Shown piece by piece: positions 1 through 32,755 of a stretch of 32,755 bases of DNA. The notes below the pieces were generated by a model that saw nothing but the letters and a program-made list of their open reading frames with translations, was not told the DNA's origin and ran no database searches. The stretch spans positions 1-32,755 of IMG/VR virus record IMGVR_UViG_3300042922_000563; one strand, 5' to 3'. This stretch comes from a virus. Within the stretch, counting starts at the first letter, position 1. Every line of letters begins with the position of its first letter. The position numbers and the translations under genes are program-made.

Positions 1-23
1 TTGCAAATATATACAAAATAGTT

Positions 24-956
24 CTAAGGTAATTTGTTAGTATTCAATGCTTTTTGCAATGCAGATACCACGTTTGAAACTGGACTGATAATACCATCTT
101 GCGTAGTACCCAATCGCTTTTGTAATGCTTTGATTGTAGCTTGACCCATTAATCCATCTTGAGAGACTCCTAACAATTTCTGCAAAGCACGTATTACATT
201 AGATCCTCTCAGTGTTTGATCAAATTGTGCGGCATAAATATTCTGATTAAATTTCTGCTTATACTGATGACTGATGACACCGTCTTGTGTGGTCCCAAAA
301 TATTGCTGCAACCGTCTTGCAGTAGCTGGACCAAACTTGCCATCTACTGATAAGGTAATATAACGTGGCTTACTAGCTGGCGTGCTTGGATTTTCTAATG
401 AAGTGTTGTTATTACTAGAATTCCCATTCGAGCCAAAGACTGCATCTTTAAATCGTTCTAGTTCGCTTGGCTTTGCTACCCAAGGAGCCGGACAATTCTT
501 ACCTGTTACGTCAAAGTGTCGCCAAATCTTTTCTCTTGTAATATTAGGATAGATAGCGATCAATTCTTTAACAGCCTTAACTGTGTTTTGGAAAGTTTTT
601 TCAGTAATGTTTCCCTTCTTATCCAAACACATTTCAACTCCAATCGTGGAGTAGTTAGCATTTCCTAAGATACTTCTAAGTGGATAGTACGGTTGGCCAT
701 TTACATATTTTTGGATATCATTCGCATGATAAGCAACTTCATTCAACGGAATAATGCAGATTGCTTCAATATCATCAACGAACAATTGAGCCGAAGCATA
801 GACACCGCTCAAATTATTAAAATACGTTTTATGGTTTCGGGCTGTGCCACCATTGTTTGCAGTATAATGCATGATGATGCCTTTAATACCGCTGTTCCTG
901 ATACCTGGGCGAGAAAACTTGTTCATATTGATATACTCGTACTTAATAAAGCTCAT
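24..956 (-). CDS. Endolysin, N-acetylmuramoyl-L-alanine amidase
   Basis: Host-lysis enzyme that should cleave the amide bond between MurNAc and the stem peptide. The N-terminal 165 residues look like an Amidase_2 (zinc amidase) domain: H30 in IIMHYTAN, then the IGVEM strand near residue 107, then H147 and C155 in HFDVTGKNCPAP are the likely zinc site. A Ser/Asn-rich linker (about 175-195) leads to a C-terminal half with repeated segments (LQQYFGTTQDG, LQKLLGVSQDG, LQKRLGTTQDG) resembling peptidoglycan-binding repeats. There is no signal peptide, so it depends on the holin. AAAGGA lies 8 nt before the ATG. It is the last late gene in the window, just after the holin. Confidence 0.93.
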   Translation of the reverse strand: MSFIKYEYINMNKFSRPGIRNSGIKGIIMHYTANNGGTARNHKTYFNNLSGVYASAQLFVDDIEAICIIPLNEVAYHANDIQKYVNGQPYYPLRSILGNANYSTIGVEMCLDKKGNITEKTFQNTVKAVKELIAIYPNITREKIWRHFDVTGKNCPAPWVAKPSELERFKDAVFGSNGNSSNNNTSLENPSTPASKPRYITLSVDGKFGPATARRLQQYFGTTQDGVISHQYKQKFNQNIYAAQFDQTLRGSNVIRALQKLLGVSQDGLMGQATIKALQKRLGTTQDGIISPVSNVVSALQKALNTNKLP

Positions 957-971
957 TTAAATCATCCTTTC

Positions 972-1003
972 TAAATTAAAAAGAGCAGCTTATTCAGCCA
1001 CTC
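972..1003 (-). terminator. Hairpin plus U-run at the holin stop codon
   Basis: The minus-strand RNA forms an 8-bp stem (GAGUGGCU with AGCUGCUC), a 5-nt loop and then UUUUUAAUUU. The holin TAA (990-992) lies at the loop/stem edge. It sits between holin and endolysin, so it probably attenuates rather than ends transcription. Confidence 0.6.
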
Positions 1004-1259
1004 CTTGATTGATAATCCTGGTAAATGTTTGATGTAGCCCTGTAGACGCCAGACCACTTACTGCACCATAAACAATAGATTCAACCGTTAAACCGTTCAT
1101 TACAAGACCTAGTACCGCGCCTAGCACTCCGACGATTAATGGGATATAATCATTTACCTTGTTGGTTAAAACAGGTGTGGTCTTGATAATATAACCAACT
1201 ACTAAACACGCAATCACAATCACTGGTACAAAGTTTTCTGTTACTACTGATAAATCCAT
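990..1259 (-). CDS. Holin (A118-type, phage_holin_5-like)
   Basis: An 89-aa membrane protein that should form the membrane lesions that release the endolysin. Two hydrophobic segments are visible, about residues 11-27 (VPVIVIACLVVGYII) and 40-75 (IPLIVGVLGAVLGLVMNG continuing into a small-residue-rich stretch). The pattern of an N-terminal helix, a short KxTPVL linker and a Gly-rich second segment resembles the Listeria A118 holin family. AAAGGTGG precedes the ATG, and the previous gene's TAA ends at the base next to this start. Its place immediately before the amidase supports the call; the family assignment is from memory of the pattern. Confidence 0.82.
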   Translation of the reverse strand: MDLSVVTENFVPVIVIACLVVGYIIKTTPVLTNKVNDYIPLIVGVLGAVLGLVMNGLTVESIVYGAVSGLASTGLHQTFTRIINQGVAE

Positions 1260-1592
1260 TTAAATTCCACCTTTCAATTTTCCTAATTCATTCTCAATAT
1301 TTATTAGTTTCGTTGTTAGTTCTTCATTTTCATCCTCTAGTCTTTCAACTTCAGACTGATAAAATGCTATTTCTTTTTCATACTTGGTTTTCATGATTTC
1401 AATTTGGTGTTCTAAACGATCAACTTTCGCTTCCAATCCTTTATTCAGTTCTTCGTACTTCTGATAAAGCTGAGTTGCATTTTTGATATTCGTTTCAGCT
1501 AAGTTCGTTTTATTCGTAGTCTTAGTAGCCGCATAAGTAATTAATCCAGTTACTAACGAAGGCAATATAACTATCCACATTTGCTCTGTCAT
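1260..1592 (-). CDS. Membrane-anchored coiled-coil protein of the lysis module
   Basis: A 110-aa protein. I start it at the ATG at 1592, because AGAGGG lies just before it and overlaps the end of the upstream gene; the longer open frame has no ribosome site. Residues 5-22 (MWIVILPSLVTGLITYAA) are a single membrane segment. From about residue 40 to the end the chain is a charged heptad-rich coiled coil with many Glu/Lys. The shape suits a small helper of lysis (XhlA-like or spanin-like in topology), but no family is recognised and the role is inferred from position next to the holin. Confidence 0.75.
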   Translation of the reverse strand: MTEQMWIVILPSLVTGLITYAATKTTNKTNLAETNIKNATQLYQKYEELNKGLEAKVDRLEHQIEIMKTKYEKEIAFYQSEVERLEDENEELTTKLINIENELGKLKGGI

Positions 1593-1594
1593 AT

Positions 1595-1954
1595 CTAACC
1601 CTCTTTCAGAGCGATTCCAAACGCTAAAAGCGCCATCGCTAAAGAGAATATCCACACAGTATTTGCTGGAGGACTAATTAAGAATGAAATAGCAAAAACC
1701 ATCCATAAAAATGATAAGGTTGTCAGCGAAAATCGTTTGAGAACCTTTTTGTTCAATACCACACCAAGCAACTTCATTAGTCCGAGAATAACGAATGTTA
1801 AACTGATTAATTTCTGATCAAACATCCCATCTATCAGCCGATAAACTTTATAGCTCTGAAGAATATCTGGATACAATAGAAGTTGAACACCATAGATTAT
1901 TGAAACCAGTGATAAAATCAAACTATCCCACTTCAATACCAACACTTTCCACAT
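1595..1954 (-). CDS. Small polytopic membrane protein, unknown
   Basis: A 119-aa very hydrophobic protein with about four membrane segments (near residues 10-28, 49-67, 76-94 and 97-114) joined by short basic loops (LNKKVLKRF). AGGTGA lies 4 nt before the ATG, and the stop overlaps the ribosome site of the next gene, so the two are translationally linked. Its place between the tail genes and the holin suggests a second holin, an antiholin or a superinfection-exclusion protein. The sequence itself gives no family. Confidence 0.75.
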   Translation of the reverse strand: MWKVLVLKWDSLILSLVSIIYGVQLLLYPDILQSYKVYRLIDGMFDQKLISLTFVILGLMKLLGVVLNKKVLKRFSLTTLSFLWMVFAISFLISPPANTVWIFSLAMALLAFGIALKEG

Positions 1955-1970
1955 ATGTCACCTGCTTTCT

Positions 1971-2002
1971 AAAAGAAAAAGGAACAAGCTTACGCCTGCC
2001 CC
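1971..2002 (-). terminator. Hairpin plus U-run with the stop codon in its loop
   Basis: The minus-strand RNA has GGGGCAGGC pairing with GCUUGUUCC (9 bp, three G-U pairs) around a GUAA tetraloop, then UUUUUCUUUU. The TAA of the 82-aa gene (1990-1992) lies in the loop. Confidence 0.7.
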
Positions 2003-2238
2003 TCAACTTCTGCCACTAGATCGTCTTCAACTGCCCAAACTTTATCTTGAAAATCTTCAATATCTTTTCGACATTCCTCACGATTTTGACGATATAAGGT
2101 TTGGTTTTCAATTTGCTGATTGATATTTGTATTGCCTGCTGAGTCAGTTGTGACCGTTGCCGAAAAATAAATCACCCGTTGTCCGTTTATTTTTGAATCT
2201 CCCGTAATACTGATTGCTTTTTTGACATCTAATACCAT
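1990..2238 (-). CDS. Small phage protein (82 aa), unknown
   Basis: The start is the ATG at 2238, with GGAGGG 7 nt upstream; a TTG five codons earlier is inside that ribosome site and is rejected. The N-terminal half is predicted beta strand (VKKAISITGDSKINGQRVIY). The C-terminal half is acidic and helical (REECRKDIEDFQDKVWAVED). No membrane segment. It lies between two hairpin terminators in the tail-lysis junction. Its beginning resembles the 67-aa protein at 2444-2647 (a short polar opening, then a strand with Y/F and NNA or NTN turns), so the two may be related. I do not recognise a function. Confidence 0.75.
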   Translation of the reverse strand: MVLDVKKAISITGDSKINGQRVIYFSATVTTDSAGNTNINQQIENQTLYRQNREECRKDIEDFQDKVWAVEDDLVAEVEGQA

Positions 2239-2261
2239 GATATCTCCCTCCAATGTTTTCT

Positions 2262-2294
2262 ATTTAAAAAGGACACTGACTATTCAGTATCCTT
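2262..2294 (-). terminator. Hairpin plus U-run with the stop codon in its loop
   Basis: The minus-strand RNA has AAGGAUACUGA pairing with UCAGUGUCCUU (11 bp, one U-G) around an AUAG loop, then UUUUUAAAU. The TAG of the 55-aa gene (2280-2282) lies in the loop. It is one of the best terminators in the window and separates the tail and lysis genes. Confidence 0.75.
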
Positions 2295-2447
2295 GTTGTT
2301 TTCTTCTAACGTTCCAAACTTTTCTTTGTATGCTTGCAACTCTGTTGCAACTTGGTTAAAGGCCACTTTCAAAGTTGCATTATCCAGATTGGCTTGTGAT
2401 AATTGACCTGCAATCTCTTTTACAACTTCATTTGCATCAACATTCAT
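2280..2447 (-). CDS. Small acidic helical protein (55 aa)
   Basis: A short gene starting MNVDANEVVKEIAGQLSQAN and ending ENNKDTE. Its ATG overlaps the TGA of the upstream 67-aa gene (ATGA), and GGAGGTATTACAGA stands before it in minus-strand reading, so the ribosome site is good. The protein is almost wholly helical and soluble with an acidic tail, like the small coiled-coil proteins often found after tail-fibre genes. Its stop codon sits in the loop of a terminator. Function unknown; support comes from the ribosome site, the coupling and the tight packing. Confidence 0.72.
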   Translation of the reverse strand: MNVDANEVVKEIAGQLSQANLDNATLKVAFNQVATELQAYKEKFGTLEENNKDTE

Positions 2448-2647
2448 TCTGTAATACCTCCTAGGTTTGTAATCAAATCATTTGCAACAGCTTTGCGGAT
2501 TTCTTTCATACCCATTTCTTCTAACTTTTCTTGCTCTAAAAAAATATGACCAGTTGCATAAGCATTATTTGCAAAAGTAGCCTTATACGATATTTTATAT
2601 AAATTATCTTGTTGTAAAGATTGTCCTGTGATAACAATTTTATCCAT
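2444..2647 (-). CDS. Small tail-region protein (67 aa), unknown
   Basis: Begins MDKIVITGQSLQQDNLYKIS. The first half is strand-like; the second half is helical and charged. The start has GGAGG 9 nt upstream and overlaps the end of the large tail protein gene by 8 bp, so the two are coupled. It does not have a membrane segment. Similar short proteins are common between the tail fibre and lysis genes of Gram-positive siphophages, but I cannot name a family. Confidence 0.75.
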   Translation of the reverse strand: MDKIVITGQSLQQDNLYKISYKATFANNAYATGHIFLEQEKLEEMGMKEIRKAVANDLITNLGGITE

Positions 2648-5600
2648 TAACTAATTCCTCCATTACTCTTTCAATTTTATTCAACCTCACCTCTAATAGA
2701 ACATTCTTTTCAACTAAGCTTTTCACAATTGGTATGAGAGTAACCCAAAGTCGATCATACTCTATTCCCTCAATCTCACCAGTTTGATATTTAGTTGAAA
2801 TAAACATTTCTAATCCTGCCCCAAGTAAATCTTCAGCAATCAATCCATAATGAGGCCTTAAGGTAATTGGATCAACATCGTTCAAGCCGCCATAAGTTAA
2901 ATCTTTAGCCGCTAATTCGATGTTTGATTTGTCAAACCAATATTTGGGCATTACTGTAAGTAATTTAAGTCCCAAATCTTCAATTTCCGGCGCTTCCGTA
3001 ATGTTTAGTTTGTATTTTGTAGCAGAAGTTGATCTGCCGAGAGTACCCGACTCAGTGATATACATATTTGAAGAAGAGCCATAAGTACGATTATAAACAG
3101 CCATAGACTGAATGGTCCTTCCTATTCCATCAAGTCCTATTCTCCAATCTGCAGATCCTGTTTTCATTGTATTGAAATTTACATTAGAAATACCAAACAC
3201 AACATCTGTAAGTCCGGGACGCTCAGCGTTGATTGAAATAGTATCATAATTTAGTGAAGCATCAATACGTCCAGTTCTTATACCTACATTCGTTGGAGCG
3301 GCTACATCAATCCCCGCATTAAAATTTACACGACTATAGAAATCAGCGGTCCCGTTAGACCTAATAATAGTTCGAGAACCTCCGCCCCAATCCCTATCAC
3401 TCATTGCGATTCCGTCAGAATTAATATCAATTCGATTCAATAATGTACCTGATGAGTTGTACTGTCGCATTTTCATATAATCATTTCCATAGAAGGTTTC
3501 AACATCATATAGATATGACCCTTTGTTATTGGAGCTAGTCACAGTATAAGCTTTTCCGGTGAAGATTAAATGTCGGTGTGACAACCGCCAATCTCCAACA
3601 AACCAACGATAATTAAAAGCACTTTCGTATTGATCACCAAAGTCATAGGTACCCATCATACCTCTGTTTTCAGTGGACATTGTAAGCCAACCAGTCACAT
3701 TAAGTGTTCCTGTATTTGTGGTAATAGCAGCTAGTGTATTAGCAACTATTTTACTTGCATCCAAATTGATTATTTTTGCACTAGATATCGTAGCATCTGC
3801 AATTTTGGCATTAGTGATCGCTGCGTCGCCAATTTTCGCATTCACAATTGCTCCGTCTGCTATTTTAGCCGTACTAACTGCTAGATTACCAATTTTGGCA
3901 TTGGTGATTGCTGCATCACCTATCTTACCTTCAGTCACGGAGAGATTTGCTATTTTACCGTTGGAAACAGCAAGATCGGCAATGTGCGCTGTTCTGATTA
4001 CAGCATTGTCAATGGTGGTAGTCCCTGTAATGCGGATTTTATTACCAGCTATCAGAATGCCTTCTGTTGAAATATTGATTTGATTGATGACATCATTCTT
4101 TTCAACCTTCAAGTTGATAGTGTCTGACAGCTGGGTGATCTGTGAAGATGTGACATTTGTGTTTGCTTCATAAACATATAACTCTCTCAGGCGTATTGCC
4201 ACACCAGCTGGAATCCAAAAAGATACCGCAGTGCCGTTTCCACTGGCTCTTGCCGTACCTGAAATCCATGTAGGAGTATTAGCTGCTGGTATGCTGAATT
4301 TAAAGTTTTCTCCTCCTGAGAACCCTACCTCTATTTCTTTATTAACAGAGGCAGTACCCACATTAGCATACATCTTAATGTTGTAAGACTTCCCTATAGC
4401 CATTCCAGCTAGTGACCAATATGCACGCCTAATGTCTGTCCCGTTATTTGTAAGAACAATTCCATTATCATCATAAACGGCAGTAACATTGGAATCTTGC
4501 ATAACGGGTTTAGGTGTCTGCTTCTTAAAGTTATAGTCAGTGAATCTGTTGGCAAGGTCTGCAATTTCTCCTTGCACTTCAGTAACTGTCTGCCTTATTC
4601 CGTCAGCAGTCTGTTCCACTTGTGTGGCTTTAATGAGTGCAGAATTAGCAGTAGTTTCAACGTTAGAAACTGTTGTCTTTAGTCCCTCTGCAGTAGTTTC
4701 AACTTGAGTTGCTTTTGCGAGAGCAGAATCAGCTGTTGTTTTCGTACTAGCTATTAACTGTGTGTGTCCGTCAACTGTTTCTGAGACCTGATTTACTTTT
4801 GTAATGGTTTCAGTATTACTAGCTAGAGAACCTCTTTCAACTCCATATTGTATGGCATTATATGGCGGCAATTCCGTTATAAAAGGTTGTGTAGCCATGT
4901 ATTCAATTGTTCCTGCGCCCGCTTTACCAAATGGTGTCATCCTGAATGCGGTATAGGTTTGAGACCACTTCATGTAATACCAAACTTCACTAAGAGACTC
5001 GCTCGTGGTTACTTCTATAGCTACCAGATCATTAGCTGTAACTAAAGAGGTATCAGATATAGAAATCTCGAACAAACTGTTTTGTCCCATAGCTGCCTGT
5101 TGCTTATGGTTCAAATATATACGACCAAGAGTAGTCTTGGAACTCCCTGCTCCTGATCCAATAAAATCAATACCAACCCGAATATCTTGATAACGAACAA
5201 TAAGTTTAGTTTTTGCGATAAGAGTCCATTTTCTTATATTTACATCTGCACTCGAAGAGGTAGCGTAGCTTTGATCAGTAATTTTTGTTGCCAAGTCCGT
5301 TTGTACACTAGATATAGTTCTAGTAAACCCATCAACAGTTGTTTCTAGTACATTTGTCTTATTCAAAGCACTTTCTGCTGTCATAGTCACAGTTGCCAAT
5401 GTTTGCTTCTGTCCATCAACTGTTACAACTAATTCATTCAATTTCTTCGTGGTTGATCCAGCCGTGCTTTCAACATCAGTCAACCTGCCGGTTAATCCAG
5501 TAACTGAGGTTTCCAGAGTTGCTGTTCTACCTTCAACAGCATTCGCCTTATTATAGGCTTCGTTAGCTTTACTACTAATAGAATTAACTGTCCCATTGAT

Positions 5601-7037
5601 CGTAGTAACATCAGAAACAAGTCCATTTACATCGATCTTTATCGCATCTGCTTTATCTTTGGCTGCTTGAGCATCTAAACCAGCTTGTGTGGCTAAGTTT
5701 GCAGCATTTTCTCCTGCTTGCTTCGCTGACTCCGCTTCTTCTTTAGCTTCTTTGGCTGCCGCTTCTGCATCTTGTACTGCTTTTTTTGCATCTTCAATTG
5801 CAGCAAGCAATTCGGGATCACCAGCTGAGGTGATTTCCATTACCCAGTCTAATACACCATCAACATTTTTATAGACCCATATCTCGGTATCTTTTCCGTT
5901 TGGCTTAAACCAAACATCGCCTTCTTTGGGATTTGGAGGTTCAGTTGAATCATAGTAGTTTGAGTTCCAATTATTCGAGCTTAGAATAGAATCAAGATAA
6001 TCAATTCGCTGATTAAGAGATCCCCGGTACTTGTAGGTTGCTTGCGAGCTTGAACTTGTTGTTGCTTTTGATTCAGCCGACATCCCGCCATTAAATGTAA
6101 TACTATAAGACAGATTGGGAACTGAATATTTCGTTCCATCATTTGCCGTAATGTAAATCCAGTCACCAGCTTCAAGTGGTGGGCACCCCCGCCATTTCAA
6201 CTCGTAAGGAAAGTAATTCAGATTTTTAACTAATTCCCATATTTGGTTCAGCAATTGTTGGGTCATAACTTTGTTTTCTAATTGAACTTGAGAGCCATTT
6301 GTTGACCCTACACGAATGACATCAGTCTCCTCTTCACCCGTTTTTACTGTTATTCCGCCAATTCGATAGCTAACCTCATTTTTTGTAAATCCTTTTAACA
6401 TATAACTTTCTGGTGTAATTTCAAAGTTTGTAGGAGCTAATCTTCGGATCTCCAACTCACCATTTCGATTAAAGCTGGCAAAACCGCCTTCGAACTGTGC
6501 GATTAACCCAATTGCTTGTCTGAATGTATATCCTTCTGGTTTGTTAATTGCAGCTGTTCCCAGAGCAGAAAATGATGATTCATTTATTTCGACCCCTGCA
6601 AGATTTGCTACCTCCAAAGCCACTTCTCTATATGGTTTCTTATAACTCAGTTTGGACTCATACGGCCCTTCCATGAAACGCATCTTATCAGTTGCTTTAA
6701 TCGTTGTAGTATTGCTGTTTCTGTTTCTCTCAAACTCATCAATAAAGAAGTGTCCAAGCTTTGTGTATTCGTAATTACCATTTACTAATACAGCAAGTTC
6801 AGGTATTACCTCTAAATCTTCTTTGACCGTTTCAATTATCGAAGGAAAAACTAGCTGAATAGAATTCATGTAAGTAGATCCTATTTGGTATGTTTCACCA
6901 GAAATACTGCCAGAATCAAAAGAGAGTGAGGTAATATCCTCACTCCCATACGTAACATTATTCATTTTGACTCGAATAGATAGCTGTCTTGAAGGGCTTA
7001 ACCAAGAAGCTATTACGTCATCTGTTGTGACTAACAA
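2640..7037 (-). CDS. Tail tip/fibre protein with C-terminal S74-type chaperone
   Basis: A 1465-aa baseplate/host-recognition protein. Residues 1 to about 340 resemble the N-terminal tail-hub part of 'phage minor structural proteins'. A short module near 362 (EPPNPKEGDVWF) is followed by an Ala/Glu/Lys coiled coil at about 405-465 and long helical repeats (TTADSALAKATQVETTA and relatives). At about 1015-1090 there are about eight decapeptide repeats of the AAITNAKIGD type, typical of fibre shafts. The last 130 residues (RSTSATKYKLN, HYGLIAEDL, YDRLWVTLIPIVKSL) match the intramolecular chaperone/auto-protease S74 pattern, with a Ser and Lys as the likely cleavage pair. The start is TTG at 7037, chosen for GGTGGGG 7 nt upstream. 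Confidence 0.88.
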   Translation of the reverse strand: MLVTTDDVIASWLSPSRQLSIRVKMNNVTYGSEDITSLSFDSGSISGETYQIGSTYMNSIQLVFPSIIETVKEDLEVIPELAVLVNGNYEYTKLGHFFIDEFERNRNSNTTTIKATDKMRFMEGPYESKLSYKKPYREVALEVANLAGVEINESSFSALGTAAINKPEGYTFRQAIGLIAQFEGGFASFNRNGELEIRRLAPTNFEITPESYMLKGFTKNEVSYRIGGITVKTGEEETDVIRVGSTNGSQVQLENKVMTQQLLNQIWELVKNLNYFPYELKWRGCPPLEAGDWIYITANDGTKYSVPNLSYSITFNGGMSAESKATTSSSSQATYKYRGSLNQRIDYLDSILSSNNWNSNYYDSTEPPNPKEGDVWFKPNGKDTEIWVYKNVDGVLDWVMEITSAGDPELLAAIEDAKKAVQDAEAAAKEAKEEAESAKQAGENAANLATQAGLDAQAAKDKADAIKIDVNGLVSDVTTINGTVNSISSKANEAYNKANAVEGRTATLETSVTGLTGRLTDVESTAGSTTKKLNELVVTVDGQKQTLATVTMTAESALNKTNVLETTVDGFTRTISSVQTDLATKITDQSYATSSSADVNIRKWTLIAKTKLIVRYQDIRVGIDFIGSGAGSSKTTLGRIYLNHKQQAAMGQNSLFEISISDTSLVTANDLVAIEVTTSESLSEVWYYMKWSQTYTAFRMTPFGKAGAGTIEYMATQPFITELPPYNAIQYGVERGSLASNTETITKVNQVSETVDGHTQLIASTKTTADSALAKATQVETTAEGLKTTVSNVETTANSALIKATQVEQTADGIRQTVTEVQGEIADLANRFTDYNFKKQTPKPVMQDSNVTAVYDDNGIVLTNNGTDIRRAYWSLAGMAIGKSYNIKMYANVGTASVNKEIEVGFSGGENFKFSIPAANTPTWISGTARASGNGTAVSFWIPAGVAIRLRELYVYEANTNVTSSQITQLSDTINLKVEKNDVINQINISTEGILIAGNKIRITGTTTIDNAVIRTAHIADLAVSNGKIANLSVTEGKIGDAAITNAKIGNLAVSTAKIADGAIVNAKIGDAAITNAKIADATISSAKIINLDASKIVANTLAAITTNTGTLNVTGWLTMSTENRGMMGTYDFGDQYESAFNYRWFVGDWRLSHRHLIFTGKAYTVTSSNNKGSYLYDVETFYGNDYMKMRQYNSSGTLLNRIDINSDGIAMSDRDWGGGSRTIIRSNGTADFYSRVNFNAGIDVAAPTNVGIRTGRIDASLNYDTISINAERPGLTDVVFGISNVNFNTMKTGSADWRIGLDGIGRTIQSMAVYNRTYGSSSNMYITESGTLGRSTSATKYKLNITEAPEIEDLGLKLLTVMPKYWFDKSNIELAAKDLTYGGLNDVDPITLRPHYGLIAEDLLGAGLEMFISTKYQTGEIEGIEYDRLWVTLIPIVKSLVEKNVLLEVRLNKIERVMEELVNG

Positions 7038-7048
7038 AATTACCCCAC

Positions 7049-7405
7049 CTACCTTTCAATAAAACTCATCGTTAGCCCTTCCCATTTAGGCAATTTGTCA
7101 TGCCATGAATATGCTGGAGCTGATCGATCGCCGACGTAGAATGTCTTTGTAACGATGCCGCCTTCCATGGGATCGGGATAAGTGACTTCAAAAAAAGGAG
7201 ACATCACCGCTTTTAAAATTGGTGAAATCTCCGCATCTGTTAAGGCACCCCATTCAAGGTCCATTTTCCGTTTTGTAGTGATATAATCACGAGTCATATC
7301 GCCTTTCGCATTACGACCAGAATCACCATCAACTGCTTGTATACCCGCAGTAAACTTTTTAGGAGTCTTGATCGTAACTCCATTAATTTTCAAATATCCA
7401 GCCAT
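7049..7405 (-). CDS. Tail protein in the distal-tail position (DUF6711-like)
   Basis: A 118-aa protein starting MAGYLKINGVTIKTPKKF, with AGGAGG 9 nt before the ATG. It is strand-rich and ends with a WEGLTMSFIER strand. It lies exactly between the tape measure and the tail-tip protein, where a distal tail protein normally stands, but it is far shorter than a normal Dit (about 250 aa). It resembles the DUF6711 group of short phage tail proteins as I remember it. A role as a tail-tube-like adaptor at the tip is inferred from position. Confidence 0.75.
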   Translation of the reverse strand: MAGYLKINGVTIKTPKKFTAGIQAVDGDSGRNAKGDMTRDYITTKRKMDLEWGALTDAEISPILKAVMSPFFEVTYPDPMEGGIVTKTFYVGDRSAPAYSWHDKLPKWEGLTMSFIER

Positions 7406-7418
7406 CAGATCAATCCTC

Positions 7419-10400
7419 CTAAATGTTTAATTCTGTATAACCAAGCTGCTGATGGTATTTGTTGATTTCTTTAACTGCAATACGACCGAATTCTTTACCG
7501 CCAATATTAATGACAATATCGCCATTTGGCGCTTGTGTTGGTGTAGCACCCAATGCAGAAATAGCATTCATCAATGTTGTTACCATAGATGAAGTGAAGT
7601 CTTTCATGCCACCACCTTCATAATTCATTTGGTTATTGTTACTAAACGTACTATTCGACGGTGTGAATGTTGGTGTTTGGAACATTTCTGGCAACATTAT
7701 GCTTGAGTTGAACATATCAAGTCCAAGATACTCAACAGCTTGTTGGATTAATTCAGCAGCACGTTGAGGTTTCTCAAGTGGAATGACCATCTCTTTCTTG
7801 TTGCCTTCTCCCATACGATATAAACCGTCTTGAGTAACTAAGCCACCGTTCTCATATCCAACACCTCGATAAGCTGCTGCCAATGATCCGTACCGACTTA
7901 ATGCATATCTCATAGAAGCCAAAATATTCGACATAGGATCCCAAATATTCTTGTTGTACGGGCTTCTTGCATAGGCTCTAAATGTTGGATCAATGACCTG
8001 CATCAATCCTTTAGAAGGTGTGCCATTTTTGGCATTGATATCCCAATTGTTGATAGCGTTAGGATTACCGTTTGATTCAGTCTTCATTTGGTAAAGCGTG
8101 CGATTTGCATTGGCTAGTGAGTAAATACCTAGTTTGTTCAATGCGCTATTGACAGTCGATCGCCATCTTTCTACTGATGAACCATACTTACCAGCAACTG
8201 CTGCACCTCCAGATGCACCAAACGATGCATTCTTGTCTATGTCGCTTGCTCCAAGTGAGCCATTGATATGCAAATGATCGTAGTGGTCATTCTGCGGCCA
8301 TCTTACCCAACTTCCACTTGATCCAGTACCGGACATTCCTTTTCGGTCTCGAACTTTACCTTGAGTGATTACATAAGCTACTTTTGAAGCAAAGTTATCA
8401 AACACCCAGTTCGCTGGAGCAAAGTATTTCGAAGATCCGTTCATACTTGCTGGATAAGCAACGTCAATCGCTTGATGCTTGCCGTGGGAATGTGGATCAC
8501 CTGGTCTAAAGCCAGAAGTGATTCTCATACCAGGATATCGATCGACGGTTTTTCTGGCGATATCATATAGGTATTTGTATACACCCCAATTCCCCATTGA
8601 TCCATCAAACGAACTATTTTGTGCTTCATATCCTGCGTCGAACTTCGATTTAAACCATTCATAGGAGCCTTCTGCAATCGTACCAACGGAACCTTTCGCC
8701 ATTGATAAAGCTGGTTCAACAGCACCTTTCAAGTTAACGAATTTGGAAATTGCTGCATTCAAAAGCTTCTTAGGATTTGATGCATAAGACCAAATATCCG
8801 ATGCAATTTCTTTTGCGCCATCCCATTTCTCTTTTAACCATTCACCTACGCCATTTGCATAGGCTGGTACACCATACATTGCGGCAGTCTTCGGACCACT
8901 TAAGACAGATGTTCCTTTTGGAAGGTTAACCATCAGATTTCTTTGCGCTGGAAAGATACCAGTACGTCCATCAGGTGTCCGATAAGCTTCTTGATAATTA
9001 GATCCTAATCCATCATTTACTAAAGCAGGTCCGCCCGGATGATAGCCGGTACCTTTAGCATAAGTAGGAATAGTCCATTTCTTCAGAGCGCTGTCTCCTG
9101 CTCCAACCTTACTTAGTACCCAGTTGATACCGCTGATAACACCATTGACACCTTTTCCAATTACTCCTACCATGCCATTGAAAATTTTACCTGCTCCTTC
9201 TTTAACTTTCTTAGCACCATTGCCAAGCCCTTTCCCGATTTTTTCTCCTAATTCATTAGCCCAACCGGTAATCTTTCCGAAAGCTTCAGAAGCATTTGTC
9301 TTCATAGTATCGAACGAGCTTCCCATGCTCGTTTTTAAATTACTAAATGCAGTACTTGCTTTTTCTTTAGCTGAATTAGCTGAAGTTGAAACCTTATCAC
9401 GAATGTCATTCCATCTATCAACAGTATTATTTTTGACATTATTCCATCGATCAGAAACGTTATTCCGAAGTTCTTGTAAACGATTTGATGCATTATCTTT
9501 AGCTGTCCTTGCTTTGTTTGATATATCTGTGGAAAAAGTATCCCAAGTTTCCTTTGTATTCTTTTTGATGTCACTCCATCGACCGCTAACATTATTCCAG
9601 ATATCAGAAGCTTTCTCAGTAACTGTTTTCTTAGCATTATTCCAAGTGTCACTGGTCCATTTTTGGACATTGCCCCAAGTATCTGAAACAGTCTTCATTA
9701 TTTTGCCAAAGCGATCATCGATAACATCTTTAAGTTCACCAATCGCTTTTTTAGGATTCTTAACAGCGTTAGCAACTTTTTCCAGCACCCCAGCAAGAAA
9801 TTCCAGACCTTTTGTTAAGAGTTCAATTTGTCCAATAATCAGGAATTTAGCCACCTGAGTAAGAGGAACAATAACAACATCCCAGAACCACTTAAAGATT
9901 GGTTTGAAAATCTCAATCACTTGGTTTAAGACCTTCAATGCTGCTGAGAACATATCAAAGTACTTAGGTACATAGTCTTCAATGAAAAAGCTTGCTAAAG
10001 GTAGCAGAACGTTTTTATACAACCACTCAAGACCATCGCCAACATTTTTCAGGATAGGTCGAATCGATTTGAATAATCCATCTATCGCTTTAAGTAATGG
10101 CGTGAAATCAAGGTTTTTTGCCCACTCTTCAGTGGCTTTTGTCATGCTGTTGATGTTGCCTAACAAATCATCTACTGCATCGAGGATTGTTCCGAAGATT
10201 GATTCTCCAACTTTTCCTTCTTTCCACGCCTTTTTAAGCTGTTCCGCAATATTGCCAATTGTGTTGAAGATATTCGTATAGATTTCAAGGATGTTGGCAG
10301 CTATACTTTCTCCACGGCCATCATTCCATGCATTACGAAAAGCAACAGCAATTTCATGCAGCAATTCAAGGATTCGATTCCACATATCAAAGAACGATTG

Positions 10401-12320
10401 AATCAGTCTTGTTCCTCGTCCATCATCTTCCCATGCACGTTTGAAAGCACCAGCGATATCACCAATTATGCCAAGTACATCTGCTAATAAAATCAGGATA
10501 TTCTCAATGAATAATTGACCCGTTCCGTTTGTCCAAACTTCCATAAATGACTTACCTATAGCAGAAGCCAAACCTATTACTTCACCTAATGCATACTTCC
10601 AAGCATCGATCACTCGTTTACCTTGATTTTTCCATGCATCCTGAAATGGTTTGAAGAAATCCTTCAACAAGTTTTGGATGTCTCTCATCCATTTAGGCGT
10701 TGAATAAGTGCCTGTGGCTGAACCAAAATCAATGCCAGGAGTTGCGGAATCTTCCTTCTTTTCATCATCCGTATCCATCGTTAGCTTGTTGATTTGGTCA
10801 AATCCCATAAGAGATTTTTGTAGTTTTTTCACTTTCTCATTGGCTTTATTTGCAGAAGAACCAGTATCGTTTAGCGCTTGGATATTGTCATACAAACCAC
10901 TAGCGCCTTGTTTTGCCGCATCATAGGTTGTCCCGAATAACATTGCAATAAATGAAGCAAGCTGCCCCGTGAGTTGGGCTACTGTGCTCATTAACGCATT
11001 CAACGCTGGTAAGATTGCCGTGTATATTGGATAGAATGCCGTCATAAGATTGACTTTAATCTGATTCAACGAGACGCTGAATTGATCGTTCGTTTTCAAC
11101 GCTGACATCATACCGCTAGCTAGTTTGGTAATTGCGCCACCTAACAGCTGATAAACAACCAATGAAGGTAACAGATATTTCATTGACTGACCAAAAGCAT
11201 TCGTGCTTCCTGTCATTCGATTTGTTCCAGCTGTAACTTTGTTGGAATTACTAGAAAATAGACTTCCGAACTTTCCAATAAATCCAAGAGAGTTCCTTAA
11301 GCCATTTCCGACGCTCCCGAATCCGTGTGAAACAGCATTGGACATGCGGTTGAACACACCGCCATATTTAGAAACAGCCCTCTCAGATTGCTTCAGTCCT
11401 GTGCCTGTCATACTAGCGCCGCTAGAAGCGTTGCCTGTTTGTATGGATGATTGACCCAAAGCAGAGTTAACTCGTTGTAGCGCCTTTCTCAATGCGTCTG
11501 CACGGTCTTCTGTTTGCGCGTATTCCTTTTGCAAACGATCATTGTCACTTATAAGCTTGTTCATCTTGATAGATTGCTTTTGAATCTCACCAGACGTTTT
11601 CAGTGATTGAGGAGTATCTTCATAATTCTTGAATCCAGATGTAAAGCTGCCAGTTGGCACACGTTGATCGTTGTATTCTGCCTTCAACGTCCGAATTCGT
11701 TTTCGCATCGCTTCAATTTGGGCTTCGTTTTGGCTCATGCCTTTTGTTATATTTTCCAAGGAAGATGGAACAGCGTCTAATTCACGCTTAATTGTAGTCC
11801 CCATACCTTTTGCTTGATCTTGGAATTTCGTCATCTGAGCTTGCGCTCGGGCGATTTGTTCATCGTATTTAACGACTTTTCCTGTATCCCCTTGACTCGA
11901 TGCCGTTTGTCTTTGCGATTTCAGATAAGCAACCTTTTCTTGCGCTGCTTTTGCTTGTCCCATCTTGGCGTTGATCTCATTCACCATCGCATCGATTTCC
12001 TTGGTAACCTTCGGACGTGCCTTACGCACACCTGTTGCAAAATTATCACCAGCAGCCTCAGACGATTGCTTTGTCGATCGTTCAAAGTTTGCTAATGTCT
12101 TTTCTAGTGCTTGATTCATTTTTTCTAGTTGTTTCGTGAAATTGCTAACGCCTTTTTCAATATCCATATTTTTCTCTGTGCGATCCATTGAGTTACCGGA
12201 CATTTGTTGGATTCTACTCATTGCGCCCTCAATTTTTGGCAATACACTCTCTAGGGATTGCTCAACTCGAGCAGTATTGATATCTAACAGGACTTCAAGT
12301 GTTTCTAATTCTAATCCCAT
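7419..12320 (-). CDS. Tape measure protein with peptidase M15 and lytic transglycosylase domains
   Basis: A 1633-aa protein that sets tail length and probably opens the cell wall during DNA entry. The N-terminal 370 residues are coiled coil. Hydrophobic segments lie at about 377-475 (YLLPSLVVYQLLGGAITKL; LASFIAMLFG). A Trp-rich repeat (DTWNNAKK, DIWNNVSGRWSDIKK, DRWNNVKNNTVDRWNDI) spans about 875-980. Near 1262-1345 are HSHGKHQAID and DHYDHLH, the zinc motifs of M15-type peptidases. Near 1413-1483 KTESNGNPNAIN (catalytic Glu) and KGLMQVI mark an SLT transglycosylase. The gene follows the chaperone frameshift ORF directly; GGTGAG stands 5 nt before the ATG. Two wall enzymes in one tape measure are known in related phages. 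Confidence 0.95.
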   Translation of the reverse strand: MGLELETLEVLLDINTARVEQSLESVLPKIEGAMSRIQQMSGNSMDRTEKNMDIEKGVSNFTKQLEKMNQALEKTLANFERSTKQSSEAAGDNFATGVRKARPKVTKEIDAMVNEINAKMGQAKAAQEKVAYLKSQRQTASSQGDTGKVVKYDEQIARAQAQMTKFQDQAKGMGTTIKRELDAVPSSLENITKGMSQNEAQIEAMRKRIRTLKAEYNDQRVPTGSFTSGFKNYEDTPQSLKTSGEIQKQSIKMNKLISDNDRLQKEYAQTEDRADALRKALQRVNSALGQSSIQTGNASSGASMTGTGLKQSERAVSKYGGVFNRMSNAVSHGFGSVGNGLRNSLGFIGKFGSLFSSNSNKVTAGTNRMTGSTNAFGQSMKYLLPSLVVYQLLGGAITKLASGMMSALKTNDQFSVSLNQIKVNLMTAFYPIYTAILPALNALMSTVAQLTGQLASFIAMLFGTTYDAAKQGASGLYDNIQALNDTGSSANKANEKVKKLQKSLMGFDQINKLTMDTDDEKKEDSATPGIDFGSATGTYSTPKWMRDIQNLLKDFFKPFQDAWKNQGKRVIDAWKYALGEVIGLASAIGKSFMEVWTNGTGQLFIENILILLADVLGIIGDIAGAFKRAWEDDGRGTRLIQSFFDMWNRILELLHEIAVAFRNAWNDGRGESIAANILEIYTNIFNTIGNIAEQLKKAWKEGKVGESIFGTILDAVDDLLGNINSMTKATEEWAKNLDFTPLLKAIDGLFKSIRPILKNVGDGLEWLYKNVLLPLASFFIEDYVPKYFDMFSAALKVLNQVIEIFKPIFKWFWDVVIVPLTQVAKFLIIGQIELLTKGLEFLAGVLEKVANAVKNPKKAIGELKDVIDDRFGKIMKTVSDTWGNVQKWTSDTWNNAKKTVTEKASDIWNNVSGRWSDIKKNTKETWDTFSTDISNKARTAKDNASNRLQELRNNVSDRWNNVKNNTVDRWNDIRDKVSTSANSAKEKASTAFSNLKTSMGSSFDTMKTNASEAFGKITGWANELGEKIGKGLGNGAKKVKEGAGKIFNGMVGVIGKGVNGVISGINWVLSKVGAGDSALKKWTIPTYAKGTGYHPGGPALVNDGLGSNYQEAYRTPDGRTGIFPAQRNLMVNLPKGTSVLSGPKTAAMYGVPAYANGVGEWLKEKWDGAKEIASDIWSYASNPKKLLNAAISKFVNLKGAVEPALSMAKGSVGTIAEGSYEWFKSKFDAGYEAQNSSFDGSMGNWGVYKYLYDIARKTVDRYPGMRITSGFRPGDPHSHGKHQAIDVAYPASMNGSSKYFAPANWVFDNFASKVAYVITQGKVRDRKGMSGTGSSGSWVRWPQNDHYDHLHINGSLGASDIDKNASFGASGGAAVAGKYGSSVERWRSTVNSALNKLGIYSLANANRTLYQMKTESNGNPNAINNWDINAKNGTPSKGLMQVIDPTFRAYARSPYNKNIWDPMSNILASMRYALSRYGSLAAAYRGVGYENGGLVTQDGLYRMGEGNKKEMVIPLEKPQRAAELIQQAVEYLGLDMFNSSIMLPEMFQTPTFTPSNSTFSNNNQMNYEGGGMKDFTSSMVTTLMNAISALGATPTQAPNGDIVINIGGKEFGRIAVKEINKYHQQLGYTELNI

Positions 12321-12330
12321 GCTTTCTCAC

Positions 12331-12807
12331 CTACCTTCCTTCTATGAGTTTTTTTCTTTCTCTTGTTGCTTTGATAGCCTGCGCTTGGGCCAAGAACATT
12401 TCTTGCTCACGCTGCATAGCTTCTTTCTTTGTTTCTTCCTCCGTTTTCGCTTCTTCAACGGCTTGTTCAATTTGTTTAAGAAATGGATAAGCATCTTCAA
12501 ATTTTGGAAACTTCTTCGGATCATTAAATGCAAAAACGGCCAGCCTTTGCTGTGAATAGTCGAATAATGCTTTTTCTTGTAACTCATTCTCCTTAATTTT
12601 CTTGTTGGCTTGAACTTGTATCATGATTTCTTCAAGCGTCATTCCCCAGTAGTCAGTGGCAGGGATTCCTGATTCGACCGCTTGTGGGTACATAAATTCA
12701 AGCATTTCGGATAGATTATCGAAGTTTTTTACAGAAGACTGTCTTCGCTGTTCGTTTGATCCAAAGATTCTCCATCTGTCGCTTCGTTCGCCGTTTCTTT
12801 CTTTCCG
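12331..12807 (-). CDS. Tail assembly chaperone, frameshifted part (T of G/GT)
   Basis: The minus frame from the slip site to 12331 is open for 158 codons. An internal ATG at 12705 (MLEFMYPQAV) has no ribosome site, so independent initiation is unlikely. A -1 slip at T TTT TTC (12813-12807) joins residues 1-110 of the upstream 135-aa protein to RKERNGERSDRW and on to the end, giving a fusion of about 268 aa. The second half is helical, with an acidic/basic coiled coil near the C terminus (EEAKTEEETKKEAMQREQE). The T segment of such proteins recruits tail tube subunits onto the tape measure. The position directly upstream of the tape measure is the conserved one. Confidence 0.85.
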   Translation of the reverse strand, partial: RKERNGERSDRWRIFGSNEQRRQSSVKNFDNLSEMLEFMYPQAVESGIPATDYWGMTLEEIMIQVQANKKIKENELQEKALFDYSQQRLAVFAFNDPKKFPKFEDAYPFLKQIEQAVEEAKTEEETKKEAMQREQEMFLAQAQAIKATRERKKLIEGR

Positions 12808-13136
12808 AAAAAACCAGCTTCATCCAAGAAGTCATTAATTTCGCCGAATAGATCCATCGTTGTTTTCCCTGATTCAATGTATTGCTCAAACGCATCAACG
12901 ATTGCTTTATCTGTCACGCCGCTTGTTTTATTGGCACCTTGCAAGATAATCAATAAGCTGTTGGCTGGTGGTAATTTGATTTCGCCTTGTTTTTTAACAA
13001 AAAGACCCATGATCCCTTCATCCAACCGTTTTTCGATTGCTAAAATAGATTTACCATCTAATCGAAGTTGTAAAGTTAAGTCTCCTAATTGAAATGATTT
13101 AGTGTTTGGCATTTGTACTACGTTGCTTTTTGTCAT
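12729..13136 (-). CDS. Tail assembly chaperone, short form (G)
   Basis: A 135-aa soluble protein, beginning MTKSNVVQMPNTKSF, with AGGAGG 8 nt before the ATG. It lies between the tail tube gene and the tape measure. FGEINDFLDEAGFFGKK at about 96-113 includes the codons TTT TTC of the slippery site (F109-F110). After the site the normal frame makes only 25 more acidic residues. Gram-positive siphophages use this short protein plus a longer frameshift product to coat the tape measure before tube growth. The local pattern is a DUF6096-like tail chaperone; the family name is from memory. Confidence 0.85.
   Translation of the reverse strand: MTKSNVVQMPNTKSFQLGDLTLQLRLDGKSILAIEKRLDEGIMGLFVKKQGEIKLPPANSLLIILQGANKTSGVTDKAIVDAFEQYIESGKTTMDLFGEINDFLDEAGFFGKKETANEATDGESLDQTNSEDSLL
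12807..12813 (-). promoter_or_regulatory. Programmed -1 frameshift site T TTT TTC
   Basis: In the zero frame of the short chaperone the codons read GGT TTT TTC. Slipping back one base re-pairs both Phe tRNAs perfectly on TTT TTT. The -1 frame is then open to 12331. This matches the conserved G/GT arrangement of long-tailed phages. Confidence 0.85.
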
Positions 13137-13152
13137 GTATGTTTCCTCCTAA

Positions 13153-13191
13153 TTTATAAAAATAGAGACTAAGGATTATCCCTCAGTCTCT
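13153..13191 (-). terminator. Terminator after the tail tube gene, with the frameshift-frame stop in its loop
   Basis: The minus-strand RNA has AGAGACUGAGG pairing with CCUUAGUCUCU (11 bp, one G-U), a 6-nt loop and then AUUUUUAU. The loop contains the TAA (13176-13178) of the -1 extension of the tail tube protein, not of its zero-frame product. It should lower expression of the chaperone/tape measure genes relative to head and tube. Confidence 0.8.
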
Positions 13192-13238
13192 GTTTCGTCT
13201 GCAATGTCCCCTGTGGTATCTTCAGGGGTTGTTACTCC
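13176..13238 (-). CDS. C-terminal extension of the tail tube protein, made by -1 frameshift
   Basis: Just before the tube protein stop the minus strand reads CCG GGG GAG TAA. A -1 slip on the G5 run (13241-13237) continues with GVTTPEDTTGDIADETETEG and stops at 13176. Six nt after the GAG codon is a hairpin, CCCCUG (13228-13223) with CAGGGG (13213-13208), which fits the usual stimulator. The long form would be 158 aa. The extension is acidic and Thr-rich, and would lie on the outside of the tube. Longer tail tube forms made by frameshift are known in other phages; here the slip itself is inferred from sequence. Confidence 0.62.
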   Translation of the reverse strand, partial: GVTTPEDTTGDIADETETEG

Positions 13239-13241
13239 CCC
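13208..13241 (-). promoter_or_regulatory. Candidate frameshift signal: G5 run plus downstream hairpin
   Basis: The G run is at 13241-13237. The hairpin arms are 13228-13223 and 13213-13208 with a 9-nt loop. Spacing from the A-site codon to the stem is 6 nt, within the range used by bacterial -1 signals. Confidence 0.6.
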
Positions 13242-13651
13242 GGCGCTGGTGCCGGCGTGATATCTGGACCGTCACTTACAACGATACCTAAGTTAAACCC
13301 AATCGCTTGGTTAACTTCAGCTCCATCAAATTTGTAGTAAGGCTCGCCAGTGAATTCAGCTTTCAATCCGTCTGGATAAGTGATTGTCCAAGCCACAGAT
13401 TTGCCAGTTTCAACCAATGCATGGACATCTCGGAAGTTGTCCCCTTGATAAACGATCGCAAATTCAAAGTTATCTACATCTTCGATACCTTTGATATAAG
13501 CTTTCTTTTCTGATCCCAAGTGTGTAACATCAACTTTTTCTGGGTCACTGCCCAATGCCGGGATAGATTTAACTGCTGCTACAGTTTTAGTTGTTGCACC
13601 ATCTTTGTAGGTTAAGACGGTACCCTTTGATAATAGTCCTGCAAAATCCAT
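13232..13651 (-). CDS. Major tail (tube) protein
   Basis: A 139-aa protein, starting MDFAGLLSKGTVLTYKDG with AGGAGG before the ATG. It is strand-rich with the usual tube-protein order: an N-terminal Lys/Gly opening, SIPALGSDPEKVDVTHLGS, then the long strand GIEDVDNFEFAIVYQGDNF. The order capsid, four joining proteins, this gene, two chaperone frames, tape measure fixes the assignment. The zero frame ends in TPAPAPGE; the Pro/Ala tail leads straight into the frameshift extension described separately. It should assemble as stacked hexamer rings forming the tail tube. Confidence 0.9.
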   Translation of the reverse strand: MDFAGLLSKGTVLTYKDGATTKTVAAVKSIPALGSDPEKVDVTHLGSEKKAYIKGIEDVDNFEFAIVYQGDNFRDVHALVETGKSVAWTITYPDGLKAEFTGEPYYKFDGAEVNQAIGFNLGIVVSDGPDITPAPAPGE

Positions 13652-13663
13652 GTGTAATTCCTC

Positions 13664-14026
13664 CTATTTTTTGTAAACATATTTCGTAACATTATCAACG
13701 ACAGCTGTTACTTCAACGATGATTCGCTTTAGATCAGCCGTGTTAGCATCTTTAGCGGTACCAGAAAAACCAATACTACCGAATGTGCTTAAAACACTTT
13801 CAGCAATACTGGTCTGGCTTTTGTCTCCGTATAATTCAACTGTGATTGTCCAATCTGTTTGTAACTCATTACCCAACGAATCAATCTGATATGGTTTATT
13901 GGCTGTCCTATAAATAGCCAATGGGAATGTATTCCAAGTCGAAGGATAGTCCGTGGCAATCTTTTTGATGTCAGTGACGGCTTGTAATACTTCAACAGTG
14001 ACCGTCTTCATATTCACTCGTTCCAT
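13664..14026 (-). CDS. Tail terminator/completion protein
   Basis: A 120-aa protein (121 aa if the GTG one codon earlier is used), starting MERVNMKTVTVEVLQAVTDI. The start overlaps the stop of the gp10-like gene, and GGGAG lies 8 nt upstream. It has an alpha/beta pattern with the WTITVELYGDKSQT strand about two-thirds of the way along, like the minor tail/completion proteins that sit between HK97 gp10-type proteins and the tube gene. It should cap the head-proximal end of the tail tube. The assignment rests mainly on gene order. Confidence 0.75.
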   Translation of the reverse strand: MERVNMKTVTVEVLQAVTDIKKIATDYPSTWNTFPLAIYRTANKPYQIDSLGNELQTDWTITVELYGDKSQTSIAESVLSTFGSIGFSGTAKDANTADLKRIIVEVTAVVDNVTKYVYKK

Positions 14027-14568
14027 CACTTCAACTCCCTTAACTTGCGTTGTACATGTTCTTTGTAGATTTCTGGTGCTTCACCAATCAAATCTACTAA
14101 AGAAGGATACAAGAATGGTCGTGCTGGCTGTCCTTTGGTAATGTAGAAGTCTGTACCTTGAACAGTCACACGAGGAATACCGTATATAGCTTCCAAATCC
14201 ACAGCAACATCTTTTGCTGGGATAAACCATGCTGTTTGCGAGTAAACTGGTGTAAATCCTTCTGGTAAGTCTTTTTGACTAGCTTCACCGACAGGACCAG
14301 TACCAACTTCACGAAATAGCGCTTCTTGCTTGTCGGACCAGACACGCCCAACAATTTGGTTTTGTGCATTGATCACAACTTCATTCTTCAAACTTCCCAA
14401 TAATTCACCACTAGAATATTTCATGCTAGACGATAATCGCAATTCGGCAGCTTGTTTGATCAACTCAGTGATTTCAAAAGTCGCATCCCACATCGCATCA
14501 TCTAAGATTTGCGGTATTGCTTTGACTTTTCGCCGTAAACTTTCAAGGCCTTTGATTTCAACTCCCAC
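14026..14568 (-). CDS. HK97 gp10-like neck/morphogenesis protein
   Basis: About 180 aa. The GTG at 14568 is preferred, since AAAGGA lies 9 nt before it; the ATG three codons earlier touches that site. It opens VGVEIKGLESLRRKVKAIPQ, the typical beginning of the gp10 family, followed by an amphipathic helix (ATFEITELIKQAAELRL) and the SSGELLGSLKNEV segment. FREVGTGPVG and GQPARPFLYPSL, at about 90-97 and 150-160, are the family's conserved C-terminal signatures. These proteins join head and tail. It overlaps its neighbours on both sides. Confidence 0.88.
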   Translation of the reverse strand: MGVEIKGLESLRRKVKAIPQILDDAMWDATFEITELIKQAAELRLSSSMKYSSGELLGSLKNEVVINAQNQIVGRVWSDKQEALFREVGTGPVGEASQKDLPEGFTPVYSQTAWFIPAKDVAVDLEAIYGIPRVTVQGTDFYITKGQPARPFLYPSLVDLIGEAPEIYKEHVQRKLRELK

Positions 14569-14908
14569 GATTATCATTCCTTTCTAGCATAATATTTTTA
14601 TGTGTAGAAAATGTCTGGATAGACTTGATTGTGAAGTCTGGTTCCTCATCTTTGCCGACATAGACGCAAATACCGTCTAACTCGTTTTGTCCTTCGTTGA
14701 TCTTATCACCTTGGTATTTGCAAGCTTTCATTGTTTCAAGCTTGCTACCGTAAATTTGAGCATTAATCGTACCACTTGCGGCTTGCACATTCATTCGTAA
14801 CTCAATTGGATCATATGGGTAAGTAATTATTTCCTCTGCTTCATCATCATGAGTAACTTTACGCTTTTTTAGATAGACTGTGTGTAGGTCATTCTTCAGT
14901 AGGCGCAT
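14558..14908 (-). CDS. Head closure (head-tail adaptor) protein
   Basis: A 116-aa protein, starting MRLLKNDLHTVYLKKRKVTH. It is strand-rich, with ITYPYDPIELRMNVQAASG and a C-terminal DFTIKSIQTFSTHKNIML, which is the pattern of stopper proteins of the SPP1 gp16 or HK97 gp7 type. It stands between the gp6-like connector and the gp10-like protein, the standard place. Its start overlaps the previous gene by 20 bp, and the ribosome site (GGAAAGG) is 12 or more nt away, so coupling is likely. Confidence 0.78.
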   Translation of the reverse strand: MRLLKNDLHTVYLKKRKVTHDDEAEEIITYPYDPIELRMNVQAASGTINAQIYGSKLETMKACKYQGDKINEGQNELDGICVYVGKDEEPDFTIKSIQTFSTHKNIMLERNDNRGS

Positions 14909-15215
14909 AGTAACTCACAACCTTTCCCACACGAAACCTGTTCAAACCACGTTGAATATAGACTGGAATGTCGGCCAAGAAAGACTGTGACACTCCTCCT
15001 TCAGACCTTGAAGCTTCACCTTCAGCGCCCTGTTGGTTATATGCGATTGTTGCAAGTTGCCTTGCATATACCCACATACTATCAATCATCGCTTCACGAC
15101 CAGTATAATCAAGGACGAGTGCGACAGCGTCCTCGATCAATACTGTTGCTGAGATAGGAGATATCTCCAATTGCTCAGCTAGTACTGAAATAACTTCATC
15201 TCGTTTCTCGTCCAT
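14889..15215 (-). CDS. Head-tail connector (gp6-like)
   Basis: A 108-aa protein. I place the start at the ATG at 15215, where AAGGAGTG precedes MDEKRDEVISVLAEQLEI; the longer frame begins inside the capsid gene without a ribosome site. The helical N terminus, then DAVALVLDYTGREAMIDSMW and a late ARQLATIAYNQQGAEGEAS stretch with a Gly/Ser-rich loop, match small DNA-packaging connectors. It follows the capsid gene directly. It should form the ring below the portal. Confidence 0.85.
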   Translation of the reverse strand: MDEKRDEVISVLAEQLEISPISATVLIEDAVALVLDYTGREAMIDSMWVYARQLATIAYNQQGAEGEASRSEGGVSQSFLADIPVYIQRGLNRFRVGKVVSYYAPTEE

Positions 15216-15226
15216 GATTTCACTCC

Positions 15227-16261
15227 TTATTCGCCAGTCCCACCAGCGATCGTAGTAGTCGGTGTCCATAATTTATGCTTGAATTGAACGATACGAACAT
15301 TTTTAGATTCGTATACACGTTCCCAGTTACCGCCAGTAGCTAACTCAGTGTTTGTTGGAGAAGAACCAGCAACAGACTTACTTGTGAACTTAACTCCACG
15401 TGGATGCAACAAGAAATGTTGTCGATTAACCAAGATATCATCGCCAGCTAATGCATCACGATCTGTTTCTGTAGGGACTGGAGCAGCACCGTTACCCAAA
15501 CCAATAGCACCTTGGCCAAAGATATAAGAAGTGAACACTCCGCCAGAATTAGGCATACCATCATCAACGATCACGCGTTTACCCATGTAAGTCGGGATTT
15601 TTGTGTTGTTTGAATCTAACAAGAATTCAATCAAATTTTGTTTGCGTAAGTTAGCATATACAGACGAGTGAACTGCAATTGCGGTCAGTTTTTCTTCTGC
15701 ATCACCCAATTTGTATGAAGCATCCAAGAACGTTTCACCAGTGAACGCAGCAGCATTACCTGTTTCAGCAGAAATATCTAAGCTGTTATCGCCCATTTTA
15801 GTAGTTGTAGCGCCAAACACGCCTTTTAAGACACTCAGCAACGTAGCTTGTTGACGGCGGGCCCAATAAGCCGCAACCAAGTCACCAATAGCACGCATAG
15901 GATCGTCACCAGACAATGCTTTAGATAAATCATTTACTTTCCAAGCTTTACCACGCATCAAGAGAGCGGCAACGTCTTGACCAGCAGTGATTTTATCTGT
16001 TTCTAGTGATTCGGAATCAGATAATACTTCATCGTCACCAGTTAAATCTTGCCAAAACGGCATATTGATTAACTTACCACCAGCAGTTGCCAAAGCATCT
16101 AATTCTGGATCTTTCACAACGATTCCCGATTGGTACAACGCTGATAATTCAGCAGTACGTTCAATAACGTAACGATTGAAGACTTCTGGTACAATGACAT
16201 CTTCGATTTTTGTTTTAGCAGCAAAATACTGCAAGTTCATTTTCATTAAACTTTTTTTCAT
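15227..16261 (-). CDS. Major capsid protein
   Basis: A 344-aa protein, with AGGAGA 5 nt before the ATG. It starts MKKSLMKMNLQYFAAKTKI, then IVPEVFNRYVIERTAELSAL, a well-known opening in capsids of Gram-positive siphophages. The long middle (LITMP-like strand, RAIGDLVAAYWARRQQATLL, AIAVHSSVYANLRKQNLIEF, YMGKRVIVDDGMPNSGG) follows the HK97-like order of long helix, then A-domain. Genes for scaffold upstream and connectors downstream agree. No separate protease gene is present, and the N terminus shares a NLQ-F/Y-FA motif with the scaffold (see findings). Confidence 0.93.
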   Translation of the reverse strand: MKKSLMKMNLQYFAAKTKIEDVIVPEVFNRYVIERTAELSALYQSGIVVKDPELDALATAGGKLINMPFWQDLTGDDEVLSDSESLETDKITAGQDVAALLMRGKAWKVNDLSKALSGDDPMRAIGDLVAAYWARRQQATLLSVLKGVFGATTTKMGDNSLDISAETGNAAAFTGETFLDASYKLGDAEEKLTAIAVHSSVYANLRKQNLIEFLLDSNNTKIPTYMGKRVIVDDGMPNSGGVFTSYIFGQGAIGLGNGAAPVPTETDRDALAGDDILVNRQHFLLHPRGVKFTSKSVAGSSPTNTELATGGNWERVYESKNVRIVQFKHKLWTPTTTIAGGTGE

Positions 16262-16276
16262 TTTTTCTCCTACTTT

Positions 16277-16927
16277 CTATTTATTTGCTAATGCCTGTAA
16301 GGCTTTTGCTTTTTCTGGATCTTCTCGCAGCAATCTTCCTTGCTCAGTAAGGTTTAAGGTTTCTGCAGCAAACGGATTAATGTCAGGCAAAGTTGTATTA
16401 GAACCTAGTGGCGAATCAACTGAATTCAATAGCGCTTGATCAACAGCAACTTTTAACGCTTCATCCCATGCTTTCTTGAATGTTTTGACGTCCTCCAAAA
16501 TTTCTTCTGCTGTGTCGCCCTTGATACGTGCCGCTAACTCTTTGCTGATTCCGATCGACTGTAACTGATTACCTTTTTCTACAAATAACTGTTCTTGTCG
16601 AAAAGCTTCTTTTTCCTTTTCGAATTCCGACTTCTCTTTGTTAAGTAATTCTTTTTGTCTTTCTTCCTCACTCAGCTTTGCCAAACGGGCAGCTTCATTC
16701 TTTTCTTCCTCGAATTCTTTCTGCCAGCGTGACTTTTTGCTTTTGACAATAGAGTCAACTTCCTTGTCGTCTTTGAAACCAAACTTCTCTTTGATTGCTG
16801 CAATCTCTTCGTCGCTTAACTCTTCTACGTTTAGCTGTTTTGATGTTTCAGAATCATCCGGAGTATCTGATTCATCTTTTTCAGCAAAGAATTGTAGGTT
16901 AAGTGGCAACAGTTTTTTTTGTTTCAT
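16277..16927 (-). CDS. Capsid scaffolding protein (DUF4355-like)
   Basis: About 216 aa. The start is the ATG at 16927, with GAAGGAG 8 nt upstream, giving MKQKKLLPLNLQFFAEKDES. A disordered acidic section (DTPDDSETS) precedes a long charged coiled coil at about 60-115 (KKSRWQKEFEEEKNEAARL and EKSEFEKEKEAFRQEQ). The C-terminal third has LNLTEQGRLLREDPEKAKAL. This coiled-coil scaffold, directly before the capsid gene, is the DUF4355 type. It should direct procapsid assembly and leave before or during packaging. Confidence 0.88.
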   Translation of the reverse strand: MKQKKLLPLNLQFFAEKDESDTPDDSETSKQLNVEELSDEEIAAIKEKFGFKDDKEVDSIVKSKKSRWQKEFEEEKNEAARLAKLSEEERQKELLNKEKSEFEKEKEAFRQEQLFVEKGNQLQSIGISKELAARIKGDTAEEILEDVKTFKKAWDEALKVAVDQALLNSVDSPLGSNTTLPDINPFAAETLNLTEQGRLLREDPEKAKALQALANK

Positions 16928-17004
16928 GTTTTGTACTCCTTCCATATCTTTTAGAGTGGATAAATGCTTGCACTTCCGATGCTTTTAATGTCCTCACGCT
17001 TGGA

Positions 17005-17036
17005 CAAAACAAAAAGCCTAGTCAATGACTAAGCTT
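17005..17036 (-). terminator. Terminator after the minor head gene
   Basis: The minus-strand RNA has AAGCUUAGUC pairing with GACUAGGCUU (10 bp, one U-G), a 3-nt loop and then UUUUGUUUUG. The TAG of the minor head gene (17029-17031) is inside the stem. It separates packaging/portal genes from scaffold and capsid. Confidence 0.7.
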
Positions 17037-18177
17037 TCAATCCCATTATTTTTCTTTTCTGTTCTCTTATTTCTTCATCCGAATACTTATCTCTCAGCAT
17101 ATTCATCCATTCGTTATAGGTTGTTTCACCTCTAATAGGAATCACTTTGCCGCTGATAGGGTCTAAAGCGTTTCTAGGAAGCCTCAGCGTTCGCTTACTG
17201 TACATAATAGCTATTGTTCTGCACCATGGATGAAAAGGCGGATACGTGCCACTAGCACCATTTACCTTAGCTTCAGAAACTGGATATATCTTATGATCTT
17301 TTCCTTTACAGATATCAGAAGTTCGCAAGTCCAACACTGCAACAAGCATGTACTCTTTTACGCCGTTATCTTGCCACGCTTTGAGTTTCGCTTGATTAGC
17401 CATGTAATTAGCTTCTGTTCGAATCAAACGCCTAGCAACACCAATAGAGCGGTCAAACTCATTAGCTATTGCCTTAGCCATTTCAAACTCCGACATGCCA
17501 GTCATAGATTCAACAGTGAACAGTTCTTCTAGTCTTGCTGCTAAAGCTTCAGTATCACCCCACAGTCGCTTTGAATAATTCGATCCGTGCCAGTGGCTAC
17601 CAAGGATGTTCTTTGTGTATCTAGTCGATAACTCTTTAAACTGATAGTCTTTTTTGTTCCATACTTCAATGATAACGCCATTTTTTGCATTCTCTTGCGC
17701 CTTGCGAATGACTGATTCAGCAGTAGCCTCACGATATGACTCATGGATAGCATCTACATAAAATTCCGTCTGCTTTTCTAGTTGAACATCAGCAACTTGC
17801 TTAGAAACTAAAAAAGACTTGGCTTTCAAGTCCTCCGCACGAGTGATACGCTCTTTAAATGCTAATGCTTGCAATCGATTCTTTGCTGAAGCTTGTAATT
17901 CTGGATCTTTGATCTGTTTAGATAGTTTTCTCAGTTCTGCTAACTCTTCAACAGATGTCGTTTGATTCAGCATCCGTTTAGCTTCGTCCTCAGATAGTCC
18001 AGATCGTTGTTGAGAGCGTGCAAATAACTTCCTAACCTTTTGGGTTAAATATGTTTGTGCTTGCCTGTAAGCCTTGGCTACAGCTTCCTCAACCTTGATT
18101 GCACCATCATTTATTTTTTGTTCAGCATCAACATTTCGGTGTTCCCAATAGGATAGCTTACGTTTCTTTTGAGCCAT
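17029..18177 (-). CDS. Minor head protein (SPP1 gp7 / Mu F-like)
   Basis: A 382-aa protein, with GAGGAG 8 nt before the ATG. The N-terminal 130 residues are helical and basic (MAQKKRKLSYWEHRNVDAE). The C-terminal half has the Mu F-type head morphogenesis signature: ARRLIRTEANYMANQAKL, then LDLRTSDICKGKDHKIYPV and YPPFHPWCRTIAIMY, at about 235-320. Such proteins bind the portal and enter the procapsid, and may help DNA exit. It lies between the portal/87-aa genes and the scaffold gene. Confidence 0.9.
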   Translation of the reverse strand: MAQKKRKLSYWEHRNVDAEQKINDGAIKVEEAVAKAYRQAQTYLTQKVRKLFARSQQRSGLSEDEAKRMLNQTTSVEELAELRKLSKQIKDPELQASAKNRLQALAFKERITRAEDLKAKSFLVSKQVADVQLEKQTEFYVDAIHESYREATAESVIRKAQENAKNGVIIEVWNKKDYQFKELSTRYTKNILGSHWHGSNYSKRLWGDTEALAARLEELFTVESMTGMSEFEMAKAIANEFDRSIGVARRLIRTEANYMANQAKLKAWQDNGVKEYMLVAVLDLRTSDICKGKDHKIYPVSEAKVNGASGTYPPFHPWCRTIAIMYSKRTLRLPRNALDPISGKVIPIRGETTYNEWMNMLRDKYSDEEIREQKRKIMGLKA

Positions 18178-18189
18178 TTAATCAGCTCC

Positions 18190-18453
18190 TCAATCCTCTA
18201 CAACTTCATAAGTTTCGTGGAAAATTTCAGGTTTACAAGGATAGAACTCACCATGAACACCCTTGATAACGTAATCACCGTCAGATATTTCCATTGTGCC
18301 TTCTAATGTTTTAATACCCGGTAATCCGTTTGGCATATTATCATGGCCAACCCATGATTCACCGACAAATTCCTTGCATTTTCGATATGATCTTGCAGAA
18401 CACATTTTAAGTCTCATCACATCAACCACTACCGGCTTCTTCTTAGCTTTCAT
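18190..18453 (-). CDS. Small head-region protein (87 aa), unknown
   Basis: The start is the ATG at 18453 (MKAKKKPVVVDVMRLKM), because GGAGG lies 9 nt before it; it overlaps the portal gene end by 11 bp. The protein has a lysine-rich start, two Cys (18 and 25) and an ISDGDYVIKGVHGEFYPCKP segment. This GDYVI pattern recurs in small phage proteins found in many positions. The function is not known. The tight coupling with the portal gene supports expression. Confidence 0.8.
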   Translation of the reverse strand: MKAKKKPVVVDVMRLKMCSARSYRKCKEFVGESWVGHDNMPNGLPGIKTLEGTMEISDGDYVIKGVHGEFYPCKPEIFHETYEVVED

Positions 18454-19861
18454 CTTCTTCGTCCTCCTGTGGATCATCATCCAAATCCGAATGACTATCT
18501 TCAGCTTGCACACCTAATGCTTTCTGGTTCATCACAATAGCTTCTTCTTTTTCAAGGTTCAACTGTTTCAATACTTCATCAACATCGTCAATATCTGGCA
18601 GCCATCCCAGAAGAACTTTAAGCGGTAAGATACCAGCTTGGTAAGCACTGACGATTTGATTAATGATATCGCTAGTGTTTACAGGTAAATTAGGCTTGAG
18701 TTTGATCTTAGTTCCTTGCGCATCAATTGAATTGTCTTTGACCTTCAAGATTGTTTCAAACAATTCCATGCGTTTCCTTAAACCTTTGATCATATAACGT
18801 GATTTAACCGACATAAGCTGAAGCAAACCAAAAAGTTTGTACTTCATAGCTTCACCGGATACGTTCCCTGAAAACTTCTCATCATTCATATCTGGTACAT
18901 AGGTAATCTTATGGATATCGTCAAGGATTGCTGATCGTAAAAGATTAACACCGTCCTCATTTAATTCCTTTGTAAGATACCCTGCGTCTACTTCATTAGG
19001 CATTGCAGCCGTTTGAAGCATTTTTTCTTTCGCCAACTTCACGCCATCACCATCTTCTAAAGTAAATCCCCTAATAAACAGGATTGCATCTACAAAGGCC
19101 TCTTTGTCGTTTAGCCGATCGGATTGGAGTAGATTGTATGCATCTATCAAAGAAATAGCTTGTTCAAAGTCACCTTGTTTTTCTTCATTGTTCCGATACT
19201 CAATGACCGGCACTGCTTTGAAGTAATGTGGCTTGGCATTCACTAGTAAGTACTCACCAAATCCTCTTGAGCTTGTGTGATACGTAATCACTCGATTGTC
19301 GTTGTAATACTTAACCACATAGTGATCAATGCCGCCTTGCAGCGTTAGTACGGGTTGATAATGAACTGCAAACAAAGGGTTCTTGTCTACTGTGTCATCC
19401 GTAACTAGGAAAATACCTCTAGGATCAATACATTTGATTTCTAATTGTGTTCCATCGTTTTCCTTTGTCTTGTTTAGATACACAAGTTCATAACCAACAC
19501 CGAACGTTGAGAGGTCTTTCTCCAATTCTGTATCATGAGAAACGATGTCAATCCTGTCGTAAGCATCTAAGATTGGCGAAATGTTCTTATCTGATTCAGA
19601 TACATAAGAAATCGGATTACCTACCATAAATCCAACATTCATATCCACTACATATTTCGCATGATTGATCAACACTTTATTATTTGGCGCTGCTTCATTT
19701 TCTTTCTCACGATTAAGAATGTCGTGCTTACCATCGTAATAATCTGATAGTCTTTCTAGTCTCGCCAATTCCATCATGTGCTGTTGGATACAAAAATTAA
19801 GCAACTCAGCAGATGGGTTATTTAAGTCACCCGCTATCTGTCTATTAACTACTATTGCCAC
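18443..19861 (-). CDS. Portal protein (SPP1 gp6-like)
   Basis: A 472-aa protein that forms the dodecameric DNA-entry ring. The start is GTG with AGAGGTGA upstream. The helical N terminus (LARLERLSDYYDGKHDILNR) and the region around 65-110 (NKVLINHAKYVVDMNVGFMVGNPISY) are the classical SPP1-type portal signatures. KCIDPRGIFLVTDD follows at about 165. The long late helices (GEAMKYKLFGLLQLMSVKSRYMIKGLRKRMEL, about 335-365) fit the stem and crown. The last 30 residues are very acidic (DLDDDPQEDEEDES). It stands right after the large terminase. Confidence 0.95.
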   Translation of the reverse strand: MAIVVNRQIAGDLNNPSAELLNFCIQQHMMELARLERLSDYYDGKHDILNREKENEAAPNNKVLINHAKYVVDMNVGFMVGNPISYVSESDKNISPILDAYDRIDIVSHDTELEKDLSTFGVGYELVYLNKTKENDGTQLEIKCIDPRGIFLVTDDTVDKNPLFAVHYQPVLTLQGGIDHYVVKYYNDNRVITYHTSSRGFGEYLLVNAKPHYFKAVPVIEYRNNEEKQGDFEQAISLIDAYNLLQSDRLNDKEAFVDAILFIRGFTLEDGDGVKLAKEKMLQTAAMPNEVDAGYLTKELNEDGVNLLRSAILDDIHKITYVPDMNDEKFSGNVSGEAMKYKLFGLLQLMSVKSRYMIKGLRKRMELFETILKVKDNSIDAQGTKIKLKPNLPVNTSDIINQIVSAYQAGILPLKVLLGWLPDIDDVDEVLKQLNLEKEEAIVMNQKALGVQAEDSHSDLDDDPQEDEEDES

Positions 19862-19874
19862 AATATCACCTCTC

Positions 19875-21107
19875 TTAAAATCCGAACTTAACTTTGCTGA
19901 CGATTTGAGCCTTTTTGCTTTTCTTCAATTCGTGTGAGTAAATTGCATACCTTAATGCATCAAGAACATCATCAAATTCTTTGATTGGTTCCCCTTTTCG
20001 TTTATCCCAGACATATTGATAAATCTCGTTTGGAAACTTCTTAACTTTGTCACGACAGATAAAAAGCTTATCCGCTTTAATCTTCTTAGCAACAGATTCA
20101 ACACCGCTTAATCTGGCTTTGTCTGCATTGAAAGCTTCGATGCGTTCACGTTTGAACCTAGCAACATGTTCTGGTCTAGCTGAATCACAATAAAAAGGTA
20201 TCCTAGAGCCATATCGCTCTTGAATACCTTTTGCAATCTCTACCCAATAATCAATTTCTTCAAACTGTGTGGCATGTTCTTCTATGAGATATGCTGTTCC
20301 GTTATCTGTTTCGCCTATAACAACAATTGATCCCCAGTGTTCGTACCCCCAGTCAACTCCACAATAGAAAGAGGATAACTGAGGGATTTCATTTGATTGG
20401 ACGTAATGCTTACTCGCATCAAAGTCTTGATATACCACACCTTCAGCAGACACCCACAATCCTTTTATGTCACGATCGTAGAACATACCACTAGGCGTTG
20501 ACTCTTTAATATTTTCTCTGTATCGATCAGAAAGAAATGTGTTGTCATCTAATTCAAAATGAAACGCCTTGATATTTTTACTTGTATTGTCGATATATTC
20601 CTTTTTTAGCCAATGCTCTGGATTATCTGGGTTGGTATCGCCCAATATCCTAGCGCCTGTTCCTGAACAACGAGAAACGATTTCAGCAAATACTTCTTGC
20701 TTAGCTAATGAAGCTTCATTGATATATGCACCATGAGCCGTCATACCACGAATAGCACCAACACCGCCAATGTTTCCCGTGTATGCTTGAACCACCTTCA
20801 CACCGAACAAGACAAAGTTATTATGCTTATCAAATTTGGGTTCAATGCTATACATGTTGTAAAGCTCTTGCAGTATGTTCTTTTGAATTGTTGCGCTTGA
20901 TACACCAGCTAGAATATACATCGGCTCTTTAATACCTTCTTTATCTGCTATCTTGCGCACACGTCTTAACTCAAACAAAAATAAGTCATTGTTTATCTTT
21001 GTCTTTCCTGATCGTTTGGCTCCATGCAGCAAAGCAATGAACCAATCTTTTTTTACCGTTTCATTCAGAACTTGGATTTGCTTAGTAGTGTATACATCAC
21101 TAATCAT
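19875..21107 (-). CDS. Terminase, large subunit
   Basis: A 410-aa packaging motor with an N-terminal ATPase and a C-terminal nuclease. Walker A is HGAKRSGKTKIN at 28-39. The DEAD-like segment is at about 125-135 (GAYINEASLA). SRCSGTGARILGDTNPDNPEHWL follows as coupling motif C. The nuclease begins with SSFYCGVDWGYEHWG (Asp in the RNase H-like fold), with further acidic residues at FYCDSARPE and FDDVLDALRYA. The start overlaps the small terminase stop by 8 bp. Confidence 0.95.
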   Translation of the reverse strand: MISDVYTTKQIQVLNETVKKDWFIALLHGAKRSGKTKINNDLFLFELRRVRKIADKEGIKEPMYILAGVSSATIQKNILQELYNMYSIEPKFDKHNNFVLFGVKVVQAYTGNIGGVGAIRGMTAHGAYINEASLAKQEVFAEIVSRCSGTGARILGDTNPDNPEHWLKKEYIDNTSKNIKAFHFELDDNTFLSDRYRENIKESTPSGMFYDRDIKGLWVSAEGVVYQDFDASKHYVQSNEIPQLSSFYCGVDWGYEHWGSIVVIGETDNGTAYLIEEHATQFEEIDYWVEIAKGIQERYGSRIPFYCDSARPEHVARFKRERIEAFNADKARLSGVESVAKKIKADKLFICRDKVKKFPNEIYQYVWDKRKGEPIKEFDDVLDALRYAIYSHELKKSKKAQIVSKVKFGF

Positions 21108-21978
21108 TCAATTCACCACTAATCTTCTCTAACAACTCATCTAACTTATCTTCAGTAGTCTGAGTTGTGCCATTTTTGAGTGCTTCAGCTTTAAATTGGG
21201 AAATTTCTGCGTCTGCTTTAGCTTTTTTGATTTGAGCATTGTGCAATTCATAAATTTCAATATACTTCATAAGTTCGGCCATAGCTTTTTGCTTGTCATA
21301 GAGTTTGACAGAAACACCGTCTTTCCCTTTTTTAACCTCTTGGATGAGTGTGCCATCGACTTCTTCACTGTTTTTCAATGAAACTTGGGATGACTTGTAT
21401 GTTTCCAATTCGCCAGTGAACTCGTTAAATACCTCACGCTTCTCACCAGCATCATCATACTCATACAGCTTATGTTCTGTTGATGAGAACTCAACAAAAT
21501 CCGTGATATCAGCAAACGCCTGCTTTGCGTATTCTCTTATCAAATCTTTTACATCAAGAAATACATCTTGCTGCAGTTCTGCCTTCAGTTTTTTCAACTC
21601 GATCTTTATGCTATCTTTTGCTATCAATCTTATGCTGTTAGATCTAGCGGAATTATAATCACATCCATACGCCTGTTGGTAGGCCTTCGTTGCATTAAAT
21701 GATTGTAAATAGTAAAGACAGAACAACTTTTGTTGCTCTGTCAAGTCATCGTTATCTATTATTAATTGTGGTCGATCATTTGCCTTAACGAACTGTTCCT
21801 TTTTATTTGGAGCGCTCCTTTTGGAATCGGAACGCTCCCAGTTATCTTGTGATTTCCACTTTCTGATAGTTGACGGACGTTCTCCTAATTCCTTGGCTAT
21901 ATCTACTAAAGGCCGTTCTTTTGATTTTAACCACAATTTATAGGCTTTATCTCTATTTGGGTTTCTCTGTCTAGCCAT
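21100..21978 (-). CDS. Terminase, small subunit
   Basis: A 292-aa DNA-recognition subunit. The N-terminal part (MARQRNPNRDKAYKLWLKSK and IAKELGERPSTIRKWKSQDN, about 5-48) is the PBSX-type small-terminase helix-turn-helix. LTEQQKLFCLYYLQSFNATK with AYQQAYGCDYNSARSNSIRL at about 78-118 is the Terminase_2 signature. The C-terminal third is charged and helical. A typical pac or cos recognition site may lie within or just before this gene; none can be proven by eye. GGAG lies 5 nt before the ATG. Confidence 0.93.
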   Translation of the reverse strand: MARQRNPNRDKAYKLWLKSKERPLVDIAKELGERPSTIRKWKSQDNWERSDSKRSAPNKKEQFVKANDRPQLIIDNDDLTEQQKLFCLYYLQSFNATKAYQQAYGCDYNSARSNSIRLIAKDSIKIELKKLKAELQQDVFLDVKDLIREYAKQAFADITDFVEFSSTEHKLYEYDDAGEKREVFNEFTGELETYKSSQVSLKNSEEVDGTLIQEVKKGKDGVSVKLYDKQKAMAELMKYIEIYELHNAQIKKAKADAEISQFKAEALKNGTTQTTEDKLDELLEKISGELND

Positions 21979-22025
21979 CCATTCTCCACCACCTCACAAT
22001 CTGTGTTTGTTTTGTAATTCTATAT

Positions 22026-22050
22026 AAAAAAAGACCTCAAGTGAGATCTT
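22026..22050 (-). terminator. Terminator after the 197-aa membrane protein gene
   Basis: The minus-strand RNA has AAGAUCUC pairing with GAGGUCUU (8 bp, one U-G) around ACUU, then UUUUUUU. It ends the 22062-22655 gene before the terminase genes. Confidence 0.75.
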
Positions 22051-22061
22051 TAGACAATTAC

Positions 22062-22655
22062 TTATTTATAAAGATTAGTATTCTTAAAATTTTCAATTTT
22101 AAATGACTTTTGATTCAAGCTACTCTCAATTACAGATAATTTATCGTACACAAGTTTTAAACGTGGGATATTACCTTCGTCTGATAAATTGATATCCGAA
22201 TTATTAACTAGTTTTTCTATTTTGGAAACGAAATAGTTTAAATTACCTATATCCCTTCTCAGATAAGGCGTGTAAACATCTATAACAACCATTAAATCAG
22301 CTATGGGATACGGACTTCTATTCAAATTTAAAAAAATTAAATCTAACGAAAGATGCTCGTAATCTAAAAATCCATTAGCCGATTGAGTTGCTGTTTCAAT
22401 ACTATTTATCAAAGGCTTCCTTATATCGTCTTTTAATGTATGTAAATCAGATAAATTAAGTATTTTCTCAATATCAGCAATTGTCTCCGCCCTTGTTTCT
22501 TCTTTGATTTGTTGAATTTGTTTATTACTTAATCTCCATTGTAATATTCCAGCAAATGTAAGTACAATCGCTAAAATAGCAAGAAATATTGCAAAAAAGT
22601 TATTTTGTTGGGACATCATCTGCTTAACAGATTCTACGTATTGTTCACTATTCAC
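22062..22655 (-). CDS. Membrane-anchored protein (197 aa), unknown; likely cargo gene
   Basis: The start is GTG with AAAGGAGTG 8 nt upstream. After a short polar start, residues 18-42 (NFFAIFLAILAIVLTFAGIL) are one membrane segment; the remaining 150 residues are soluble, mostly helical and likely cytoplasmic (QWRLSNKQIQQIKEETRAE follows the segment). It does not match any packaging or head protein I know. It has a candidate promoter of its own and a terminator on each side, is more AT-rich than its neighbours, and interrupts the usual regulator-to-terminase order. This is the layout of an independently expressed accessory gene; superinfection exclusion or anti-phage defence is a guess. Confidence 0.75.
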   Translation of the reverse strand: MNSEQYVESVKQMMSQQNNFFAIFLAILAIVLTFAGILQWRLSNKQIQQIKEETRAETIADIEKILNLSDLHTLKDDIRKPLINSIETATQSANGFLDYEHLSLDLIFLNLNRSPYPIADLMVVIDVYTPYLRRDIGNLNYFVSKIEKLVNNSDINLSDEGNIPRLKLVYDKLSVIESSLNQKSFKIENFKNTNLYK

Positions 22656-22677
22656 TTATGAATCACTCCTTTTCTAT

Positions 22678-22706
22678 ATAATATCAAGAAATCGAGTAAT
22701 ACCCAA
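22678..22706 (-). promoter_or_regulatory. Candidate promoter for the 197-aa gene
   Basis: On the minus strand, TTGGGT (22706-22701) and TATTAT (22683-22678) are separated by exactly 17 bp, with the ribosome site just downstream. The -10 is good (5 of 6) and the -35 is weak (3 of 6). Confidence 0.45.
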
Positions 22707-22732
22707 TAAAAATAAACAGCCCCAAAGGACTG
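22706..22732 (-). terminator. Candidate terminator below the tRNA-like element
   Basis: The minus-strand RNA has CAGUCC pairing with GGGCUG (one U-G) and then UUUAUUUUUAUU. It would end a short transcript made of the leader hairpins and the tRNA-like element. Confidence 0.5.
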
Positions 22733-22785
22733 CCTAGTAGAAAGTAGCAAAGATCATGTGAGTAATCTAACCGACAACTTCCAAA

Positions 22786-22870
22786 GCCACTGGTGAGGAC
22801 TTGAACCTCACTTACGAGTCGTACACATTATATGCATAGCCTCTGCATTTCCCCGGTCTGCCACAGTGAC
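22786..22870 (-). ncRNA. Class II tRNA-like element, anticodon not assignable
   Basis: An 85-nt minus-strand element with most of a long-arm tRNA. The acceptor arms GTCACTG (22870-22864) and CAGTGGC (22792-22786) pair over all 7 bp with one G-U. The D-arm is GCA/TGC with an 11-nt loop containing GGGG, as in tRNA-Leu. A variable arm TACG-ACT-CGTA follows. The T-arm is GTGAG-GTTCAAGTC-CTCAC, which contains the GGTTCAAGTCC consensus. The anticodon arm is not normal: the simple 17-nt window does not pair. The only pairing with U33 (TATGC/GTGTA) would give anticodon AUA and spoil the D-arm. No CCA is encoded. It may be a decayed tRNA or a structural mimic. Confidence 0.55.
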
Positions 22871-22871
22871 A

Positions 22872-22948
22872 GAATAAAAAGACGGCTAGCGAATGAAGAT
22901 AAGGAGTGTGTTCAACTCCATTCATTTTAAATTTTTGGATGCCGTCTT
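22872..22948 (-). ncRNA. Tiered leader hairpin with U-run
   Basis: On the minus strand AAGACGGC (22948-22941) pairs with GCCGTCTT (22886-22879). Inside, AATGAA pairs with TTCATT and GGAGT pairs with ACTCC. UUUUUAUUCUG follows. It could be a terminator or attenuator between the late promoter and the tRNA-like element. Confidence 0.5.
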
Positions 22949-22956
22949 AATTAAAT

Positions 22957-23022
22957 ACAGGGCGCTAAAAGGAGAATCACGAAAGTAGGTCTGCCAACTG
23001 ATCATACAGGAGTGCGCCCTGT
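22957..23022 (-). ncRNA. Large inverted repeat with 9-bp perfect GC-rich arms
   Basis: ACAGGGCGC (22957-22965) and GCGCCCTGT (23014-23022) flank 48 nt. There is no U-run after it on the minus strand. It lies at the start of the predicted late transcript, and could be an RNA leader fold or a DNA site such as a packaging site. Confidence 0.45.
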
Positions 23023-23045
23023 TATTTACAATTTTCTATAATACT

Positions 23046-23090
23046 ATTTTATCACTGGATTTGTTGCATATGTGTGCATGTTTTGTGCAT
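23046..23090 (-). promoter_or_regulatory. Predicted late promoter with helical-turn-spaced activator repeats
   Basis: On the minus strand, just after the arpU stop, ATGCACA (23090-23084), ATGCACA (23079-23073) and ATGCAAC (23069-23063) follow each other at 11 and 10 bp. Then comes TGATAAAAT, an extended -10 (23054-23046). There is no good -35, as expected for a promoter that needs an activator. ArpU, encoded directly upstream, is the natural candidate. Confidence 0.55.
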
Positions 23091-23094
23091 CGGG

Positions 23095-23613
23095 TTACCA
23101 ATCGTTAATCATGTCGATACCAAACAACACTACAGATAAATCTTCAAGCGCTTCTTTGCAGTTGCGACTAATAGTAGAACGATCAACATGCAATTGCTCT
23201 GCCAATTTGTCATCATTCAACAAGGGACGCTCAATGAACTTTTTGTTAATAATTCGCCACTTGCGCTTGTCTTCTGGCTTACCTGTCGAAAGGCAAATTT
23301 CTTTATAAGCTTCTAAGCATATATCTACATGTTTCATGAGCTTCACAGATTTTGCTTTATTCTGCATCAACAAATCAAGGTTTAACCACTTATGCTCCCA
23401 AAATGTGCCTTGTACTTCTTCTACATGCTCCTCAACGGCTTCACTATGGGCTTTCAACTTGTGGTAGTTATTCATCAGCAATCTTGCATTGTGAAAAGCT
23501 CTTTTCTTGAACTGTTTTTTCTCATATTCCCTGTCTTTTTGAATTCCTTTACGAATTTTTAAAGCTAGCTCATCTAATTGTTTGTCTGATAGCTCATGCA
23601 CATTAATTTCCAA
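23095..23613 (-). CDS. arpU: ArpU-type late transcription regulator
   Basis: A 172-aa DNA-binding protein. The start is TTG, chosen because GGAGG stands 8 nt before it and the previous small gene's TGA abuts it (TGATTG). The N-terminal half is charged and helical (QLDELALKIRKGIQKDREYEKKQ is split across helices). The C-terminal helix-turn-helix at about 130-160 (LNDDKLAEQLHVDRSTISRN) resembles sigma region 4, as in the ArpU/RinA families that switch on late genes. The gene stands at the end of the early-middle genes and just before the predicted late promoter. Confidence 0.88.
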   Translation of the reverse strand: MEINVHELSDKQLDELALKIRKGIQKDREYEKKQFKKRAFHNARLLMNNYHKLKAHSEAVEEHVEEVQGTFWEHKWLNLDLLMQNKAKSVKLMKHVDICLEAYKEICLSTGKPEDKRKWRIINKKFIERPLLNDDKLAEQLHVDRSTISRNCKEALEDLSVVLFGIDMINDW

Positions 23614-23709
23614 TCACTTGCCCTCCTCATTATCTTCCTTACCATAGATCACGCTTGCGACTACTGTCGCTACGACTGCGAGAAAAATCGCTACTGCAAA
23701 GTCCATCAT
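23614..23709 (-). CDS. Small membrane protein (31 aa)
   Basis: A short gene MMDFAVAIFLAVVATVVASV followed by IYGKEDNEEGK. It is a single membrane segment with a short acidic C-terminal tail. GGAGG lies 4 nt before the first ATG, inside the end of the previous gene, and its stop abuts the TTG of arpU. Perfect tiling between two genes and a strong ribosome site support it. The function is not known; such micro-membrane proteins often accompany late regulators in these phages. Confidence 0.7.
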   Translation of the reverse strand: MMDFAVAIFLAVVATVVASVIYGKEDNEEGK

Positions 23710-23910
23710 TTATCCTCCACTTTCCATCGCATCTCTCAACAGCGAATCGTTAATAATAATCTTGTACATCATTTGCTCATGCTGCAGCTGCTGTTGTAAA
23801 TGTTCAATTTGTTCCTGTTGGTCAACTATTGTATAGGATAGCCAACTTAGACCTGCGATCGTTAACAGTATTGATACAACAGCTAGTACCGTATAATGAT
23901 TAACTTTCAT
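23710..23910 (-). CDS. Small membrane protein with coiled coil (66 aa)
   Basis: MKVNHYTVLAVVSILLTIAG opens a single membrane segment (about residues 7-28), followed by a Gln-rich coiled coil (DQQEQIEHLQQQLQHEQMMY). Its ATG overlaps the end of the YopX gene by 11 bp, and its stop overlaps the ribosome site of the 31-aa gene. The two consecutive tiny membrane proteins are probably made from one message. No family is recognised. Confidence 0.75.
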   Translation of the reverse strand: MKVNHYTVLAVVSILLTIAGLSWLSYTIVDQQEQIEHLQQQLQHEQMMYKIIINDSLLRDAMESGG

Positions 23911-24340
23911 TGGCTTGATCCAAAAGTTCTGGGTTCTCCCAAATATTGGCGGCGACAGCTACATAAGGTTTTAATCTTGCTAACAAAAGATTACCCGCAC
24001 ACCAAGTTAGGTCACCTTCATTCCATGAAATCGCATAATCACCATCAATTTCGATGCCAGCGTCCGATTTCCCTTTTTTCTGAAATGGATGATTTCTTAC
24101 TGAAACGATATCCCCACAGTAAATCTCCATGCCGTTCTTGTCTTTCAAGCCAGTGGATTGCCCAAGCGTTTCAGGCACTATTTCAATTAAATATTCATGT
24201 AGTCTTTCTGGCGGATAGGCTACTTTGTCTGTCAAAAGAATAGGAATCATGTGGACCACGTTGTAAAAGCTATTTGGAATCGGAACTCCTACAACCCACT
24301 CTCCATTGTCTTTTCTTTTACCTCTAAATTTTGGTATCAT
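23900..24340 (-). CDS. YopX family protein
   Basis: A 146-aa protein, with AGGAGG before the ATG. MIPKFRGKRKDNGEWVVG at the start and the central TGLKDKNGMEIYCGDIVSV, with a late beta strand (GDYAISWNEGDLTWCAG), are the classical YopX signatures. The core KNGxEIYxGDIV is a small beta barrel. YopX proteins are frequent among phage early/middle genes of Bacillota; the biochemical role is not established. It is followed by small membrane protein genes in the same operon. Confidence 0.92.
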   Translation of the reverse strand: MIPKFRGKRKDNGEWVVGVPIPNSFYNVVHMIPILLTDKVAYPPERLHEYLIEIVPETLGQSTGLKDKNGMEIYCGDIVSVRNHPFQKKGKSDAGIEIDGDYAISWNEGDLTWCAGNLLLARLKPYVAVAANIWENPELLDQANES

Positions 24341-24378
24341 TTTATCCCTCCTGTTTGCTATCGCTGACGATTGCGGAA

Positions 24379-24537
24379 TTAACTCTGCATCTCTCTTATA
24401 TCCAAAATGTGGATATTGCTATATCGTTTGATCAGTGCATCAATTGCATTTTCTTCTGTCTTCGCTGAGATCCACTTGATTGTAAATATCAAATTGCCGA
24501 AATCATAATAAGCAAACTCAATCGCAAAAGTTTTCAA
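24379..24537 (-). CDS. Small phage protein (52 aa), unknown
   Basis: A TTG-start gene (MKTFAIEFAYYDFGNLIFTI at its beginning, DIREMQS at its end). GAGG is 7 nt before the TTG. The frame is preserved, the product is strand-helix-strand in pattern and has an AKTEENAIDALIKRY helix. It fills the gap between the 92-aa gene and the YopX gene in the same direction. No function is recognised. Confidence 0.68.
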   Translation of the reverse strand: MKTFAIEFAYYDFGNLIFTIKWISAKTEENAIDALIKRYSNIHILDIREMQS

Positions 24538-24580
24538 GTGTGTTCCTCGCTTTCAGTTGTTTATTTCGTCGGATTACCAA

Positions 24581-24859
24581 CTAAACTACCTGAGCAAGTC
24601 CATCAAACGACCCATCTCCATTTTCCCAAACCTCAATTTGAAAAACGGCGCCATTTTCTAACTTCTGCTTCAATCTGTAATATCCATCAACAAGGTTTTC
24701 AACTTCCTCAATATCTTCTGTCGCATAAATTTTTTCATGTTCAAGATTATTTTGTTTTAGGTAATCAACGTAGTGCGATCCCCAAGATTCATCTAAAAAT
24801 TTCGTATACGCATGAGATAGAGAATTAGCTCGGAACTCTTTATTCTCGTATTTAAACAT
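24581..24859 (-). CDS. Small phage protein (92 aa), unknown
   Basis: An acidic soluble protein beginning MFKYENKEFRANSLSHAYTK, with GAGGAA before the ATG. The middle has EDIEEVENLVDGYYRLKQKL and the end is strand-like (VFQIEVWENGDGSFDGLAQV). It may be the first gene of a short middle operon that continues to arpU, since a candidate promoter lies about 110 bp upstream. I do not recognise a family. Confidence 0.75.
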   Translation of the reverse strand: MFKYENKEFRANSLSHAYTKFLDESWGSHYVDYLKQNNLEHEKIYATEDIEEVENLVDGYYRLKQKLENGAVFQIEVWENGDGSFDGLAQVV

Positions 24860-24963
24860 TTCTTATTCCTCTTTTCTTACTTAGTTATTTTGGTGGATAG
24901 CAGAATATTTTTTTTTACAACAAAAATTTTTTTATATAAGCGACGACCTTATTTAGTTCTTTA

Positions 24964-24992
24964 TTTATAACAGAAGTAAAACAAATTTGAAA
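24964..24992 (-). promoter_or_regulatory. Candidate minus-strand promoter upstream of the 92-aa gene
   Basis: TTTCAA (24992-24987), 17 bp, TATAAA (24969-24964) on the minus strand. It stands back to back with the plus-strand promoter at 25015. The -35 is weak. The rest of 24860-25014 is a low-complexity A/T stretch with no other signal seen. Confidence 0.35.
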
Positions 24993-25014
24993 TTTTCATA
25001 TCGTTTTCAAATAT

Positions 25015-25043
25015 TTTTCAATCATTGCTAACAATGATATAAT
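25015..25043 (+). promoter_or_regulatory. Promoter with palindromic operator in the spacer
   Basis: TTTTCA (25015-25020), a 17-bp spacer and TATAAT (25038-25043). The spacer is occupied by a perfect 7-bp inverted repeat, ATCATTG-CTAA-CAATGAT (25021-25038). A dimeric repressor bound there would block RNA polymerase. The 77-aa gene follows 46 bp downstream. Confidence 0.65.
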
Positions 25044-25089
25044 TTCCCTATTTAATCGTTATATTGATAATTAAAGGAGATTACAGCCT

Positions 25090-25323
25090 ATGGGGAAAGA
25101 AAATAAAATTACAATTAGTGATTTTCTAAATTGTCAAATGTGCATAATTGAAATGTTATCTTCTATTGAAAAGAATAATGTCCAAGAACTTGAGTACGTT
25201 TATTCTAAAATTTTCCCATATGGCAAAACAAAAATCAGTGACCTTTTCTATTTAGATTCTTTCCAACATAGAATTGGTAAGCATGTTAGAATTTTTTTTT
25301 CCTTACCAGATTACTTTCGTTAG
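25090..25323 (+). CDS. Plus-strand small protein (77 aa), unknown; likely cargo gene
   Basis: One of only two convincing genes on the plus strand. It begins MGKENKITISDFLNCQMCII and is followed by a helical, moderately hydrophobic chain without a clear membrane segment. AAAGGAG stands 10 nt before the ATG, and a promoter with an operator lies just upstream, so it has its own control. The sequence is more AT-rich than its neighbours. A T9 tract (25292-25300) lies 8 codons before the stop; slippage there would change only the C-terminal tail. Phage proteins of this kind may act in lysogeny or host interaction, but no family is recognised. Confidence 0.65.
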   Translation: MGKENKITISDFLNCQMCIIEMLSSIEKNNVQELEYVYSKIFPYGKTKISDLFYLDSFQHRIGKHVRIFFSLPDYFR

Positions 25324-25396
25324 TCAACGTAATTATTAATGCATAACCAAAATTCCTTCTTTAATTCAAAGTCAAAATACCAATGTTTGTTAGTAA

Positions 25397-25432
25397 AATT
25401 AGTTGGTAATTTCTTCCAATTACTGATTAATT
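25397..25432. other. Long hairpin between convergent genes
   Basis: The plus-strand RNA pairs AATTAGTTGGTAATT with AATTACTGATTAATT over 15 bp (three G-U pairs) around TCTTCC. It overlaps the stop of the minus-strand 90-aa gene. There is no U-run on the plus side, so it may protect the 3' end of the 77-aa message rather than be a classical terminator. Confidence 0.4.
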
Positions 25433-25699
25433 GCCGCTAACGTATTTTCTGAGACTATGCAGTCCTTTACCACGGCTTTTCGTTTTACGATCAATCCAAG
25501 TACCAGTTGTTCCCCAATAATCGATCATCCCTTTTGGCGTATTGACCGCAAATTGATGATTATTTGGATAATGGTTAAACTCAAAGCCCAAAGCCTTGAT
25601 GTTTTTTGTCGCTGAACCTCCCATGCGCTTAACATGCTGCGTTCTGCGCTCTTTCAGGTAAGGCTTCACATCATTCCAGTATTCAGCCATTTCTCCCAT
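25427..25699 (-). CDS. Small basic protein (90 aa), unknown
   Basis: Begins MGEMAEYWNDVKPYLKERRT, with GGAGG 6 nt before the ATG. It is basic (SLRKYV, KTKSRGKGL near the end), with a strand-rich middle (FEFNHYPNNHQFAVNTPKGM, IDYWGTTGTWIDRK). The pattern suggests a small nucleic-acid-binding or nuclease-like fold, but no catalytic signature is clear. It follows the DnaA-box cluster and stands convergent with the plus-strand 77-aa gene. Confidence 0.75.
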   Translation of the reverse strand: MGEMAEYWNDVKPYLKERRTQHVKRMGGSATKNIKALGFEFNHYPNNHQFAVNTPKGMIDYWGTTGTWIDRKTKSRGKGLHSLRKYVSGN

Positions 25700-25718
25700 G
25701 AAGTACCTCCATTTTTAG

Positions 25719-25747
25719 TTATGCACATATCCACAAAGTTATACACA
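25719..25747 (+). other. Cluster of three DnaA-box-like sites
   Basis: TTATGCACA (25719-25727), ATATCCACA (25727-25735) and TTATACACA (25739-25747) lie on one strand within 29 bp. Two fit TTATNCACA exactly and the third differs at one base. They are upstream of the 90-aa gene, beside a perfect palindrome ACAATATATTGT. They may be a host DnaA-responsive site for phage replication or transcription. Confidence 0.5.
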
Positions 25748-25786
25748 ATATATTGTAGGAACGTATTTTCGCCCACTATATATTGA

Positions 25787-25975
25787 TCATTTTGTTCTTT
25801 TATAGCCCAATTCAATCAAAAACTCTTCCCTTTGGTTCAAAGCGTTACGATAAATCGCATGAACACCAATTTGATCCGCATAGGCTTTTCCTTCTTGACT
25901 AGTAATGAAACGATAGGTCCTTGCTGTTTCATCCACTAAAATCGCATGAAATTCGTTGTAATAAATTCTTTTCAA
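25787..25975 (-). CDS. Small phage protein (62 aa), unknown
   Basis: I choose the TTG at 25975 because GAGGTG stands 6 nt before it; the GTG three codons earlier is inside that site. The protein opens MKRIYYNEFHAILVDETARTY and carries a basic middle and a helical end (NALNQREEFLIELGYKRTK). It follows the recombinase gene by 10 bp, so the two are probably co-transcribed. The fold and function are not recognised. Confidence 0.7.
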   Translation of the reverse strand: MKRIYYNEFHAILVDETARTYRFITSQEGKAYADQIGVHAIYRNALNQREEFLIELGYKRTK

Positions 25976-25985
25976 AATATTCACC

Positions 25986-26648
25986 TCAACTTACAAACTT
26001 TTGATGGGAGATCTTCACTTCATCATCATTAATCATCGAGTAGGCCATCGTTGTCTCAATATTTTCATGACCGAGGAACCTAGAAACGAGTTCTATAGGC
26101 ATCCCGTGTCTTCTCGCAAGTGTTGCGGCTGTCCTTCTAAATCTGTGCGGGTGAACATTCAAAACACCTGCACGCTCCCCTAGACGCTTGACCAACTTTT
26201 GGGCTCCTGCAGTAGTCATCTCTTTCCCTCTCGTCTGTCCATAAAACAATGGACCAGTGATGTGAGGCACCTCTTTTAAATAATGATTCAATGCCAACTT
26301 TGCCTTGGCATTGAAGTATAAAGTTCTTTGCTTGTTGCCTTTTCCAATTACTTCAATCGAATCATTTTCTTGGTCATAGTCATTACAATTTAGAGAAACC
26401 AATTCAGAGACTCGACATCCGGTACTCAATAGCAGTTCGATGATGAGCGTTTCTTTTGCATTAGAAGCAGCACTTCGCAGCTTTTCAACTTCAAGCTCAC
26501 TGAATTCTTGTTTGCGCCTTTTGGGTACTTTTATCTTTTCCACCCTTGCGCCAGGATCTCGATCGATAAACTCTTCGATATAAAGCCAGTGAAAGAACCT
26601 AACGATGCAGCCACGTTCACTCCTAACCGAAACTCTTCCGAATTTCAT
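25986..26648 (-). CDS. Short tyrosine recombinase
   Basis: A 220-aa recombinase with an intact catalytic domain: R79 in STGCRVSELVSL, K103 in IGKGNKQR, H168-x-x-R171 in HPHRFRRTAAT, H194 in FLGHENIETT and Y203 as nucleophile. Only the last helix of the core-binding domain is present (IVRFFHWLYIEEFIDRDP, about 15-32), so it lacks roughly 70 residues compared with XerC/XerD. The first ATG has no ribosome site and overlaps the preceding 56-aa gene by 26 bp. It may be translated by coupling, or may be a frameshifted remnant of a longer gene. Possible roles are dimer resolution, plasmid-like maintenance or integration. Confidence 0.85.
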   Translation of the reverse strand: MKFGRVSVRSERGCIVRFFHWLYIEEFIDRDPGARVEKIKVPKRRKQEFSELEVEKLRSAASNAKETLIIELLLSTGCRVSELVSLNCNDYDQENDSIEVIGKGNKQRTLYFNAKAKLALNHYLKEVPHITGPLFYGQTRGKEMTTAGAQKLVKRLGERAGVLNVHPHRFRRTAATLARRHGMPIELVSRFLGHENIETTMAYSMINDDEVKISHQKFVS

Positions 26649-26793
26649 ATTCGTAGTCGATCAACTCTTTCAATGTATCTTTGGGATATAATTTCTTGCT
26701 CGACCGCTTTTGATGCTGCACACACAACCACTGAAACTTTTCTATGGTTGCATCATCCATTGCATATCTGGGTCTTTTTTTCTTCGTAGCCAA
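26623..26793 (-). CDS. Small putative DNA-binding regulator (56 aa)
   Basis: MATKKKRPRYAMDDATIEKF followed by a Cys-containing helix and KKLYPKDTLKELIDYEYE. The chain resembles a small ribbon-helix-helix type protein and, from memory, the replication-control proteins (PrgN type) of enterococcal plasmids; a profile search is required. The start is uncertain: TTG at 26793 lies 11 nt after AGGAGG, and a CTG 8 nt after it is also possible. The upstream operator array fits an autoregulated gene. The alternative is that it is the N-terminal part of the recombinase, split by a frameshift. Confidence 0.6.
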   Translation of the reverse strand: MATKKKRPRYAMDDATIEKFQWLCVQHQKRSSKKLYPKDTLKELIDYEYEIRKSFG

Positions 26794-26795
26794 CA

Positions 26796-26850
26796 GGTGG
26801 GACACCTCCTATTAAATGGTGGGACACCTCCTATTAAATGGTGGGACACC
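26796..26850 (-). repeat. Three palindromic operators at exact 22-bp spacing
   Basis: GGTG-TCC-CACC occurs at 26840-26850, 26818-26828 and 26796-26806, each start 22 bp (two helical turns) apart. The two units between are identical over 22 bp, with the ribosome site AGGAGG inside them. The first copy sits in the promoter spacer, the second near the transcript start, and the third beside the start codon. Confidence 0.8.
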
Positions 26851-26861
26851 TTGGGAGTTAA
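26833..26861 (-). promoter_or_regulatory. Promoter with operator in its spacer
   Basis: TTAACT (26861-26856), 17 bp and TTTAAT (26838-26833) on the minus strand. The spacer contains the GGTGTCCCACC operator. It overlaps the stop codon of the 101-aa gene. Confidence 0.55.
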
Positions 26862-27163
26862 TCCTTCCAGCGGTAAATTCGCCCTTGTTTATCTGGTTTT
26901 CCACTTTGGATTAAATTTTTAACAGTGACTTTGGACTTTTTGCATTTCTCACTCACGATTTTCTTATTTCCTGTAAAAATGACGTCCCCTTTGTACAGGA
27001 CCTCAACTAAACGTTTTTCAGGGTTTACACCTTCATAGAGATCTTCTCGGAGCTTTTTCCATTCCTTTTTGGCATCCGGGTCTTTTTCCAGATCGACTTT
27101 TTCCGCAAGGCGTACCATCCGCTGCAGTCGAATCTTTTTTTCACGACTTTTTTCTTTATCCAT
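26858..27163 (-). CDS. Small basic protein (101 aa), unknown
   Basis: A very basic, helix-rich start (MDKEKSREKKIRLQRMVRLA), then a middle strand (RLVEVLYKGDVIFTGNKKIV) and a C-terminal KKSKVTVKNLIQSGKPDKQG. The last 45 residues look like a small winged or helix-turn-helix DNA-binding module. GGGAGG lies 6 nt before the ATG, which stands right after the initiator stop codon. It probably assists replication, by position. No family is recognised. Confidence 0.75.
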   Translation of the reverse strand: MDKEKSREKKIRLQRMVRLAEKVDLEKDPDAKKEWKKLREDLYEGVNPEKRLVEVLYKGDVIFTGNKKIVSEKCKKSKVTVKNLIQSGKPDKQGRIYRWKD

Positions 27164-28006
27164 CTAACCGCCTCCCTTTTTGTTTAGATAGGCTTGAACC
27201 TTGGCATTTATTTCTGCTTGGCGTTCTGGGGCAATTTCAGGCTCCGGTTCAGGATTAACAAATCTTTCAGGCAATGGTTCTTCTCGAATAAAAGGTTTCT
27301 TTATTCGCTTTTGGTTACTTGTTTCTTTTTTTATCTCAAACTTGAGACTATCAAATTTTTCTCTCAGCTTTTTAGCGCTTCTGATATTGGCAAACCAAAA
27401 CTCGCTTGTAGGAAGCCAACTGATCACATACTCAATTTGTTTGATAGTACGATCATCCTTTTCCTCCATAAGACGGATAACATCTGCCCATTTTTCCAAG
27501 TTGGCTTTTTTCATTTCTTTAGGAAAATCATTGATCAAATTATCTTTAAGCTTCGAAGCAAGCGTGAAGTGTTCGGCAGAATACTTCACAGGAGAAGTTT
27601 CAACTTCTTTATTTGTATTATTAAATGTATTATTAATAGATGTATTATTATCTTGATAGATTTCTGGGTGAGGGGTCACCCATTTTTCTGGGCTACCCCC
27701 TACATTTTTCTGGGTGGGGCCGTCTAAAATTCTGATATACCTAGCTTCAATTTCCTTAGTCCCTTTTTTGTATTTGACCTCTCTGTATATGAACCCCCTA
27801 TCTTCAAGGGATTTAAGCCAGTTTTGAATGGTAGACTTACCTACTTTATACTGACTGGCAAAATAGTCATTACTTGCCCAGCAATAGCCTTTTTCATTGC
27901 ACAAGGCGGTAATTTCTCCGTACAAAAGTTTTGCGTTAGGTATTAAAGTATCGTCATATCTAACACTGGCAGGAATTACAGCAAAATAACTTCGGTGATC
28001 ACTCAC
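27164..28006 (-). CDS. Winged-helix replication initiator (replisome organiser)
   Basis: About 280 aa. The start is GTG at 28006, with GGAGG 6 nt before it, and it overlaps the nuclease stop by 8 bp. Residues 1-95 form a helix-turn-helix domain (YGEITALCNEKGYCWASNDY, then YKVGKSTIQNWLKSLEDRGF), the HTH_36 type of phage replication initiators. A linker rich in Asn/Thr (NNTSINNTFNNTNKE) follows, then a DnaD-like helical part (WLPTSEFWFANIRSAKKLRE). The C terminus is Pro/Glu-rich (FVNPEPEPEIAPERQAE). The gene holds iterons and AT-rich repeats that look like the phage origin. Confidence 0.85.
   Translation of the reverse strand: MSDHRSYFAVIPASVRYDDTLIPNAKLLYGEITALCNEKGYCWASNDYFASQYKVGKSTIQNWLKSLEDRGFIYREVKYKKGTKEIEARYIRILDGPTQKNVGGSPEKWVTPHPEIYQDNNTSINNTFNNTNKEVETSPVKYSAEHFTLASKLKDNLINDFPKEMKKANLEKWADVIRLMEEKDDRTIKQIEYVISWLPTSEFWFANIRSAKKLREKFDSLKFEIKKETSNQKRIKKPFIREEPLPERFVNPEPEPEIAPERQAEINAKVQAYLNKKGGG
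27614..27714 (-). other. Candidate replication origin inside the initiator gene
   Basis: Two exact CATTTTTCTGGG copies start at 27681 and 27703 (22 bp apart), and a partial TTTCTGGG is at 27661. Next to them TGTATTATTA recurs at 27614, 27626 and 27641 in a strongly A/T stretch. GGGTGA-CCCC-TCACCC forms an inverted repeat between the partial and full copies. The two full repeats are read in different codon frames, so the conservation is of DNA, not protein. Confidence 0.55.
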
Positions 28007-28721
28007 GATACTCCTCCTCAATAGCTTTCTTGAACAAATCTTCCGTTTCGTATTCTTCATCAAATCGCATGATCTGAGCGTTGTTCATAATTCCGATCTT
28101 AATTAATGCCTCTTGGTCTAAATAGACTGGTTTGATTTGATATTTTTGAATAAACTCTTCTTGACCTAAGTTGTGAGCGATATTATGATACTTCCAACTC
28201 AAAGCAACAAATGGAAACTTACGATGATCGACTTTGTTTCTGTGGCGATTCCCTACTGCCGTTACGTGATGAATCTGCGCTCCTGATTGACCGGTTACTG
28301 CGCATTTACGGTATTTGCAGCAGAAGTAGAAGAAACTATCGTGTTCCAGAAGGTAGTTATAGCGCCTTGGCAACTGAACCCCTTCTGCAACAACGTATTC
28401 AATTAGAAAGTCAATCCATTGTTTCATCTCTGATTTTGTTGCTGTAGCATGACTGAACTCGCAATCATAGGTATCCTGATAAATTTTTCGCATTTTCTCT
28501 TTCGCTTCATAGCGTGGAATATTTTCACTTCCAGAAATATCTTTGATCAATGAATAAGACAATGCATTTTGCTTCGAACTTCTGGGGTCATTATCTATAA
28601 ACTGGATTTCTGCGAATCCCTCTTGTCCCCTGCGGATCGTTTCAAGGTGCTCAGGATTCACATTCTCGTCAACTTCCAGTAAAAATCTGTTCCCCTGTTG
28701 CTTTAGAATTTTGGCTAGCAT
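27999..28721 (-). CDS. HNHc-type nuclease
   Basis: A 240-aa protein (one more if the GTG before the ATG is used). The signature is in the second half: CAVTGQSGAQIHHVTAVGNR with H152 and H153, then WKYHNIAHNLGQEEF with H180 and H184. This is the putative HNHc_6-type phage nuclease, distinct from homing HNH enzymes. A basic region (NRHRNKVDHRKF) lies between. It follows the DUF1351 gene with overlapping TGATG and precedes the initiator. A role in recombination or Holliday-junction/DNA processing is suggested by the neighbours; substrate unknown. Confidence 0.85.
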   Translation of the reverse strand: MLAKILKQQGNRFLLEVDENVNPEHLETIRRGQEGFAEIQFIDNDPRSSKQNALSYSLIKDISGSENIPRYEAKEKMRKIYQDTYDCEFSHATATKSEMKQWIDFLIEYVVAEGVQLPRRYNYLLEHDSFFYFCCKYRKCAVTGQSGAQIHHVTAVGNRHRNKVDHRKFPFVALSWKYHNIAHNLGQEEFIQKYQIKPVYLDQEALIKIGIMNNAQIMRFDEEYETEDLFKKAIEEEYRE

Positions 28722-29635
28722 CACTCGGTCACTTCAACAATTTCGATCCTTAATTGCACAATACTTTTATTTAGTAGTTTAAATTGTTCATCCGAGCCTT
28801 TGAGTTTCAGCGTGACTACTTTTCCTATTGCTGATACTTCCTTTTCTTGAGCAGGCTCTTCTTGGATCTCGCCAGTTTCCGGATCAATCGGTACTGATGG
28901 AACTGGCTCTTTTTTCTCAACTTTTTCGATGATTGCTGCTGCTTTAGCAAGCTTTTCTTTCTGTTCAGCAACAACTTGATTGATCTGATCAAAGACTTCT
29001 TGCAATTCGTGACCTTGATCGATCCAACGAATCCAAGAGAATGGATCTAAGCCAACGGCCTGTGCGTAGCTTTCAACTGCTTGTTTATTCGCTGCTAGTG
29101 TTTGTTTTTTTGACACAATTTCATTGATGGTATCTGTGATTTCTTTACTGATCGCTTTTGTTAACTCACCCTTAGCAGCAGTAAAGGCGCCCTTATTTGT
29201 CCATCGATCAGGAATTTCAATTTCACTTGGATCAACACCTAATGCATTGCACAGGTCCTCTATTTTTTCTTTCACTTTCTGCAATCGGGAATCACGTTCT
29301 TTAGTTTCGAACTTTTCGAGGCTCTGAGAAATTCCTTCTTTGGCAGTTTCCATCTGATCAACAAATGCTTTGATCTTGGCTTCAAATGCTTTTAACGGTT
29401 CAGAATATCCGTTTTTAACTTCTTTTCGTTTTTCTTCAAGCAATTTGATAATATTATTCAGAGACGACCGTGCATCTTTAGCTCCTTGGATGTCTCCTTC
29501 GCTAAAGGTCAAACTTTTGTAATGATTGGCGGTATTTTCAACAAGCGCTTCAAGCTCTGCTTCGTTTTTGATTTCAATAGTACTTGGTGTATAGTCAATC
29601 TGAATCGATGTGTCTGTTTTGATTAATTCATTCAT
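28721..29635 (-). CDS. DUF1351 protein of the recombination module
   Basis: About 304 aa. The start is the ATG at 29635 (MNELIKTDTSIQIDYTPSTI), which overlaps the DUF1071 stop and follows GGGGGGAA. The protein is almost wholly a long charged coiled coil (KLLEEKRKEVKNGYSEPLKA, FEAKIKAFVDQMETAKEGIS), with a Pro/Glu-rich stretch near 255-275 and a strand-like C terminus. The family usually lies beside the single-strand annealing protein in phages of Bacillota and is thought to help recombination, but the mechanism is not established. Confidence 0.88.
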   Translation of the reverse strand: MNELIKTDTSIQIDYTPSTIEIKNEAELEALVENTANHYKSLTFSEGDIQGAKDARSSLNNIIKLLEEKRKEVKNGYSEPLKAFEAKIKAFVDQMETAKEGISQSLEKFETKERDSRLQKVKEKIEDLCNALGVDPSEIEIPDRWTNKGAFTAAKGELTKAISKEITDTINEIVSKKQTLAANKQAVESYAQAVGLDPFSWIRWIDQGHELQEVFDQINQVVAEQKEKLAKAAAIIEKVEKKEPVPSVPIDPETGEIQEEPAQEKEVSAIGKVVTLKLKGSDEQFKLLNKSIVQLRIEIVEVTE

Positions 29636-30392
29636 CCGATAGTTCCCCCCATGTAAATGATTTAGTTTCAATCTTTTTCGGTGCTCCTTGTTCAGGTGGT
29701 TTAGCCTTCTGAACTTTTTCTGCCTTAAGCTTCATCCGATTGGCATAATTCAAAATAGTGCCATATTCATTTTTATTTAATTGTTCAAATGGTGTTTGTA
29801 TTTTTGTGTTTTCTCGTATATTTGCAACAAGGATTTCAAAATCTGTATCTGTTGCTTGAGCAACAACCTTGAGTATTTCATCCAAATAGCCGACTTGTTC
29901 CTCACTAATTAGTTCTGGCTTAGAAATATCTTCTGGCATATCTTCCCCTGCATAGAGATACAAACCTAATCCATGTTTGGCCAATGCTTTAACAAAGCAA
30001 CGTTTGTTACTAGTGTTAATTTGAAAACTATTAGGATTAGATACTGGATACTTGGCTTTTTCAACAATTGGCAGCCATTCGGTTTCTGCCTTACCTTGAA
30101 ATGTCACAGTGTTTCTGACGAAAAATCCTTGTGGTGTTTTTAAATAAGGGACTGTCACCCCTTCAATCATTCGGAACTGATTATCAAACATTGGAAATTC
30201 GTGGACTTTTTCTGATGCCTCCGGATCAATACGTTTCATTTCACGCCATCCGTATGACCATGAAAGATATTCAAGAGAAAATTCTTGTGGATTTCCTTGT
30301 TTATCTGTGTATTTTTGGACATTCTTCTTAACTGCATTCGTCAGATCTCGGTTGTAAAGTTCCTCGAAAGAGACGATTTCTTTAATTGTCAT
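29628..30392 (-). CDS. Single-strand annealing protein (DUF1071, Rad52-like)
   Basis: A 254-aa protein, with its ATG overlapping the previous stop (ATGA). LEYLSWSYGWREMKRIDPEA at about 40-60 and SFQINTSNKRCFVKALAKHG with LGLYLYAGEDMPED at about 140-170 are the family marks. The C terminus is basic and Pro-rich (KVQKAKPPEQGAPKKIE). Such proteins anneal single strands for phage recombination and replication. With the DUF1351 and HNHc genes downstream it forms the recombination module. No exonuclease partner is seen nearby. Confidence 0.85.
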   Translation of the reverse strand: MTIKEIVSFEELYNRDLTNAVKKNVQKYTDKQGNPQEFSLEYLSWSYGWREMKRIDPEASEKVHEFPMFDNQFRMIEGVTVPYLKTPQGFFVRNTVTFQGKAETEWLPIVEKAKYPVSNPNSFQINTSNKRCFVKALAKHGLGLYLYAGEDMPEDISKPELISEEQVGYLDEILKVVAQATDTDFEILVANIRENTKIQTPFEQLNKNEYGTILNYANRMKLKAEKVQKAKPPEQGAPKKIETKSFTWGELSDE

Positions 30393-30577
30393 AAAGGCAC
30401 CGGCTTTCCTATTCTTGATTTGCAGTACTCCAGCAGGTCATCTTCATAGATGAATTGATCATCAATGGAATAGACTAGGTCACCTTGGTAAAGAGGATTT
30501 CCACGCCAATCAAATGCTATAGGGTCATTTTCATCTTGTGGCAATTGTCTTGCCCCTAGACTGTCAAATTGATCCAT
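30389..30577 (-). CDS. Small early protein (62 aa), unknown
   Basis: MDQFDSLGARQLPQDENDPI leads to AFDWRGNPLYQGDLVYSIDD. The short WRGNPLYQGD motif and the acidic DQFIYEDDLLEYCKSRIG recur in small phage proteins of unknown role; the fold looks like a compact beta-helix module. AAGGAGAG is about 6 nt before the ATG, and it overlaps the annealing protein gene (ATGA). It is likely the first gene of the recombination operon or the end of the micro-gene set. Confidence 0.78.
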   Translation of the reverse strand: MDQFDSLGARQLPQDENDPIAFDWRGNPLYQGDLVYSIDDQFIYEDDLLEYCKSRIGKPVPL

Positions 30578-30606
30578 GATACACTCTCCTTATATACATT
30601 TTGTTT

Positions 30607-30643
30607 GTGACTCAATGCTTTGGTCGGCTGAGTCACTTTTTTT
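30607..30643 (+). terminator. Plus-strand terminator
   Basis: GTGACTCA (30607-30614) pairs perfectly with TGAGTCAC (30629-30636), followed by a T7 run. It faces against the early operon, so it would stop antisense transcription from the left. The TGA of the 38-aa gene lies in the second arm. Confidence 0.6.
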
Positions 30644-30749
30644 GTTTCATTCGTTCGATATGTTGTTTAGCTAAAATAGATGGCTTTTCAATCTCGTACA
30701 TGCGATCAGCAATGACTTTACCGATGCGCAAAGCTTCTGCTCTAGTCAT
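30633..30749 (-). CDS. Very small early protein (38 aa)
   Basis: MTRAEALRIGKVIADRMYEI followed by EKPSILAKQHIERMKQKK. AGGTGAG precedes the ATG, which overlaps the end of the upstream 62-aa gene by 8 bp. The product is a single basic helical unit. Several tiny coupled genes like this one are a normal part of early operons in enterococcal phages, where they may target host proteins. No function is known. Confidence 0.65.
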   Translation of the reverse strand: MTRAEALRIGKVIADRMYEIEKPSILAKQHIERMKQKK

Positions 30750-30930
30750 ATATTCTCACCTTCCTTTTGCTTTTGTAATTAAGGAATACTCCATAGGGAC
30801 CAGTATCCGCACTTAGGAAAACTGGTCCTTTTTTTGCGGCAAGATTGATGTCCCCATCCACCGTTTCTAAATTGAGAAATACCGGTGTTTCAGTGATTCG
30901 TAAATACCAGATGCAAAATTTCTTAATCAT
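30742..30930 (-). CDS. Small early protein (62 aa), unknown
   Basis: MIKKFCIWYLRITETPVFLN begins a strand-rich basic chain that ends YKSKRKVRIYD. GGAGGAG precedes the ATG, which overlaps the TGA of the 37-aa gene (ATGA). The repeated short beta strands with a GPVFLSADTGPYGVF turn suggest a small beta-barrel. No homologue is recognised. Confidence 0.72.
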   Translation of the reverse strand: MIKKFCIWYLRITETPVFLNLETVDGDINLAAKKGPVFLSADTGPYGVFLNYKSKRKVRIYD

Positions 30931-31040
30931 AGTTTCTCCTCCTTGAAGTATCGATCGATCAAAGCGAGCGCTTCTTCTTTTGTTGATACGGTATGCTGCA
31001 TTGTCGATCCGCTTGTTTCTATTGAGATAGTGATTTTCAT
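30927..31040 (-). CDS. Very small early protein (37 aa)
   Basis: MKITISIETSGSTMQHTVST then KEEALALIDRYFKEEKL: one or two strands then a helix, as in a mini alpha/beta unit. AAGGAGGA precedes the ATG. The -35 of the plus-strand promoter at 31034 overlaps this start codon, so transcription of the two genes is mutually exclusive at this point. The TTAACA/TATACC pair just upstream on the minus strand is a possible weak promoter for the early micro-genes. Confidence 0.68.
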   Translation of the reverse strand: MKITISIETSGSTMQHTVSTKEEALALIDRYFKEEKL

Positions 31041-31062
31041 GCTGTTCCTCCTTTGGTATAAT
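31034..31062 (+). promoter_or_regulatory. Promoter of the plus-strand 232-aa gene
   Basis: TTTTCA (31034-31039), a 17-bp spacer and TATAAT (31057-31062). Hexamers and spacing are the same as those of the other plus-strand promoter at 25015. The -35 overlaps the start of the minus-strand 37-aa gene. Confidence 0.7.
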
Positions 31063-31085
31063 TGTTAAAAACTGGTGGTGTTAAT

Positions 31086-31784
31086 GTGGATGGATTTAAT
31101 CTCGAAACATTTAATTCTTACTTAGAAGAACGAAAGAAAATTATTGAGCCTGCCTTAGAACAAATCCGACAATTTGAAGAAGTGATTGCTCCACATGTTA
31201 AGATAATGAATGCTGCTACTGAAAATGTGAAAGTAGCAACTGAACATTACGACAAGATTCGTTCCTTAATCCCAGATGTAAAGAAATTTTATAGCGGTAT
31301 TACTACTCCCGATGAACTCAAAAATGATGGTCCGATCGAAACTCAACTTACTAGTTTAGACTCCAGATTAGTTGAGTTGAAAGAGAAACAAGATTTTACA
31401 AAAGAGGAAAAAGAAAGTTTGTTGTTAGCGTCGGAATTTATTGCCAATCAGAACATTCAAGAATCCAATGAGATTCGAAATTATCTTAATTCGATGTCCC
31501 CTACGTTGCTCAAGGACAATCAAGAAATAAGTGAAAAAAGTGAGTTGGTATCTAATAAAACTCAAGATTCCGAACACGAAGAAAAAATTATAAATCAAGA
31601 TATCGACCCTTCTTTCTTAGATGTGCTTCTAAATAAACAGACATTTTATAATGAACTTTCTGGCTTTATTTACCAAACTATTTTTGCAATGGCTTCTGGT
31701 GTAATTAATGGTGTCACCTCACCCATAACTCTTATGCTAGTTGTTTCGATTCTTTGCAAAATACTTATCAAACCAAACAAGTGA
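31086..31784 (+). CDS. C-terminally anchored coiled-coil protein (232 aa), unknown; likely cargo gene
   Basis: The start is GTG at 31086 (MDGFNLETFNSYLEERKKII), chosen because GGTGG stands 5 nt upstream and the earlier TTG is inside the -10 box. Residues 1-175 are soluble, charged and helical, with coiled-coil stretches (LEQIRQFEEVIAPHVKIMNA, LKEKQDFTKEEKESLLLASE). The last 40 residues contain two hydrophobic parts (FIYQTIFAMASGVING, SPITLMLVVSILCKILI) and a short basic end, so it should be anchored in the membrane with the bulk in the cytoplasm. It has its own promoter and terminator and lies backwards in the early operon, as lysogenic-conversion or exclusion genes do. No family is recognised. 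Confidence 0.78.
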   Translation: MDGFNLETFNSYLEERKKIIEPALEQIRQFEEVIAPHVKIMNAATENVKVATEHYDKIRSLIPDVKKFYSGITTPDELKNDGPIETQLTSLDSRLVELKEKQDFTKEEKESLLLASEFIANQNIQESNEIRNYLNSMSPTLLKDNQEISEKSELVSNKTQDSEHEEKIINQDIDPSFLDVLLNKQTFYNELSGFIYQTIFAMASGVINGVTSPITLMLVVSILCKILIKPNK

Positions 31785-31798
31785 AATAGTAATAAGAC

Positions 31799-31832
31799 TA
31801 AGCCCCTCCTTCCGTGTGGGGGTTATTTTTTA
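31799..31832 (+). terminator. Terminator of the plus-strand 232-aa gene
   Basis: TAAGCCCC (31799-31806) pairs with GGGGGTTA (31818-31825) with one mismatch, followed by TTTTTTA. The antirepressor stop codon begins in the T-run. Confidence 0.65.
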
Positions 31833-32570
31833 ATCCAGTAGATCCATTTGAGGATAGTAACCCTCTGCAGTTAATAAGTTGTAAATGAAGACACGACCTT
31901 TTTGCGTCCATTTAGTATTCATCACAACTTTTACGCCGCCATCAGCTTTTGGAATCTCGCTTGTGTGCGATTTTGTGTATCCTTGGTTCATATGTTTGCG
32001 GTACAGAATCCATTGACCACTGACTTTATGTTGAACACCTAACTCATTAAGCAATTTATTCAGTGCGATTGCCGACATTCCGTAATCTGCTGCGATTTGA
32101 GAAGTTGCTACTGTATCAGTTGATGACAGGATCATATCTAGGTAACTGATTTTCGGTTCATATTCAGCGATTTGCTGTTCGAGCAGTTGGTTCTTTTCTT
32201 CTAGGTCAGCTGCTAGTCGCAATGCCTGAGCGAAACTTTGAGGAACGTTTGTGTAGCTTCCTGTTTTTCTGATTGTTGGAAGGACTTCGCTTGTTACCCA
32301 ACGCTTAAATTTTCTTGCATTTGGCATCTTGGATTTAAGTATCAAGCTGTACAGCCCCGATTCGTTTATTAGCATTAATGCTGTTCCATTGACGGTGAAC
32401 GATTCGTTCTGCGTTTTATCTTCCTCATCTACATGGTCTCTAATTGCTTTTGGCGTATTTGAATAACCCAAAACACTTGCAACGTCTTTACCAACAAAAT
32501 ACGGCTCATCATTTACTAAAAATGTTCGAACTTCGTTTTTTTCGAAATTGAAAATTTGCGGTGTGCTCAT
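31830..32570 (-). CDS. Phage antirepressor (BRO-N plus ANT/KilAC)
   Basis: A 246-aa protein with AGGAGG 7 nt before the ATG. The N-terminal 105 residues are a BRO-N domain (FLVNDEPYFVGKDVASVLGY, KAIRDHVDEEDK, NESGLYSLILKSKMPNARKF, KRWVTSEVLPTIRKTGSY). A short coiled-coil linker follows (LEEKNQLLEQQIAEYEPKIS). The C-terminal ANT domain (TVATSQIAADYGMSAIALNK, KVSGQWILYRKHMNQGYTKS) ends at about 240. Such proteins oppose the lysogeny repressor or act early in the lytic switch. It stands at the head of the early genes. Confidence 0.93.
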   Translation of the reverse strand: MSTPQIFNFEKNEVRTFLVNDEPYFVGKDVASVLGYSNTPKAIRDHVDEEDKTQNESFTVNGTALMLINESGLYSLILKSKMPNARKFKRWVTSEVLPTIRKTGSYTNVPQSFAQALRLAADLEEKNQLLEQQIAEYEPKISYLDMILSSTDTVATSQIAADYGMSAIALNKLLNELGVQHKVSGQWILYRKHMNQGYTKSHTSEIPKADGGVKVVMNTKWTQKGRVFIYNLLTAEGYYPQMDLLD

Positions 32571-32585
32571 TTTGCTTCCTCCTCT

Positions 32586-32755
32586 TTATGCAACCTCCGA
32601 AGGTTTCAATTTTTTTGATCTATAACGGTTAGCTTCTTTCCATTTCAAATACCAAAGGAATGTTCCAAGGTGAATCCAAGTTACGCTATGGGTTGGTTTT
32701 AAAACTCCTTCTTTGAATTCAGGAATACTCTCCATCTCTTTTTGATACGTATTTA
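32586..32755 (-). CDS. Partial small early gene, cut by the window edge
   Basis: The visible end is 56 residues, ending WKEANRYRSKKLKPSEVA. It contains HLGTFLWYLKWK, an aromatic-rich helix, and a basic C-terminal tail. The frame runs open to the edge and its stop lies 16 bp before the antirepressor start, so it is probably coupled to it. The true start is outside the window, or a short version could start at MESIPEFKEGVL, which has no clear ribosome site. The role is unknown. Confidence 0.6.
   Translation of the reverse strand, partial: NTYQKEMESIPEFKEGVLKPTHSVTWIHLGTFLWYLKWKEANRYRSKKLKPSEVA

Follow-up and report, generated by a model that had tools for sequence, protein, structure and literature searches.

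A 56-aa protein encoded in phages and on enterococcal plasmids is accompanied, at the start of its own gene, by an array of pseudo-palindromes whose arms and spacing are conserved with the gene. The protein is probably a small RHH-like autorepressor that binds as dimers to its own tandem operators and acts by roadblock or occlusion. The array, its 21/22-bp spacing, its fixed place at the gene, selection on the protein, and the occurrence of one array per gene copy are established by sequence comparison; dimerization, fold, DNA binding, and repression are the parts of the autorepressor reading that we infer. The initial annotation had proposed a tiny DNA-binding-type protein repressing itself through its own operator array. 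That is still the best reading, and symmetric sites in helical phase at the gene, conserved with it, are what would be expected of an autorepressor.

The putative operator array in the phage genome

The window (the whole 32,755-nt stretch analyzed, from virus record IMGVR_UViG_3300042922_000563) is part of a phage genome. It encodes an HNH protein and a replisome organizer (PHROG 4880), whose best-covered named phage matches are enterococcal, and inspection revealed terminase-, portal-, and tape-measure-like frames. On the + strand, opposite to the surrounding early genes, lies a 240-aa frame (31062-31784) whose C-terminus is hydrophobic. The initial annotation had described three GGTGTCCCACC palindromes at exact 22-bp spacing before the 56-aa frame, with AGGAGG inside the repeat unit, and both features were confirmed (array at 26796-26850, - strand; Table 1). 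Read along the - strand, the order is GGAAGGATTAA CTCCCAA GGTGTCCCACC ATTTAATAGGA GGTGTCCCACC ATTTAATAGGA GGTGTCCCACC TG TTG GCT ACG AAG, with start-to-start distances of 22 and 22 bp and two identical full 22-bp units. The array fills the intergenic gap, since the upstream 101-aa gene ends just before it and the TTG start lies just after. Exact GGTGTCCCACC occurs in the window only as these three copies; with up to two mismatches there are 8 occurrences, compared to 2.43 expected and 7 in the most extreme shuffle.

Table 1. Features of the operator region in the window and single-copy arrays on E. hirae plasmids.
Record	Feature	Position	Strand	Remark
Window	Operator copy 1, GGTGTCCCACC, gene-distal	26840..26850	-	Homologous copy in all phage relatives
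Window	Operator copy 2, GGTGTCCCACC, identical 22-bp unit	26818..26828	-	Extra tandem copy relative to two-copy relatives
Window	Operator copy 3, GGTGTCCCACC	26796..26806	-	2 bp before TTG start; begins inside Shine-Dalgarno AGGAGG
Window	AGGAGG, Shine-Dalgarno-like, overlapping copy 3	26805..26810	-	
Window	Gene for 56-aa RHH-like protein, TTG start (26793) to TAG	26623..26793	-	Purifying selection
Window	101-aa upstream gene, function unassigned, weak PHROG 5224 match	26858..27163	-	Stop 7 bp before array
Window	Tyrosine recombinase, 220 aa, N-terminally truncated, catalytic domain kept	25986..26648	-	Outside conserved module
Window	GTGAACG, junction of 371-bp deletion relative to L004	26614..26620	-	Deletion took recombinase N-terminus
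L042	Region with single operator copy	3300-3560		R7 replaced
L044	Region with single operator copy	4900-5150		Frameshift in protein
L046	Region with single operator copy	1500-1780		Altered C-terminus

The 56-aa gene and its distribution

The substitution pattern argues that the 56-aa frame is a true gene under purifying selection (dN/dS of 0.04-0.24 in close pairs with unsaturated dS). The protein had no family match in Pfam, PHROG, or NCBIfam and no match in the phage collection, and a literature search found no paper describing the family or its array. In related phage contigs the protein is kept at an identity of 67-98% (48% in a single contig that is further away), and homologues were found in 23 of the 105 genomes of the family searched, about 14 with clear matches. 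On plasmids, homologues were present in 36 records, with E reaching 1 for the weakest, and in every case the host was Enterococcus (E. faecium, faecalis, hirae, avium, raffinosus, and gilvus). In most inspected plasmids the gene follows repA/ParA/PrgR-TraE-like genes and precedes genes for pilin, sortase, or surface proteins. The initial annotation had judged the cassette plasmid-like, a hunch borne out by the relatives found on pheromone-type enterococcal plasmids. R7 is the sole invariant residue in the wider family alignment.

Several individual records deserve mention. The E. faecalis plasmid L038, typed as non-mobilizable, has two places matching the family gene, as well as an Anti-Q RNA (Rfam RF00388, a pCF10-type pheromone control element) at 1594-1693. 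Two family members (L038:8001-8198 and L044:5013-5153) are annotated as addiction module toxin RelE; no support for a toxin was found in the sequence seen. The N-terminus of an E. termitis homologue (L050:4900-5170, and the same in L055) is readable only via a -1 shift at A AAA AAC, directly after the operator array, which may be either a frameshift site or the mark of a broken gene.

Arms and spacing of the array are conserved with the gene

Every fetched phage contig that has the family gene carries two operator copies at exactly 22 bp; only the window has three. The plasmid copies are mostly AGGGGACACC, present twice at 22 bp directly before the ATG, and exact-spacing pairs also precede homologues in further genomes. 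The arms GGTG/CACC are kept while the centre varies (TCC, ACG, ATG, or ACC), as in L054 (GGTG-ACG-CACC and GGTG-ATG-CACC) and L050/L055 (GATG-ACC-CACC and GATG-ACC-CATC), where the two sites are again 22 bp apart. Nearly every intact member has two copies of a pseudo-palindrome with the consensus RRKG-N3-CACC; weighting of 15 arrays gave (G/a)(A/G)(G/T)G-N3-CACC, with G4, C8, and A9 invariant. Spacers, central triplets, and start-codon position vary, whereas arms and spacing are constant.

The best self-match distance was 22 bp, or 21 bp in a diverged branch, in 23 of 27 sampled members (with a 29-bp tie in one), and its shuffle p was mostly <=0.01 (about 0.08 in L035 and L063). The 21-bp group consists of L039, L040, L083, and L063. 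Degenerate copies occur in L035 and L063, and the exceptions to the distance scan were L035, in which the second copy is degenerate, and three single-copy E. hirae plasmids. Single-copy arrays are limited to those plasmids (L042, L044, and L046), all of which encode a damaged protein; the correlation is small (n = 3) but suggests that site and protein depend on each other. The initial annotation had staked its proposal on the spacing not being lost in relatives that keep the gene, and 22 bp was indeed kept (21 in diverged members); its suggested array search in enterococcal plasmids and phages likewise returned pairs at 22-bp spacing with the family gene.

The second copy nearly always occupies the same place relative to the KKR coding core. 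In members whose start codon has shifted upstream, such as L074, L076, and L083, the array has become part of the coding sequence. Translation would begin within the first copy in L074, L076, and L077, which makes their arrays coding; in L039/L040 (near 5940-6190) and L083, two CCACATGTG(G) palindromes 21 bp apart lie inside the frame. These coding arrays indicate that the array is tied to the gene and not to a ribosome-binding site or promoter motif. The diverged L039/L040/L083 branch is found on conjugative E. faecalis plasmids. Each phage genome, and likewise a 4.2-Mb host genome, has a single array, and 19 of the 20 exact AGGGGACACC sites on 13 plasmids belong to arrays of the type preceding a family gene. 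Record W06 has two arrays by type (the first one inspected) and two gene copies. As far as sequence can tell, the putative operators act in cis at their own gene only.

A chance repeat or a functionless simple tandem duplication is hardly credible in this setting. The window's third copy does duplicate the 22-bp unit exactly, and a 98-kb viral contig (L026:12380-12464) contains a simple 22-nt tandem array with GGTGTCCCACC that is apparently unrelated; however, arms and spacing are conserved across lineages saturated at synonymous sites, which contradicts such an origin.

Promoter and RNA-level searches

The promoter placed around the array by the initial annotation found no support. TTAACT-N17-TTTAAT is literally present, but its score of 3.9 falls below the mean best score of 5.5 obtained when the stretch is shuffled, and relatives do not keep its -10 element (TTTCAT, TAACAT). 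No sigma-A-like promoter near the array exceeded the 95th percentile of shuffled sequence in any of 21 members. Classical promoter occlusion would therefore lack its promoter, and the absence of a sigma-A-like signal above shuffles suggests that the block may act on polymerase arriving from upstream.

The same lack of a promoter would suit translational autorepression, in which the protein binds two hairpin-like mRNA repeats and covers the Shine-Dalgarno sequence. The last copy overlaps the Shine-Dalgarno sequence and abuts the start codon in most members, and the operator is limited to its own gene, as this reading would also predict. We nevertheless consider it unlikely. A spacing that stays at 21/22 bp over freely varying spacers is what helical phasing of duplex DNA would predict, and both copies lie downstream of the Shine-Dalgarno sequence in L074 and L083. 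Plasmid AGGGGACACC copies form no real hairpin, and CCACATGTGG, a perfect palindrome in one branch, has no loop. Most members had folding z-scores close to zero and one reached -2.1, with no consistent unusual folding, and an Rfam search of the window gave no match; an RNA switch was rejected on these grounds. Helix-turn spacing and the loop-less CCACATGTGG thus favour duplex DNA over RNA as the putative target, and with mostly ordinary folding energies RNA binding appears less likely.

Predicted fold of the 56-aa protein

The AlphaFold2 model (pLDDT 78.6) leaves residues 1-13 without helix and predicts helices at 14-30, 37-46, and 48-55; it is a model of the monomer, and the RHH strand forms only in a dimer. 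As far as a monomer can show, the non-helical start followed by the helices 14-30 and 37-46 is RHH-like. The putative N-terminal ribbon region is rich in lysine and arginine. A distant relative matched RHH_1 at E 0.0072, below the cut-off, another member matched RHH_5 at E 0.08, and hhalign to bona fide RHH_1 proteins gave a probability of 33%. Foldseek/VIA with the monomer model returned nothing significant, and PDB sequence searches with the protein, two profiles, and the distant relative returned nothing meaningful. An RHH type is thus weakly supported, and membership in the superfamily is likely but not established.

The recombinase is a neighbour of the gene

The frame at 25986-26648 matches Pfam PF00589 (E 4.6e-31) and retains the catalytic domain; the initial annotation as a tyrosine recombinase is therefore right as to family, with the N-terminal part missing here. 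The N-terminal core-binding domain is missing and only the tail is left, 371 bp being lost relative to L004 between two GTGAACG repeats; in L004 and others the recombinase is intact, at about 331 aa. The ATG still available falls inside the 56-aa gene and lacks a Shine-Dalgarno sequence, and the window recombinase is probably non-functional or mis-assembled. The overlap of the two frames led us to consider the 56-aa frame as a split recombinase N-terminus; this was rejected, as in relatives an intact 56-aa gene precedes a full-length recombinase.

In L004, L006-L008, and L054 the recombinase directly follows the 56-aa gene, an arrangement that could mean that the recombinase is the main target of the array, which would then serve as a switch for excision or integration. 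The wider distribution makes this highly improbable. The recombinase is truncated in the window, split in two frames in G004, and absent from G005, G006, and G008, whereas in L010-L017 it is present without the small gene or the array. No recombinase is annotated beside the family gene in the annotated plasmid neighbourhoods, and some phages have a second integrase-like match elsewhere. Gene order thus identifies the recombinase as a neighbour and not a partner of the 56-aa gene, which speaks against the co-regulation suggested initially, and no evidence was found for copy control or an excision switch.

Comparison with known systems

Arc/Mnt, CopG, and omega are small basic RHH proteins that repress their own operons, using tandem symmetric sites that share one DNA face. 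The putative 56-aa repressor resembles this type, its membership resting on weak profile similarity, and differs in its site sequence, its 22-bp spacing, and the position of the sites over the start codon. ArtA of the staphylococcal plasmid pSK41 is an RHH master repressor (PMC6540685). Like the 56-aa protein it is small (about 60 aa) with a lysine-rich N-terminus, has pseudo-palindromes near its own gene, to which ArtA binds, and belongs to a Gram-positive plasmid with transfer genes. However, ArtA has six sites in several promoters, with repeats upstream of the artA ribosome-binding site, whereas in the 56-aa family each gene copy comes with a single array, located at the start codon of that copy. 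No sequence relation between the two proteins was detectable, and homology was rejected. By analogy, the 56-aa system would work like the small plasmid and phage autorepressors (ArtA, Arc, CopG) and, given the lack of sequence relation to ArtA and the several promoters that ArtA regulates, would be an undescribed member of that kind.

On pheromone-type plasmids, prgR and prgS modulate transfer gene expression (PMC6540685). PrgN and prgR/prgS share plasmid type and neighbourhood with the family gene; PrgN and PrgR/TraE are nevertheless separate genes near it, and the distinct annotated PrgN gene on some plasmids argues against the PrgN identity considered initially. PcfF of pCF10 is likewise an enterococcal plasmid RHH protein, a relaxosome factor acting at oriT (PMC6514445). 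The 56-aa protein, with its putative fold, differs in the location of its putative sites, at the start codon of its own gene, and no relaxase was seen next to that gene in the phages.

Because RHH proteins such as PcfF bind oriT (PMC6514445), and because 22-bp repeats adjoining a replisome organizer resemble plasmid iterons, the array might be a replication, centromere, or oriT element bound by the small protein. We regard this as very unlikely, and it was rejected on position and copy number: there are just two copies, always at the small gene and never at rep genes, rep and par are kilobases away in annotated plasmids, and no relaxase or par gene was seen beside the small gene in phages.

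Proposed mechanism and implications

In the autorepressor reading, the 56-aa protein would form a small homodimer with an N-terminal ribbon and two helices. Where the protein's own gene begins, dimers would occupy RRKG-N3-CACC sites that share one face of the DNA and are separated by two helical turns. The occupied sites would block RNA polymerase by roadblock or occlusion, whether it enters the gene from upstream or initiates there. The result would be a low, self-set level of the 56-aa protein and of the downstream operon genes, consistent with the overlap of the last copy with the ribosome-binding site and start codon. We had also entertained an inverted orientation of the plasmid operators compared with those of phages; this was dropped, since both sets align in the same sense as RRKG-N3-CACC.

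A more speculative extension, to which we give an outside chance, is that the small protein and the 22-bp-phased site pair over its start codon form a portable, promoterless module, in which the bound protein would stop an already transcribing polymerase and so damp the middle of long operons, and that a resident plasmid copy could damp the operon of an incoming phage, or the reverse. Such cross-damping is conceivable because versions with the same CACC half-site occur both in phages and on pheromone-type plasmids that share hosts.

On enterococcal plasmids, a pheromone-type one among them, the family has hitherto been annotated as hypothetical protein or misnamed as RelE toxin. A protein together with its exact putative target provides a function-bearing handle on this family, and because the operator is defined to the base, both the regulation and any phage-plasmid cross-talk are directly testable. 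Enterococcal phages appear to carry the same putative regulator as enterococcal plasmids.
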